From positions 1 through 64,000 of the forward strand of contig JAEUNY010000173.1 of NCBI GenBank assembly GCA_016791005.1: a stretch of DNA of 64,000 nt, read 5' to 3'. This document shows, piece after piece, positions 1-64,000 of this stretch. Within the stretch, counting starts at the first letter, position 1. Each line of letters opens with the position of its first letter. Made by a program: the position numbers and the translations under genes. A model generated the notes under the pieces. It made no database searches. It saw only the letters and a list, made by a program, of their open reading frames with translations, and was not told where the DNA came from. The DNA comes from Zoogloeaceae bacterium (GTDB taxonomy: Bacteria > Pseudomonadota > Gammaproteobacteria > Burkholderiales > Rhodocyclaceae).

Positions 1-71
1 GCCCTGGCCTCACCACGGCGGGCGACGCCTCCTCGTACTCGCATTTGCGGCGCATCAATTACGACCGCTGA
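1..71 (+). CDS. 3' end of an unidentified gene of the nor cluster (partial)
   Basis: An open frame (codons starting at base 3) runs from the window edge to a TGA at 69-71 and ends in the residues HLRRINYDR. The next gene starts only 4 nt later in the same direction, so this is very probably the last codons of the preceding gene of the same operon. Given the nor context it could be a norB, norQ or other accessory gene, but 22 residues are too few to decide and the tail does not look like a NorQ C-terminus that I know. Confidence 0.5.
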   Translation, partial: PGLTTAGDASSYSHLRRINYDR

Positions 72-75
72 ACCG

Positions 76-513
76 ATGGCTATCCTAGGCGCCGTGACTC
101 AACAATCCCCGCGCTCCCCTGCCCCGGTCGAACCTGAGGCCGTCCCAGGCTTTGCACTGGCTGTGGCCGCAGAGGGGCTCTATCTGATCAACTTGATGAT
201 CGCCCCGGGGCTCGCCTTCGTGGCGCTGATGGTGCTGTGGGTGCGCCATCGTCACGCCGCGCCGGCGTTAGCGCGCTGCCATCTCGCTCAGACTTTCCGC
301 GCCAGCCTGTGGGCCGGCGGCCTGCTGATAGTGGCCAACGCAGCCATCATCGGGCTGGGGGGGTACCAATCGGCATCAACCTGGATCGTGGTAATCCTCT
401 ATTTCACCACCTGCCACGCCACCCTGATTTTTTTCGGCGCAATGGGTTTGGCACGGGCCCTGGCGGGCCGGCCCTATGTGTTTCCCCTCATCGGCAGCGC
501 TTGCGATGACTGA
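76..513 (+). CDS. Small integral membrane protein of the nor cluster (DUF4870/Tic20-like appearance)
   Basis: 145 residues with a proline-rich, soluble N-terminus (about residues 1-25) and three or four hydrophobic segments: about 33-55, 75-97, 102-125 and a short C-terminal stretch. The central His-Leu-Ala-Gln pattern near residue 68 and the ending PYVFPLIG loosely recall the DUF4870/Tic20-like family, but this is a visual resemblance only. It starts 4 nt after the preceding stop and its own stop overlaps the start of the polyferredoxin gene by 8 nt, so the two are translationally coupled. By position it probably helps assemble or supply electrons to the NO reductase. No catalytic motif is visible. 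Confidence 0.7.
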   Translation: MAILGAVTQQSPRSPAPVEPEAVPGFALAVAAEGLYLINLMIAPGLAFVALMVLWVRHRHAAPALARCHLAQTFRASLWAGGLLIVANAAIIGLGGYQSASTWIVVILYFTTCHATLIFFGAMGLARALAGRPYVFPLIGSACDD

Positions 514-1540
514 GGTGACCGCTTCCAGGCCCATTCATCACGCGGGACGGGGCGTGCCGCCGGCCGTCCCGTACGCCGCCGACAAAGCGCTTGGGGCGGA
601 TCGCCGGCAGCGGCTACGCTTGGTCATGCAGGCCGGATTCTTCATCCTGTTTGTTCTGGCGCCGGTGTTTAACCTGTTACGTTACGACCTCGTCGCGGGG
701 CACGCGTGGTTTTTGGGGATGGAATGGCGGGCCGGGCTGGAGGATTTTTCCGCTGGCAGGGTCAGCGCGTTGGCTGCCGCCGGCCAGGTTGTGGTGCGAG
801 TATTCTTGCCGATCTTGCTGGCTGGTGGGGTGCTCATCGGCGTCGCTTGGCGCTGGGGTCGCTTCTACTGTGGGTGGCTGTGCCCGCATTTTTCAGTGGT
901 CGAAACGATCAACGGACTGATGCGCCGAGCCAGCGGCAAGCCTAGCGTTTGGGAGACGAGACCCTTGTCGCCGCGCCTGCCTAATGGCCAGACCTTGCAG
1001 GTCGACGGGCGCTGGTGGTTCGTCACCGTGCCGCTGGCGGTGGCCTTCGCGTTCGTTTGGGCGGTGGTGCTGCTGACCTATCTGCTACCGCCCGGCGAGG
1101 TGTACTTCAATCTGCTGGCGGGCACGCCCACCCGCAATCAAGCGATTTTCATCACCGCCGGGACCGGGTTGCTTACGGTTGATTTTCTTTTCGCCCGCCA
1201 TCTGTTTTGTCGCTTTGCGTGTGCGGTTGGGCTGTTCCAGAGCCTGGCCTGGATGGCCAACCGCCAGGCTCTGGTGGTGGGCTTCGCGCGGGAGCGGGCC
1301 TCGGACTGCGCGGGCTGCGGTTCAGCCTGCGACTCTGCCTGCCCGATGCGCCTCAAGCCGCGCAACCTCAAGGCGGCCATGTTTACCTGCACCCAGTGCG
1401 TGCAATGTGTATCTGCCTGCGGCCAGACTCAGGCCAACAACCCGCGTGGACCGTTGCTGGCCTGGGTGGCGGGGGAAGCGGCGCGGGCCGCCGAGTCGCC
1501 TTCGCTTGCGCCATGGTCGGCCCGGAGGGGGCAGGGCTGA
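506..1540 (+). CDS. CcoG/NapH-like membrane polyferredoxin
   Basis: 344 residues from the ATG at 506; an in-frame upstream start at 476 lies deeper inside the previous gene and is less likely. There are about five membrane segments. Cysteine motifs are CGWLCPH at residues 122-128, CRFAC at 235-239, and two C-terminal ferredoxin-type clusters at 268-279 and 295-305. This is the layout of the CcoG/RdxA/FixG-NapH-NosR group of membrane [4Fe-4S] proteins, without the C-terminal Ig-like domain of full-length CcoG. Family members pass electrons at the membrane or reduce copper during oxidase assembly. Inside a nor cluster it may support maturation or electron supply of cytochrome-bc NO reductase (inference). 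The first cluster has an unusual spacing (see findings). Its stop shares one base with the next start (TGATG). Confidence 0.85.
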   Translation: MTEVTASRPIHHAGRGVPPAVPYAADKALGADRRQRLRLVMQAGFFILFVLAPVFNLLRYDLVAGHAWFLGMEWRAGLEDFSAGRVSALAAAGQVVVRVFLPILLAGGVLIGVAWRWGRFYCGWLCPHFSVVETINGLMRRASGKPSVWETRPLSPRLPNGQTLQVDGRWWFVTVPLAVAFAFVWAVVLLTYLLPPGEVYFNLLAGTPTRNQAIFITAGTGLLTVDFLFARHLFCRFACAVGLFQSLAWMANRQALVVGFARERASDCAGCGSACDSACPMRLKPRNLKAAMFTCTQCVQCVSACGQTQANNPRGPLLAWVAGEAARAAESPSLAPWSARRGQG

Positions 1541-2025
1541 TGGCCATCAACGATTTTGCTGTGGCCCGCGCCGTACACGTCCTGGCCGTCGTGTGGTGGA
1601 TAGGCGGTGTGGCTTTCGTTACCGCCACGCTGTTACCCGCCTGCCGGAGCCTGCCGAACCCGACCGAGCGGATCGCCGCTTTCCAACACCTGGAACATCG
1701 CTTCGCCACGCAGGCTCGCTGGGCGACCCTGCTGGCCGGGGCTTCAGGCTTCTGGCTGGTCCATCGCTTCAACCTGTGGGGTCGTTTCGCAGACCTTGCG
1801 AATGGCTGGTGGCTGGCTGCGATGGTGGCTGTCTGGTTGGTATTCAGCGTGATGCTGTTCTTGCTGGAGCCATTTGTACTGCCACGGCGCTTTGCCGAAG
1901 CGGTGGCCCGCGCACCGGCTGACACGTTCCGCCACATCGAGCGGGCGCACCGCATCCTGTTGCTGGCCAGCCTGATCACTGTGGCCGGCGCCGTGGCAGG
2001 CAGCCACGGTGGGTGGGCTTTTTAG
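1540..2025 (+). CDS. CopD-like four-helix membrane protein of the nor cluster
   Basis: 161 residues with four hydrophobic segments, about 8-30, 58-75, 88-110 and 138-155. The first carries HVLAVVWWIGG, typical of CopD-like/DUF2269-type membrane proteins, in which a helix-1 histidine and conserved Trp/Gly residues recur. The ATG at 1540 overlaps the polyferredoxin stop by one base. norD begins 9 nt downstream, so all these genes should be on one transcript. Function is not established. The resemblance to copper-resistance membrane proteins and the CcoG-like neighbour suggest metal or haem handling during NO reductase assembly, but this is inference. Confidence 0.75.
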   Translation: MAINDFAVARAVHVLAVVWWIGGVAFVTATLLPACRSLPNPTERIAAFQHLEHRFATQARWATLLAGASGFWLVHRFNLWGRFADLANGWWLAAMVAVWLVFSVMLFLLEPFVLPRRFAEAVARAPADTFRHIERAHRILLLASLITVAGAVAGSHGGWAF

Positions 2026-2034
2026 GGGACGCGG

Positions 2035-3861
2035 GTGGAAGAGTGGGTAGGTGGCTTGTGGCACCGATTCGTCACACGCGCGGCGCGGCGTGATTTTCCA
2101 GACGCGGCAGTCCGGCTGGAGCAGATGGAGCGCCTGGCCGGGGTCCTGTTCCGGGCTTTGGGAGGCGATCCGGGACTGCGTGTGGCGGCCGCGGCGGACG
2201 AGACCCACGGCGCCCGGCGACGCTGGCTGGCGCGCCTGGCCCACGTCGATGACACGGTGGCCCTGGCCCGCCGGGATGCGGAAACCCTCCGCCTGCCGCC
2301 GGAGATCGCGTGTTTTTCGGTGCCCGCGCTCAACCGAGACCTCTATCTCTGGCTGATCGCTCAGGCGGCGGAGATGACCAACGGCGGGGAATGGATAGTC
2401 TTGTGCCAACTCGCCACAGCGCGCACGTTGGCTCGCTACCCTGGATTTCGCCCGCGCTATGAGCGGCTGGTGGCGGCTACCCTGGCGCTGCGGATTGCGC
2501 CAGAGAAGCTACCCGCTGACGAGGCGGCGGCAGAAGCGGCAATCCGCATTGCCCTGGCACAGCCGGGCGCCGTGAGCGCCCTGCCGGCGGCGCGCCGCCC
2601 ACCCCAGCCGGTGTTGCTGTGGCTGTATCCGGGCCCGGCCGCAATTCCCGCAACGAGGCCGACCGATACACCCGAACCGCATGGCGACAGCGGCGCGGCG
2701 GAGCGGGGCGATGCCAGCGCACGGCGCCATCAGGCCCGCCGCGAGGACATGGCCGACGGTCGCAATCCGCTGATCCTGCCATTCCGGGCCGAAAGCCTCC
2801 TGTCGTTTGCTGAATACGTGAAGGTAAACCGCGGTCTCGATGAAGACCCGGATCCCGATGCCGGCAGGCTTGCCGACGATCTCGATGAGCTGGCGATCGC
2901 CCGCGATGGCAAGCGGGCCGCCTCCAAAGTTCGCTTCGACCTCGATTTGCCCTCAGCCGCGCAGGACGACTTGCCCCTGAGGGAAGGCATCCTGCTGCCG
3001 GAATGGGACTGGAAGAAACAGGTGCTCCTCAAGGACCAGTGCCGACTCACCGAGTTCGATCCACGGGATGCCCAGCCCTGCGCGCTCCCCGCCCGATTGG
3101 CGGCCCCGGCGCGACGCTTGCGCCGTCAATTCGAGGCCATCGTGCCGGGCCGGCGCTGGCTAAAAAATCAGCCCCAGGGCAGCGAACTAGATGTTGACGC
3201 GTGTGTGCGTGCGGCCGCCGACCGGCGCGCCGGCTCCCGCCACGCCGAGCCGGCCTATTTGAGTTGTGAGCGGCAAGAGCGGGATATGGCCTGCCTGCTG
3301 CTCGCCGATCTTTCCCTCTCGACCGACGCCTGGGTGGGCGCGGCGCGCGTGATCGACGTCATCCGCGACAGCCTGATGCTGTTTTCCGAAGCCCTAGCGG
3401 CAACCGGTGACCGCTTTGCGCTGTACGGATTTTCCTCGCGCCGGCGCGATCACATCCGCTTTTCTCGTATCAAGGCGTTCGGCGAAGCCTATGCTGACCC
3501 GGTGCGCGGCCGCATTGCCGCCCTTAAGCCGGGCTATTACACGCGCATGGGCGCGGCAGTGCGTCACGCTTCCGCGATCCTGGCTGAGGAACGGACGGCT
3601 GTGCGCGTGTTGCTGATCCTGTCGGACGGCAAGCCGAATGATCTGGATCATTACGAGGGCCGCTATGGCATCGAAGATACCCGGGCGAGTCTGGGCGACG
3701 CCCGGCGGCGCGGGCTGAAACCCTTCTGCGTAACCATCGACAAGGCGGGGGCGGGCTATTTGCCTCATCTCTTTGGCGTCGACGGCTACACCGTCGTGCG
3801 CCGGCCCGAAGACCTACCAAGCCGGCTGCCGGAACTGTATTCGCGCCTGACTGCGGGGTAA
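2035..3861 (+). CDS. norD: NorD, nitric oxide reductase activation protein (VWA domain)
   Basis: 608 residues. The C-terminal third is a von Willebrand factor A domain with a MIDAS metal site, DLSLS at residues 425-429, followed by an SDGKPND loop. The N-terminal part is helical, with a charged, low-complexity linker around residues 215-250. NorD works with the AAA+ ATPase NorQ as a chaperone pair that inserts the non-haem iron into NorB. norQ is not in the window and presumably lies upstream. The start is GTG at 2035 with AGGGGA at 2024-2029 as ribosome binding site; this site overlaps the stop of the previous gene. Length and domain order match the family. Confidence 0.93.
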   Translation: MEEWVGGLWHRFVTRAARRDFPDAAVRLEQMERLAGVLFRALGGDPGLRVAAAADETHGARRRWLARLAHVDDTVALARRDAETLRLPPEIACFSVPALNRDLYLWLIAQAAEMTNGGEWIVLCQLATARTLARYPGFRPRYERLVAATLALRIAPEKLPADEAAAEAAIRIALAQPGAVSALPAARRPPQPVLLWLYPGPAAIPATRPTDTPEPHGDSGAAERGDASARRHQARREDMADGRNPLILPFRAESLLSFAEYVKVNRGLDEDPDPDAGRLADDLDELAIARDGKRAASKVRFDLDLPSAAQDDLPLREGILLPEWDWKKQVLLKDQCRLTEFDPRDAQPCALPARLAAPARRLRRQFEAIVPGRRWLKNQPQGSELDVDACVRAAADRRAGSRHAEPAYLSCERQERDMACLLLADLSLSTDAWVGAARVIDVIRDSLMLFSEALAATGDRFALYGFSSRRRDHIRFSRIKAFGEAYADPVRGRIAALKPGYYTRMGAAVRHASAILAEERTAVRVLLILSDGKPNDLDHYEGRYGIEDTRASLGDARRRGLKPFCVTIDKAGAGYLPHLFGVDGYTVVRRPEDLPSRLPELYSRLTAG

Positions 3862-3975
3862 TGTCCCGCCGTGGGGCTCTTCCGCCATGGCGCCTAATCA
3901 AAAAACATCTTCGAAACGACTTGTGCGCACGGCCGAGGTTATGGAGACTTGAACTCCCCAATTTGAATCGGGGCC

Positions 3976-4701
3976 ATGCCGCCGCGCAGGTTCCCGCCGA
4001 GTTCCGTGGCCGCTGAATCCAAGATCGATATTCCTGGCTTGCTGAGCCGCCTGCCCCTTTTCAGTGCTTTGGGCGAGGCCGAACTCGCACAGATTGCAGC
4101 GGATACGGCCGAGCGCCGATTAATGCGCGCTGAAATGTTGTTCCAGCGAGGGGATGCGCCCAAGGGTTTCTATTACCTCGTTTGGGGCCAGATCAAACTG
4201 GCATTTTCGTCCCCTCAGGGCAACGAGAAGATCGTTGAACTGGTCGGGCCACTGCAAAGTTTCGGCGAAGCCCTGATGTTCATGAACCGGCCATATCCGG
4301 TTTTTGCCGAAGCCCTGGCCGACAGCATGCTGCTCCATGTTGGAGAGCGCGCGGTCCTCCATCAGCTGAGGCAGGATCCCGATTTTTCATGCAAGTTGCT
4401 CGCCGGCATGTCGATCCGCCTGCACAGCATGGTCCGCGATGTCGAGTCGTATTCTCTGCGCTCCAGCACCCAGCGCGTTATCGGCTTCCTACTTCAGCAG
4501 GCCCATGTGACACCTTGCTCCGACGGCACGCCCCAAACCATCGAACTGCCGGCCAGCAAGCAAGCCATTGCCTCCCGGCTCAACCTCACGCCAGAAACGC
4601 TATCGCGCATCTTTCACCAGCTTTCCACCTCCGGCCTGATTTCAGTCCAAGGCCGGTCCATAACGCTGATCGACACGGTAAAACTCGCCGTGCACGACTA
4701 A
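3976..4701 (+). CDS. Crp/Fnr-family transcriptional regulator, Dnr-like
   Basis: 241 residues: a cyclic-nucleotide-binding-type beta-barrel (about 20-135), a dimerisation helix (about 140-170) and a C-terminal winged helix-turn-helix (about 185-230, KQAIASRLNLTPETLSRIF). It lacks the N-terminal cysteine cluster of true FNR, so it is not an oxygen-sensing [4Fe-4S] protein. Its place directly after norD fits the Dnr/NnrR subgroup, which senses NO (through haem in Dnr) and activates nor and nir genes. The 114-nt gap after norD could hold its own promoter, but I found no convincing FNR/Dnr box there. A 4-bp GC hairpin (3956-3973) lies just upstream of the ATG. Naming it dnr rests on context. Confidence 0.85.
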   Translation: MPPRRFPPSSVAAESKIDIPGLLSRLPLFSALGEAELAQIAADTAERRLMRAEMLFQRGDAPKGFYYLVWGQIKLAFSSPQGNEKIVELVGPLQSFGEALMFMNRPYPVFAEALADSMLLHVGERAVLHQLRQDPDFSCKLLAGMSIRLHSMVRDVESYSLRSSTQRVIGFLLQQAHVTPCSDGTPQTIELPASKQAIASRLNLTPETLSRIFHQLSTSGLISVQGRSITLIDTVKLAVHD

Positions 4702-5718
4702 ACCGCGAAGGGTGGGGTACGAGGATTGGCGTTTAGGGGCCGGGGGCGGACCCTCCGTTGGCCAGCTACCGTTCACGCTTCTCGAAAAATGACTCCGCGT
4801 GCTGAGGTTTCCGCCGCCGGCAAAGTGTGCCGCGGTGTTGGATCATCGAGTCAGCACTATGTCCCTCCCGCCAGGCTGGCGCTGGGGTCAGGCTGCAACC
4901 TCCTCAAGATGTTCATGGCTATTTCAAACTAAACGGCAGCTACCCGCTACATTGGAGCCCGATAAGGTCCATCAGGTGAATGGCCGTTCAGGCCGAAGTG
5001 TTTCCATTGGACGTCGCCCAGTTGCCACCTCCTGAGCAGGGTGGAACTTGCCTCCCATCTCTGCACCATCCGGTAGCGAGCGTGGCTTTCGCAAGGATCG
5101 CCACCACATCTTTGGCCCCGGTTGGCAGGGAAAATACGATGCTGCACTAAGGCCTGCTGCCGATACACTGAGTTACCCCAAGCACCGCCATGCCAACGCG
5201 GTCTGAGCAGGGCCACTTGCTGTCATTGAGCGAGCCAGGTCATGCCACGCTAAGCACCCGCCGAAGCCCCTTGCAAGGCCGCGCTATCTAATGTGACGTC
5301 GGCCTCATGCCCTGGCCTGTATTTGTTACCAAGCACTGTGAGGGCTGAGATCGATACCAACATTTAGACCGGAGTTTTGGCCATGAATTGGGTTATGCGC
5401 TGGCCATGATTTGCCTCCAAACCCACAAAGCAGGCTAGAAAGCCCAATAAATTCAAGGATTCCGGCCTTTTTGTTGCCCTCAGCAGTCCATGCAATCTTC
5501 CCGCATTGGGGGTAGATTGCATGGCAATGACGTGAATCTCATCGGAGTCTTTAGACGTCATCCCGTCGGAGGACGAGGCAATCAGCGTTGACCGGTGGGC
5601 CTTACTCCCGAGTACGGTCGAGCCGTCGTCAGGCCTTGGTAAAAAGTTCGAAGCCTCGGGAAGGCGTCGAATAACTCTCGGTCTCCACCGCAGCGCAGCT
5701 TGATATCACAATGGCGTT
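4702..5718. other. Gene-poor, lower-GC spacer of about 1 kb
   Basis: No open frame here has a recognisable product. The possible frames are short (65-110 codons), lie on both strands and show no family motifs. GC content falls clearly: I counted 45% at 5401-5460 against about 70% in nearby genes. A perfect 10-bp inverted repeat lies at 5488-5497 and 5515-5524. The stretch separates the nor cluster from the aspA module and may be degraded horizontally acquired DNA. I could not identify a transposase fragment, integrase, tRNA or target-site duplication. Confidence 0.6.
5488..5524. repeat. Perfect 10-bp inverted repeat
   Basis: CCATGCAATC at 5488-5497 is matched exactly by its reverse complement at 5515-5524, with a 17-nt spacer. 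No T-run follows on either side, so it is not an intrinsic terminator. It could be a protein-binding dyad or a remnant of a mobile-element end. Confidence 0.5.
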
Positions 5719-5760
5719 CGGCTTTCCAAACGCACCCGGACCCGTTTATCCGGAAAACCG
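5719..5760 (+). promoter_or_regulatory. Candidate upstream activator (DctD) sites for aspA-dctA
   Basis: The half-site CGGCTTTCC at 5719-5727 and the imperfect palindrome CGTTTATCC/GGAAAACCG at 5743-5760 (7 of 9 positions symmetric) lie about 80-120 bp upstream of the sigma-54 promoter. The outer arms 5719-5727 and 5752-5760 are also complementary at 8 of 9 positions. Paired dyads at this distance are the usual arrangement for an enhancer-binding activator, and DctD is encoded in the same cluster. Assignment to DctD is inference. Confidence 0.5.
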
Positions 5761-5836
5761 AACGTAGCGCTGGTCGGCAAAATTTTTTCTGTCTATTTTT
5801 CAATGCACTAAGAAACTTTCTTCCGTCTCCGCAGGG

Positions 5837-5852
5837 TGGCACACGGCGTGCG
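5837..5852 (+). promoter_or_regulatory. Sigma-54 (-24/-12) promoter of aspA-dctA
   Basis: TGGCACACGGCGTGCG matches the RpoN consensus TGGCACG-N4-TTGCA, with the invariant GG (5838-5839) and GC (5850-5851) at the required spacing. The predicted start is near 5863, giving a leader of about 54 nt to the aspA ATG at 5917. DctB and DctD, a sigma-54 activator system, are encoded 2-5 kb downstream, which supports the call. Confidence 0.78.
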
Positions 5853-5916
5853 ATAGGGAGGGCATCCCGGTCCGCAAGGATCGGCCGGGAAACCCTAACC
5901 AAACACGGAGACATCG

Positions 5917-7359
<1,443 letters not shown>

Positions 7360-7387
7360 TCCGCGCCCACCCAACAAGGATACGACC

Positions 7388-8683
7388 ATGAAAGCTCATA
7401 AGTCTTCCTCGCTGATCCTCATCGCGCTGGTGCTGGGCATCGGCACCGGCTACCTCTTCAACATCACCTCCACGCCGGAGGCGGCCAAGCAGATCGCCGG
7501 CTACTTCGGCATCGCCACCGACGTGTTCCTGCGCCTCATCAAGATGGTCATCGCACCGCTGGTGTTCGCTACCCTGGTGTCGGGGCTCGCCAACATCGGT
7601 GACTCCAAGACCGTTGGCCGCATTGGCGCCAAGGCCATGGGCTGGTTCGTCGCCGCCTCGATCGGCTCGCTGCTGATTGGCCTGATCTTCGCCAACGCCT
7701 TGCAACCCGGTGTCGGCCTCAACATGCCGCTGCCCGAAGTGGGCGCCGCCACCAACCTGAAGACCGGAGCGCTGAACCTCGCCGACTTCATCACCCATGT
7801 CTTCCCCAAGAGCATCGTGGAAGCCATGGCCGGCAACTCGGTGCTGCAGATCCTCGTGTTCTCGGTGTTCTTCGGCCTCGCCCTGGGCCACCTCCACAGC
7901 CAGACCGCCCGCAGCCTGGTCGCCACCATGGACGATGTGGTGCACGTCATGCTCAAGGTCACCGACTATGTGATGCGCTTCGCCCCCGTCGGTGTCTTTG
8001 CCGCCGTGGCCGGCGTGGTCACCGTGCAGGGCATCGGCATGCTGGCGGTGTTCGGCAAGCTGTTGGCGAGCTTCTACCTGGCCCTCGCGGTGTTGTGGGC
8101 GGTGATCATCGGCGCCGGTTACCTGGTGCTCGGCAAGGAGGTGTTCCGCCTGCTCAAGCTGGTGAAGAGCCCCATGCTCGTCGGCTTCTCCACCGCCAGC
8201 AGCGAATCGGCCTACCCCAAGCTGATGGAGCAACTCGAAAAGTTCGGCGTAAAGAACCGCATCACCGGCTTTGTGCTGCCCCTGGGCTACTCCTTCAACC
8301 TCGACGGCTCCATGATGTACACCGCCTTCGCCGCCCTCTTCGTGGCCCAGGCCTACGGCATCCCCATGTCCCTGGGCGAGCAGGTCACCATGCTGCTGGT
8401 GCTGATGATTTCCAGCAAGGGCGTGGCCGGCGTGCCCCGCTCCTCCCTGGTCGTCGTGGCCGCCGTGCTGCCGATGTTCCACCTGCCGGAAGCCGGGCTG
8501 TTGCTGATCATGGGCATCGACCACTTCCTCGACATGGGCCGCACCGCCACCAACGTGCTGGGCAACGCCATCGCCACCACCGCCGTGGCCAAGTGGGAAA
8601 ACGCCATCGATCCGGTGTCCCACGCCTTCGACGACGAAGACGAAGCCCTGCCGGTGGCCGAGCCTCTGCCCCTGGCCGCCTGA
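7388..8683 (+). CDS. dctA: Dicarboxylate/amino acid:cation symporter (DctA/GltP family)
   Basis: 431 residues of the DAACS (SDF) family. It shows the hydrophobic N-terminal helices, the serine-rich re-entrant loop FSTASSESAYPKL near residues 270-280, the NLDGSMMY motif near 305 and the final helix with MGRTATNVLGN. It couples Na+ or H+ entry to uptake of C4-dicarboxylates or acidic amino acids across the inner membrane. I use dctA because of the sigma-54 promoter and the adjacent dctBD. NLDGSMMY, rather than NLDGTNIY, and the aspA partner leave aspartate/glutamate as an alternative substrate. AAGGA lies about 8 nt upstream of the ATG. A terminator follows at 8746. Confidence 0.88.
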   Translation: MKAHKSSSLILIALVLGIGTGYLFNITSTPEAAKQIAGYFGIATDVFLRLIKMVIAPLVFATLVSGLANIGDSKTVGRIGAKAMGWFVAASIGSLLIGLIFANALQPGVGLNMPLPEVGAATNLKTGALNLADFITHVFPKSIVEAMAGNSVLQILVFSVFFGLALGHLHSQTARSLVATMDDVVHVMLKVTDYVMRFAPVGVFAAVAGVVTVQGIGMLAVFGKLLASFYLALAVLWAVIIGAGYLVLGKEVFRLLKLVKSPMLVGFSTASSESAYPKLMEQLEKFGVKNRITGFVLPLGYSFNLDGSMMYTAFAALFVAQAYGIPMSLGEQVTMLLVLMISSKGVAGVPRSSLVVVAAVLPMFHLPEAGLLLIMGIDHFLDMGRTATNVLGNAIATTAVAKWENAIDPVSHAFDDEDEALPVAEPLPLAA

Positions 8684-8745
8684 TCCACCACGCCAAGCGT
8701 CCGGGCTGCCACGGCGCCCGGCCCCGCAAAGAAACCTCCCCTTTG

Positions 8746-8776
8746 GCCCGACCCCTCAAAAGGTCGGGCATTTCTT
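8746..8776 (+). terminator. Intrinsic terminator after dctA
   Basis: The 8-bp stem GCCCGACC (8746-8753) / GGTCGGGC (8762-8769) is followed by ATTTCTT. It closes the aspA-dctA unit. The next start codon is only 13 nt after the stem. Confidence 0.75.
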
Positions 8777-8782
8777 CCCCAT

Positions 8783-9544
8783 ATGCCCTTCGATCCCGTT
8801 CTGCTTGGTAGCGTCGCCTTCTTCGCCGGCATCGTCGATGCCGTGGTCGGCGGCGGTGGTCTGATCCAGGTCCCGGTGCTGCTCGGCCACTTTCCGAATG
8901 CCTCGATCCCCACCCTGTTCGGCACAAACAAGGTTTCCAGCATCGCCGGCACCGGGGCGGCGATGTGGCGCTTCACCCGCTCTGTGCCGATTCCCTGGCG
9001 CATCGTGCTGCCGGCGGCGCTGATGGCCTTGGCCGGCGCGTGGATCGGCGCCGCCATCGTCGCCTGGCTGCCGCGGGAGGCCATGAAGCCGCTGGTGCTG
9101 GTGCTGATGATCGCGGTTGCCTTCCAGACGTTCCGCCGCAAGGATTTCGGCCACGCCGCCACGCGCGAGGTGAGCGCCGCCGACCGCCCGCGCGCGGTGG
9201 CCTTCGGCGGCGCCATGGGCGTCTATGACGGCTTCTTCGGTCCCGGCACCGGCAGCCTGCTGATCTTCGGCTTCGTGCGCCTGTTCGGCATGGATCTCTT
9301 GCGCGCCTCCGCTAGCGCCAAGGTCATCAACGCCGCCACCAATGTGTCGGCCATCGCTTTTTTCGCGAGCCACGGCCCGCTACTGTGGTCGGCGGGGCTC
9401 CTGATGGCGGCCTGCAATCTGGTCGGCGCTCAAGTTGGCACCTGGCTCGCCCTGCGCCACGGCACTGGGTTCGTGCGCAAGGCCTTCCTGGTCGTGGTAC
9501 TGGTGCTGATCGCCAAGCTGGCGTGGGAACTCCTGCCCTCCTGA
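8783..9544 (+). CDS. TauE/SafE (YfcA-like) membrane permease
   Basis: 253 residues with about eight hydrophobic segments. The N-terminal repeat has FFAGIVDAVVGGGG and the second repeat begins around GVYDGFFGPGTGS; these paired glycine-rich motifs define the TauE/SafE (DUF81) family. Members export or import small anions such as sulfite, sulfoacetate or other organic acids. The substrate here is unknown. The ATG at 8783 has no clear ribosome binding site and lies immediately after the dctA terminator. A later start would remove the first helix, so I keep this one. It sits between dctA and dctBD, which suggests a role with organic anions (inference). Confidence 0.85.
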   Translation: MPFDPVLLGSVAFFAGIVDAVVGGGGLIQVPVLLGHFPNASIPTLFGTNKVSSIAGTGAAMWRFTRSVPIPWRIVLPAALMALAGAWIGAAIVAWLPREAMKPLVLVLMIAVAFQTFRRKDFGHAATREVSAADRPRAVAFGGAMGVYDGFFGPGTGSLLIFGFVRLFGMDLLRASASAKVINAATNVSAIAFFASHGPLLWSAGLLMAACNLVGAQVGTWLALRHGTGFVRKAFLVVVLVLIAKLAWELLPS

Positions 9545-9589
9545 GGCCACTCGCCGCATAATCCGGAAATCCGAACGACCCCGACGCCC

Positions 9590-11460
9590 ATGCCCACCCC
9601 GCGTAAACGCTCCCGCCTCGCTCTCCAGTTGCTGGCCTTCGGCCTGCTGGTGGCGGGCACGGCGTGGCTGGCCTTCCGCGTCAGCCTCGCCACTGGACTG
9701 GCCGAGCTGCAAGTCACCGGCCGCCATCGTTTGGATCTCTACACCTCGAGCCTGGAATGGGAGATCGACAAGTACGCCTATTTCCCGACCACGCTGGGCC
9801 TGGAGCGGGACGTGGTGAAGCTCCTCACCACGCCGGCCTCCACCCCGGCCGAGATCGAGGTGGTGAACCAGTACCTCGAACAACTCAACGAGCGCGCCGG
9901 TACCTTTTCGATTTACGTGCTGAACACCCAAGGCCAGGTGGTCGCCACCAGCAACTGGCGCCGCCCAGACAGCTTCATGGGCGAGGATCTCGCCTTCCGC
10001 CCCTACTTCCGCCAGGCCATGGAAAACGGCAGCGGTCGCTTTTTCGGCATCGGCACCACCCGCGGCGAACCGGGTTACTACCTCGCCTCGGCCCTCACCG
10101 ACGCCCGCGGCACGGTGGGCGTGGCGGTGGTCAAGGTGGGCCTCACGCAACTGGAAAAATCCTGGGGGACGGCGGAAGCACCGGCCCTGGTGGCGGACGA
10201 AAACGGCGTCGTGATCCTGGCCTCGGTGCCGGACTGGAAATTCACCACCCTCAAGCCCCTGGACGAATCCACCCGCGGCGCCTTCGATCGCACCCAGCAG
10301 TACAACCGCCGCGCCCTGCGCCCCCTCGGCGTGGAAGAACGCGCGGAACTCGACCACGGCGCGCGTCTCGTTCACCTGCCGAAGACCGGCGCAAATGTGG
10401 TGTCCATCATTCCCGTGTCGGGCGACTTCCTGGCCCAAACCCAGCCTCTGCCCGGCACGCCGTGGAGCATTTCCGTGTTTTCCCATCAGGACCCGGTGCG
10501 CGAACTCGCCACCAGCCGCGCCGCCCTGGCCGGTGCCGGCGCCGCGCTGCTCTTTATCGTTGGTGTAATGCTCAACCAGCGCCGCCGCCACCTCAAGGAG
10601 CGCCTCGCCGCCCGCGACGCTCTGCAGCGCGCCCACGACGAACTGGAACGCAAGGTCGAGGAGCGCACCCGCGAACTCTCCGACACCAACACCCGCCTGC
10701 AGGCGGAGGTGGTCGAGCGCACCCGCGCCGAACGCACCCTGCGTGAAGCTCAGGACGAGCTCGTGCAGGCCGGCAAGCTCGCCGTGATCGGCCAGCTTTC
10801 CACCGGCGTGGCCCACGAACTCAACCAGCCGCTGGCCGCCCTGCGGACGCTCTCCGACAACACGCGCAAGTTCCTGGAGCGGGGCGACCAGGCCACCGCT
10901 ACCGGCAACCTGGTCCGCATCGCCGAGTTGGTGGACCGCATGGGCCGGCTCACCAGTCAGCTGAAGTCCTTCGCCCGCAAGTCCAGTGGCGAGGCTCAGG
11001 CGGTGTCCCTCAACAAGGCGCTGGACAACGTGCAGTTCCTCCTCGAACAGCGCCTCAAGCGCGCCGGCGTCAACGTCAGCCTTGATCTGCCGCCGGATGA
11101 CCTGCAAGCGTGGTGCGACGCCAACCGCCTGGAGCAGGTGCTGGTGAACCTCTGCGGCAACGCCCTGGACGCCATGGCCGGCCAGCCCGAAGTCGCGCTG
11201 GATATTTCCGCCCGACGCGAGGGCGAGCACATCGTCATCCAGGTGCGCGACCACGGCCCCGGTTTGAGCGAGGCGGCGCAGTCGCGTCTCTTCGAGCCCT
11301 TCTTCACCACCAAGGAAGCCGGCCTCGGCCTCGGTCTGGGACTCGCAATTTCCGCCGGCATCGCCCGCGACTTCGGTGGCAGCCTGGGTGGCGCCAACCA
11401 CCCCGAAGGCGGCGCCGTGTTCACCCTCGACATCCCCGCCGCCCCCGGAGGGCCGACGCC

Positions 11461-11464
<4 letters not shown>
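9590..11464 (+). CDS. dctB: DctB, C4-dicarboxylate sensor histidine kinase
   Basis: 624 residues. TM helix 1 is at about 8-28, followed by a periplasmic double-PDC/Cache sensor of about 260 residues, and TM helix 2 at about 308-325. A coiled coil with KVEERTRELSDTN (about 340-385) leads to the HisKA domain with HELNQPLAALR (phospho-acceptor His409) and a C-terminal HATPase with NALDAM, DHGPGL and GLGLGLAIS boxes. This is the DctB architecture: external succinate, fumarate, malate or aspartate binds the PDC domain and controls DctD phosphorylation. Its stop overlaps dctD by 4 nt (ATGA). It is probably transcribed with dctD from a promoter after the dctA terminator. Confidence 0.93.
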
Positions 11465-12798
<1,334 letters not shown>

Positions 12799-13018
12799 CC
12801 CAGATACGCGCCTGCCCGAGTAGGCGGCGCTCCGTACCGAACACGATCGGTTGGCGCTCTTCCAAAGCCTGCAATCACGGCGTCATGAGCCGAATTGGGT
12901 TGCGGCTGCGCTGCAATGTGGCATCGATCTCAAGACCAGCCATCAACGTTCGGGCCCGGGACTCGCGGTGCACTCTACGTAACCTTCAAGCTCGCCCGTG
13001 CAGCGCTCAACTCCCGCG

Positions 13019-13034
13019 GATTTCGGCCGAAATC
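13019..13034. promoter_or_regulatory. Perfect 16-bp palindrome, candidate operator
   Basis: GATTTCGGCCGAAATC is fully self-complementary and lies 77 nt upstream of the yfiR-like start. It resembles an operator for a dimeric regulator. No regulator gene is adjacent and the binding protein is unknown. Confidence 0.45.
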
Positions 13035-13067
13035 AGACATTGCGACGGGAGGGTCCTAGGCGCCCTG

Positions 13068-13099
13068 CGCCGCGGGATCCACCCAATGCGCCCGCGGCG
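13068..13099 (+). promoter_or_regulatory. GC-rich hairpin just upstream of the yfiR-like start
   Basis: CGCCGCGGG (13068-13076) pairs perfectly with CCCGCGGCG (13091-13099) across a 14-nt loop. It ends 11 nt before the GTG start. There is no T-run, so it is not a standard terminator. It could limit ribosome access or be part of a leader structure. Confidence 0.45.
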
Positions 13100-13110
13100 A
13101 ATCAACCCAA

Positions 13111-13674
13111 GTGACCCTTTTGCTCAAATGCTGGCCTTCGCTGTGCGTAAAGCTCCTGACCGCCATCGGGCTGTTTTGGGCCGGAGCCGTCGTGGCCGAG
13201 AGCGAGGCGCCGCTACCGGAATTGAATACCGCCAAGGCGGCCTTCGTTTTCAACTTCCTTAAATTCACCACCTGGCCGGAAACGGTCTTTACCCGCACCG
13301 ACTCCCTCACGATTTGCCTGCTCGACGTGGCCGAAAGTCTTGCCGAGGAGGTTCGAGCCCTCGGCAATCGAACCATCGGCACCCGCCGCATCGTCGTCCG
13401 GACCACGTCCTTGCGGGAAGACGACTTTGCTCGCTGTCATCTGATCCTGGTTGGGGCCGATGGGATGGATAAGGCGTTGGCCACCCTCACTGGGGGCGGA
13501 GCGCTGCTGGTGAGCGACGCGCCGAACTTCGCCCGCAAGGGCGGCATGATTGGGCTCGTGCTTTATCAGGGCCGCCTTCAATTCGAGCTCAATACCGAAG
13601 CACTCGCCAACACCACCTTCAAACTCGATGGCCGCCTGGTCGGGCTGGCCCAGAATTCGAGGAGGGATCGATGA
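13111..13674 (+). CDS. YfiR-family (DUF4154) periplasmic protein
   Basis: 187 residues with a hydrophobic signal segment (about 12-30, ending near AVVAES), followed by the YfiR/DUF4154 pattern NTAKAAFVFNFLKFTTWPE, a central CHLILVG block and a C-terminal MIGLVLYQGRLQFELN block. In Pseudomonas, YfiR is a periplasmic repressor of the diguanylate cyclase YfiN. Elsewhere, DUF4154 proteins are often encoded beside TonB-dependent receptors, as here. The start is GTG at 13111 with no good Shine-Dalgarno sequence. Its stop overlaps the receptor gene by 4 nt (ATGA). No GGDEF or sensor-kinase gene is next to it, so the partner of this protein is not apparent. Confidence 0.85.
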   Translation: MTLLLKCWPSLCVKLLTAIGLFWAGAVVAESEAPLPELNTAKAAFVFNFLKFTTWPETVFTRTDSLTICLLDVAESLAEEVRALGNRTIGTRRIVVRTTSLREDDFARCHLILVGADGMDKALATLTGGGALLVSDAPNFARKGGMIGLVLYQGRLQFELNTEALANTTFKLDGRLVGLAQNSRRDR

Positions 13675-15731
13675 AAATCCTTTCGCGGCACATCGCCGCC
13701 CCGGTGCTGCTCGCCAGCATGCTGACTACCACCTTCGGAAACGCCCGGGCGGAGGAATCCGCGTCGCTGGACACCTTGCTTTCCCTCAACCTGGAAACCC
13801 TGGTTGGGATCCGGGTGATTACGGCATCCAAAACCGAAGAGAGCGCGGCAAGGGCCCCGGCCCAGGTGTCGGTGGTCACGGCTGAGGACATCCGTGCCTT
13901 CGGCTACCGCACCCTGGGTGAAGTGCTGCGTAGCATGCCGGGGCTACAGGTTTCCAACGACCGAAGCTACCCCTACCTGGGGGTTCGGGGCATCAATCGC
14001 AAGGATTACAACAGTCGCATCCTGGTGCTGATCAATGGCTTGCGCACCAATGAGAACATGTACGACTCGTCGTTCATCGATCGAACGTTTCCCGTGGATG
14101 TGGAGGCCATCGAGCGGGTCGAGTTCGTCGCCGGCCCGGGGTCATCCCTGTATGGCAATAATGCCTTGCTGGGCGTCGTGAATGTGATTACCCGCAAGGG
14201 CGCCTCGGTCGATGGCGGCCGTTTGGTCGGTGAAGCCGGAGAGCGTGGCGCCTGGCGCGGCTATGCCGAATTTGGCCGGCGGCTCGAGAACGGCGGCGAT
14301 GTCTTCCTGGCCGCTTCCCGCTCCCTTGCCGACGGCGAAAATCTCCATTTTCCTGAGCAGGTCTCCGCAGGGCCGAGCCGGGGATGGGCACGTAATCTGG
14401 ACGGCGAAGTGGCCCGCAAGGTGTACGGTCAATGGACCGTTGGGGACTTCACGTTCATGGGGACGGTTTCGCAACGGGACAAGGATGTCCCCACCGCCCC
14501 CTATGGCACGGTGTTTAATGATCCTGCCGCCCACCTTCAGGATCGCCTGTCCCTTCTGGCCGCCACTTACCAATCCAGCCTGGCCTCAAACCTCAAAGGC
14601 CTCTTTCGCGCGTCTTACGGGGCCTACGATTTCCAGAACGACTACCACTACGGCTCGTCGGATCCGGACCCCTTGAATCACGACATCGTCCATGGCCGCT
14701 GGTGGAACGGCGAAATCAATTTTGAATACACGGGGATCTCCAGCCATCGGATCGTGGCAGGGGTCGAATGGCAGAACAACATTCGTCAGGACTACCGCAA
14801 TCGCGACGTTTCCCCTGCTTACGTCTGGCTGGACCAGGGGGGTCGGGGCAGCCGACAGGCAGTCTTCATTGACGACGCCATCGAGCTCGGACCCCAGTGG
14901 CAACTCGACCTGGGGCTGCGCCTGGACCGATATCACTCAGAGGCTCGGCTGTCCGCGTGCGATCCCAGCCTTGCTCCGGCACCCGAATGCCTCGGTTTGG
15001 ATGTCTCCAAACGGGGCATCGCCCGCAATCCTCGGGCGGCACTGATCTATAGCCCATGGCCAGACACCACTATCAAGGCCCTCTACGCCCGGGCCTTCCG
15101 CGCGCCAAGCCCGACGGAATTGGGATACGTCGAACCGCCTTCGATCGCCACGGTGGGGCGTGCGGAACCGGAGCAGCTCTATACCCGCGAACTCGTGATC
15201 GAGCACTTCTTGAACGATCGGTTCAAGGTCTGGGCAAACCTCTTCAAGTACGACTTCCAGGGCGTGATTGATATTCCCGAAGATACCTTCGTCAACCTGA
15301 ATGACATTCGCTCCCGGGGGGCCGTGGTCGGTATCGAACGCAACAGCACCGCGGGAGACCGCCTGAAAGCAAGCTACACCTGCGCCGACGTGATCGACCG
15401 TGACACCGGGGACAAACTGGACGACGCGCCTCGTCATATGGCTCGCCTCGCCTATACTCGCCCGCTGCCGGCCCTGCCCTGGCGAATCGGCGCGGAAACC
15501 CTATTCTTCGGCGAACGCCGGACGCTGGCGGGTCGCCGCACCCCGGCCTATACGCTGGTTAATCTCACGGTCAGCTCAGAGCGCCTGTGGAACAATGTCG
15601 ACGTTTCGGCCTCTATCTATAACTTGCTTGACCAACACTATGACGATCCTGCCCGGGGCGCCCACAGTCCCATCGACCGCATTCCCCAGGAGACCCGAAG
15701 CTTTCGGGTTCAGATGGGGATTCGCTTTTGA
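13671..15731 (+). CDS. TonB-dependent outer-membrane receptor
   Basis: 686 residues: signal peptide (about 1-26, ending NARA), a plug domain (about 50-165) with VITASKTEESAARAPAQVSV and the LGVRGINRKDYNSRILVLING block, then a 22-strand-type barrel ending in a terminal Phe (MGIRF), the usual outer-membrane assembly signal. It resembles the receptors encoded with DUF4154 proteins and the siderophore/vitamin class, but the ligand cannot be read from the sequence. An ASACDPSLAPAPECLG-like segment with two cysteines (about residues 428-442) may form a disulfide-bonded loop. It is translationally coupled to the YfiR-like gene. Confidence 0.9.
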   Translation: MKILSRHIAAPVLLASMLTTTFGNARAEESASLDTLLSLNLETLVGIRVITASKTEESAARAPAQVSVVTAEDIRAFGYRTLGEVLRSMPGLQVSNDRSYPYLGVRGINRKDYNSRILVLINGLRTNENMYDSSFIDRTFPVDVEAIERVEFVAGPGSSLYGNNALLGVVNVITRKGASVDGGRLVGEAGERGAWRGYAEFGRRLENGGDVFLAASRSLADGENLHFPEQVSAGPSRGWARNLDGEVARKVYGQWTVGDFTFMGTVSQRDKDVPTAPYGTVFNDPAAHLQDRLSLLAATYQSSLASNLKGLFRASYGAYDFQNDYHYGSSDPDPLNHDIVHGRWWNGEINFEYTGISSHRIVAGVEWQNNIRQDYRNRDVSPAYVWLDQGGRGSRQAVFIDDAIELGPQWQLDLGLRLDRYHSEARLSACDPSLAPAPECLGLDVSKRGIARNPRAALIYSPWPDTTIKALYARAFRAPSPTELGYVEPPSIATVGRAEPEQLYTRELVIEHFLNDRFKVWANLFKYDFQGVIDIPEDTFVNLNDIRSRGAVVGIERNSTAGDRLKASYTCADVIDRDTGDKLDDAPRHMARLAYTRPLPALPWRIGAETLFFGERRTLAGRRTPAYTLVNLTVSSERLWNNVDVSASIYNLLDQHYDDPARGAHSPIDRIPQETRSFRVQMGIRF

Positions 15732-15787
15732 GCGTCGGCAGAAGGATGCGCCGCTGGGGCGCGGCCCAGCCATCCGGGGAGGCAGAC

Positions 15788-16222
15788 GTGATCGTTCTTG
15801 ACCTCGAATGTGGCAACGGCCATCGCTTTGAAGGCTGGTTCGCCTCGTCGGAGAGTTTCGACCATCAGCGGGCTGGCGGCCTCGTGCGCTGCCCCCAATG
15901 CCACCGCGCCGACATCCAGCGCCGGCTGTCAGTGCCTCACATCCGCACCCCCTCCCATCGCCCTACCCCGCCAGCTGCTGAGAGCACTCCGTCAGATCCA
16001 TCAGCGGCCGCTATGGCCGACGTGCTCTTGGCCCAACTCCGGCAAATTGCCCGCACCACTGAAGACGTGGGCGAACGCTTTGCCGACGAGGCGCGGCGCA
16101 TTCATTATGGAGACTCGGAATCCCGCGGGATTCGGGGTCAAGCCAGCGGTGAGGAGCTACGCGATCTCCTCGAAGAAGGGATTCAGATCCTCCCGGTGCC
16201 CCCGGAGGAAGACCTTCACTGA
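15788..16222 (+). CDS. DUF1178 family protein
   Basis: 144 residues from GTG at 15788, preceded by GGGGAGG at 15777-15783. The protein then begins with VIVLDLECGNGHRFEGWF, the normal start of this family; a longer frame from 15728 would overlap the receptor gene and adds an unrelated N-terminus. Two small metal-site-like motifs are visible: Cys-x3-His at residues 8-12 and CPQC shortly after residue 30. A variable Pro/Ser-rich linker is followed by a conserved acidic C-terminal half with RRIHYGDSESRGIRGQAS. The family is common in proteobacteria and its function is unknown. Confidence 0.88.
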   Translation: MIVLDLECGNGHRFEGWFASSESFDHQRAGGLVRCPQCHRADIQRRLSVPHIRTPSHRPTPPAAESTPSDPSAAAMADVLLAQLRQIARTTEDVGERFADEARRIHYGDSESRGIRGQASGEELRDLLEEGIQILPVPPEEDLH

Positions 16223-16413
16223 GTCCCTGAACCGGAGGTTCGACGCCCTTCCGGCATGCAGCACCAAGGCTGCCATTCCAACACCTGCGAAACCTTCGGC
16301 CTTAGGCGATCCAGGCATCGCAGCACCCGCCGCCAGCCTCGTTCTGACTCGTTTATCGTTTGCATGGGCCGCAGGCTACGCTGCGACCATGACAGAATTG
16401 TGAACAGGAAGGC

Positions 16414-17625
16414 TCAGTGGCAGGCGACGTGGATCAGAGGAATTCCCATTTCCGCCGCGGACAATCCGCCATGGAGGCCGATCATGGGATGCTCAACTTC
16501 CCCCGCCACCCGATCCCGGAGAGCCCAGCCCGGTGCCATCACGATCGCATAGTCACCGATCCGCTCGCCCAGACGCCGATGGACAGGGCCGGAGCCGAGG
16601 AAGCCGGCCGCCGCCAGGTTGCCGCTGGGAACGACCCTACCCGTGCTCCCCAGCCTCCGGGTAATCGCCGCCAGGAACGCCGCGCTTGTGCCGGGCCGCA
16701 CGGCACACCAGGCCATCCGGCGTTCCCCCCACAGGGGCGCTGCCAGGAACGCAGCGACCTCCGGCCAATCGTCGATCTCATGGGTGCGCTCCGTCGGTAC
16801 ATCGCCGAACCCATGATCGGCTGAAACGACCAGGTCCACCCCGTGGGGAGTCAGAGTCGCCGCCAGAGCTTGCACCATGGCATCGATGCGAGCGAACTCC
16901 TGCCGGGCTTCGTCCGAGGCCACCCCGTAGCGATGACAAACGCCGTCGTAGCGCGGGTAGTAGGCGTAGACAAAGCCCCCCGCAGTGTGTCCGGCGACCG
17001 CCCGTAACACGGCGCCTGAAAGGTCCTCCAGGCGGCGATATCCAATCCGGCCCGCCCCCCGGCTGTGCCGGCGGTTGAACGGCGAATCGAGAATATCCCA
17101 GGGCGCCACCACCGTAGAGGGAGCTGCGAGCTGCTGGTACAAGGTCCGATAGGGAAACAATCGCCGCGCCGCGCCAATCGCCTTGAGGGGCCCGCCACCC
17201 CGGGATTGCATCATCAAGGGTGCAAGGACCCCGCCCATCCTTCGCTCCCGGATGAACCAGCCAGTCAGCCCATGCTGGGCCGGGGCAAGCCCGCTCATCA
17301 GGCTCGCGACGGCGCTCGCCGTGGTGGAGGGAAACACCGAACTCAACCGGGCTCTGCGCTGAGAGCGAAGAAAGCCGGCGGGCTCCCGGTGGCACAGGTC
17401 GTCGTCACCCAGCCCATCAATGAGGAGAAGCACCACCTTGCGCTGGGTCAGGGCCAACTCTTGGCCCAGGGAGAAACCTGGAAAGGGCACCGGCCGACCG
17501 GCCAGCGAGGCAAAATGGGCCGCGATATGGCGGACGAGCACTACCAGATCGCGGCGGGAATCCGGCGCCACACAGCCGTCGGGAAGGTCTGCCCCATCCA
17601 CATCCAGTCGCAAGCCCAAGTTCAT
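16414..17625 (-). CDS. Alkaline-phosphatase-superfamily phosphodiesterase/nucleotide pyrophosphatase-like hydrolase
   Basis: 403 residues of the type I phosphodiesterase/nucleotide pyrophosphatase fold. The first metal Asp lies in LLLIDGLGDD (Asp70) and the nucleophile is the Thr in FPSTTAS (about 101-102). Later come a YYPRYDGVCHRYG metal motif and SADHGFGD, the conserved C-terminal Asp-His pair. It presumably hydrolyses a phosphate mono- or diester. The substrate is unknown and there is no signal peptide, so it should be cytoplasmic. It runs convergent to the DUF1178 gene and lies downstream of the tRNA array. Confidence 0.82.
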   Translation of the reverse strand: MNLGLRLDVDGADLPDGCVAPDSRRDLVVLVRHIAAHFASLAGRPVPFPGFSLGQELALTQRKVVLLLIDGLGDDDLCHREPAGFLRSQRRARLSSVFPSTTASAVASLMSGLAPAQHGLTGWFIRERRMGGVLAPLMMQSRGGGPLKAIGAARRLFPYRTLYQQLAAPSTVVAPWDILDSPFNRRHSRGAGRIGYRRLEDLSGAVLRAVAGHTAGGFVYAYYPRYDGVCHRYGVASDEARQEFARIDAMVQALAATLTPHGVDLVVSADHGFGDVPTERTHEIDDWPEVAAFLAAPLWGERRMAWCAVRPGTSAAFLAAITRRLGSTGRVVPSGNLAAAGFLGSGPVHRRLGERIGDYAIVMAPGWALRDRVAGEVEHPMIGLHGGLSAAEMGIPLIHVACH

Positions 17626-17689
17626 CGCCGGAGGGAAAAGCCGAGGGGGCTACGACGGAGGGCCCAGACGGGCCCCGCCGCAAAAGGCG

Positions 17690-17765
17690 TGGAGCGGGAA
17701 ACGAGTCTCGAACTCGCGACCTCAACCTTGGCAAGGTTGCGCTCTACCAACTGAGCTATTCCCGC
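17690..17765 (-). tRNA. tRNA-Gly (GCC)
   Basis: 76 nt including an encoded 3' CCA. The acceptor stem is GCGGGAA/TTCCCGC, the T-loop region reads GTTCGAGAC and the anticodon GCC lies in CTTGCCAAG. It is identical over its full length to the copy at 17920-17995. Confidence 0.95.
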
Positions 17766-17773
17766 GTACGTTC

Positions 17774-17847
17774 TGGAGGCGCGAGCCGGAGTCGAACCGA
17801 CCTACACGGATTTGCAATCCGGTGCATAACCGCTTTGCTATCGCGCC
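17774..17847 (-). tRNA. tRNA-Cys (GCA)
   Basis: 74 nt including CCA. The acceptor stem is GGCGCGA/TCGCGCC (allowing for the usual pairing), the anticodon GCA lies in ATTGCAAAT, and the T-arm has GGTTCGACTCC. It lies 8 nt upstream of the distal tRNA-Gly. Confidence 0.95.
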
Positions 17848-17880
17848 GTAATCGGCCCCAGAAGAAGAGACCGGATCGGA

Positions 17881-17910
17881 AACAAAAAGGGAAAGGCCGC
17901 GACCTTTCCC
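17881..17910 (-). terminator. Intrinsic terminator between tRNA-Gly and tRNA-Cys
   Basis: On the minus strand, GGGAAAGG (17910-17903), a 6-nt loop and CCTTTCCC (17896-17889) are followed directly by TTTTTGTTT. The form is classic but the position is unusual, between the first and second tRNA of the array. Confidence 0.8.
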
Positions 17911-17919
17911 AAGACAATT

Positions 17920-17995
17920 TGGAGCGGGAAACGAGTCTCGAACTCGCGACCTCAACCTTGGCAAGGTTGCGCTCTACCAACTGAGCTATTCCCGC
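17920..17995 (-). tRNA. tRNA-Gly (GCC), promoter-proximal copy
   Basis: 76 nt including CCA, identical to the copy at 17690-17765. The 5' end lies about 7 nt after the predicted transcription start of the consensus promoter at 18009-18036. Confidence 0.95.
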
Positions 17996-18008
17996 AGGAC
18001 GGACGCGA

Positions 18009-18036
18009 ATTATAGGTCCGGCCCCTGATTTGTCAA
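18009..18036 (-). promoter_or_regulatory. Consensus sigma-70 promoter of the tRNA array
   Basis: On the minus strand, TTGACA (18036-18031) and TATAAT (18014-18009) are separated by 16 nt; both hexamers are perfect. The -35 box overlaps the pgsA stop codon region (stop at 18033-18035). Confidence 0.85.
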
Positions 18037-18599
18037 CCCGACTCCACAGCGGGCCAAGCCCGGCGCAGGTAGTAGCCCATGGACCAGACCGTAAGGGCCG
18101 CGGCAATGTAGATCAGGAGGTTACCCAAGGGGCGGACGGCCACGCCAAGGACTTCACCATTGAAAAGCAACAGCGGAATCGCTGCCATCTGCGCCGCTGT
18201 CTTGAGCTTGCCGACATAGGCCACCGCCACGTTGGCCGAACGCCCCACCCTGGCCATCCACTCTCGCAAAGCGGAGATCGTGATCTCACGGCCAATGATC
18301 ACCACCGCGATCAGCGCATCGACCCGGCTCAGCTCGACCAGCACGATGAGCGCCGCCGCCACCATCAGCTTGTCCGCAACGGGGTCGAGAAATGCGCCGA
18401 AGGCCGAGGTCTGTCCCAGGCTCCGGGCAAGGTAGCCGTCGAACCAGTCGGTCACCGCGGCCAACACAAACATGGCCGTGGCGCACAGGTCCTTTTCTTG
18501 GGGGGACAGCCAGGAAGATGGCAGATAGAACACCCCCACGAACAACGGAATCAGGCCGATGCGGGCCCAGGTGAGGGAGTTCGGGATGTTGAAGAGCAT
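18033..18599 (-). CDS. pgsA: CDP-diacylglycerol-glycerol-3-phosphate 3-phosphatidyltransferase
   Basis: 188 residues of an integral membrane CDP-alcohol phosphatidyltransferase. The signature D-x2-DG-x2-AR-x8-G-x3-D-x3-D is intact (DWFDGYLAR, then GAFLDPVADK). It makes phosphatidylglycerol phosphate, the committed step to PG and cardiolipin. I start at the ATG at 18599 (MLFNIPNSLTWAR), the usual N-terminus; a longer frame would read into uvrC. It is the last gene of the rpoE-uvrC-pgsA series, 20 nt after uvrC, and its stop region carries the tRNA promoter. Confidence 0.94.
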   Translation of the reverse strand: MLFNIPNSLTWARIGLIPLFVGVFYLPSSWLSPQEKDLCATAMFVLAAVTDWFDGYLARSLGQTSAFGAFLDPVADKLMVAAALIVLVELSRVDALIAVVIIGREITISALREWMARVGRSANVAVAYVGKLKTAAQMAAIPLLLFNGEVLGVAVRPLGNLLIYIAAALTVWSMGYYLRRAWPAVESG

Positions 18600-18619
18600 A
18601 TCGTCGCGTCGGCCGGGAC

Positions 18620-20419
18620 TCAGCGAAAGTGCGAGTATATCTGCTCCGCAAGTTTGCGATCGATGCCCGGCACCCGGCATAGATCCTCGACCGTGGCCTC
18701 CCGCACGCCCTCGAGGCCCCCGAAGGCGGCCAGGAGCCCTCGCCGCCGAACGGCGCCCACGCCGGGAATGTCGTCCAGACGGGATCCGACCCGGGCCTTG
18801 CCCCGTCGCGCCCGGTGGCCGGTAATCGCGAATCGGTGGGCTTCGTCGCGGATCTCCTGGACGAGATGAAGGGCCGGCGCGCTCGGGTCGAGATGGATGG
18901 ACCGCCGATCGTCGGCAAAGACCAAGGTCTCGAGACCGGGCTTGCGCCCTTCCCCTTTGGCCACGCCCACGGTGGGCACCGAGACCAGACCAAGTTCGTC
19001 GAGAATCGCCTGGGCTGCGGCCACTTGCCCCTTGCCCCCATCAATCAGCAGGAGATCCGGACATCGCCCCTCGCCGCCCGCCACTTTTTCGTAGCGCCGG
19101 AGGAGCACCTGGCGCATGGCCGCGTAATCATCCCCGGCGGTAATGCCGGTGACGTTGTAGCGGCGATAGTCGGCCTTCTTCATGGCGCCCCCCTCGCACA
19201 CCACGCAGGAGGCGACGGTGGCTTCACCCAGGGTGTGGGAGATATCGAAGCATTCGATGCGGGCCGGCAAGTCAGGGAGATCCAGGGCTTCCTGGAGCGC
19301 CTCGAGGCGGCCCGAGGCACGACCCACCTCCCGAAGTCGGGTCTGAATCGCCAGATGTCCGTTTTTGGTGGCCATTTCCATCCAGGCTTTCTCCACGGCC
19401 TGACGCGGCGCCGCTACGGCCACCCGGATCGACAGCGATTCCTGCACCAACCGCCGAGCGTCGGCGACGGGGAGATTCACTAGCAGGCGGCCTGGCGCCG
19501 GGTGGGCCCGGTAATGCTGCTCGATGAAGGCGAGTCCGGCATCCAGGGCGTTACAACTGCTGGCCGACGTCGGAAACACCGCCCGATCCCCGAGATGGCG
19601 CCCACCTCGGATCATCGCCAGGTTGATGCACACCTGCCCGCCCTCCTCGACGGCCGCCACGACGTCCACGTCCTCGTCCCGATTGCTGTCCACGAACTGC
19701 TTGTGCAGCACCTGCTGCAGGGAACGAATCTGATCGCGCAACAGTGCCGCGTGCTCGAAATCCAGCGCATCCGCGGCGGCCGTCATGCGGGCGGTGAGGT
19801 TTTCGACCACCTCGCTGGTCTTGCCGTCGAGGAAGAGGGTCGCGAGACGGACCGTGGCGCCATAGTCCGTCGCGCCCACCTTGCCGACACAAGGGGCCGT
19901 GCAACGCCGGATCTGGTGAAGCAGGCAGGGCCGCGTTCGGTTCTGGAAGACGGTGTTCTCGCAGGTCCGCAGCTGGAACACCTTTTGCAGGAGGTGAATG
20001 CTCTCGCGCACCGCCCAGCTGTTGGGGAACGGTCCGAAATAACGGGCCCCCTTGGCAAACCCACCCCGGTGATAGGCCAGTCGGGGAAACGCATCGCCGC
20101 TCAGGCAGATGTAGGGGTAGGACTTGTCGTCGCGAAAGAGGATGTTGAAGCGTGGCGCGAGGCTCTTGATGAGGTTGTTCTCGAGAATCAGGGCCTCCGC
20201 CTCGGAACGGGTCACTGCAATGTCTACCCGCTGGATCTGGGCCACCATCATGGCGATCCGCGGGCTCGCCTGGCGGCGCTGGAAGTAGGAGGACACCCGC
20301 CGCTTGAGGTTTTTCGCCTTGCCAACGTAAATCACCTGGTCGTCAGCGCCCACCATCCGGTAAACGCCGGGGGATTCGGGCACACCCGCCAGAAAAGGCT
20401 TGGCGTCGAAGAGCGCCAT
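18620..20419 (-). CDS. uvrC: Excinuclease ABC subunit C
   Basis: 599 residues. The N-terminal GIY-YIG nuclease domain has GVYRMVG (about 18-24) and VIYVGKAKNLKRRV (about 29-42). A cysteine-containing linker, the UvrB-binding UVR motif (about 200-235), an RNase H-like endonuclease half and C-terminal helix-hairpin-helix repeats (IPGVGAVRRRGLL and RVPGIDRKLAEQIY) follow. It makes both incisions in nucleotide excision repair with UvrB, which is also encoded in this window. It lies 10 nt downstream of nagZ. uvrC-pgsA linkage is common in proteobacteria. Confidence 0.96.
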   Translation of the reverse strand: MALFDAKPFLAGVPESPGVYRMVGADDQVIYVGKAKNLKRRVSSYFQRRQASPRIAMMVAQIQRVDIAVTRSEAEALILENNLIKSLAPRFNILFRDDKSYPYICLSGDAFPRLAYHRGGFAKGARYFGPFPNSWAVRESIHLLQKVFQLRTCENTVFQNRTRPCLLHQIRRCTAPCVGKVGATDYGATVRLATLFLDGKTSEVVENLTARMTAAADALDFEHAALLRDQIRSLQQVLHKQFVDSNRDEDVDVVAAVEEGGQVCINLAMIRGGRHLGDRAVFPTSASSCNALDAGLAFIEQHYRAHPAPGRLLVNLPVADARRLVQESLSIRVAVAAPRQAVEKAWMEMATKNGHLAIQTRLREVGRASGRLEALQEALDLPDLPARIECFDISHTLGEATVASCVVCEGGAMKKADYRRYNVTGITAGDDYAAMRQVLLRRYEKVAGGEGRCPDLLLIDGGKGQVAAAQAILDELGLVSVPTVGVAKGEGRKPGLETLVFADDRRSIHLDPSAPALHLVQEIRDEAHRFAITGHRARRGKARVGSRLDDIPGVGAVRRRGLLAAFGGLEGVREATVEDLCRVPGIDRKLAEQIYSHFR

Positions 20420-20429
20420 GAGCGCCGCC

Positions 20430-21476
20430 TCAGGCCAGGTCGGTAAGACCGCGCACTGCGGCCTGAGCCCGTCGATACCGCTCGGTGCCCATCAGATCCG
20501 CGGGCTCGCCCGTCGGTGAGTGTCCCCGCAACCGGCCTACCCGCTCGCGACTTGCCGCGGACACCTCGGGCACCCAGCGGCTCAGTAGCTCCGCCGCCAG
20601 GTCCGGCCGGTTGCAGACCAGGACCATGTCGCACCCTGCCGTCTGGGCCGCGGTGGCCCGGGCCACGATATCGCCGGCAACGGTCGCGCCCTCCATGGTG
20701 AGGTCGTCGCTGAAGATCACCCCGGCAAAGCCAAGCCGCCGGCGCAAAACTTCCTGAAGCCAGAATTGGGAGAAGCCCGCCGGCGCGGCATCGACCCGTG
20801 GATAGATCACATGGGCCGGCATGATGCCTGCCAGACGGGGCAGCAAGCCTTGCCGGTAGGGCAGCAGGTCGGCGGACCAGATCGCCTCGAAGTCCCGCTC
20901 ATCCACCGGGATTTCCAGATGCGAATCCGCCTCGGCGTAGCCGTGGCCCGGAAAATGTTTGCCGACCCCCCCCATGCCCGCCTCGGCGAGGCCCGCGACC
21001 AGGGCCTCGGCCAGGGTGGCAACGACCGTTGGATCCCGATGGAAACCGCGATCGCCGATCACCCGGCTGCAGCCGTAATCGAGGTCGAGGACCGGCGTGT
21101 AGGAAAGATCCACCCCGTGGGCCATCAACTCCGCCGCCAGGACGAAGCCGGTATCTTGGGCGGCATCCCGCGCGGCATTGGGCGAACGATCCCACAGCGC
21201 GCCGAGGCACCCCATGGCGGGCAGCCGGGTGAACCCTTCGCGGAAGCGCTGGACCCGACCCCCCTCGTGATCCACGGTGACCAGCAGCGCGGGCGAGCGC
21301 AAGGCTTTGATTTCCCGGGTCAATGCCACGAGTTGGCCGACGTCGCTGAAATTACGGGAAAAAAGGATGACGCCGCCCACCAGGGGGTGGCGCAGGCGTT
21401 CCCGCTCGTCCGCCGTCAATTCGGTCCCGGCCACGTCGAGCATCACGGGGCCCAGAGGCAAGCTCGGAAAGTTCAT
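20430..21476 (-). CDS. nagZ: Beta-N-acetylhexosaminidase (muropeptide recycling)
   Basis: 348 residues, glycoside hydrolase family 3. The KHFPGHG motif at residues 173-179 supplies the catalytic His of the mobile loop, and FSDDLTMEGA carries the nucleophile Asp. It removes GlcNAc from 1,6-anhydro-muropeptides in the cytoplasm during peptidoglycan recycling. The ATG shares one base with the acpS stop (TGATG). The single-domain length is normal for NagZ. Confidence 0.95.
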   Translation of the reverse strand: MNFPSLPLGPVMLDVAGTELTADERERLRHPLVGGVILFSRNFSDVGQLVALTREIKALRSPALLVTVDHEGGRVQRFREGFTRLPAMGCLGALWDRSPNAARDAAQDTGFVLAAELMAHGVDLSYTPVLDLDYGCSRVIGDRGFHRDPTVVATLAEALVAGLAEAGMGGVGKHFPGHGYAEADSHLEIPVDERDFEAIWSADLLPYRQGLLPRLAGIMPAHVIYPRVDAAPAGFSQFWLQEVLRRRLGFAGVIFSDDLTMEGATVAGDIVARATAAQTAGCDMVLVCNRPDLAAELLSRWVPEVSAASRERVGRLRGHSPTGEPADLMGTERYRRAQAAVRGLTDLA

Positions 21477-21853
21477 CAGGTCGATTCCAGCAGGGCAAAG
21501 GCCACGACGTAGTCAATTTCGTCAGAAATGCTGAGGTGAGCCCTCAGGCAGCGATCCGCCAGGTGTTCGGTCAGGCGGGGGTCGAACTGATACACCGGGC
21601 GACCCAGGGCATCATGGGCCACCATGATGGCCCGCAAGGTGGCGGGTGGCCGCACCCCTGTCCCCAGGGCCTTGGCAAAGGCTTCCTTGGCGGCGAACCG
21701 TTTGGCAAGGTAGCGGGCAGGGTCGCGGCTGGAGGAGAACCCGGAGGTCTCCAAGGGCCCGAGCAGGCGCTCGGCAAAACGCTCACCATGGCGCTCCCAG
21801 GTCTGGCGCACCCGGGCCACCGCCACGATGTCCGTCCCGATGCCGTGGATCAC
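21476..21853 (-). CDS. acpS: Holo-[acyl-carrier-protein] synthase
   Basis: 125 residues from GTG at 21853, giving (V/M)[14 protein letters not shown], the standard AcpS N-terminus with the Mg2+-binding Asp. The second motif [15 protein letters not shown] is also present. It transfers 4'-phosphopantetheine from CoA to Ser37 of AcpP, encoded about 14 kb away. The GTG overlaps the pdxJ stop by 4 nt (GTGA). A longer in-frame extension into pdxJ is not plausible. Confidence 0.95.
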
Positions 21854-22614
21854 CGGGGCACCGGACCCTTGCCAGCGGCTTCTCGCATCAGACGCTTCAT
21901 TTCCTTCACCGCCTCGCGCAGCCCGGTAAACACCGCGCGGCTGACGATGGCATGGCCGATGTGGAGTTCGCGGACACCGAAAAGACGGGCGATGGGCTGC
22001 ACGTTGTAGTAATTGAGGGCATGCCCGGCGTTGAAGCGCATGCCCAGGTCCCGGATGAGGGACCCAGCCCGCGCCACCTTGTCGATCTCGCTCACCACCG
22101 CGGCGCTTTCGGGATCGCGCCCCGCCGCGTGGAAAGCATGGGCATAGGGACCGGTATGGATCTCGCAAACCCGGGCGCCGATCCGCGCCGCTGCCTCGAC
22201 TTGGGGTATCTCGGCGTCGATGAAAACACTGGTGACGATCCCGGCGTCGACCAGGCGAGCCACCACGTCCTTGAGCCGCCCCTCCTGACCGGCGACGTCG
22301 AGGCCGCCCTCGGTGGTCACTTCGTGGCGGCCCTCCGGGACCAGCATGGCCATCTCGGGACGCAAGTCGCAGGCGATCTCCACCATTTCCTCGGTCGCCG
22401 CCATTTCCAGGTTGAGTTTGATCTGCGTGAGGTCGCGCAATTTGCGCACATCCTCATCCTGGATATGGCGGCGATCCTCCCGCAGATGCACGGTGATCCC
22501 GTCGGCACCGCCCAAATGGGCCTCGACGGCCGCCCACACCGGGTCGGGCTCCCACGTCCGACGCGCCTGGCGAAGCGTCGCCACATGGTCAATATTGACA
22601 CCCAGTTCGATCAC
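21850..22614 (-). CDS. pdxJ: Pyridoxine 5'-phosphate synthase
   Basis: 254 residues of a TIM barrel. The N-terminus [18 protein letters not shown] is diagnostic, and [19 protein letters not shown] is the second family block. It condenses 1-deoxy-D-xylulose 5-phosphate with 3-amino-2-oxopropyl phosphate to form pyridoxine 5'-phosphate. Translational coupling to recO upstream and acpS downstream (4-nt overlaps on both sides) is the common recO-pdxJ-acpS order. Confidence 0.96.
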
Positions 22615-23336
22615 AGTTCTTGAAGCTCCATGAAAACCCGGCGGGACTGCAGGGGCTGGCCACCGAGATAATGATTGAGGAGGCGGCGCAGGAGCAACTT
22701 GGCCTGCTGCTGGGTTTCGGGGTCCGTAAAGGCCTCCCGGGCCATGTTCTGTAACACCCGGCCAGAAACTCCGGCAGCGCCGCCCTCCGTCGGATTCACG
22801 GGCACAAAGCCGCGCTCGATATCATAGACATAGGCGGCTTCGGGCCGGATGGGCAGGCCAGTCGCGGCCTCATGCTCCAGGTCGAGGCCATACCCCAGTT
22901 CTCGCAGCAGGCGCAGCTCAAAGCGCCGCAACAGCGGCTCCGTCGCCTGCCCCTGGCTCAGATCTCGCAGGACCTCGGCATAGCCCGAGAACAGGGCGGG
23001 ATGAGCATCCTCCCGCGCAAGGAGCTTGACCAGCAGTTCGTTGAGGTAATACCCGCACAACAAGGCCCGCCCGGTCAGGAGGGGCTGCCCGCCCTGCCAC
23101 TCCGCCCGAATCAAAGTCTTGAGCTCACCGCCTCCGCTCCAATCCAGCCAGAGGGGCTGGAATGCCATGAGGAGGCCTCGAAGCGTCGAGTGGGGTCGGC
23201 GGGCGCCCTTGGCGATCAGGGCCACCCGGCCGTGCTCCCGGGTGAGCGCCTCGACGATCAGGCTGGTCTCCCGATAGGGAATGCTATGAAGGATGAAACC
23301 GGGTTGCTGGTCTACCCGCTGGCGCGGACTCGCCAT
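22611..23336 (-). CDS. recO: DNA repair protein RecO
   Basis: 241 residues: an N-terminal OB fold starting with [24 protein letters not shown]-type sequence (cut here as [19 protein letters not shown]), then a helical domain. RecO loads RecA onto SSB-coated single-stranded DNA together with RecR. The four-cysteine zinc motif of Gram-positive RecO is absent, as in other proteobacteria. It lies 3 nt after era and overlaps pdxJ by 4 nt. Confidence 0.93.
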
Positions 23337-23339
23337 GAT

Positions 23340-24242
23340 CTATTCGTAACCCAGACTTTTCAAAGCCCGCTCGTCATCCGCCCATCCGCCGCGCACCTTG
23401 ACCCAGACCTCCAGGAATACTTTGCCCTGAAAGAGGGTTTCGAGATCCTGGCGCGCCTCGCTGGCGATCCGCTTCAGCCGCTCCCCGCCCTTGCCGATCA
23501 CGATGCCCTTGTACCCAGGCCGATCGACGATGACCGCCGCATGGATTCGACGCAGTGCGCCCTCCTGCTCGAAGCGCTCGATCTCGACCGCCAGACCATA
23601 GGGAATCTCGTCGCCGAGGAGGCGAAAAAGCTTCTCGCGCAGAAATTCCGCCGCGAGGAAACGCTCGGACCGGTCGGTGATGTCGTCCTCGGCGAACATC
23701 GGTGTCCCTTCGGGGAGATAGGCCGAGGCGGCATTGACCAGCGCCTGGACCTGGGTCCCCCGCTCGGCGCTCACCGGCACGATTTCCGCGAATGGATAGA
23801 CCGCGGCCAGCTTTTCGATGAACGGCAACAGCTTCGTCTTGTCGGCCAGCAGATCGACCTTGTTGACCACCAGCAGGACGCGGGCGTCAGACGGCAGGAG
23901 ATCAACGACCTTTTGATCCTCGGCCCCGAATCGCCCCGCCTCGACCACCAGGAAAACCACATCCACCTCGGCCAGCGCGGAGGTCACCGCCCGATTCATG
24001 GAGCGATTCAGAGCATTGCGGTGTTCGGTCTGAAAACCGGGCGTATCGACGAAAACGAACTGGGCCCCCGGGTCGGTGCGCACGCCAACGATGCGGTGCC
24101 GTGTTGTCTGGGCCTTGCGCGAGACGATACTGACCTTCTGTCCGATCAGGCAGTTGAGCAGAGTGGATTTTCCGACGTTGGGGCGGCCGACGATGGCGAT
24201 GAGCCCGCTTCGAAAAAGGGCCGGTTCAGATGCAGAGCTCAC
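23340..24242 (-). CDS. era: GTPase Era
   Basis: 300 residues from GTG at 24242, exactly the usual length. The G1 motif GRPNVGKST is at 19-27, G3 DTPGF and G4 NKVD follow, and a C-terminal KH domain contains the GXXG loop (VIGKGGERL). It binds the 3' end of 16S rRNA during 30S assembly. The GTG overlaps the rnc stop (GTGA). The frame stays open further upstream into rnc, but that extension has no homology to Era. Confidence 0.96.
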
Positions 24243-24931
24243 GGGAAGCGCGACTCCAGTTGTTTGAGGACTTCGGCCGCCGCCTGTTGCTCCGCCGCAC
24301 GACGGCTCAAGCCCTGGCCCTGGGCGGAGACGCCGAGGGCCTCCACCACACAGGAGACAGCGAACTGCTGGGCGTGGGCCTCGCCAGCCACCGCGGCCAG
24401 GGAGTAGGTCGGCAATTTGCGCCGCCGGGCCTGGAGCCATTCCTGCAAGGAAGTCTTGGGATCCTTGGTCACGGTACCCGCTGACAACGATGTCAGAAGT
24501 GGGCCGTAAAGAGCCAGAATGACCCGCTGCGCCTCAGCAAACCCGCCATCCAGGAAAATCGCGCCAAACACCGCCTCCAGCGCATCAGCAAGGATCGACG
24601 GCCGGCGATGGCCGCCGCTTTTCATCTCCCCTTCACCGAGTTTGAGGTGCTCCCCGAGATTCAGGGTATTCGCCACCTGATGCAGGCCTTCCTGGCGAAC
24701 CAGGCTCGCGCGCAGGCGCGAGAGTTCCCCTTCCTTCAGGGCATCAAAACGCTGGTAGAGCTCTGCCGCGATCACGGCGTTCAACACCCCGTCACCCAGG
24801 AACTCCAGGCGCTCGTTGTGCGGCTCGCCATGGCTGCGATGGATCAGGGCCTGGTTGAGCAGGCCGACATCGGAAAACGCGTATCCCAGCGCCTGCTGGA
24901 ATCCAGCCAGGCGCGCGTCCTGCGCAACCAT
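24239..24931 (-). CDS. rnc: Ribonuclease III
   Basis: 230 residues from ATG at 24931. The RNase III signature ERLEFLGDG is at 40-48, the second acidic site lies in [15 protein letters not shown], and a C-terminal double-stranded RNA-binding domain (about 155-228) ends the protein. It processes rRNA precursors and structured mRNAs. The ATG shares one base with the stop of the DUF4845 gene; a TTG one codon upstream is also possible. Confidence 0.96.
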
Positions 24932-25296
24932 CAATCTCCCGGACGGGCAGAACTCGAGGGATTGAAAGCAAAGACGAGGCTGACGTTGCCGGCCACGGGA
25001 ATACGACGCTCATATTCCATGGACAGGACGACCTTGGCGCCTTGCCGTTGGACGTTCAGATCGGCGGCGCCAACGGACTGGACGTATTCAACATCCGCGC
25101 GCTTTTCGAAATTCCGTCGAATTTCGGCCACGGAGGTCTCGCTGTTCGATTCCTTGGCAATGGCGTTGAGTATCTTCTGGACTGCGAAGTATTCGGAGTA
25201 GGCAGGCAACGCCCGGAATCCGAGAAAAAGAACGAATGCTCCGAGGGAGACAATGATCAACATGCCAATCAGGCTGACCCCTGCTTGCTTTTTCAT
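24931..25296 (-). CDS. DUF4845 membrane-anchored protein
   Basis: 121 residues with one N-terminal membrane helix (about 7-28, GVSLIGMLIIVSLGAFVLF), resembling a pseudopilin-like leader, and a small extracytoplasmic domain. DUF4845 proteins are regularly encoded between lepB and rnc in betaproteobacteria, as here. No biochemical function is established. It lies 18 nt after lepB. Confidence 0.9.
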   Translation of the reverse strand: MKKQAGVSLIGMLIIVSLGAFVLFLGFRALPAYSEYFAVQKILNAIAKESNSETSVAEIRRNFEKRADVEYVQSVGAADLNVQRQGAKVVLSMEYERRIPVAGNVSLVFAFNPSSSARPGD

Positions 25297-25314
25297 GCGT
25301 CTGTTCGCTCCTGC

Positions 25315-26103
25315 TCAGTGGAAGCTACCCAAGCGCTTCCAATCCTTAAAGTTGAACCAGATGAAAAACGCCTTGCCGACGATATTGGCCTCCGGGACAA
25401 AACCCCAGACCCGGCTATCGCTGCTGGCGTCCCGATTATCGCCCATCATGAAATAATGCCCCGGCGGCACGACGCAGGAGACGCCGGCGCTAGTATAGGT
25501 GCAGTTCTCCCGGTAGGGAAAATCCAGAGCCTGGGGAATAAAGGCGGGCGCCTGGGGTTCGATCAGGATCTGGTGCTCCACCTCGCCCAGCTTTTCCAGA
25601 TAGCGCGGCGTGTAATACAACCGGTCCGGATTGAGGTAATCCCCGCTGGCCTGCCGCGGCACTTCTTCTCCATTGATTCGCAGGCGTTTGTCGACATACT
25701 CGACCCGGTCCCCCGGGAGCCCCACCACCCGCTTGATGTAGTCCACTGAGGGATCCGCTGGGTAGCGGAACACCATCACGTCGCCCCGCTTGGGAGCCTC
25801 GACCGGAATCACCTTGAGGTTGATAACCGGCAAGCGAATGCCATAGACGAACTTATTCACCAAGATGAAATCCCCCACCAGCAGGGTGGGGATCATCGAC
25901 CCCGATGGGATCTTGAAGGGCTCGACGACAAAAGATCGGAGAAAAAATACGATCAGGATTACGGGGAAAAAGCTTGCGCCGTATTCGACCCACCAAGGCG
26001 ACGGCGCCCCTTCCGGGCGCCGCTTCCCGGCCACAAAACGATCAAGACCCCAAAGGACGCCGGAGACGACCAGCAACACGAAAAGAATCAGGGCGAAATT
26101 CAT
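25315..26103 (-). CDS. lepB: Signal peptidase I
   Basis: 262 residues. Two N-terminal membrane helices (about 3-20 and 45-62) precede the catalytic Ser69 in IPSGSM and the general base Lys124 in DYIKRVVGLPGD. The box MGDNRDASSDSR closes the active-site fold, and a disulfide-capable Cys pair lies in the NCTYTSAGVSCVVP region. It cleaves signal peptides of exported proteins on the periplasmic face of the inner membrane. It follows lepA, as in many proteobacteria. Confidence 0.95.
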   Translation of the reverse strand: MNFALILFVLLVVSGVLWGLDRFVAGKRRPEGAPSPWWVEYGASFFPVILIVFFLRSFVVEPFKIPSGSMIPTLLVGDFILVNKFVYGIRLPVINLKVIPVEAPKRGDVMVFRYPADPSVDYIKRVVGLPGDRVEYVDKRLRINGEEVPRQASGDYLNPDRLYYTPRYLEKLGEVEHQILIEPQAPAFIPQALDFPYRENCTYTSAGVSCVVPPGHYFMMGDNRDASSDSRVWGFVPEANIVGKAFFIWFNFKDWKRLGSFH

Positions 26104-26142
26104 TGAGGATCTTTGCCTGTGGAAATCCGCACGTGGTCGGGC

Positions 26143-27939
26143 TTATTTGCCTTCATCGGTCCGCAGCACGGCCAGGAAGGCCTCCTGGGGAATCTCGACG
26201 TTTCCGACCTGTTTCATGCGGCGCTTACCTTCCTTTTGTTTTTCGAGCAGCTTCTTTTTCCGGGTGATGTCGCCGCCGTAGCATTTGGCCAGCACGTTCT
26301 TGCGCAACGCCTTGATCGTCTCCCGGGCAATGATGTGGCTCCCGACGGCCGCCTGGACCGCCACATCGAACATCTGCCGCGGAATGAGCTCACGCAAACG
26401 GCCTGCAAGTTCCCGCCCGCGATACTGGGCATTGGCCCGATGCACGATGACCGAAAGGGCATCGACCTTCTCTCCCGCCACCAGCATATCCAGCTTAATG
26501 ACGTCCGCAGCCCGGTATTCCTTGAAGTCATAATCGAGGGAGGCATACCCGCGGGACACGGATTTGAGCTTGTCAAAAAAATCCATGACGACCTCAGCCA
26601 TCGGCAGGTCATAGACCAGTTTCACCTGGCGCCCGTGGTAATGCATGTCGACCTGGCTGCCCCGCTTCTGATTACAGAGCGTCATCACCGGACCGAGATA
26701 GTCCTGGGGCACGAAGATCGTGGCGGTGATGATGGGTTCCCGAATTTCAGCGGTTTTCGAGGTCTCGGGGAGCTTGGCCGGATTTTCGACCTTGACTACG
26801 CTCCCGTCATTCATCACCACCTCATACACCACCGTCGGCGCCGTGGTGATGAGGTCCATGCCGAACTCCCGCTCCAGCCGCTCCTGGACGATCTCCATGT
26901 GCAAGAGCCCGAGGAAGCCACAGCGAAACCCGAATCCAAGGGCCTGGGAAACTTCCGGTTCATATTGGAGCGAGGCGTCATTGAGCTTCAGCTTCTCGAG
27001 GGACTCCCGCAGCATGTCATATTCGCTCGCCTCCACCGGATAGAGGCCGGCAAAGACCTGGGGCTTGATCTCCTTGAACCCAGCCAGCGGCTGCGATGCC
27101 GGCCGCGAGGCCAGGGTCACCGTGTCACCCACCTTGGCAGCCTTGAGCTCCTTGATCCCCGCGATGATGAATCCCACCTCGCCGGCCGCAAGCTGCTCCC
27201 GCTGGACCGACTTAGGCGAAAATACACCCACCTGCTCACACGGATACTGTGCCCCCGTGCTCATCAGCAGGATGCGATCCTTGGGGCGAAGCACGCCATC
27301 CACGACCCGCACCAGCATCACTACGCCGACGTAGTTGTCGAACCAGGAGTCGATGATCAGCGCTTTCAGTGGCCCATCCGGCTCGCCCGTCGGCGCCGGG
27401 ATTCGCGCCACGATCGCCTCGAGGATCTCGGGCACGCCCATGCCGGTCTTGGCGGAGCAGGGAATCGCGTCCGTCGCGTCAATCCCGATCACGTCCTCAA
27501 CCTCTTGCCGCGCCGTATCGGGATCGGCCTGGGGCAGATCCATCTTGTTCAACACCGGCACCACTTCGACGCCCTGCTCGATCGCCGTATAGCAGTTCGC
27601 GACGGTCTGGGCCTCCACCCCCTGGGAGGCATCCACCACCAGCAAGGCCCCTTCGCAGGCCGCCAGTGAGCGCGACACCTCGTAGGAAAAATCCACGTGG
27701 CCCGGGGTGTCGATGAGATTCAGGTTGTAGACCTGTCCATCCCGGGCCTTGTATTGCAGAGCAGCAGTCTGGGCCTTGATGGTGATCCCGCGTTCCCGTT
27801 CCAGATCCATGGAATCGAGCACCTGGGCCTCCATCTCGCGATCGGACAAGCCGCCACAAAATTGGATGAGACGATCGGCAAGGGTCGACTTGCCATGATC
27901 AATGTGGGCGATGATCGAAAAATTGCGAATATGGTGCAT
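26143..27939 (-). CDS. lepA: Elongation factor 4
   Basis: 598 residues from ATG at 27939 ([19 protein letters not shown]), the expected length. G1 AHIDHGKST is at 11-19, with G3 DTPGHVDF and G4 NKMDLP. Domains II, III and V and the LepA-specific C-terminal domain follow (ends with [19 protein letters not shown]). This ribosome-bound GTPase assists initiation/back-translocation under stress. Upstream in-frame codons belong to the glutaredoxin gene region and were excluded. Confidence 0.96.
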
Positions 27940-27988
27940 CACAACAAAAAGGGCGCCTCGCGGCACCCTGGGCAGAATGTAGGCATTG

Positions 27989-28270
27989 CTAGCCGGCGGA
28001 GTGTACCGGAAAAGCCGCGAGATGCGCACGCAATCGGGCTTCGTCCAGGTGATAGTGGCACACATACTCGCCGTCGCAGAGAAGCACCGGTACCCACTCA
28101 TCCCATTTGGCTTCGAGCTCCGGGTGGTGATCCACATCGATCGTACCGATGGTGACGCCGAACTCGGCCGCGATGGGCGCCACGGCCGCTTCCATTTCAT
28201 GGCACAAGTGGCACCAAGCACGCCCGAGGATCAGAATTCGGGCTTCAGCGGTATCCCGTTGTTCAATCAT
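27989..28270 (-). CDS. Glutaredoxin family protein (DUF836-like)
   Basis: 93 residues with a thioredoxin-like fold: [15 protein letters not shown] contains the CxxC redox pair (Cys20, Cys23), followed by VDVDHHPEL-type strands and the [12 protein letters not shown] cis-Pro loop. It belongs to the short glutaredoxin-like proteins often found between mucD and lepA in betaproteobacteria. Its substrate is unknown. The start overlaps the end of mucD by 8 nt. Confidence 0.87.
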
Positions 28271-29693
28271 CCGCCCTCAGGGAGACGAAATTGGGCAGCG
28301 GGCCACGGCTCACGAGGAGGGTGAGGAGCCGAGCTTTGCCGTGGGCCGTGATGAGCTGGTGGAAATGGGCCACTGAACGAATCGGCGTTTGCTGCCCTCC
28401 GGCAACGAAAGCCAGAATGGCATCGCCCCGCCGCATCTCCGCCCGCGCTGCCGGTCCCTGGGCCAGGTCGACGATGACCCCACTTTCGAGATTTAACTGA
28501 CGGCGCTGCTCTCCACTCGGTTCGACCACCGCCAAACCGAAGCGGTTGGGCACCAAGCTTTTGCCGGCCAATCTCGGCGATGGTTTGGTCGCGTCGTTCT
28601 CTTCCTTCAACTCCCCGACTTGAATGCTCAGGTCCTGGACGTCGCGCCGCCGCCAGACCTGCATGGCGACCCGGGTGCCCGGCCGGACTGCCCCGACCAA
28701 GCGCGGGAGTTCAACGGAATTCCCCACCCCCCGGCCGTCAAACCGCAGGATCACATCCCCCTGACGCAGCCCGGCCTGGTCGGCGGGGCTGGCGGGCTCA
28801 ACGGAACTCACCAGCGCCCCCTCCGCCCGTCCAAGCCCGAACCCCTCCGCCAGTTCCCGCGTGACTTCTTGAATCGCCACGCCGATCCGGCCCCTCTGGA
28901 CCTTGCCGTCCTGACGGAGCCGAGACTGCACATCCATCGCCACGTCGATGGGGATGGCGAAAGAAAGACCCATGAATCCGCCGGTTCGGCTGTAGATCTG
29001 CGAGTTGATCCCGACGACCTCGCCCTTGAGATTGAAGAGCGGTCCACCAGAATTTCCGGGATTGATGGCCACATCGGTCTGGATGAAGGGCACCAGGGTC
29101 TCTTCCGGTAGCGACCTCCCCTTGGCGCTGACGATGCCCGCGGTGACGGTCTGCTCGAATCCGAAGGGTGAACCGATGGCGGCCACCCATTCGCCCACCT
29201 TCAACTGCGAGGGATCCCCAAGCCGGACCGTAGGAAGATCCTTGGCCTCGATCTTGATCACGGCCACGTCGGTTCGCTTGTCGGCCCCCACCAGGCGAGC
29301 GCCAAACTCACGTTTGTCGGCCAGGCTCACCACAATTTCGCCGGCGCGATCCACCACATGGGCATTGGTGAGGATGTACCCATCGCTGGAAACAATGAAT
29401 CCGGATCCCATCGCCCGGTCATTCTCCCGGTTCCGGGGCGGGATGGGCGGGTGGCGGGGAATCATGCGACGAAAGAAATCGAACATCGGGTCGTCTTCAT
29501 CGAGCCCGGGAACACCGCCTTCCCGGCCGCGGGCCGGCGAAGCATTGATATTCACCACCGTCTGGCCCTGCCGCTCGACGAGATGCGTGAAATCCGGCAG
29601 TTCCCGCGCAACGGCAGGTTCGCCAAAAAGCATGACTGCAGACAGGCATAGGCCCACAAGGGCCCGTCTTGCGCTCATCCAGCCCCGCCGCAT
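28263..29693 (-). CDS. mucD: Periplasmic Do/DegP-type serine endopeptidase (MucD)
   Basis: 476 residues with a signal peptide (about 1-30). The trypsin-like protease domain has His112 (TNAHVV), Asp142 (TDVAVIK) and Ser215 (GNSGGPLF), followed by two PDZ domains (about 280-370 and 385-470). It degrades misfolded envelope proteins and damps the RpoE response. It is encoded in the rpoE-rseA-rseB-rseC-mucD order typical of the algU-mucABCD operon. The second PDZ appears divergent. Confidence 0.94.
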   Translation of the reverse strand: MRRGWMSARRALVGLCLSAVMLFGEPAVARELPDFTHLVERQGQTVVNINASPARGREGGVPGLDEDDPMFDFFRRMIPRHPPIPPRNRENDRAMGSGFIVSSDGYILTNAHVVDRAGEIVVSLADKREFGARLVGADKRTDVAVIKIEAKDLPTVRLGDPSQLKVGEWVAAIGSPFGFEQTVTAGIVSAKGRSLPEETLVPFIQTDVAINPGNSGGPLFNLKGEVVGINSQIYSRTGGFMGLSFAIPIDVAMDVQSRLRQDGKVQRGRIGVAIQEVTRELAEGFGLGRAEGALVSSVEPASPADQAGLRQGDVILRFDGRGVGNSVELPRLVGAVRPGTRVAMQVWRRRDVQDLSIQVGELKEENDATKPSPRLAGKSLVPNRFGLAVVEPSGEQRRQLNLESGVIVDLAQGPAARAEMRRGDAILAFVAGGQQTPIRSVAHFHQLITAHGKARLLTLLVSRGPLPNFVSLRADD

Positions 29694-30142
29694 TCGGGCT
29701 CCTCACCGTCCGCTGGGCGCACCGACCAGGTCACCTCCGCCTGGGCCGAACCCGGGCTTGACCGGCGCAGGAAATACCAGCCCCCCAACAAGCCGAGCAC
29801 CAAGCCGCACAAGGCATCCAGATCGGAATTCCCGAAGGGTGCGAGCCACATCGCGATTGCTCCGCCCACCAGACCAAGGGCGAGGGGCAAGGCATAGCAC
29901 AAAACGGCCGCCCGCAAGGGCGTCTGCTCCGCCACGCCGACCCAAACGGACTGTCCCTCGGTCGCGCCGAACCGGTCAGGTACCACCAGGCAATCGCTTC
30001 TCGACGAGAAAAGCTCGGCGATGCGAGTCCCGCCGCATCCCCCAGGTTCATGGCATCGCCCGCAGCCCGCCGAACGCGCGGGCAATCGCAACCAGACCTG
30101 CCCTCCCACAACCCGTTCGACTGTTGCCCGCACTTCCTTCAT
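29675..30142 (-). CDS. rseC: RseC/MucC-family integral membrane regulator
   Basis: 155 residues. The N-terminal domain has four cysteines in a CGRCHEPGGCGG pattern (about 27-38). Two membrane helices (about 74-95 and 100-118) and a short soluble tail follow. This matches RseC/MucC (SoxR-reducing system subunit RseC). It modulates sigma-E signalling or acts in reducing a redox sensor; the exact role is uncertain. The start overlaps rseB by 4 nt and the end overlaps the mucD start by 19 nt. Confidence 0.9.
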   Translation of the reverse strand: MKEVRATVERVVGGQVWLRLPARSAGCGRCHEPGGCGGTRIAELFSSRSDCLVVPDRFGATEGQSVWVGVAEQTPLRAAVLCYALPLALGLVGGAIAMWLAPFGNSDLDALCGLVLGLLGGWYFLRRSSPGSAQAEVTWSVRPADGEEPECGGAG

Positions 30143-31107
30143 CGCCGCGCCGCCTCCACCGCTTCGGCGATGCGCTGCACGCTCCGCGGTGGAACCTCGC
30201 CCAGGGCCGTCACCAAATGGTTGCCCACCACGCGCTTGTAGAGATTGATGGCCCCGGTGTGATGCGCTCCGAGCGCGACCTTTTCGACCGGCTCGCTCAA
30301 AGGCTCGATAAACAGGGAGACGGCCGCCAGACCATCCGAATACACCATCTGGAGGGATTCCCCGGCCTGCCCCCCGAATGGACGACGGACCGCCGAGGTG
30401 AGATTGAAGCCGGGCAGCCCGGATCGCAAGGTCCAGCGTCCATCCTCCTGCCGAATCTCGCTGCCCTTGGCGTTGATGACGCGCCACCCGGCGGCTTCGC
30501 CGCCAAACCGCGACTGTAGTTGGGAGCGCTCGACCTCGCCCCCCACTTTCACTTCACTGAAGGCAAACTGTTCAATGGTCTGACCCCGCTCATCCACCAT
30601 GCGGGATTTGATGAGGAGGCCGTGCTGGGTATCCGCCCAAAGGATCTGGCCGTAGCGGAGATCATCCTTGGGTTCGAGGATGATTTGCTGGACCTCCAAC
30701 CCCGCCACCCGGGTCACTTCGCCGCGGCGGATCCGGTAGCTCTCGGACAGACCCATCCAGACGTCGGCCAATCGGGCCGGAAATGGGCGCCGCCCCCCCG
30801 CTTGATCGATGATGACCGTCTTTTGGGACGGGAGAACGCAGCGCACCTCGCCATTGCTGCGAATGACTTCCCGGGGGCTGCCATCCAGCGTCTCGAGGCG
30901 CTCGATCTCGCCACTCTCGTCGCGAAAATGCACGATCCGCGACGTCTCACTGCGGTTACCGCTCTGATAGGTAAAGGTTCCGGAATAAGTGAGGCGCTGC
31001 CCGGCGGTGGCAATGCGCCCCATCCAGGCAAGGGGATCGGAGGGCTGCTCAGCCCACGCGCTAGTGCCCCCCAGGATCAGGCACAGGCCAAGCCACAACC
31101 ATTTCAT
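30139..31107 (-). CDS. rseB: RseB/MucB, sigma-E regulator
   Basis: 322 residues with a signal peptide cleaved after about residue 19 (SAWA). A large LolA-like domain (about 25-205) and a smaller C-terminal domain (about 215-315) follow. RseB binds the periplasmic part of RseA and shields it from DegS until mislocalised lipids or lipoproteins are sensed. It overlaps rseA and rseC by 4 nt each. Confidence 0.93.
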   Translation of the reverse strand: MKWLWLGLCLILGGTSAWAEQPSDPLAWMGRIATAGQRLTYSGTFTYQSGNRSETSRIVHFRDESGEIERLETLDGSPREVIRSNGEVRCVLPSQKTVIIDQAGGRRPFPARLADVWMGLSESYRIRRGEVTRVAGLEVQQIILEPKDDLRYGQILWADTQHGLLIKSRMVDERGQTIEQFAFSEVKVGGEVERSQLQSRFGGEAAGWRVINAKGSEIRQEDGRWTLRSGLPGFNLTSAVRRPFGGQAGESLQMVYSDGLAAVSLFIEPLSEPVEKVALGAHHTGAINLYKRVVGNHLVTALGEVPPRSVQRIAEAVEAARR

Positions 31108-31646
31108 CGGTCAGGGCCCTGGCGGGCCTCAGACACCGTTCGAACATACTGCGCCACACCGGGCATGGAGCCCGCACCCGCCAAGGCCTGATGGGCAAAG
31201 ACATAACTTCTGAAGGGATCCGCCTGCGGGGGCGGTGCAGCAGCCACTGGGAGTCCGGCACTTGGCGGGGAAGACTTCATCGCCACCACCTGGGGCGCTA
31301 CGCCGCTGTTCATGGACTGCATGACCCACCCTACGGCCGTGACGCCCATGACCGAGGCCGCAACGGGCAACACCACCCGGCCGACACGACCCGGGCGGCT
31401 CGCCGCAGCAGAACTCGATCGCCTGATGGGCGCCACCACCGTGGGTTCGGACTCCAGACGAGAGAGCACTTGGGCGGTGAAATCCGCCCCGCCTTTGCCT
31501 TCCCCTCGCAGGACGTCGCCAATCAGGCAATACGTGCCCCATTTGTTCCGGAGATTCCGATCCTGACGCAGGACGTCGAAGGCCGATCGAGTCTGGGACT
31601 CATCGTCCAGTTGACCGTCCAGAAGAGCAGAAATCATCTCAGTCAT
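31104..31646 (-). CDS. rseA: Anti-sigma-E factor RseA/MucA
   Basis: 180 residues. The cytoplasmic anti-sigma domain (about 1-80) has the usual MISALLDGQLDD start, a single membrane helix (about 95-115) and a periplasmic tail. It sequesters RpoE until regulated proteolysis. It begins 9 nt after rpoE, matching the classic operon. Confidence 0.93.
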   Translation of the reverse strand: MTEMISALLDGQLDDESQTRSAFDVLRQDRNLRNKWGTYCLIGDVLRGEGKGGADFTAQVLSRLESEPTVVAPIRRSSSAAASRPGRVGRVVLPVAASVMGVTAVGWVMQSMNSGVAPQVVAMKSSPPSAGLPVAAAPPPQADPFRSYVFAHQALAGAGSMPGVAQYVRTVSEARQGPDR

Positions 31647-31655
31647 GGTGATAGC

Positions 31656-32255
31656 CTACCAACGTTGATCCGGCGCGGTGTCCAACAGCGGCCGCAGCCG
31701 CTCCGCGATCGCTTCTCGTGCCCGAAAGATCCGCGACCGCACGGTACCGATCGGGCAATCCATGATTTCGGCGATTTCTTCGTAGCTCAGGCCTTCGAGC
31801 TCACGCAGCACAATCGCCGTCCGCAGTTCCTCCGGCAGCGCCACCATGGCGGATTCCACGGTCTCGCCAATCTGCTTTGAAAGCAGCAAACGCTCCGGAG
31901 TATTGATGTCACGCAACTGATCGCCTTCCTCGAAGGTCTCGGCCTCTTCGGAATCGAATTCGGTGGTGGTCGGCGCCCGGCGACCCTGGGAAACCAGATA
32001 ATTCTTCGCGGTGTTGATCCCGATCCGATAGAGCCAAGTGTAGAAAGCGCTATCGCCACGGAAGGACGGCAGGGCTCGATAAGCCTTGATGAACGACTCC
32101 TGCGCCACGTCTTCGACCTCGGCGGGATCGCGAATCAATCGAGACAGCAGCCGCATCAGCTTTCGTTGATACTTGGCCACGAGCAAGCCAAACGCCTGCT
32201 TGTCTCCCCGCTGCGCGCGCTCGACAAGCTGCTGATCGATTTCTCGGTCACTCAT
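31656..32255 (-). CDS. rpoE: RNA polymerase sigma factor RpoE (AlgU)
   Basis: 199 residues from ATG at 32255. Region 2 contains DVAQESFIKAYRALPSF and YTWLYRIGINTAKN; region 4 contains ELRTAIVLRELEGLSYEEIAEI and the helix-turn-helix GTVRSRIFRAREAI. This is the ECF sigma factor for envelope stress. It is followed directly by rseA, rseB, rseC and mucD. A sigma-E-type promoter lies upstream at 32364-32391, so autoregulation is expected. The frame continues upstream to 32348 but without homology. Confidence 0.96.
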   Translation of the reverse strand: MSDREIDQQLVERAQRGDKQAFGLLVAKYQRKLMRLLSRLIRDPAEVEDVAQESFIKAYRALPSFRGDSAFYTWLYRIGINTAKNYLVSQGRRAPTTTEFDSEEAETFEEGDQLRDINTPERLLLSKQIGETVESAMVALPEELRTAIVLRELEGLSYEEIAEIMDCPIGTVRSRIFRAREAIAERLRPLLDTAPDQRW

Positions 32256-32363
32256 GGGCGGGGCGGTGGCGCACGGCTGGGATTGTTCTTCAATCAACGG
32301 CTGAGTTAGGGCCGCGCAAGTATACCGAACCACGATGTTCTCCACCAAAGACCGATTGCTTAA

Positions 32364-32391
32364 AGAGACCGGAAGCCTGGGAGATAGTTCC
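32364..32391 (-). promoter_or_regulatory. Sigma-E-type promoter of rpoE
   Basis: On the minus strand, GGAACTA (32391-32385) and TCTCT (32368-32364) match the RpoE/AlgU consensus GAACTT-N16/17-TCTGA with a 16-nt spacer. It lies about 110 nt upstream of the rpoE ATG. Autoregulation of rpoE by this type of site is established in E. coli and Pseudomonas. Confidence 0.65.
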
Positions 32392-32437
32392 TACGCCAAT
32401 AGGGATAAGCGCGTACCGGGCCGCACCGGTTCCCCCA

Positions 32438-32446
32438 TGCTATAGT
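32438..32446 (+). promoter_or_regulatory. Extended -10 promoter element for nadB
   Basis: TGCTATAGT gives an extended -10 (TGn plus TATAGT at 32441-32446). The -35 is weak. The predicted start lies about 20 nt ahead of the nadB TTG. Confidence 0.45.
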
Positions 32447-32474
32447 CCGCCGGTTCCGTGACCCGAGCCCCGCA

Positions 32475-34058
32475 TTGGAAGCATTCGATGTCCTGATCCT
32501 GGGCAGCGGCCTCGCCGGCCAGTCCTTGGCCTTGAGGCTAGCCGATCACCGCCGCGTCGCCATCGTGACCAAGCGCGCCCTCACGGACGGCGCGAGCGCC
32601 TGGGCCCAGGGCGGGATTGCGGCCGTCCTCGATACCCAGGACAGCATCGAATCCCACGTCCAGGACACCCTCACCGCCGGCGCGGGATTGTGTGACGAGC
32701 GGGCCACCCGCTTCGTGGTGGAAAACAGCCGATCCGCCATCGAGTGGCTGATCGAGCGCGGGGTCCCCTTCTCCCGCGACCCCGGTTTTGCCCTCGGCTA
32801 CCACCTGACCCGGGAAGGCGGCCACAGCCATCGGCGCATCATCCATGTGGCTGATGCCACCGGAGCGGCCGTTCAGGCCACGCTGACGGCCCAGATTCAT
32901 GCCCATCCCAATATCACGGTCTTCGAACAACATATTGCCGTGGACCTCATCACGGGATCGCGAGTCGGCCACCCGGAGCGGGGCTGCCTCGGGGCCTACA
33001 TCCTGGATGTTGCCAACGAGCGGGTCAGAACCTTTCTGGCCAGCCACACCGTGCTAGCCACCGGCGGAGCGGGCAAGGTGTACCTCTACACCACCAACCC
33101 CGACTCCGCGACGGGCGACGGCATCGCCATGGCCTGGCGGGCGGGGTGCACCGTTTCGAACATGGAGTTGGTCCAGTTCCATCCCACCTGCCTCTATCAC
33201 CCGAAAGCCAAGTCTTTCCTCATCTCGGAAGCCGTGCGCGGTGAAGGCGGAATCCTTCGGCTACCGGATGGGACGCGCTTCATGCCCTACCACGATCCTC
33301 GTGCCGAACTGGCGCCAAGGGATATCGTGGCCCGGGCGATCGACTTCGAAATGAAGAAGCGCGGTCTCGATTGCGTCTTTCTCGATATCACCCACAAGCC
33401 GGCGGATTTCCTCACTGCTCATTTCCCCAACATCCACGCCCATTGCCTCGCCTTGGGCATCGATATGACCCGCGAGCCGATACCTGTCGTCCCCGCCGCG
33501 CACTACACCTGTGGCGGGGTGGTGACGGACCTGACGGCGCGCACCGACGTGGATGCGCTCTATGTCGTGGGGGAATCGGCGTGTACGGGCCTTCATGGTG
33601 CCAACCGCCTTGCCAGCAACTCCCTGCTGGAATGCGTGGTGTTTGCCCAGGCCGCCGCCGAGGACATCCTGGCCCGCTCCTCCCTTGCCCCCATTCCGGT
33701 GCGTGACTGGGACGAGAGCCGTGTCACCGACGCCGATGAGGAGATCGTCATTTCCCACAACTGGGAGGAATTGCGCCGCTCCATGTGGGACTACGTCGGG
33801 ATCGTCCGCACCACCAAGCGCCTCAAGCGAGCCAAGCACCGGATCCGCTTACTCGCCAACGAAATTCAGGAGTTCTACGCCAATTTCCGGGTGAGCAATG
33901 ATCTGGTGGAATTGCGCAATCTGGTCCTCGTCGCGGACCTCATCGTCCGCTGTGCGCTTCAGCGCAAGGAAAGCCGCGGCCTGCACCGGAGCCTCGATTT
34001 CCCTGAAACCTTGCCGGTAGCCCGCAGCACCCGCCTCCACCCCCGCAAGATTAATTAA
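32475..34058 (+). CDS. nadB: L-aspartate oxidase
   Basis: 527 residues. The N-terminal FAD-binding motif [10 protein letters not shown] (about 10-19), the [12 protein letters not shown] block, the succinate dehydrogenase/fumarate reductase flavoprotein-like capping domain, HPTCLYHP and the C-terminal helical domain are all present. It oxidises L-aspartate to iminoaspartate, the first step of de novo NAD synthesis. The start is an unusual TTG at 32475, chosen because it gives the expected N-terminus [12 protein letters not shown]. Divergent from rpoE; it ends convergent with the ygfX-like gene, overlapping by 4 nt. Confidence 0.95.
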
Positions 34059-34531
34059 GACTCGGCGACGGTCTCCCCCGACAGTGTCCGTGCGACGCAA
34101 TAACGCAGCCAGATTCTCAGCACCCGCCAGCTCTCTTCATCAACGGCATCCCGGCTGCACAGGCGGAATTGCCGTCGCGTCAAGAATCCACCGTCGCCGC
34201 CGTCCGATGTGACGCATTCGAGCCAGACGGCCCAACCCAGATCCCGCGTGCCCGGCCCGATTCGGATCTCACGGGGCTGTTGGAAATCGTCGACCAAAGC
34301 CGCAGTGCCATCTTCGCGGAGTTGGACAACACAAGAATTGCCGCGCCGCCAGCGCATTCCATAGACGATTAGCGAAGTCAGGGTCACGATCAGACCAAGG
34401 ACCCGCAGAATCGCGCCGAGGCTCGACATCCCGAAGCCCAAGGCCAATAAAAAATGGCCGGCCATCAGGCCAGCCATCATCATCCGCGAGCTTCCCACCA
34501 CCAATGTGCGTGGGAACAAACCCGTGGTCAC
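34055..34531 (-). CDS. YgfX/CptA-like small membrane protein
   Basis: 158 residues. Two adjacent hydrophobic segments (about 18-60) are followed by a soluble C-terminal domain with a W...LECV strand and a final helix [13 protein letters not shown]. That layout and the nadB/fabF neighbourhood match the YgfX (CptA) family, a membrane protein reported as an inhibitor of cytoskeletal proteins and partner of SdhE. No sdhE is adjacent here, so the toxin label is not justified. The GTG start overlaps the fabF stop (GTGA). Confidence 0.6.
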
Positions 34532-35772
34532 GTGAATCTGCGGAACACCAGGGTGCCGTTGGTGCCCCCAAACCCGAAATTGTTCTTGAGCGCCACATCG
34601 ATCTTCATTGAACGCGCTTCATTGGCGCAGTAATCGAGATCACATTCCGGGTCTTGCTCAAAGATATTGATCGTCGGCGGCGAAACCTGATGATGGACCG
34701 CCAGAACCGTGAAGACCGACTCGAGGCCGCCCGCCCCGCCAAGCAGGTGTCCGGTCATGGACTTGGTGGAATTCACCACCAAGCCCTTGGCGATGTCGAC
34801 GCCAAAGGCCGCCTTGATCGCTTCCGTCTCATTTTTGTCGCCAAGCGGGGTAGACGTGCCGTGGGCATTCAAATATTGCACTGCGTCGAGATTGACGCCG
34901 GCATTCTTCATCGCATTCACCATGGAGCGGCGCGGGCCGTCCATGTTGGGCGCCGTCATGTGGTAGGCGTCACCACTCATCCCGAAACCTGACACCTCGG
35001 CGTAGATGCGTGCCCCGCGACGTTTGGCATGCTCGAATTCCTCAAGAACCAGAACGCCCGCCCCTTCGCCCAGAACGAAGCCATCTCGCCCCATATCCCA
35101 GGGACGGCTGGCCGTGGCCGGATCATCATTGCGCGTCGACAGGGCCTTGGCGGATCCAAATCCGCCAATTGCCAGCCCACACACGGAAGATTCCGCCCCG
35201 CCACAAACCATCACGTCAGCATCACCGTATTCAATGGTGCGGGCACCGGTGCCGATCGCATGGAGCCCCGTGGTGCAGGCGGTGACGATCGACAGATTCG
35301 GACCCTTCATGCCGAACATGATCGAGAGGTTGCCGGAGATCATGTTGATGATCGTGCCCGGAATAAAGAAGGGCGAGATCTTGCGGGCACCGCCCGCGAG
35401 AAAATCATTGTGGGTGTCCTCGATCATCGGCAGGCCGCCAATTCCCGAGCCAATGTTCACGCCGATCCGCTCAGCATTCTCGTCCGTCACTTCCAGGCCG
35501 GAATCGCGAATCGCCTGAATCCCCGCCGCCATGCCGTAATGGATGAAGACATCCATGCGCCGGGCTTCCTTCGGGGAGAGGTAGGCAGCGCAATCAAAAC
35601 CCTTCACCTCACCAGCAATCCGCGTCGAAAACGCGGAAGCATCGAAGCGGGTGATCGGCCCGATGCCACTCTTGCCGGCCACCAGGTTTTCCCAGGCTTC
35701 GGCGACGGTATTTCCGACCGGAGATATCACCCCGAGGCCAGTTACAACGACTCTACGACGCGTCACGGGCAA
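34528..35772 (-). CDS. fabF: 3-oxoacyl-ACP synthase II
   Basis: 414 residues of a thiolase-fold condensing enzyme. The nucleophile is Cys166 in VTACTTGLHA, with the histidines in AHGTSTPLGD and the STKSMTGHLLGGAGG block. It elongates acyl-ACP with malonyl-ACP in fatty acid synthesis and is important for temperature control of membrane fluidity. It follows acpP after a 116-nt gap that contains a terminator-like hairpin. Confidence 0.97.
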   Translation of the reverse strand: MPVTRRRVVVTGLGVISPVGNTVAEAWENLVAGKSGIGPITRFDASAFSTRIAGEVKGFDCAAYLSPKEARRMDVFIHYGMAAGIQAIRDSGLEVTDENAERIGVNIGSGIGGLPMIEDTHNDFLAGGARKISPFFIPGTIINMISGNLSIMFGMKGPNLSIVTACTTGLHAIGTGARTIEYGDADVMVCGGAESSVCGLAIGGFGSAKALSTRNDDPATASRPWDMGRDGFVLGEGAGVLVLEEFEHAKRRGARIYAEVSGFGMSGDAYHMTAPNMDGPRRSMVNAMKNAGVNLDAVQYLNAHGTSTPLGDKNETEAIKAAFGVDIAKGLVVNSTKSMTGHLLGGAGGLESVFTVLAVHHQVSPPTINIFEQDPECDLDYCANEARSMKIDVALKNNFGFGGTNGTLVFRRFT

Positions 35773-35785
35773 CTCCGTAGCTGGT

Positions 35786-35821
35786 CAATAAAAGGGAACA
35801 AGGGGCTCCAGTCGGAGCCCC
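35786..35821 (-). terminator. Terminator/attenuator between acpP and fabF
   Basis: On the minus strand, GGGGCTCC (35821-35814), loop GACT and GGAGCCCC (35809-35802) are followed by TTGTTCCCTTTTATT. The 8-bp GC stem is perfect and the tract is T-rich but interrupted. It could be a partial terminator that raises acpP over fabF expression. Confidence 0.6.
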
Positions 35822-35888
35822 GCGCAGGCTGCGGGCTCAGCGCCGACCAGGATTCCGGGCCGGCTCTTGCCGCGACGAAACGAAACGA

Positions 35889-36128
35889 TTACTTCTTGAG
35901 GTGAGCAGAAACGTAGTCGATGGCCTGCTGCACCGTCGTGATCTTCTCAGCTTCCTCGTCAGGGATTTCGCACTCGAATTCCTCTTCGAGGGCCATCACC
36001 AACTCCACGGTGTCCAGCGAATCGGCGCCCAGATCGTCTACGAACGAGGATTCAGTTTTGATTTCGGACTCGTTCACACCGAGTTGCTCGGCGACGATTT
36101 TCTTGACGCGCTGTTCGATGTTCTCCAT
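35889..36128 (-). CDS. acpP: Acyl carrier protein
   Basis: 79 residues from ATG at 36128 with AAGGAG ribosome binding site. The phosphopantetheine attachment Ser37 lies in [15 protein letters not shown]. It is highly acidic, as expected. It carries growing acyl chains for FabH, FabD, FabG, FabF and PlsX, all encoded around it. Frame upstream of the ATG was excluded. Confidence 0.97.
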
Positions 36129-36173
36129 GAAAAACTCCTTGCTGATTAATTTTAGGGGGTGCAAAACCGGCGT

Positions 36174-36203
36174 ATTCTACCAAAGTAGCGTTGTTTCGCT
36201 ATC
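36174..36203 (-). promoter_or_regulatory. Possible acpP promoter
   Basis: On the minus strand, TTTGGTAGAAT contains a TAGAAT -10 hexamer (36179-36174) with an adjacent TGG extension. The -35 region near 36203 is weak. It would give a short leader of about 40 nt before acpP, consistent with separate high-level acpP expression. Confidence 0.4.
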
Positions 36204-36214
36204 TCGCCGGGCCA

Positions 36215-36958
36215 TCAGGCCATGTACATGCCGCCATTCACATGAAGCGTGCTACCCGTGACGTAGGCGGCGCCAGGTGAAGCAAGGAAGGCCACCGCCG
36301 CGGCGATCTCCTCCGGTTGGCCAAGGCGGCCCAATGCGATGTTGCCCAAAAGCGCATCACGACTGGCGTCTGGAAGCGCTTTGGTCATGTCCGTATCGAT
36401 GAATCCCGGGGCCACACAATTGACGGTGATGTTCCGGCTGCCCAATTCACGGGCGAGAGCCCGGGTCATCCCCGCCACACCCGCCTTCGCCGCAGCATAG
36501 TTGGCCTGCCCCGGATTGCCAGCGCTGCCAACCACCGAAGTGATGTTGATGATGCGCCCCTTGCGGGCCTTCATCATCCCGCGCATCACCAGGCGAGCCA
36601 TGCGAAACACCGCCTTGAGGTTGGTATCGACGACTGCGTCCCATTCCTCGTCCTTCATTCTCATGGCGAGGTTGTCCCGGGTGATGCCCGCGTTGTTCAC
36701 GAGGATCTCCACCGCCCCGAATCGCTTTTCGATGGCGGCGATCAGCCCTTCACAAGCTGCCGGGTCGGTAACGTTCAAGCACATCCCCGCGCCACCGAAT
36801 TCCGCTAGCGCTGCCTCAATATCGGCTGCTCCGCCTTCCGAAGTGGCCGTTCCGACCACCGTTGCCCCGCGACGAGCCAGTTCCAAGGCCACGGCCCGCC
36901 CGATTCCGCGGGACGCTCCGGTCACCAGTGCCACGGCGCCTTTCAGGTCCTCGCTCAT
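36215..36958 (-). CDS. fabG: 3-oxoacyl-ACP reductase
   Basis: 247 residues of a short-chain dehydrogenase. The nucleotide-binding GASRGIG is at 14-20, NNAGITRDN at about 88-96, and the catalytic Ser141, Tyr154 and Lys158 are all present (YAAAK). It performs NADPH-dependent reduction of 3-oxoacyl-ACP. Its start overlaps the fabD end by 4 nt. Confidence 0.97.
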   Translation of the reverse strand: MSEDLKGAVALVTGASRGIGRAVALELARRGATVVGTATSEGGAADIEAALAEFGGAGMCLNVTDPAACEGLIAAIEKRFGAVEILVNNAGITRDNLAMRMKDEEWDAVVDTNLKAVFRMARLVMRGMMKARKGRIINITSVVGSAGNPGQANYAAAKAGVAGMTRALARELGSRNITVNCVAPGFIDTDMTKALPDASRDALLGNIALGRLGQPEEIAAAVAFLASPGAAYVTGSTLHVNGGMYMA

Positions 36959-37893
36959 GCGCTCACCCCCACGGCGGCCAGGGCCTGATCCAGGCCAGCC
37001 TTGTCGGCAATGGCCCCACCCTGAAGTTCACCACATATCCGCTTGGTCATGCCGGCCAGGACCTTGCCCGGCCCACATTCATACACCTGCCCCACGCCCC
37101 TGGCGGCGATCGCCTGAATCGATTCGATCCACCGAACCGGAGAATAGGCCTGACGCACCAGGGCATCACGGATGGCGTCGGGATCATTCACCACCGCGAC
37201 ATCCACGTTGTTGAGAACTGCAATCTTGGGCGGGTGCACGGGAATCTCAGCCAACCGCGCCTGAAGACGCTCGGCCGCTGGCTTCATCAAGGCGCAATGG
37301 AAGGGCGCGCTCACCGGCAGCAGAACCGCCCGCTTCGCCCCCTTGGCCTTGGCCAAATCCGCAGCCCGTTGAACCGCAGCGGCGCTGCCGGCAATGACGA
37401 TCTGCCCGGGCGCATTCAGATTGGCCGCTTCCACCACGTCGCCCTGAGCGGCTTCAGCGCAGGCTTCTTTCGCCGCCTCGAGATCCAGCCCCATGAGCGC
37501 GGCCATCGCACCCTGCCCCGCTGGAACTGCTTCCTGCATGGCCTGAGCGCGCAGCCGAACCAGCGGGACGGCATCGGCAAAATTCAGGGCCTCGGCAGCC
37601 ACCAGGGCCGAATATTCACCCAGACTGTGCCCCGCCACGACATCAGGAAGCGGACCACCCGCCTCCCGCCATGCGCGGAACACCGCCACCCCCGCCGTCA
37701 ACATGAGCGGCTGGGTATTCACCGTGAGAGAAAGGCGTTCGGCGGGCCCGTCGGAGACCATCTGCCAGAGGTCCTCCCCCAAGGCATCCGAAGCTTCCGC
37801 GAAGGTCTGGCGAATGACCGGGAGATCGCCGTAGGCATTCATCATGCCCACGGACTGGGACCCCTGGCCTGGAAAAACCAATGCAAAAGTCAT
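36955..37893 (-). CDS. fabD: Malonyl-CoA:ACP transacylase
   Basis: 312 residues. The acyltransferase motif GHSLGEYSAL has nucleophile Ser90, preceded by FPGQGSQSVGM at 7-17; the downstream catalytic His lies in the PVSAPFHCALM region. It loads malonyl groups onto AcpP. It is separated from fabH by 40 nt containing a GGGGGA ribosome binding site. Confidence 0.97.
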   Translation of the reverse strand: MTFALVFPGQGSQSVGMMNAYGDLPVIRQTFAEASDALGEDLWQMVSDGPAERLSLTVNTQPLMLTAGVAVFRAWREAGGPLPDVVAGHSLGEYSALVAAEALNFADAVPLVRLRAQAMQEAVPAGQGAMAALMGLDLEAAKEACAEAAQGDVVEAANLNAPGQIVIAGSAAAVQRAADLAKAKGAKRAVLLPVSAPFHCALMKPAAERLQARLAEIPVHPPKIAVLNNVDVAVVNDPDAIRDALVRQAYSPVRWIESIQAIAARGVGQVYECGPGKVLAGMTKRICGELQGGAIADKAGLDQALAAVGVSA

Positions 37894-37933
37894 TCATTCC
37901 CCCTTTTTGGTTTTAGGGACGAGCGCGGGAAAA

Positions 37934-38899
37934 TCAGAAATCTACCAGTGCGGCGCCCCAGGTGAAACCACCCCCAACCCCCTGGAGCAGCAAGCGCTGG
38001 CCGGGGCGAATTCGTCCGTCCCGCACGCCTAGGTCGAGGGCCAAGGGCACCGATGCCGCCGAGGTGTTGCCGTGACGATCCACGGTAACGAAAACCTTCT
38101 CCATCGGCAGATCGAGACGCTTGGCAGTGGCCTGCAGAATTCGGACATTGGCCTGATGAGGAATCAGCCAATCGACAGACTCCGCCGTCACATCGGCTTG
38201 CTGCAGCACTTCGAGTGCCACGTCGCCCAGGGCCCGCACGGCAAACTTGAAAACCGCCTGGCCGTCCATGCGCAGGAAAGGATCACCAATCACCTGCCCC
38301 GACGCAACCGTGCCGGGGACGCAAAGAATGCCGCTGTGACGACCGTCGGCATGAATCGCCGTCGCCCTCACCCCGGGCTTGTCGTCGGCCTGGAGCACCA
38401 CGGCCCCCGCTCCGTCGCCGAACAGCACGCAGGTACCGCGATCGGACCAGTCGAGAATGCGGGAAAATACCTCAGCCCCCACCACTAGGGCACACCGGTG
38501 GCTGCCCGAGCGAATGAACTTGTCGGCCACCGCCAGAGCATAGGCAAAACCGCTGCATACCGCCTGAAGATCAAAAGCAGCACCGCCGCCACTGGCCCCC
38601 AGCTTCGCTTGCAACAAGGCCGCCGTGCTGGGAAAGATGTAATCCGGCGTCGACGTGGCAACGATGATGAGGTCGACCTTGTCCGGCCCGACCCCCGCGG
38701 CCTCGAGGGCACGCCGACCGGCCTCGAGAGCGAGATCGCTGGCAGTCTGCCCAGGAGCGGCTAGATGCCGATACCGGATGCCAGTGCGCTCGACAATCCA
38801 GGCATCAGAAGTCTCGACGCCACGCGCCACGAGGTCGTCGTTGCTGACCGGGTTTCCCGGCAAATAGCTTCCCGTTCCCGTGATGCGCGAATAAATCAT
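37934..38899 (-). CDS. fabH: 3-oxoacyl-ACP synthase III
   Basis: 321 residues of a thiolase-fold enzyme. The catalytic triad is Cys115 ([10 protein letters not shown]), His248 (IPHQAN) and Asn278 (GNTSAA). It starts fatty acid synthesis by condensing acetyl-CoA with malonyl-ACP. The start overlaps the plsX stop by 4 nt, as is common for plsX-fabH. Confidence 0.97.
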
Positions 38900-39909
38900 G
38901 CCACCATCTCCCGGACCGCCATGCGATCAGTGATGCGTTCGATGAGGCGATTGCCCGCAGCCTCGGCTGCTCGCCGCAATGCCTGCTCAAAGGCATAGGC
39001 ATCGGCGGAGCCATGACTTTTGATCACCACACCCTTTAGACCCAGCAACGCCGCGCCATTGTAGCGGCGATGATCCACTCGGCGCTTGAACCTTTTTAGG
39101 GCCGGCAGGGCGACCAGGGCCATCATGCGGGTGAGCACGCTGCGGCTGAACTCCTCCCGCAGAAAGGTGGCTAGCATCTGGGCCAACCCTTCCGACGTCT
39201 TGAGGGCCACATTGCCGACAAAGCCATCGCATACCACCACGTCGGTGGTGCCCATATAGATGTCATTGCCCTCGACATTGCCAAAAAAATTGAGGCCACT
39301 GGACTTCAGGAGTTCGCCCGCCTCCTTGACCACCTCGTTCCCTTTGATGTCCTCCTCACCGATATTGAGGAGGCCGACGGAAGGGTTGTCGAGATGCTCC
39401 ACCGTGGAGACGAGCATGCTCCCCATGATGCCAAACTGAAGGAGGTGTTCCGGTGAGCAATCGACGTTGGCGCCGAGGTCAAGAACGTAAACGCGACCCT
39501 TCAGGGTCGGAAGAACCGTAGCGATGGCGGGGCGGTCAATGCCCGGGAGGGTCTTGAGAACGAAGCGGGAGATCGCCATCAACGCCCCGGTATTACCCGC
39601 CGAAATGGCGGCAGAAGCCGTACCCGCCTTGACCAGATCGATGGCGACCCGCATCGACGAGTCCTTTTTGTTCCGCATGGCGATGGCTGGCGGATCGTCC
39701 ATCCCCACGACTTCGGAGGCCGGTTGAAACCGAAGGCGTTCGCCAAAACCTCCACGCGCCGCCTCGAACTGCGCCTGCACCGCGTCGGGGCGGCCCACCA
39801 GAATCACGTTTGCCGTGGCGTCGGCTTTGAGAAATGCCAACGCGGCGGGCACCGTCACTGAGGGACCGTGATCGCCACCCATGCAGTCAATTGCCAATGT
39901 CACGCCCAT
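38896..39909 (-). CDS. plsX: Phosphate acyltransferase
   Basis: 337 residues from ATG at 39909 ([16 protein letters not shown], the normal N-terminus); a GTG 9 nt upstream is an alternative. Family blocks NTGALMAIS and [15 protein letters not shown] are present. It makes acyl-phosphate from acyl-ACP for the first step of phospholipid synthesis. It lies between rpmF and fabH as in many bacteria. Confidence 0.95.
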
Positions 39910-40005
39910 AGGTTCCACACCAGCCCTGACCGGTCATCTGAAAAAGACCGACAAACGCGACACGGCGCGGCACCTCGCAGCGCCGCGCCGCATGAAAAGT
40001 CCGCC

Positions 40006-40185
40006 TTACTCGCCCTTGGTCTTGACGACTTTCTTGCCCCGGTAAAAACCGTTGGGGCTGATGTGGTGGCGCAAATGCACCTCACCGGTGGTCGGCTCGA
40101 CGGCCAGCGGCGGGTTGGTCAGAAAATCGTGGGCGCGATGCATGCCCCGCTTGGACGGCGACTTCTTGTTCTGTTGAACGGCCAT
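40006..40185 (-). CDS. rpmF: 50S ribosomal protein L32
   Basis: 59 residues, [20 protein letters not shown] at the N-terminus and a C-terminal [14 protein letters not shown] block. This is bacterial L32 without the four zinc-binding cysteines (C-minus form), typical of betaproteobacteria. It lies 27 nt after yceD and 96 nt before plsX, the conserved yceD-rpmF-plsX order. Confidence 0.97.
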
Positions 40186-40212
40186 TTGGCACTCCTGCTA
40201 TGACTTGAATAT

Positions 40213-40716
40213 TCAAACCTGACCGTCGGAACCCCGCAACTTGGCGAGGCCGGCAAACGGTGACGCTCGGGAAGCCCCATCCGACTCGGATGGTACTTCG
40301 CAACTTTCATGGCGCGGCGAAATCGGCATGGCGAGAAGCACCTCCTCTTCCGCCAATTCCGCGAGATCCAGCCGGGCCGACACTTCGATCGCGTCGTACC
40401 TGTCATCATCGAGCTCGTCCTCGGGGAAGGGCCGACCCTCTGGAACGAGCATCAGCCGATTGTCCACGTGAAACGACCAGACCATGGGCTCCATGCAACG
40501 CTGGCAGCCCACAGTCAACTCGCCGACGACTTCCAGGCCCAGAAAGGAATGCCCCTCCCGGTCCACCCAGCCCGTAACCGACACCTCCAGCTCACCCTCG
40601 CTCCCGAGTGCTTCAAGCGCGATCCGCGGGAAGCGAGACAGGGGCAAGGCGCGCTGCCACCGACGCCCTTCTCGGGCGAAGGCCATGGGATCGACCACAG
40701 AGCTTTCTTGCGACAT
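40213..40716 (-). CDS. yceD: YceD/DUF177 family protein
   Basis: 167 residues. The start SQESSVVDPMAFAREG and the central GCQRCMEPM (a CxxC pair) are typical of the DUF177/YceD family, which is associated with 23S rRNA accumulation or ribosome assembly. It always lies ahead of rpmF. A consensus sigma-70 promoter 9 nt upstream of the ATG implies a leaderless or nearly leaderless mRNA; see findings. Confidence 0.92.
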   Translation of the reverse strand: MSQESSVVDPMAFAREGRRWQRALPLSRFPRIALEALGSEGELEVSVTGWVDREGHSFLGLEVVGELTVGCQRCMEPMVWSFHVDNRLMLVPEGRPFPEDELDDDRYDAIEVSARLDLAELAEEEVLLAMPISPRHESCEVPSESDGASRASPFAGLAKLRGSDGQV

Positions 40717-40725
40717 AAGAGCGGA

Positions 40726-40754
40726 ATGATATGATTTTCAGCACTTTGTGTCAA
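40726..40754 (-). promoter_or_regulatory. Consensus sigma-70 promoter of the yceD-rpmF-plsX-fab operon
   Basis: On the minus strand, TTGACA (40754-40749), a 17-nt spacer and TATCAT (40731-40726). The first base of the yceD ATG is only 10 nt after the -10 box, so the predicted start falls at or next to the start codon. Confidence 0.78.
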
Positions 40755-40796
40755 AGCGCACCGCCGCTTGGCTATTAGACTTCGACCTGGCCACCC

Positions 40797-41372
40797 ATGA
40801 AAATTGTTCTCGCCTCTACCTCGCGCTATCGCCAGGAACTCCTCCAACGCCTTGCCCTGCCCTTCGTGACGGCCAAACCCAACGTCGACGAAAGCCCGCT
40901 CGCCGGCGAGCACCCCGCCGCCACCGCGGAACGCCTGGCCATCGAGAAGGCCAAGGCCGTTGCCGCGGATCACCCAGATTCGCTGATCATTGGCAGCGAC
41001 CAAGTCGCCTACCTGGGATTCGAGATCTTCGGCAAACCTGGCACCGCCCCGCGGGCAATCGAGCAACTCCGTCGGATGAGCGGCCAGACCGTCGTTTTCC
41101 ACACGGGCGTTGCGCTGTTCAACACCCGCACCGAACACTTCAGCTGTCGCGGGATACCCACCCGCGTCCGCTTTCGCGCCCTCACGGATGACGAGATTCA
41201 GCGTTATGTCGCCAAGGAAATGCCCCTCGACTGCGCGGGCAGCGCCAAATCCGAAGCTCTGGGAATCACGCTGCTGGAGTCGCTTTCCGGTGACGACCCC
41301 ACCGCCCTGATCGGCCTGCCGCTTATCGCCCTGGCGGAAATGTTGCGGCGGGAAAGCGTCGAATTGCCATGA
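40797..41372 (+). CDS. maf: Maf/YceF-family nucleotide pyrophosphatase
   Basis: 191 residues. The N-terminal Maf motif STSRYRQELLQRL (about 7-19), the conserved GSDQ (about 64-67) and the GKPGTAPRAIEQLRRMSG block are present. Maf proteins hydrolyse non-canonical or modified nucleoside triphosphates; the YceF subgroup prefers m7GTP. Position beside yceD and rluC favours YceF. It is divergent from yceD and its stop overlaps the next start by 4 nt. Confidence 0.93.
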   Translation: MKIVLASTSRYRQELLQRLALPFVTAKPNVDESPLAGEHPAATAERLAIEKAKAVAADHPDSLIIGSDQVAYLGFEIFGKPGTAPRAIEQLRRMSGQTVVFHTGVALFNTRTEHFSCRGIPTRVRFRALTDDEIQRYVAKEMPLDCAGSAKSEALGITLLESLSGDDPTALIGLPLIALAEMLRRESVELP

Positions 41373-42091
41373 CCGAGGTTCCTGGCCAGCTCTACCTGAT
41401 TCCCGTCAGTCTGGGCGAAGCGCCCTGCGCCGCGACGATCCCCGAAGACATTCGCCGGATTGCCGGGAGCATTACCGATTTCGTGGTGGAAAATGCGAAG
41501 ACCGCCCGCCATGAACTGAAGCGCCTGGGCCATCCCGGGCCCCTCCGAGACCTCCGGATCGAGACTCTGGACGACAGCCTCGACGACGCCGCGCTCGATG
41601 CCCTGCTCGCCCCCGCCATCGCGGCCGGCCGAAACATCGGCCTGATGTCCGAAGCCGGCTGTCCGGCCGTCGCTGACCCCGGCAGCCGCCTGGTGGCCCG
41701 GGCCCACCTGCGCGGGGTGCCGGTCCGCCCGCTGGTCGGACCCTCGTCCATCCTGCTCGGGCTCATGGGATCGGGCCTGAATGGTCAGAGTTTTGCCTTC
41801 CACGGCTATTTGCCGGTCGAAGAGCCCGCGCTGATGCGGCGCCTGCGGGAATTGGAGTCCGACTCCCGGGCTCACCGCCGCACCCAGCTTTTCATTGAGA
41901 CCCCCTATCGGAACGAGCGGCTCTTCCGCGCCCTCCTGGCCACCTGCCAGGGCTCGACGCAGTTGTGCCTCGCGAAGAACCTCACCACCCCGGACGAATG
42001 GATCCAGACTCGGACCATCGCCGCCTGGCGCGGCCGGGAACTGCCCTCTCTTGCCAAACAGCCGACGATGTTCCTCATCCTCGCCGGCTGA
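41369..42091 (+). CDS. RsmI-like tetrapyrrole-methylase-family SAM-dependent methyltransferase
   Basis: 240 residues of the tetrapyrrole methylase fold. The N-terminal strand GQLYLIPVSLGE, a GLMSEAGCPAVADPGSRLV block, PLVGPSSILLGLMGSGL and an FIETPYRNERLF motif resemble 16S rRNA 2'-O-methyltransferase RsmI. It lacks the extended N-terminus of RsmI itself and may be the RsmI paralogue common in betaproteobacteria. The exact RNA substrate is unknown. Coupled to maf (ATGA overlap). Confidence 0.82.
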   Translation: MTEVPGQLYLIPVSLGEAPCAATIPEDIRRIAGSITDFVVENAKTARHELKRLGHPGPLRDLRIETLDDSLDDAALDALLAPAIAAGRNIGLMSEAGCPAVADPGSRLVARAHLRGVPVRPLVGPSSILLGLMGSGLNGQSFAFHGYLPVEEPALMRRLRELESDSRAHRRTQLFIETPYRNERLFRALLATCQGSTQLCLAKNLTTPDEWIQTRTIAAWRGRELPSLAKQPTMFLILAG

Positions 42092-42100
42092 GGGTCGAAT

Positions 42101-42451
42101 TCACCCCGACGCCCGCAGGAAGATTTCCCCGCCCACTTCGTCGATCTCGATGGGCACAAGGCGACGCCCTCTGCACGGCCCCAGGACACAGACCCCCGTG
42201 AGGGGTTCGTAGGTCGCTCCATGGGTGGCGCAGATCAGGAATCGCTGGTCTGCGTCGAAGAAAGCCCCTTCTTGCCAGTCAAGTTCGACCGGGACGTGGG
42301 CACAACGGTTGATGTAAGCCCGGACCTGACCACGAAAACGGATTGCGAAGGCCGGCGCGGTTTCCCCATACCACTGAACCTCAAAACGGATGCCGGCGCC
42401 TCCTTCCGTCAGGTCCGCCGACGCGCAGATCAGACGCGGGCCATCAGCCAT
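42101..42451 (-). CDS. Small Rieske [2Fe-2S] protein
   Basis: 116 residues. The Rieske cluster motifs are Cys50-x-His52 (CAH) and Cys74-x2-His77 (CATH), followed by GPCRGRRLVPIEIDEVGG. There is no membrane anchor or dioxygenase domain, so it is a stand-alone soluble ferredoxin-like protein of the NirD/small-subunit type. Electron partners are unknown. Its first 22 nt overlap the end of the phosphatase gene. Confidence 0.88.
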   Translation of the reverse strand: MADGPRLICASADLTEGGAGIRFEVQWYGETAPAFAIRFRGQVRAYINRCAHVPVELDWQEGAFFDADQRFLICATHGATYEPLTGVCVLGPCRGRRLVPIEIDEVGGEIFLRASG

Positions 42452-43086
42452 TGACGCAGTTCCAATACTGAATCGACCAAGGCCAACGGCATTTCCTCTT
42501 CAAGCACCCCCCTGGGGTGGGCGCCGTAGGCCACTCCCACCCCCGCGACCCCGGCATTACGGGCCATCTGCAGATCATGGATCGTGTCGCCGATCATCAC
42601 GGTCGCTTCCGGCGCCACGCCGAGTTCGGACATGAGTTCGTCGAGCATGGCCGGATGGGGTTTGGAAAAACTCTCGTCGGCGCACCGGGTCGCCTGAAAC
42701 AAGGGCGCCAACCCGCTGTGCCCAAGGGCCCGGTCCAGGCCACGTCGGCTCTTGCCGGTCGCCACCGCCAGAGTGAGCCCCGCCGCCTGCAGGGCATCGA
42801 GGAGATCCCGCACCCCTGCGAACAGGGTCAGGGTGTGATCCCCGGACAAATAATGGTGACGATAGCGATCCGCCATCTGGGCGTAGCGGGACGCTGGCAG
42901 GTTTGGCACGGCATGGCGGAGGGCATCCACCAAGCCGAGCCCGATGACGTGGCGCGCCCGCTCCTCGGTGGGCGGCTCGACATCCAGATCGCGGCAGGCC
43001 GAGCTGATGGCCTGGACGATCGCCGCGGCCGAATCCATCAAGGTGCCGTCCCAGTCGAACACCACCAATTCGTACTGCCTAGCCAT
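42430..43086 (-). CDS. HAD-superfamily IA phosphatase (phosphoglycolate phosphatase-like)
   Basis: 218 residues from ATG at 43086. The HAD motif I DWDGTLMDS has Asp11 and Asp13, motif II lies in VATGKSRRGL, and motif IV MIGDTIHDLQMARNAG is present. The cap domain is type C1. It is the Gph/YcjU-type hydrolase encoded next to rluC in many betaproteobacteria. Phosphoglycolate is the likely but unproven substrate. It overlaps rluC by 8 nt. Confidence 0.88.
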   Translation of the reverse strand: MARQYELVVFDWDGTLMDSAAAIVQAISSACRDLDVEPPTEERARHVIGLGLVDALRHAVPNLPASRYAQMADRYRHHYLSGDHTLTLFAGVRDLLDALQAAGLTLAVATGKSRRGLDRALGHSGLAPLFQATRCADESFSKPHPAMLDELMSELGVAPEATVMIGDTIHDLQMARNAGVAGVGVAYGAHPRGVLEEEMPLALVDSVLELRQWLMARV

Positions 43087-44038
43087 GGTCCCGGCCCTCG
43101 TTCTGGTCAAGATAGCTGAGATAAGGCTCCAGATCCGCTGGAAGGGGCGACTCCAGGCTGATCTCCGTCCCGGTAATGGGATGGCGAAATCTTAGCCGCG
43201 CTGCATGAAGAAACATGCGGGCCAGCCCCCGACGCGCCAGCTCCTTATTGAAGGCAAAGTCTCCGTACTTTTCATCCCCCCACAGGGGAAATCCCTGGTG
43301 GCTCAAATGCACACGGATCTGATGAGTACGGCCCGTCTTGAGTTCCACCTCCACCAGACTGCCCGTCTGCCAACGGCGCACGAGCCGAGCAATGCTATGG
43401 GCCGCCTTGCCCTCGCGGCAAACCCTTACCCGCCGGTCGCCCTCCGCAGTCAGGTACTTGAGAAGCGCGGCCTTGAGATGCTGAACAGGGTTCATCCACC
43501 GCCCTCGCACCAGGGCCAGGTATCGCTTCTCCACTTTGCCATCCCGCAACATGTCGTGGAGGGCCGTGAGGGCTGCCCGCCGCTTCGCGATGACGAGGAG
43601 CCCCGAGGTCTCCCGGTCGATGCGGTGGGCCAGCTCCAGAAAGCGCGCCTCCGGGCGTTGCCGCCTCAATTGCTCGATGACACCAAAGCTGACGCCACTT
43701 CCGCCATGGACGGCCAGTCCAGCCGGCTTATCCACCACCAAGAGATGTTCGTCCTCGAAGACCACCGGCAACGGCCGCCCCGCCGGGATATCTCCTGCCA
43801 CCGGGCCTACCGCGACACGCAGGGGGGGAATCCGCACCTGATCGCCGTTCTGCAGCTTGTAGGCGGGGCCGATCCGCCCGCCATTGACCCGCACCTCACC
43901 GCTGCGCAGGATGCGGTAAATGAGACTCTTCGGCACCCCTTTACAGACCCGCAGGAGAAAATTATCGATGCGCTGCCCCGCGGACTCCTCGTCCACACTT
44001 TCGTGGCGCACCGTGACAGTTTTGCTTAAAGGATTCAT
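43079..44038 (-). CDS. rluC: 23S rRNA pseudouridine synthase RluC
   Basis: 319 residues from ATG at 44038. An S4 RNA-binding domain (about 20-75) precedes the RluA-family catalytic motif HRIDRETSG at 138-146 with Asp141. Position next to rne, as in E. coli, supports RluC (U955, U2504, U2580 of 23S rRNA). An upstream in-frame extension to 44140 lacks homology and was excluded. Confidence 0.93.
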   Translation of the reverse strand: MNPLSKTVTVRHESVDEESAGQRIDNFLLRVCKGVPKSLIYRILRSGEVRVNGGRIGPAYKLQNGDQVRIPPLRVAVGPVAGDIPAGRPLPVVFEDEHLLVVDKPAGLAVHGGSGVSFGVIEQLRRQRPEARFLELAHRIDRETSGLLVIAKRRAALTALHDMLRDGKVEKRYLALVRGRWMNPVQHLKAALLKYLTAEGDRRVRVCREGKAAHSIARLVRRWQTGSLVEVELKTGRTHQIRVHLSHQGFPLWGDEKYGDFAFNKELARRGLARMFLHAARLRFRHPITGTEISLESPLPADLEPYLSYLDQNEGRDHG

Positions 44039-44439
44039 CCTGAAATATACTTGCAACCCGACTGGGTTTGGTCCAGATGGGCAGCCTTCCCACCCGAAGG
44101 TGGGCTGGCGGGCAATCCCCGAGCCACCTCGCGCTCCCAACCGGTCGTCCGGAGTTCAGTGCGGTGAAAAGCCGCCGATAGTACTCCAATTCAGCAGCAC
44201 AAAGATCTGTACCCGGATTTCCCATTTGAACCACCTTTGAACATTTGCGCGTTGCGCCCCTACGCAGAATGCTGCATCGTGAAATATTAAGTCGCGGTGC
44301 AGCTGGCTAACCAAACGACCCCTCGTCAGCTCTCAAAGACCGGATGACTGAAGCCCAACCCAACCGCTCCTAATCCCGTCGGCACGAAGGTGCGCGCGGT
44401 TCGTCCTGCCCGTGGGTGCCACGCGGGAGAACGATTTCC
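44039..44439. other. rluC-rne divergent region and rne 5' leader
   Basis: About 400 nt between divergent rluC and rne, with no credible gene. A hairpin CCCACC/GGTGGG lies at 44089-44104. No -35/-10 pair of high quality was found for either gene. RNase E controls its own mRNA through a structured 5' leader in E. coli, so a long leader here is expected, but I cannot define its start. Confidence 0.55.
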
Positions 44440-47406
44440 ATGAAGCGCATGCTTTTTAATGCGACGCAGGCCGAAGAACTGCGCGTCGCGATCGTGGATG
44501 GTCAGAAACTGATCGACCTCGATATCGAATCGGCCACCAAGGAACAACGCAAGAGCAACATTTACAAGGCGGTAATCACCCGCCTTGAGCCCAGTCTGGA
44601 AGCTGCCTTCGTCGATTATGGCGCCGAGCGGCATGGCTTTCTGCCGTTCAAGGAGATCGCCAAGAGTTACCTGGCCCAGAACGGCGAAGGGGGGCGTCCC
44701 CGCGTTCAGGACGCGCTCTCCGTCGGGCAGGAGCTCATTGTCCAGGTCGAGAAGGATGAAAGGGGAAACAAGGGCGCCGCCCTCACCACTTTCATCAGTC
44801 TGGCCGGCCGTTACCTGGTACTGATGCCGAACAACCCGCGGGGCGGCGGCGTCTCCCGCCGCGTGGAAGGGGATGAGCGGACCGAGCTCCGGGAGGTCAT
44901 GGACCAGCTCGAAGTACCTGCGGGCATGAGTCTCATCGCCCGCACCGCGGCCATCGGCCGGGCGGCCGAAGAACTCCAGTGGGACCTGAACTACCTCCTT
45001 CAGCTTTGGCGAGCGATTGACGGCGCGGCCCAGGCGCAGAACGGCGCCTTCCTCATCTATCAGGAAGGCAGCCTGGTGATCCGGGCGATCCGCGATTATT
45101 TCCAGCCGGACATCGGCGAAATTCTGGTCGATACCGATGACGTGTATGAGCAGGCGCGCCAGTTCATGGCCCACGTCATGCCGCAGAACGTCAACCGGGT
45201 GAAGCCCTATCGGGACGACGTTCCGCTCTTCTCCCGGTTCCAGATCGAACATCAGATCGAATCGGCCTATTCCCGCCAGGTCACCCTCCCCTCCGGTGGC
45301 GCCATCGTCATCGATCACACCGAGGCCTTGGTGTCGATCGACGTGAACTCCGGCCGTTCCACGCGGGGAGCGGATATCGAGGACACCGCCCTCAAGACCA
45401 ACCTGGAAGCGGCAGACGAGTTGGCCCGCCAACTGCGTTTGCGCGACCTGGGCGGCCTCATCGTCATCGACTTCATCGACATGGAGTCCGCCAAGAACCA
45501 GCGGGAGGTGGAGAACCGCCTGCGCGATTCCCTCCGCCATGATCGCGCCCGGGTACAGATGGGCAAGATCAGCCGCTTCGGGCTACTCGAACTGTCGCGC
45601 CAGCGCCTGCGCCCGGCCCTGGCGGAAACCAGCTACATCCCCTGCCCCCGCTGCAACGGCACCGGCCACATCCGTTCGACCGAGTCTTCAGCGCTCCACA
45701 TTCTGCGGATCCTCGAAGAGGAGGCCATGAAGGAAAACACGGGTGCGGTGCACGTTCAGGTGCCCGTGGATGTGGCCACCTTCCTGCTCAACGAAAAGCG
45801 CGTGGACATCGCCCGTATCGAGATGCGGCACAAGATCAATTTGATCCTGATTCCCAACCGTCACCTCGAGACCCCGCAGCACGAAATTGTTCGCCTGCGC
45901 CACGATCAGTTGAATCAGGACGATTCCCATCTTCCGAGCTACAAGATGGTCGAAAAGCCGGAAGACAGCACTTACAAGCTGCCCACGGCCGCCGGTGAAA
46001 GCCGGCCGGCTCGGCCCGAAGCTGCGGTCAAGGGCATCGCTCGGGACCAGCCGGCCCCGATTGTCGAGCCCCGCCCCACGCCGGTGGCGGCGGCCCCGGC
46101 CGAAGTTCCCCAGGGCCTCTTCGCCCGCATCATGGCTTTCTTCAAGGGCACCGCAGCCCCCGCTTCCGTGCCGGCCACCGCCGCTCCGACGCCGTCGAGT
46201 CGGAAAGAGGGCGCAGGCCGACCCCGCGGCGAAGGTTCCGGCAACCGACGTTCCCAGGGCGGCCGTAACCGGCGTAGCGAGGGCTCACGGGAAGAGGAGC
46301 GCGGCGAACGGAGCGAGCGCACAGAACGGCCCGCCAACGCAGAACGCCCTGAGCGTGGCGAACGCAGCGAGCGGGCAGCCCGTCCGGAACGCGGTGAGCG
46401 CACCCAACGCACCTCCCCCAAGATCGAGGCGGCCACCCTCATCGAACAGGACCGGGCTGAACGCCAGGAACGGCCTGAGCGTACACCTCGCAGCGAGGCG
46501 CCCAAAGCGGAAGGCGCCCAGGAAGGCCGCCAGGGCTCCCGCCAGCAAGGGCGTGCCGGCCTGAAGCAGATACGTGAGGAAAAGGCCACGGAAGCCGTTT
46601 CACCCGAAGTTGCGCCGACGCCAGAAGTGAGTGGCACGGAGGAAGCGGCCCTGGTCGAGGGATCCGCCAACGCCGAGGGATCCAATGGCAACCGCCGTCG
46701 GCGCAGCCGCAATCGCAATCGCCGGTCTGACGGCACAGCGGTGGCCGCGGGCGCTGAGGCTTTCGCGAGCGAAGGGCCCGGCGAGGCCTCGGAACCTGAG
46801 GCAAGCCCGGCGGCCGGAGAAGAAGTGGCAAGCGAGGCGTCGGATGCCGTGCCAATTGCCACGGTAGCACCTCCCGTCGGCTCCACCGAGATCCCGGTGG
46901 TGGCGGAAGCGGCCTCGACGGCCGCAGCCGTACCGGCACTGCTGGACGTCGAAGCCGAAGCGCCGGCGGCTCCTCAGGTCGTCGAGGATCCGGCCCTGAT
47001 GGCGCCCCCCGCCCCGATCGAGGAGGCCCCACCAGCCCCGATCGCAGAGGGAGTCGCGGTTGAGCCCGCCGCCGAAATCCCAGTCCCCCAGGAAGAGGCC
47101 CCAGTCGCTGCGCACTTAGAAGCCGATGAGCTGCCCGCCGCCAGTCTGGAGATGGTCCAAGCATCGGCGGCTGTGGAACCTTCCGTGCTCGAAGCCGTGC
47201 CGGAGCCCCAACCCACTCCGACACCGCCCCTGGATTTGAGCCGCTACCTGGTCGATGCCGAGTTGCAGATCGTCGAGACACGGCCCGACGCGGTGACGCC
47301 TTCTCCGGCCATGGAGCCCCCGGCCAAACCGGTCGGCCGCCGCCCCCGGCCAAGCCGCAACGCCGCCGACGAGCCTATGGTGCAGATTGAGACCCAGAAC
47401 AAGTAA
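44440..47406 (+). CDS. rne: Ribonuclease E
   Basis: 988 residues from ATG at 44440 ([15 protein letters not shown]). The N-terminal catalytic half has an S1 domain (about 35-120), the 5'-sensor and DNase I-like domains with catalytic acids in [11 protein letters not shown] and IDFIDMES, and the Zn-link CPRCNGTGH at 402-410 (Cys402 and Cys405). From about residue 510 the protein becomes the unstructured degradosome scaffold: an Arg/Glu-rich segment (about 585-700) with repeats of the [11 protein letters not shown] type, then a long Ala/Pro/Glu-rich tail ending [10 protein letters not shown]. It initiates mRNA decay and processes rRNA and tRNA. A terminator follows at 47448. Confidence 0.96.
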
Positions 47407-47447
47407 TTCGCTGCCGGACTCCTCGGGAGCACTGTTCTAAATGATGA

Positions 47448-47477
47448 GGGGCCGCGTCAAGCGGCCCCTGTTTTTGT
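47448..47477 (+). terminator. Intrinsic terminator after rne
   Basis: GGGGCCGC (47448-47455), loop GTCAA and GCGGCCCC (47461-47468) are followed by TGTTTTTG. The 8-bp stem is perfect. Confidence 0.85.
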
Positions 47478-47562
47478 GTGCCCAGACCAGGATGGCATAC
47501 GGTTGTCCAGAGGGTTGTCCAGAGAAAATTGCGGCAGCCCGGATGGGAAGGCCCTCTTCCTC

Positions 47563-48114
47563 TCAGCTCTCCGGGGGTCGTAGCACCTCCCCTTCAAGGT
47601 GCTTGATCAAGCCTGCCACCCCTTCCTCGCAGAGGTCCAATACCCGTTCGAAACCCTTGGGTGCCCCGTAGTAAGGATCGGGGACATCTTCTTCTTCACG
47701 CCCCGGCACGAAGCTGAGAAACATGCGGACCTTGGTCTGATAGACCGGCGGGCTACGCCGCAGGAGGGCCTCCCGATGCCCCTGGTCCATGGCGAGGAGG
47801 AGATCGAAGCGCGGGTAATCCAGCGCCTCTACCGCCCGCGCCCGCTGACGGGAAAGGTCGTATCCCCGGGCCATGGCCGCCTTCTGGGTCCGCATATCCG
47901 GGGCCTCGCCCACATGGAAAGACTGAATGCCGGCGGATTCGACCTCAATCAGTTCCGCCAGCCCCAGCTCCCGCAGCCGGTGGCGCGCCACGCCTTCGGC
48001 GGTGGGCGATCGGCAGATGTTGCCGGAACAGACAAACAAGATGCGATAGCGTGGCTCGACTTTACCGCGGCCCTGGCGGCGCAGCCATTCCACCCAAGCT
48101 TTTGCCCTCATCAT
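47563..48114 (-). CDS. Low-molecular-weight protein tyrosine phosphatase
   Basis: 183 residues. The P-loop CSGNICRS (C-x5-R; Cys29, Arg35) and the general-acid loop DVPDPYYG are both present, so the enzyme should be active. A 20-residue basic N-terminal extension precedes the usual start of the fold; a shorter start is possible. Substrates of such phosphatases include tyrosine kinases of capsule synthesis and arginine-phosphorylated proteins, but none is encoded nearby. Its ATG overlaps the uvrB stop (ATGA). Confidence 0.9.
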
Positions 48115-50180
48115 GATGACTGGCTCCCGTGCTGGTCAGCGCCGAACGCCTGCTGGCGGAGGCGGAAGAGCTCGTCTCGGACACTGGCCGCTTTTTCGAA
48201 TTCGAGATTCCTTGCGTGCTCGAGCATGGCTTTCTCCAGGCGCTTGATGGCCTTGGCCAGGGCCTTTTCATCCAGCAGCGCGTAATCCGGCCCCGCCGAC
48301 TCCTCGGGGCCCGCCTTTGCTGGCGCCTCATAGACGCCATCGATGATGTCCTTGACCCGCTTGATCACCGTCTTGGGACGAATGCCCCAGGTCTCGTTGA
48401 ACTCCATTTGGCGTCGGCGCCGCCTCTCGGTTTCCTCCATCGCACGGCGAATGGAGCCGGTCACCGTGTCCGCGTAGAGGATTGCCGTCCCATTGATGTG
48501 CCGCGCCGCCCGGCCAATGGTCTGGATGAGACTCCGCTCGGAACGCAGAAAGCCCTCCTTGTCGGCATCGAGGATGGCCACCAAGCTCACCTCCGGAATA
48601 TCCAGCCCCTCCCGTAGGAGGTTGATGCCCACCAGCACGTCAAAGGTGCCGATACGTAGATCCCGGATGATCTCCACCCGCTCGACGGTATCGATATCCG
48701 AATGCAAGTACCGCACCCGAACGCCGTTCTCGGTCAGATAGTCGGTCAGATCCTCGGCCATCCGCTTGGTCAGCACCGTCACCAGAACCCGCTCCCCCGC
48801 ACCCACGCGGACCTTGATGGTGGTCAGGAGGTCATCGACCTGGGTGGACGCCGGCCGCAACTCGACATCGGGATCGACCAGACCAGTGGGCCGCACCACC
48901 TGCTCGACGACCTGGCCCTGATGGTTCGCCTCGTAATCCGCTGGCGTGGCGGAGACGAAAATGGTCTGAGGCATCAAGCGTTCGAATTCATCGAACTTCA
49001 AGGGACGATTATCGAGGGCAGAGGGAAGTCGAAAGCCGTATTCAACGAGATTTTCCTTGCGCGAACGGTCACCTTTGTACATGCCGCCCACCTGGGGAAT
49101 GGTCACGTGGGACTCGTCGATGAAGAGAAGTGCATCGGCAGGCAGATAGTCGATTAGCGTCGGTGGCGGCTCGCCGGCGCTGCGCCCGGAAAGGTGACGG
49201 GAGTAGTTTTCGATTCCCTTGCAAAAGCCCAGTTCGGACAGCATTTCAAGGTCGAACCGGGTTCTCTGCTCGACCCTCTGGGCTTCAACGAGTTTGCCAC
49301 CCCGCTGGAAAACCTCGATCCGGTCCCGCAACTCCTCCTTGATCGCCTCGATGGCCCGCAGTACCGTGGCTCGGGGCGTCACATAGTGGCTGGACGGATA
49401 AACGGTGTAACGCAGCACGCGCTGCCGCAGATGACCTGTCAGAGGATCAAATAGGGTGAGGTGCTCGATTTCGTCATCGAACATCTCGACCCGCAGGGCC
49501 AGTTCCGCGCTTTCCGCCGGAAAGATATCAATCACATCGCCCCGAACGCGGAATGTGCCGCGCTGGAAGTCGATGTCCGCGCGGGAGTACTGCATCGCCA
49601 CCAGACGCTGAATCACGTCTCGATGGGCCACCCGCTCGCCTTCACGGAGATGCAGAATCATGGCGTGGTAGTCCACCGGGTCCCCAATCCCATAGATGCA
49701 CGAAACGGTCGCCACGATGACGACGTCACGGCGCTCCATCAAGCTCTTGGTGGCGGAAAGCCGCATCTGCTCGATGTGCTCGTTGATGCTGGAATCCTTT
49801 TCGATGAAAAGGTCCCGGGACGGAACGTAGGCTTCCGGCTGGTAGTAATCGTAGTAACTGACAAAATACTCCACCGCATTGTCCGGAAAGAACTCCCGGA
49901 ATTCCGAGTAGAGTTGGGCGGCGAGGGTTTTGTTTGGCGCGAGGACCAATGCCGGCCGGCCGCACCGGGCAATCACGTTGGCCATGGTGAAGGTCTTGCC
50001 GGACCCTGTGACGCCAAGAAGGGTCTGGAAAGACAAGCCGTCGCCCAGGCCCTCGGTCAGCCGCCGAATGGCTTCGGGTTGATCACCCGCCGGCTCAAAG
50101 GGCTGCGCTAGGTGGAATGGGCTACCCTCGTAACTCACTCTTTGGACGGGAGACGATTCGCTGCCCGCTGCTACGCTCAT
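48111..50180 (-). CDS. uvrB: Excinuclease ABC subunit B
   Basis: 689 residues. The Walker A GVTGSGKT is at 56-63. The beta-hairpin that clamps DNA is around 108-120 ([12 protein letters not shown]), helicase motifs lie in the middle, and a C-terminal UVR motif ([21 protein letters not shown]) binds UvrC. It is the damage-verification helicase of nucleotide excision repair. I checked the upstream region for a LexA box and saw none of good quality. Confidence 0.97.
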
Positions 50181-50327
50181 GATAAAATTCCGCCCCTAAG
50201 ATTCCGGCCCCGCTCCGCATCAAAGGGGAAAGGCCTGAAGTTGACTGCGTGATTTTCCCCTCCAGACCCCCCGGCCGCCAAATCCGATTTGCCCTGGAGC
50301 GAGATTTCCAACCATCTGGAGTTGTCC

Positions 50328-51539
50328 ATGCCCGCATCGATTTTCGCCAATGTCGAAATGGCCCCCCGCGATCCGATCCTCGGCCTCAACGAGGCCTACA
50401 ATGCCGACACCCGGGCGGAAAAGGTGAATCTCGGAGTCGGCGTCTACTACGATGACGGTGGAAAGATCCCGCTTCTTGCCGCGGTGAGGGAAGCAGAAAA
50501 AGTTCGCTTGGCGGCCATGCCGCCCCGTGGCTACCAGCCCATTGAGGGCCCCGCCGGCTATAACCAGGCGGTTCAGCAACTCCTCTTTGGCAATGATTCC
50601 CCCCTTCTCGCCAATGGCCAGGTGATCACCATCCAGGCGCTGGGCGGCACGGGGGCGCTGAAGGTCGGTGCCGACTACCTGAAGCGCCTCCTCCCCAACG
50701 CCAAGGTCTATATCTCCGACCCGAGTTGGGAAAACCATCGCGCGCTTTTTGAATTCGCCGGCTTCACCGTCGAAACCTATCCATACTACGAGCCGGTCAC
50801 CCGCGGAGTCGATTTCGTCGCGATGAAGGCCCGGCTTGAAGGACTGGATGCCGGTTCCATCGTCCTCCTTCACGCGTGTTGCCACAATCCCACTGGCGCC
50901 GATCTCCGCGACGACCAATGGCAGGAAGTGGTGGGAATTTGCCGCGAACGCGGTCTAGTCCCTTTCCTCGACATGGCATACCAGGGTTTTGCTGACGGAA
51001 TCGAGCCCGATGCCGTCGCTGTGCGCGCCTTCGCAGCCTCTGGCCTGCAATTTGTCATTTCAAGCTCTTTTTCCAAGAGCTTTTCCCTCTACGGCGAACG
51101 GGTCGGCGCACTGTCGGTCGTCACCGCCAGCAAAGACGAATCCGCCCGCGTCCTTTCGCAAATCAGACGCGTCATCCGTACCAACTATTCCAACCCCCCG
51201 ACCCACGGGGGCGCCGTCGTCGCGGCGGTGTTAGCCTCCCCAGAGCTGATGGCGATGTGGCAATCAGAATTGGCCGCCATGCGGGACCGGATCCGCGCAA
51301 TGCGCACCGGTCTTGTCGACGCCCTGAAAGCCGAGGGCGTCACCCAGGATTTTTCGTTTGTCGTCCAGCAGCACGGCATGTTCTCCTACACTGGACTCAC
51401 CGTAGGCCAGGTGGAGTTTCTAAAAAGCGAATTTGGGATTTACGCAGTGAGTACTGGCCGCATTTGTTTGGCTGCCTTGAATAGCCGAAACCTGGGCTAC
51501 GTCGCCCGCGCAATCGGTAGCGCCGTGAGCTCCGCCTGA
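50328..51539 (+). CDS. Aromatic/aspartate aminotransferase (AspC/TyrB type)
   Basis: 403 residues from ATG at 50328, with GGAG at 50318-50321. A class I (subgroup I-alpha) aminotransferase: the PLP-binding Lys250 lies in SSSFSKSFSLYGERVG, with ACCHNPTGADL and the NPPTHGG block also conserved. It interconverts aspartate or aromatic amino acids with their 2-oxo acids. I cannot choose between AspC and TyrB from sequence alone. Divergent from uvrB and followed by a large hairpin. Confidence 0.92.
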   Translation: MPASIFANVEMAPRDPILGLNEAYNADTRAEKVNLGVGVYYDDGGKIPLLAAVREAEKVRLAAMPPRGYQPIEGPAGYNQAVQQLLFGNDSPLLANGQVITIQALGGTGALKVGADYLKRLLPNAKVYISDPSWENHRALFEFAGFTVETYPYYEPVTRGVDFVAMKARLEGLDAGSIVLLHACCHNPTGADLRDDQWQEVVGICRERGLVPFLDMAYQGFADGIEPDAVAVRAFAASGLQFVISSSFSKSFSLYGERVGALSVVTASKDESARVLSQIRRVIRTNYSNPPTHGGAVVAAVLASPELMAMWQSELAAMRDRIRAMRTGLVDALKAEGVTQDFSFVVQQHGMFSYTGLTVGQVEFLKSEFGIYAVSTGRICLAALNSRNLGYVARAIGSAVSSA

Positions 51540-51559
51540 CGCCCGCCCCTTTCTTCAGC

Positions 51560-51597
51560 GCCCCGTGACAGGGGATTGTCCCCCTCTGTCACGGGGC
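51560..51597. repeat. Large perfect hairpin between convergent genes (REP-like)
   Basis: GCCCCGTGACAG (51560-51571) pairs fully with CTGTCACGGGGC (51586-51597), and the inner GGGA/TCCC segment can extend the stem. No T-run follows on either strand. It could be a factor-independent terminator or a REP-type palindromic repeat between the aminotransferase and NUDIX genes. Confidence 0.6.
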
Positions 51598-51699
51598 CCG
51601 CCGAGTCCGGCATGGCGATCTTCACCATTGCTCTCCCAGCGTTTCCGCAATAGCCATACCTCAATGCTGTGACGTATCACGCTCCTTGCGTCGCACCAT

Positions 51700-52278
51700 C
51701 TAGGGGGCCGTCGAACTTCCAAATTTCCCAGCCAGCTGCCGCTCTGCCCAGAAAAGTGCTGTGATGGTCTTGGAATCGGTAATGTCGCCACTCAATACCG
51801 CCTCTTCCATTTCCGTGAGCGACATCTCGACAAATTCCAGGAATTCCCCCTCGTCCCATTGGTGGCCGACATAGGTCAAGCTCTGCGCTAAAAAAATCTC
51901 TATCTTTTCATTGGAATACCCAATGCAAGGATGCATCCTTCCCAAGTATGTCCAGGACGATGCCCGGTACCCCGTCTCTTCCTCAAGTTCCCGAACAGCA
52001 CAATCCAGTGGCGATTCGTCCGGATCGATCTTACCCGCTGGAAACTCGATGAATGCCCGCCCTACCGGATAGCGGAACTGCCGCTCAAGCAGAAGCTTGC
52101 CATCGGGCATAACTGGGATCACCACCACCGCACCAGGATGTTTGACATACTCCCGAAGCGCTTCTCGCCCATCCGGACAGCGAACACGGTCCTGGAATAG
52201 ATTCAGAAACAAACCGGAATAAACCACCGCACTGCTTAATTGAACTTCCTCGAGGGTGTCTTTTTGCTCATCGTCCAT
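51700..52278 (-). CDS. NUDIX hydrolase, ADP-ribose pyrophosphatase type
   Basis: 192 residues from ATG at 52278 with an AAGGAA ribosome binding site. The Nudix box GX5EX7REUXEEXGU is complete at residues 82-104 (GKIDPDE, then RELEEETGY). The N-terminal strands and a Pro-rich PVGRAFIEFPAG lead are typical of NudF-like ADP-ribose pyrophosphatases. It hydrolyses ADP-ribose or a similar nucleoside diphosphate. It lies downstream of the nuo operon but is separated from nuoN by a strong terminator. Confidence 0.9.
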   Translation of the reverse strand: MDDEQKDTLEEVQLSSAVVYSGLFLNLFQDRVRCPDGREALREYVKHPGAVVVIPVMPDGKLLLERQFRYPVGRAFIEFPAGKIDPDESPLDCAVRELEEETGYRASSWTYLGRMHPCIGYSNEKIEIFLAQSLTYVGHQWDEGEFLEFVEMSLTEMEEAVLSGDITDSKTITALFWAERQLAGKFGSSTAP

Positions 52279-52316
52279 TTCAACTTCCTTACCGCTCCAA
52301 TACGAACTTCCCAAGC

Positions 52317-52347
52317 GAAAAAAATCAGCCCCCATACGGGGGCTGAT
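52317..52347 (-). terminator. Intrinsic terminator of the nuo operon
   Basis: On the minus strand, ATCAGCCCCC (52347-52338), a 4-nt loop and GGGGGCTGAT (52333-52324) are followed by TTTTTTT. It lies 33 nt after the nuoN stop. Confidence 0.88.
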
Positions 52348-52379
52348 GTCTTTGTTCCTTTCAGAAACGTCTGGCTAAC

Positions 52380-53846
52380 CTAGAGTGACCCAAGTAATGC
52401 GTAGGCGCAAACAGACATGAGTGCTTGGGGCATCAAACCCAGTAATGCAATCGCCAACCCGTTTGCCGACAATAGCACTCTCAAGTCCGCGGACGCACGA
52501 ATCGGTAAAGTGTCGACAGGGTCATCGAAATACATCACTTTGACTAACCTAAGGTAGTAGAACGCGCCAATCAGAGACATCAAGACGGCGAGTACGGCAA
52601 GCCAGATGTAGCCGGCGGCCACCACAGCCTGCAGCACGGCAAACTTCGCGAAGAACCCAATGAAGAAAGGGACGCCCGCCATGGAGAACATGACGATCAT
52701 CATCATCGCCGCAAACCACGGACTACGCTTGTTAAGGCCTTTGAAATCCTCAATATTCTCCGCCTCAAAACCGGCACGCGAAAGCAGTACGATGAGCCCG
52801 AAGGACGCCAGCGTCATGATCACATAGGCGACGGCATAGAACATCGCAGAGCTGTAGGCATTGAGCGCGAAATGGCGATCGCCCTCGACCACCCCGGAGA
52901 GCAGCCCCAGCAGCATGAAACCCATGTGGGAAATACCGGAATACGCAAGCATCCGCTTCAGATTCGTTTGAGCGATCGCCGCAAGATTCCCCAAGATGAT
53001 CGAGAGGACCGCAAGGAACATCAGCATGCCTTGCCACTGGTCTGCCAAATCAAACATGCCATTCACCAGCAACCGGATTGCCATGGCGAATCCTGCGAGC
53101 TTCGGTGCGGAAGCCACCAACAAAGTCACTGCAGTCGGGGCACCGTGGTAAACGTCGGGCACCCACATGTGGAAGGGCACGACACCGAGCTTGAAGGCTA
53201 AACCCGCAACGACGAACACCAGCCCAAACATCAGGACATCTTGATTGGCTGCCTGGTGGTAAATCGATTGCGCAATGCCGGTCAACTCCAGGCTGCCCGT
53301 TGCACCATAGATCATCGACATCCCGTACAGCAACAACCCGGAAGCCAACGCTCCGAGAACGAAATATTTCATGGCCGCTTCAGTCGATCGGGCCGAATCT
53401 CGCTCACAGGCCACCATGGCATAAAGCGACAGTGACAGCAGCTCAAGCCCGATGTAGAGGCTCAGCAAATGCCCGGCGGAAATCATCACCATCATGCCCA
53501 GGGTCATGTACTGGGCAAGCAGGTAATACTCGATCCGATCGAGTCCACGATCGATCAGATAACCCCGCCCGTAGAGCAGTGCGGTCGCGACCGAAAAATA
53601 AACCATTAACTTGAGTAGGTCCCCCATCAGGTCGTCGATGTACATCGTCCCGAAGGTAGTGACGACTTGCCCGTCCATCGTCCCGATGGTTATGAAGGCC
53701 GCGCCCACCAAAGTGGCTTGGGTCAGGAAATAAGCAAGACTACGCCCGGACTTCGCGAAGACCGTCACTAGGAGGGTAATCAGCGACATTCCCACCACGA
53801 ACAGCTCCGCCGCCGCTGGGTAAAAATCTGGAACGACAAAATTCAT
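52380..53846 (-). CDS. nuoN: NADH-quinone oxidoreductase subunit N
   Basis: 488 residues with about 14 membrane helices. It is an antiporter-like subunit of complex I, with the conserved Glu and Lys proton-channel residues in the membrane domain (for example in the [13 protein letters not shown] helix). It is the last gene of the E-N order and completes the membrane arm that pumps protons. Lower GC than genes before 51 kb. Confidence 0.96.
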
Positions 53847-53883
53847 GGAGAGTCAATTCCTATTTATTAGCCTGGGATCGGCA

Positions 53884-55365
53884 TCAAAGCTTGCTATTGC
53901 CGACATGCTGAAGCAAATCCGCTACGGACGCATGCATCACCTCGGTAAAGGGAAATGGATAGATCCCCATTGCCAAGACGCAAAGCGCCAGGATGCCAAG
54001 GAACAGAAATTCACGCCCGTTCAGGTCTTCCAGCTCTTCGACGTGGTGATTGCCCACCGCTCCGAACACGACTCGCTTGTACATCCAGAGGGTGTAAGCG
54101 GCGCCGAGGATCAGTGTCGTCGTAGCAGCGAAGGCCACCCAGAAGTTGAACTGAACTGCGCCCAAAGCAACCATGAACTCACCCACGAAGCCGCTCGTAC
54201 CCGGGAGTCCAGAATTCGCCATCGCGAAGAGCATGAAGAGAGCGGCAAACTTTGGCATCTTGTTCACCACGCCACCGTAATCCGCAATCTGTCGGCTGTG
54301 CACCCGGTCGTAGAGCACCCCGATACAGAGGAACATTGCGCCTGAGACGAAACCGTGGGAAATCATCTGAATCAGAGCGCCTTCGACGCCAAGCGGATTC
54401 ATCATGAAAAAGCCGAGCGTCACAAAACCCATATGTGAGATCGAGGAATAAGCCACCAGCTTTTTCATATCGGCTTGCACAAGGGCAACAAAGCCGATGT
54501 AAATGACCGCGACCAGCGACAAGCCAATCACGATCGGCGCCATGGCAATCGACGCATCCGGGGCGATCGGGAGGGAGAAGCGGAGGAAACCGTAAGCTCC
54601 CAACTTCAAGCCGATGGCAGCAAGTACAACTGAGCCGCCTGTGGGCGCCTCAACGTGGGCGTCCGGCAACCATGTATGGACCGGCCACATAGGCACCTTG
54701 ACCGCAAAGGACGCAAACATTGCCCAGAAGACAAGTACTTGCGCATCCATTCCAAACTTGAGTTGATGCCAGTCCAAGACATTGAAACTTCCCCCAGATT
54801 CCATAAACAGGTAGAGGAAAGAAACCAACATCAGCAGCGAACCAAGCAAGGTGTAGAGAAAGAACTTGATCGCAGCATAGACCCGATTCGGACCTCCCCA
54901 GATACCAATGATTAGGTAGAGGGGGATCAGCGATGCCTCGAAGAAAACATAAAAAAGGATGCCATCGAGGGCCGAAAAAATCCCATTCAAGAGGCCGGAC
55001 ATAATCAAGAACGCGGCCATATACTGCGCCACTTTTTCCTGAATCACTTCCCATCCTGCAATCACCACCATCACGGTGATAAACGCGTTTAGCAAGATGA
55101 ACAAAACAGAAATGCCATCAACACCCAAGTAGTAATTGATGTTGAAACGCGGTACCCACGGCGCGAGCTCAACGAACTGCATTCCCCCTTGGCTGACATC
55201 AAATCCGGTGTAGAGGGGAATGGTCACGAGGAAACCAGCAATCGCCGCAACCAGGGCGAACAACCGGGCCATCGGAGCATTCTTGTCCGAACCGGTGGCC
55301 AGGGTGATGATTCCGCCGAGTATCGGCACCCAGATTGCCAGGCTTAGGAAAGGCGTTCCCGTCAT
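53884..55365 (-). CDS. nuoM: NADH-quinone oxidoreductase subunit M
   Basis: 493 residues with about 14 membrane helices of the antiporter-like family; FFEASLIPLYLIIGIWGG holds the conserved Glu and the central KVPMWPVHTWLPDAHVEAP holds the conserved Lys. A proton-pumping subunit of complex I. It lies 37 nt upstream of nuoN. Confidence 0.97.
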   Translation of the reverse strand: MTGTPFLSLAIWVPILGGIITLATGSDKNAPMARLFALVAAIAGFLVTIPLYTGFDVSQGGMQFVELAPWVPRFNINYYLGVDGISVLFILLNAFITVMVVIAGWEVIQEKVAQYMAAFLIMSGLLNGIFSALDGILFYVFFEASLIPLYLIIGIWGGPNRVYAAIKFFLYTLLGSLLMLVSFLYLFMESGGSFNVLDWHQLKFGMDAQVLVFWAMFASFAVKVPMWPVHTWLPDAHVEAPTGGSVVLAAIGLKLGAYGFLRFSLPIAPDASIAMAPIVIGLSLVAVIYIGFVALVQADMKKLVAYSSISHMGFVTLGFFMMNPLGVEGALIQMISHGFVSGAMFLCIGVLYDRVHSRQIADYGGVVNKMPKFAALFMLFAMANSGLPGTSGFVGEFMVALGAVQFNFWVAFAATTTLILGAAYTLWMYKRVVFGAVGNHHVEELEDLNGREFLFLGILALCVLAMGIYPFPFTEVMHASVADLLQHVGNSKL

Positions 55366-55452
55366 GTTTGTATTGATCCGCTAATCGCGCCCCAGGGGCG
55401 AAAAATTTCGAAAAGAATCACTGACCCTTTGCGAGCAACCGTACGTTTGCCA

Positions 55453-57471
55453 TCAGCCTCGATTAAACCAATACGTCAGGAAGATGAAGACCCCGATGAT
55501 CATTGAAAAGGCGTATTGGTAAATGTGTCCTGTTTGGAAAAGCTTCGAAAGCTGAGCAATCCACCCTACCAATCGCGCCGAACCATTGATCGCCACTCCG
55601 TCGATCAACCCTTGATCGCCCGCTTTCCAAAGCCCCTTGCCGAGAAGCCTAGCTCCGCCGGCAAAAAAGATCTCATTGAAGCGGTCAAAGAAATACTTGT
55701 TGTCCAGCAAGGAATAGATCGGGAAGAACGCTTTCTGGATGGCGGCAGGAATATCCGGCCGAACCATATAGAAGAACCAAGCAACGGCTACACCGCTCAT
55801 CGCCAGGATGAACGGTAACGTTGTAAAGCCATGCAGGGCCATGGCGGAGGCACCGTGGAATTCGTGGGCCAATTCCTCCAACGCCGGATGAGCCGTATGG
55901 TCGATGTGAATGACCTTCTCAAACCATCCACCAAACAACATCGGCTCAATGGTCATGAAGCCAATGGCAACGGAAGGAATCGCGAGCAGGACCAAAGGAA
56001 CGGTAACGACCCACGGAGACTCATGGGGCTTTTGGCCTGGTGCGAGTCCATGATGATGATCATCTGAGGGCTCCTCGTCATCGTGATCACCATGGTGGTC
56101 GTGATGGTCATGCCCAAAACGCTCTTTACCGTGGAACACCAGGAAATACATGCGGAACGAGTAAAACGCGGTGACGAATACACCTGCCATCACGCACGCG
56201 AGGGCGTACCCACTCCCCGGAATGTGGGAAGCATGGACGGCCTCAATGATCGAATCCTTGGAATAAAACCCGGAAAGGAACGGGAAGCCAATCAAAGCTA
56301 ACGACCCAACCAAAGACGTCAGCCAAGTGACCGGCATATAGCGCCAAAGCCCACCCATGTTCCGCATGTCCTGATCGTGGTGCATTCCCATGATCACCGA
56401 ACCAGCACCGAGGAATAGCAGCGCCTTGAAGAACGCGTGGGTCATGAGATGAAATACCGCAGCCGAGTAGGCCGATACACCTAGCGCGACGGTCATGTAA
56501 CCCAATTGCGAGAGGGTCGAATAAGCAACCACACGCTTGACGTCGTTTTGAACGATGCCAAGAAATCCCATGAACAAAGCGGTGGTTGCGCCGATCACCA
56601 GGACGAACGACAAAGCTGCGTCGGACAATTCGAAAAGCGGCGACATTCGAGCCACCATGAAAATGCCTGCGGTCACCATCGTCGCAGCGTGGATGAGCGC
56701 GGAGATTGGAGTGGGGCCCTCCATCGAATCCGGCAACCAGACATGGAGAGGCACCTGGGCCGATTTGCCCATGGCGCCGATGAAAAGGCAGATGCAAATC
56801 GCCGTGATCAGGGACCAACCAGTCCCAGTCATGGTCGTCGAAGCCAGCTCTCCTGATTTCGCGAAGACTTCCGCGTAATTCAGGCTGCCGGCATACGCAG
56901 CCACCAGGCCGATACCAAGCAGGAATCCAAAGTCCCCGACGCGATTGACCAGAAACGCCTTCATGTTCGCGTAGATGGCTGTTGGACGGGTGTACCAGAA
57001 TCCAATCAGTAGATACGAAACCAACCCGACAGCCTCCCAACCAAAGAACAACTGGAGGAAGTTATTCGACATCACCAGCATCAACATCGAAAAGGTGAAT
57101 AGCGAGATGTAGCTAAAGAAGCGCTGATAACCGGGGTCTTCGTGCATGTAGCCGATGGTATATAGATGCACCATGAGCGACACGAAAGTCACCACGAGCA
57201 TCATCATGACGGTCAAGGAATCAATCAGGAATCCAACCTCGAAGGTCAGCCCCCCGCTTGTCGCCCAGACATAGAGGGGTCCGTTAAAGACGTTCCCAGC
57301 CCTGACGTCTTGGAAAATCACGATTGACGCAGCAAGAGCGACCGCCACCCCGAGAATGGTGACGATGTGGGCCCCAGTCCGGCCAATGGCTTTGCCGAAA
57401 AGACCTGCCAAAAGCGACCCTGCCAGAGGCGCAAGAGGAACTACCAAATAAAGTAGGTGCATGTCCGCCAT
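55453..57471 (-). CDS. nuoL: NADH-quinone oxidoreductase subunit L
   Basis: 672 residues with about 16 membrane helices including the C-terminal lateral helix. The conserved Lys-containing block KSAQVPLHVWLPDSMEGPTP is intact. A His/Asp-rich loop (about DNA 56046-56115) lies before the C-terminal domain; see findings. It is the distal proton-pumping subunit. An 87-nt gap to nuoM is the longest inside the operon. Confidence 0.97.
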   Translation of the reverse strand: MADMHLLYLVVPLAPLAGSLLAGLFGKAIGRTGAHIVTILGVAVALAASIVIFQDVRAGNVFNGPLYVWATSGGLTFEVGFLIDSLTVMMMLVVTFVSLMVHLYTIGYMHEDPGYQRFFSYISLFTFSMLMLVMSNNFLQLFFGWEAVGLVSYLLIGFWYTRPTAIYANMKAFLVNRVGDFGFLLGIGLVAAYAGSLNYAEVFAKSGELASTTMTGTGWSLITAICICLFIGAMGKSAQVPLHVWLPDSMEGPTPISALIHAATMVTAGIFMVARMSPLFELSDAALSFVLVIGATTALFMGFLGIVQNDVKRVVAYSTLSQLGYMTVALGVSAYSAAVFHLMTHAFFKALLFLGAGSVIMGMHHDQDMRNMGGLWRYMPVTWLTSLVGSLALIGFPFLSGFYSKDSIIEAVHASHIPGSGYALACVMAGVFVTAFYSFRMYFLVFHGKERFGHDHHDHHGDHDDEEPSDDHHHGLAPGQKPHESPWVVTVPLVLLAIPSVAIGFMTIEPMLFGGWFEKVIHIDHTAHPALEELAHEFHGASAMALHGFTTLPFILAMSGVAVAWFFYMVRPDIPAAIQKAFFPIYSLLDNKYFFDRFNEIFFAGGARLLGKGLWKAGDQGLIDGVAINGSARLVGWIAQLSKLFQTGHIYQYAFSMIIGVFIFLTYWFNRG

Positions 57472-57483
57472 GGTGTTGTTCCC

Positions 57484-57789
57484 TTAACCCTTTAGACTGT
57501 CCAGATCGTCCACATGGATCGTCCGGAGATTACGGAACAGGACAACTAATATCGCCAATCCAATTGCAGACTCTGCTGCTGCGACCGTGAGAATGAAGAA
57601 AACAAAAAGCTGACCGGCCAGATCCCCCAAGTAATGGGAAAAGGCTATGAAGTTGAGATTCACCGCCAGCAGCATCAACTCGATTGCCATGAGCAGGACA
57701 ATCAGATTTTTGCGGTTGAGGAATATCCCAACGATACTGATTGCGAACAGTATCGCACCCAGGATCAAATAATGGGAAAGCGACAGCAT
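57484..57789 (-). CDS. nuoK: NADH-quinone oxidoreductase subunit K
   Basis: 101 residues with three membrane helices. The two conserved glutamates of the proton channel lie in the [15 protein letters not shown] and [13 protein letters not shown] helices. A short membrane subunit of complex I, MrpC-like. Confidence 0.97.
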
Positions 57790-57839
57790 TAATAGCTCCC
57801 TGATGCCTCAGTTTTCCGGAGGCGACTTTGTTATCTTGT

Positions 57840-58442
57840 TTATTCTTTCTCAACCGGCATTGGCACGATTTCAACCCGATCTGCGCGCTTGACTGAAATC
57901 TGCTGCGCAGGATCGACTGCCCTGACACCCTTACGTTTGCGCAGGGTGAGCGCAACAGCTGCAATCATTGCTACCAGCAATACCAACGAGGCTAATTCAA
58001 AAGGATAGACGTAATCGGTATAGAGCAATCGTCCCAGCTCACGAGTGTTGCTAAAGCCCGCCTGCGGAGCCGGGGGCTCAGGCATCGCGTCAATTCCAAA
58101 ATACCGCCCACCAAGGACAATCCCCATTTCTACGACCATCAGGATTCCAACAGCTGCCCCAACCGGCAAATAACTCCAGAATCCTTCCCTTATCCGATCA
58201 AGATTGATGTCGAGCATCATCACAACAAATAAGAACAACACCATCACGGCGCCGACGTAGACCAGCACCAGGGTAATCGCCAGAAATTCAGCTTGCAAAA
58301 GCATCCAGATTCCCGCGGCATTGAAGAAGGCCAATACGAGAAACAGGGCGGCATGGACAGGGTTGCGTGCAGTAATCACCCGTAAAGCCGCGATTACCAT
58401 CACTGCGCTAAACAAGTAAAAAATAGCAGTTTTGAATTCCAT
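57840..58442 (-). CDS. nuoJ: NADH-quinone oxidoreductase subunit J
   Basis: 200 residues with five membrane helices and a charged C-terminal tail. The conserved YVGAVMVLFLFVVMM helix contains the pi-bulge linked to quinone-coupled gating. It is cotranscribed between nuoI and nuoK. Confidence 0.95.
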   Translation of the reverse strand: MEFKTAIFYLFSAVMVIAALRVITARNPVHAALFLVLAFFNAAGIWMLLQAEFLAITLVLVYVGAVMVLFLFVVMMLDINLDRIREGFWSYLPVGAAVGILMVVEMGIVLGGRYFGIDAMPEPPAPQAGFSNTRELGRLLYTDYVYPFELASLVLLVAMIAAVALTLRKRKGVRAVDPAQQISVKRADRVEIVPMPVEKE

Positions 58443-58478
58443 ATTAGCGACTCATAGTCCCCGGTTCAGGCACTCAAC

Positions 58479-58964
58479 TCAGCGATAAGCCGAATCGGCT
58501 TCGCGGTCTTTGGCAATTTGCGCCTCGTACCGGTCACCGACAGCCAAAAGCATCTGTTTGGTGTAATACAAATCCCCGCGCTTCTCACCGTGATATTCAA
58601 AGACACGGGTCTCGACAATAGCGTCAACCGGGCAGGCCTCTTCGCAAAACCCGCAAAATATGCACTTCGTCAAATCAATGTCGTACCTCGTGGTGCGACG
58701 CGAGCCGTCGTCACGTTGGTCCGATTCAATGGTGATCGCCATGGCTGGGCAAATTGCCTCACACAGCTTGCAGGCGATGCAACGCTCTTCTCCATTTGGA
58801 TACCGTCGTAGGGCGTGGAGCCCACGGAACCGAGGACTTTGGGGCGTCTTCTCTTCAGGAAACTGCACTGTAATCTTGCGCTGGAAGAGATGTCTCCCAG
58901 TAAGAGCCATGCCCTTGAACAACTCTTTTAGGAAAAGGCTCCCGACAAATTCACTAGCGCCCAT
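58479..58964 (-). CDS. nuoI: NADH-quinone oxidoreductase subunit I
   Basis: 161 residues carrying two [4Fe-4S] clusters, N6a and N6b: Cys62, 65, 68, 72 and Cys101, 104, 107, 111, each in CxxCxxCxxxCP form. It links the peripheral arm to the quinone site. The N-terminal helix contacts NuoH. Confidence 0.97.
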
Positions 58965-58976
58965 CTTCGGTTTACC

Positions 58977-60026
58977 TTATTGCCAAATTGAAAGGGGAGA
59001 CATGACCCAAACCGCAACCACGACCACCCAGAACAAGGTGATTGGAATAAACACTTTCCACCCTAGCCGCATGATGTGGTCGTAACGGAAGCGAGGGAAT
59101 GTTGCACGCGCCCAGAGGAAGATGAACAAAATCAGAGCGACCTTGGCAGCCAACCAGAAGAATCCGTCCGGCAGAAATCCGACGGGCGATAACCAACCCC
59201 CAAGGAACAGAATTGCCGTCAGCGCCGAAACAAGAATCATGTTTGCGTATTCGCCGAGAAAGAACAGCGCAAACGCCATGCCCGAATACTCGACCATATG
59301 GCCAGCAACGATCTCGGATTCACCTTCAACGACGTCGAAGGGTGCTCGGTTGGTTTCAGCGATGCCGGAAATAAGATACACGACGAACATTGGCAGCAGC
59401 GGCAACCAATTCCAGCTCAGTATGCCCAAACCCATGTCCGCAAAGCGCCCCGTTCCTTGCGCCTTTATGATGTCGGAAAGATTTAGACTTGCGGAAATCA
59501 TCAGCACACAGACGAGGGCAAAACCCATTGCGACCTCGTAAGAGACCATCTGGGCTGCAGCTCGGATACATCCAACGAACGGGTACTTAGAGTTTGAGGC
59601 CCAACCGGCGATGATTACGCCATAAACTTCGCATGAAGTAATCGCCAAAAGGAGCAATAAGCCCGCATCGACATTGGCCAGGACGCCCCCATCAAAAAAC
59701 GGGACCACCGCCCAGGCTGCGAGGGCTGGAGCCAACGCCAAAATCGGTCCGAGGATGAACAGCCCTTTGCTCGACTTGGACGGAACAATCACCTCTTTGA
59801 GCAAGAGCTTGATGCCGTCTGCCATCGGCTGAAGCAGGCCTTTTGGCCCAACTCGGTTGGGTCCAATCCGTACCTGCATGTAGCCGATGACCTTCCGCTC
59901 GGCCAGAGTGAGGTAAGCGACACAGATCAAAAGCGGAGCGATGATCGCAACGATCTTGACCAAAACCCAAACGAGGGGCCAGACGTCACCGAACAACTCC
60001 GAGATCGGTTGGAGGAAGCTATCCAT
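58977..60026 (-). CDS. nuoH: NADH-quinone oxidoreductase subunit H
   Basis: 349 residues from ATG at 60026, with eight membrane helices. The cytoplasmic quinone-pocket loop [16 protein letters not shown] and the Glu-rich [15 protein letters not shown] segment are conserved. It forms part of the quinone chamber. The ATG shares one base with the nuoG stop (TGATG). Confidence 0.96.
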
Positions 60027-62368
60027 CAGGCACGCTCCACAGTCACTAGACCGCTCAACGCCCCGAGGGCAGCAGTATCTGCCATGGCCCCCGGAACCTG
60101 GACACATCCCTCAGGGACCGACTCGTCCAAACTCACCTTCAGCTTTGCCCTCCCGGCGCCCTGACCGACCTGAATCCACTCAGCCCCGTCGATTCCGAGC
60201 TTTGCAAATGTCGCAGGGTGAATCCTGGCCGATACTGGCGATGCGTCTTTGGTCTTCTGGAGCGAGGTGGCACGGCGGACCAGCGGGTCAGTAGCGTAGA
60301 TGGGTATATCGCTCACACGCTCCAAACCCTCAATCCGTCCGCCGAGCTCGCCAACAATTGGGACTTCACTGGAGAGACTATTAACCTCGACCTCGCTGGC
60401 TCCCCCAAAAATTTCCTTGCGGACATCTTCGCTATTGCCATGCTCGAACCCTGATTGCTCGAGGAAATTACCAAGTACCCGCAATACCTTCCACCCTGGG
60501 CGAGCTTGCCCCTTTGCGGGTGCAGCCGCTTCGAAGGATTGGCATTGCCCGGCCGTATTAACAAAACTTCCCGAGGTCTCAGCAAATGGCGTAATTGGCA
60601 GGATCACGGAGGCGAATCGCTGCAGGTCAGGCGACTTAAAAGCCGTCAGGCAAACAATACTTTTAGCCGACGCAAACGCCGAGCGGGCGGCTTCGCCATC
60701 CATAAAATCAAAGCTTGGCTCCGCCTCCAGCACTAACAGGGCTTTAGGAGGATCAAGAAGCATGGTTTTTGCGTTCTTTCCGCCACGTTGAGGGAAGGCC
60801 TTGGCGATATAGCCTCCGACACTGTTTGCCGCTTGCCCGATCACTCCAAAGCGAGCGCTGGTCAGCCGAGCAATCTCTCCTGCGATCCCGAGGATCTCAG
60901 CAAATCGCGCGTCTTGTTCCCCGAGGGCCCCGATCCATATTGCCGCCTTGGTCCCGCTAAGAAGGTTGCTCGCTAGCGCAATCGCTTCAGCGCCACCCTG
61001 GCTCGGAAGACGGTCTTGCAATTCTGTTGTAACCGATTTTCCGGACTCCTGAGCAACGGCGCAAAGGAGTTCAAGGAGAACTGCAACAACTTGGCTAGGC
61101 CGAACGGTGATCCGCTGGCGCGTCTTGATCAGCCAGTCATCCTGGGCGGAACCCAATGCACTGACTTGAAGACCACGGCGGGCAGCTTGACGTACTCTTT
61201 GCGCCAAGAGGGGTGCATCTTTTCTAAAGAAACTTCCCACGACCAGAAGGCGATCGAGGGTTGGAATGTCGGATACCGGCATGCCGAGCCACGGCGCACC
61301 CTTCATCAGGCCATCAAGCCTAAAGTCGGATTGACGCAAACGGAAATCCACGTTGTCGGAGCCCAACCCACGGTTCAACTTTTGAGCGAGGTAGAGTTCC
61401 TCTAGCGTCGCATGGGGAGAAAGAAGCGCACCAAAGGACGAACCACCGGATTCGCCCACAACGCTCTTAATCTCTTTGGCGGCAGCTTCCAACGCGGTCT
61501 GCCAGTCGACTTCCTTCCACTCGCCCGATACTTTGATCATGGGCTGAGTCAACCGATCAGCGCCATTTAGCGCCTCATAGGAGAAACGGTCTTTATCAGA
61601 GATCCAGCATTCGTTGACCGATTCATTTTCCAGCGGAAGGACTCGCTTCACCTGATCATGTTTGACTTGCACGATCAGATTTGAGCCCAAGGAATCATGC
61701 GGGCTGATTGACTTGCGCCGGGAAAGCTCCCACGTCCGCGCAGAAAACCTGAATGGCTTAGAGGTCAAAGCCCCAACCGGACACAGGTCAATGATGTTTC
61801 CAGACAACTCGGAATCGACGGTTTTTTCAACAAACGGCATGATCTCAGCCCGCTCGCCCCTAAACGCTTGGCCAAGCTCCATCACACCGGCAATTTCCTG
61901 CGTAAAGCGGACACACCGGGTGCAGTTAATGCACCTGGTCATATCGGTAGACACCAACGAGCCCAAATTCTTATTAAAGACGACCCGCTTTTCTTCCTGA
62001 TAGCGTGAATCCACGCCGCCGTATCCAACCGCCAGATCTTGCAGCTGACATTCCCCACCCTGGTCGCAAATCGGACAATCCAACGGGTGGTTGATTAGCA
62101 GGAATTCCATGACCCCTTTTTGAGCTTTTATTGCACCCTCAGAATGGGTCCAGACCTTCATTCCATTGGTTACCGGGGTCGCACACGCCGGCAAGGGCTT
62201 TGGCGCCTTCTCAACCTGGACCAAACACATGCGGCAATTGGCGGCGATTGAAAGCTTTTTGTGGTAACAAAAATGAGGAATATAGGCTCCGACCTTACTA
62301 GCAGCGTCCATCACGGTGCTGCCGTCGGGCACTTGCACCTGAATGCCATCGATTTCGATATCTAGCAT
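60026..62368 (-). CDS. nuoG: NADH-quinone oxidoreductase subunit G
   Basis: 780 residues. The N-terminal 2Fe-2S ferredoxin domain ([17 protein letters not shown]), the His-containing N5 motif ([11 protein letters not shown]), and the N4 region [14 protein letters not shown] are present, followed by a long molybdopterin-oxidoreductase-like domain that lacks a cofactor in complex I. It holds most of the Fe-S chain. Overlaps the nuoF stop by 7 nt. Hand-counted GC of one 60-nt block here was 50%, clearly below the rest of the window. Confidence 0.96.
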
Positions 62369-63681
62369 GACGGCCCTACGTAAATGTCGCTACCGGCGTA
62401 CTGGGTTTCTGGGGAAACCAGGCAGCGCTTATTTTCAATATGGAATTCAAATTCCGACCGGAAATGCTTGACAAAGCTTTGCACCGGCATTGACGCGGCA
62501 TCACCCAGGGCGCAAATCGTGCGACCCATGATATTGGTGGTGACACTATTCAGGAGGTCAAGATCTTCAGGACGTCCCTCGCCGTGCTCAATTCGGTGGA
62601 CCACCCTGTACAACCAACCAGTGCCCTCCCGACATGGAGTGCATTGGCCACAGGATTCTTCGAAATAAAAGTATGAAAGCCGTTCGAGCGCTTTCACCAT
62701 GCATGTCGTCTCATCCATGACGATCACGGCTCCGGAGCCCAACATGGAACCCGCTTTTGAAATCGAGTCATAATCCATGGTGCAAGCCATCATCACATCG
62801 CCCGGAAGCACTGGCGCAGAAGAACCGCCAGGAATAACGGCTTTCAGCTTTCGCCCACCCCGCATCCCGCCGGCAAGCTCAAGAAGATCCGCGAACGGCG
62901 TGCCGAGCTTGATCTCGTAGTTTCCTGGCCGATTGACGTGACCAGACACCGAAAAAAGCTTTGTGCCACCGTTATTAGGTTTCCCAAGATTAAGGAACCC
63001 TTCGCCGCCCATATTCATAATGAACGGAACAGAGGCAAATGTTTCGGTGTTGTTAATTGTTGTGGGCTTACCGTAAAGTCCAAAACTCGCCGGGAAAGGT
63101 GGCTTGAATCGAGGCTGACCCTTCTTGCCCTCAATGGACTCAAGGAGGGCGGTCTCTTCTCCACAGATGTAAGCGCCATAGCCGTGATGCGCAAACAACT
63201 CAAAACCAAATCCAGAACCAAGAATGTCCTGACCCAGAAGATTCGCGGCTCTTGCTTCAGCCAAAGCCTCTTCAAATCGCTGATAAACCTCAAATATTTC
63301 GCCGTGGATGTAGTTATACCCACGCTCACATCCCATTGCATAGCCGGCGATGGTCATGCCTTCGATGACTGAATGGGGGTTGTAACGCAGGATATCCCGG
63401 TCTTTGAATGTCCCGGGCTCTCCTTCATCCGAATTACAAGCAAGGTACTTCGCACCGGGAAATGCTCGGGGCATGAAACTCCATTTAAGCCCGGTCGGAA
63501 AGCCCGCACCACCTCGTCCGCGAAGCGAAGATGCTTTCAATTCTGCGATGATGTTTTCTGGTGGAATTTTTTCCGCCAGGATCCGCCGAAGGGCAGAATA
63601 GCCTCCACGGCTTTCGTAATCCTTAAGACGCCACGACTTGTCGCCGTCGAGTCCGTCGAAGATGAGCTTATATTCACTCAT
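62362..63681 (-). CDS. nuoF: NADH-quinone oxidoreductase subunit F
   Basis: 439 residues. The FMN/NADH-binding glycine-rich block [29 protein letters not shown], and the C-terminal N3 cluster motif [13 protein letters not shown] (plus a distal Cys) are all present. It accepts electrons from NADH to FMN. Overlaps nuoE by 8 nt. Confidence 0.97.
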
Positions 63682-64000
63682 GTTTCGCGTCTTCCCCCAG
63701 CGAACTCAGCAATTGGTCGATTTTTTCTCGAGTCATCCAACTGCACATCTTGTGGTTGTTCACCAACAAAACCGGAGCATCTCCGCACGCACCCATACAC
63801 TCACCTTCTTTAAGGGTGAAGTTTCCGTCGGCAGTGGTCTCGTTGAAATCAATGCCTAAACGCTTTTTGAAATGCTCAGCTGCATGAACTCCGCCAGAAA
63901 GCGCGCAAGGCAAATTCGTACATACGGCGATCTTGTATTTTCCTACAGGAGCCAGATCGTACATATTGTAAAAGCTAGCGACTTCAAAGACTGCAATGGC
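63674..64000 (-). CDS. nuoE: NADH-quinone oxidoreductase subunit E (5' end outside the window)
   Basis: The last 108 codons are visible. The frame stays open to the window edge as [20 protein letters not shown], the normal interior of NuoE, so the Met at 63964 is internal and not the start. The thioredoxin-like 2Fe-2S (N1a) ligands are visible in CTNLPC and CMGACG. About 50 more residues should lie beyond 64000, together with nuoA-D in the common order. Confidence 0.95.

Follow-up and report, generated by a model that had tools for sequence, protein, structure and literature searches.

A membrane polyferredoxin gene associated with one large cNOR clade and mostly encoded between norQ and norD

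The second gene (ORF2) of the window, i.e., the whole 64,000-nucleotide stretch of Zoogloeaceae DNA analysed here, encodes a membrane polyferredoxin. We read it as dedicated to one large clade of cytochrome-c-type NO reductase (cNOR); what could be shown computationally is its co-occurrence with norB, its position between norQ and norD, its 12 invariant cysteines, its unity as one family and its repeated secondary loss. By co-occurrence and by cluster position across lineages, ORF2 qualifies as a cNOR-dedicated accessory gene. cNOR is a main source of biological N2O, and from its position and strict conservation ORF2 would be a dedicated factor in the assembly of this enzyme. The occurrence of ORF2 between the genes for the FeB-insertion chaperones makes the question of how cNOR is supplied with its non-haem iron directly testable. 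The gene was passed over by the nor-cluster descriptions that we found in the literature, yet it is present in many denitrifiers; it is missing from the model cluster, norCBQDEF of Paracoccus.

At the start of the window, three overlapping genes precede norD, just as a first-pass annotation of this DNA had described. ORF1 (76–513, + strand) encodes a small membrane protein of 145 residues with four predicted helices, similar to DUF4870/Tic20; ORF2 (506–1540, +) encodes 344 residues belonging to the NapH/CcoG superfamily, in a subfamily of its own; ORF3 (1540–2025, +) encodes a 161-residue membrane protein with a subthreshold resemblance to CopD and UPF0093 (HemJ). Taking the ATG at 506 as the start of ORF2, whose longest frame begins at 476, gives an 8-nt overlap with ORF1 (for which a GTG at 94 is an alternative start), while the stop codon of ORF2 and the start codon of ORF3 share 1 nt (TGATG). 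A 9-nt gap separates the stop of ORF3 from the GTG start of norD (2035–3861, +), which codes for a VWA-domain protein, the partner of NorQ in FeB insertion; the norD homologues in relatives are full-length, 53–72% identical, and adjoin norQ. Located 3' of norD is a gene for a Crp/FNR-family regulator (3976–4701, +) with cNMP-binding and Crp HTH domains, and such a gene directly follows norD in many relatives as well.

Because base 1 of the window is also the first base of its contig (C87), the genes 5' of ORF1 (norCBQ) are not visible in it, and no norB was found anywhere in the assembly of this genome (180 contigs, 93% complete). ORF1 and ORF2 are not chance frames, since orthologues of both occur in dozens of other genomes, with the gene order mostly kept. 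A search of positions 1–12,000 against Rfam returned zero matches, and a scan of the window for FNR boxes yielded no more than chance. Further 3' of the regulator (5917–9544), we recognized by eye genes resembling those for an aspartate ammonia-lyase/fumarase, a dicarboxylate symporter and a TauE/SafE protein.

In relatives, the usual order is norC-norB-norE(COX3)-norF(COX4_pro)-norQ-ORF1-ORF2-norD, often with the Crp/FNR gene next. ORF2 orthologues, about 55–75% identical, occur in 23 of the 61 relatives' genomes (the window's own included), and identity falls sharply from these to other polyferredoxins. ORF2 shares a stretch with nor genes in 21 of the 22 other relatives that carry it; for example, in the genus-mate G001 a single contig holds ORF1-ORF2, norQ and norB, and ends just past ORF2. 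The sole exception is G036, whose norCB and norD are on contigs other than the one bearing the isolated ORF1-ORF2-ORF3. A gene for NorQ, NorD or NorB adjoins ORF2 in 29/29 class loci read and in 16/16 phylum loci read, 12 of the latter from outside the class, and in most loci of both this class and another class of the phylum ORF2 sits between norQ and norD. The order can vary, as in Amphritea (norB-ORF2-norE-norF-norQ-norD), with ORF2 still within the cluster. Plasmids of Sphaerotilus sulfidivorans, Thiothrix fructosivorans and Amphritea japonica carry the gene too, annotated merely as '4Fe-4S binding protein'.

Searching for co-occurrence with nor genes had been proposed in the first-pass annotation, and for ORF2 the outcome was strongly positive. 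Of 368 genomes sampled evenly across the class, not counting the window's own, 41 contained ORF2, and 40 of these had a norB of the same clade (clade A). The ORF2-bearing exception is an 87%-complete genome in which the gene lies beside norD, ORF1, norQ and norF (L142). A matching norB was unaccompanied by ORF2 in 16 of 56 class genomes, a few of which may represent assembly gaps. ORF2 was found in none of the 21 class genomes having solely other norB types, and in one of the 291 without a norB match, sited in a nor cluster. Fisher's test of the association gives p ~3 × 10–39, a value that overstates independence, the genomes being related. All 59 ORF2 carriers in a tree of 105 NorB sequences fall within one clade of 80 (0 among the 25 outside it), and the ORF2 label changes 15 times on this tree, against a mean of 34.6 with shuffled labels. 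ORF2 looks to have had one origin, ancestral to the NorB clade, and to have been repeatedly lost, although some absences may be assembly gaps.

The predicted ORF2 product displays four hydrophobic helices, two membrane CX3C motifs, two ferredoxin-like four-Cys sets and a Fer4_5 domain (E = 2.9 × 10–10; 40.4 bits against a cutoff of 22), features that place it in the NapH/CcoG superfamily. Twelve cysteines, H128, H232 and M281 are invariant in 71/71 homologues. The two histidines adjoin the membrane CX3C motifs (H128 in CGWLCPH, H232 in ARHLFC) and are absent from NapH, CcoG and the other polyferredoxins compared; the second motif of ORF2 also lacks the usual proline. Judging from the charged loops and the positive-inside rule, the Cys motifs are predicted to be all cytosolic. 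In a tree, 55 ORF2 sequences lie on one side of the branch leading from nine outgroup polyferredoxins (SH-aLRT 91, below the starred level). ORF2 is best called a distinct subfamily of the known superfamily. Its structure model averaged a pLDDT of 66, the ferredoxin part being of low confidence, and the Foldseek matches were noise, so we set the model aside; a sequence search of the PDB returned nothing credible.

The initial description of ORF2 as CcoG/NapH-like holds as a likeness, but the protein belongs to neither family. Against the CcoG model (TIGR02745) it scores 34.7 bits, whereas the cutoff is 316.7 and true CcoGs reach 523–527. Nor is there room for the C-terminal periplasmic Ig-like domain of CcoG, as only 39 residues follow the last Cys and the total length is 344 versus 493–499 residues; YccM-type homologues also do without this domain (PMC7558416). 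An assignment as NapH was likewise rejected (40.6 vs 213 bits for TIGR02163, 31.4 vs 234 bits for PRK09477), as was the idea of a nap-cluster gene accompanied by napG, since ORF2 is found in nor clusters throughout. With CcoG/FixG/RdxA, ORF2 shares the make-up of a membrane polyferredoxin, two membrane Cys motifs plus a ferredoxin-like part; each of the 23 ORF2s aligned gives a weak match to the CcoG profile, and the gene is likewise encoded with accessory genes of a haem-copper-superfamily enzyme. However, it has CPH and CAV where CcoG has CPQ and CPY, and it is linked to norQD; one genome (G027) carries both ORF2 and a separate ccoG. NapH and MauN are of similar length (287–309 residues) and share the four helices, the two CX3C motifs and the C-terminal Cys sets, but ORF2 differs from them in its second motif (CX3CA rather than CX3CP), in having no napG partner and in not occurring in nap clusters. 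As for NorQ and NorD, the resemblance is that of accessory genes in the same cluster, ORF1-ORF2 mostly lying between the two; these form an AAA+/VWA pair that accompanies every cNOR type, whereas ORF2 is an Fe-S membrane protein found with one cNOR clade only.

The small membrane protein encoded by ORF1 can be described as DUF4870/Tic20-like. The window's own ORF1 had no Pfam or NCBIfam match, DUF4870 included; among 39 aligned orthologues, 19 match DUF4870 (PF09685; gathering score 25 bits) weakly, with E values up to 1 and a best of 1.2 × 10–4. Its AlphaFold model (pLDDT 92) has the same four-helix arrangement, with chloroplast Tic20 as top Foldseek match (E = 0.22, probability 0.85), and superposes on Tic20 with a Z of 8.0 over 113 residues, level with unrelated four-helix bundles. 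The PDB sequence search for ORF1 found nothing. A conserved His had made us consider a haem protein, an idea weakened once the DUF4870/Tic20 similarity emerged. ORF1 is also neither NorE nor NorF; norE (COX3) and norF (COX4_pro) are present besides, 5' of norQ. Among loci with ORF2, 15 of 22 in the family and 20 of 29 in the class also have ORF1; the gene is absent from the other 7/22 family loci and present in 9/21 norB-bearing loci without ORF2. The co-occurrence thus extends to ORF1 in a less strict form, and because each gene is found without the other, the two are separable and need no obligate complex.

ORF3 behaves differently. The CopD label given to it initially did not hold, in that the window's ORF3 had no match listed to CopD (PF05425; gathering score 32.1), for which homologues scored 24.8 and 31.8 bits, and its score for UPF0093 (HemJ, PF03653) was 20.1 bits against a gathering cutoff of 34.2. 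It does recall CopD/HemJ in its four-helix size, its conserved His and a W-x-GG in helix 1, with H13, H137 and H156 invariant in seven homologues, but it lies next to nnrS/sirB or other N-oxide genes and not to copC or genes of haem synthesis. ORF3 stands with ORF1-ORF2 in two genomes only, the window's (G000) and G036, and is absent from the other ORF2 loci read; the ORF2s of these two genomes and of G001 branch together. Homologues elsewhere are often beside nnrS (G047, G216, G327, G207, G121, G267) and/or sirB; the genes of G121 run norD-nnrS-ORF3, ORF3 is close to norC in G232, and in G311 a homologue comes after a narHJI-like set (gene names at locus L252 were assigned by eye). Only in the window, G121 and G232 do homologues lie at nor genes, plus G036 with ORF1-ORF2; the others are elsewhere. 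A search for related loci with ORF3 gave just two. What ORF3 seems to accompany recurrently are N-oxide genes, not ORF1-ORF2; it is a lineage-specific addition outside the conserved unit.

Accordingly, the tight coupling of all three genes noted in the first-pass annotation is general for ORF1-ORF2 and does not extend to ORF3. Of the dedicated NO reductase unit that it proposed, what stands is a cNOR-associated two-gene core, ORF1-ORF2, whose members are separable; ORF3 drops out as a general member, its homologues being mostly away from nor genes.

What might ORF2 do? The reading that we prefer, with evenly divided confidence, is that of a dispensable, cytosol-facing assembly reductase, CcoG-like in its action, which would aid NorQD-dependent FeB insertion, ORF1 and ORF3 being separate from it. 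The Fe-S domain and the two Cys/His motifs would lie on the cytosolic side, where NorQD acts on NorB; from there ORF2 may pass electrons from a donor to non-haem iron or to a partly built di-iron site, and this reduction would enable NorQD to load Fe(II) at FeB and keep it there. ORF2 would be helpful rather than essential. ORF1, as a Tic20/DUF4870-type protein, might independently assist the assembly of the membrane subunits, and ORF3 would be a separate protein, probably linked to the NO response, recruited in the window's lineage. An assembly-stage reductase fits best because ORF2 is a predicted cytosol-facing Fe-S protein encoded between norQ and norD. The near-complete association with clade-A norB, the confinement of ORF2 carriers to one NorB clade and the two histidines particular to ORF2 also speak for it.

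The literature provides precedents for several parts of this scheme, and also reasons for caution. NorB receives its FeB through NorQ and NorD, which act from the cytosolic side, the iron being thought to derive from free Fe2+ or from chaperones (PMC9976466; PMC13036017), and CcoG is an assembly reductase for cbb3 oxidase, a sister enzyme in the haem-copper superfamily (PMC7558416). In vitro, Cu(II) is reduced by CcoG and Fe(III) is not (PMC7558416), which counts against this scheme. FeB insertion as such needs no ORF2, since Paracoccus cNOR was matured in E. coli with NorQ and NorD as sole accessory proteins (PMC9976466). Also against a role in maturation are the 16/56 genomes whose matching norB goes without ORF2, and the G036 trio, which is not beside norD. 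The cytosol, moreover, is normally reducing, so that the need for a special reductase is not obvious. Given that CcoG spares Fe(III), that Paracoccus cNOR matures without ORF2 and that ORF2 is often lost, its role is probably conditional. A more specific proposal, which we regard as rather doubtful, is that ORF2 works specifically with NorQD, as a ferric reductase that also delivers the iron, with CX3CPH and HxxCxxxC forming a Cys/His iron site that gives Fe(II) to FeB. If true, such delivery would be the iron counterpart of the copper role of CcoG and part of the iron supply for cNOR maturation.

The chief rival, in our estimate unlikely, places ORF2 (possibly with ORF1 or ORF3) in catalysis, as a quinol-oxidizing or ferredoxin-linked electron supply to NorC/NorB. 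There are parallels, as NapGH serves Nap and NosR is thought to serve N2O reductase; NapH and NosR belong to the same superfamily as ORF2, and the invariant His residues of ORF3 could bind haem. However, cNOR draws its electrons from cytochrome c on the periplasmic side (and was so assayed in PMC13036017), whereas the Fe-S domain of ORF2 is predicted to be cytosolic. ORF2 has no conserved napG-like or cytochrome partner gene, its loci can lack ORF1 and can lack ORF3, and most of them place it with norQ/norD rather than with norCB. Position and predicted topology favour maturation over electron supply. That position, mostly between the insertion chaperones, argues for assembly also when set against another role that we deem improbable, namely that ORF2, instead of taking part in the initial maturation, re-reduces or repairs the di-iron site, or shields NorB assembly from damage by NO or oxygen; conditional usefulness of this kind would suit the repeated loss of ORF2, and nnrS, an NO-stress gene, is sometimes nearby (Thiothrix plasmid; G121).

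The remaining explanations fare worse. In favour of a general CcoG/YccM-type metal reductase or housekeeping gene hitchhiking in nor clusters are the shared superfamily, the fact that each core gene can be lost, and G036, where ORF1-ORF2 lie apart from norD. Such a general role, however, would leave ORF2 copies without cNOR, and the single copy among the 291 sampled class genomes with no norB match is in a nor cluster of the 87%-complete genome; given this distribution, we consider a general reductase very unlikely. That ORF1, ORF2 and ORF3 make up one three-subunit complex for NO reductase is suggested by their overlap in the window and by the recurrence of the trio in G036, where ORF2 groups on the tree with that of the window. 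Yet no other ORF2 locus read contains ORF3, and ORF1 is missing in 7/22 ORF2 family loci and present in 9/21 norB loci devoid of ORF2, so this scarcely credible arrangement is already contradicted as a general rule.

Our literature search found no paper naming or testing ORF1 or ORF2, and the first-pass annotator's unawareness of a defined function is borne out, as we found no published function for either gene. Traces of them may be present in published numbering. In Dechloromonas aromatica, norD is VIMSS582097 and norQ is 582100 (PMC2907700), a numbering from which we infer two unnamed genes in between that would fit ORF1/ORF2. In NO-reducing enrichments, a single locus tag is passed over between norQ and norD in each of the two main organisms (PMC10390337), and the skipped tag, by its number, would also fit ORF1/ORF2. 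A paper on Accumulibacter mentions 'ccoG' in the figure legend of denitrification loci, in genomes without norBC (PMC6446978).

Some further features of these loci were observed in passing. The nor genes of G036 are scattered, with norCB beside nap genes, a lone norD in the vicinity of CRISPR-associated genes, and ORF1-ORF2-ORF3 forming a unit of their own (the loci concerned being L088 on C81, L089 on C37 and L045 on C86). In G314 (L136:1813-2496, – strand), a probable ORF2 relic, the visible trace of one loss, lies between ORF1 and norD, as a short frame fusing N-terminal and C-terminal pieces; in G020 (L083:7623-8696), the ORF2 slot between ORF1 and norD is taken, by eye, by a small antitoxin-like gene on the opposite strand. 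Between norQ and ORF1, G025 has a gene for a DUF2189 membrane protein (L082:10542-11291, Pfam match) and the genus-mate G001 a gene resembling it (L034:2506-3237). Some nor clusters contain a second, divergent ORF1-like gene (L037:14304-14750; L117; L130; L137; L141), and in G425 (L141) such an ORF1-like gene adjoins ORF2, which lies inverted between norB and norE. Finally, an ORF3 homologue repeatedly comes after nnrS, and in two cases a sirB-family gene comes next (L078:7076-9146; L251:5429-7605; L247:8328-10036); nnrS, the ORF3 homologue and sirB possibly form an NO-response membrane gene set.
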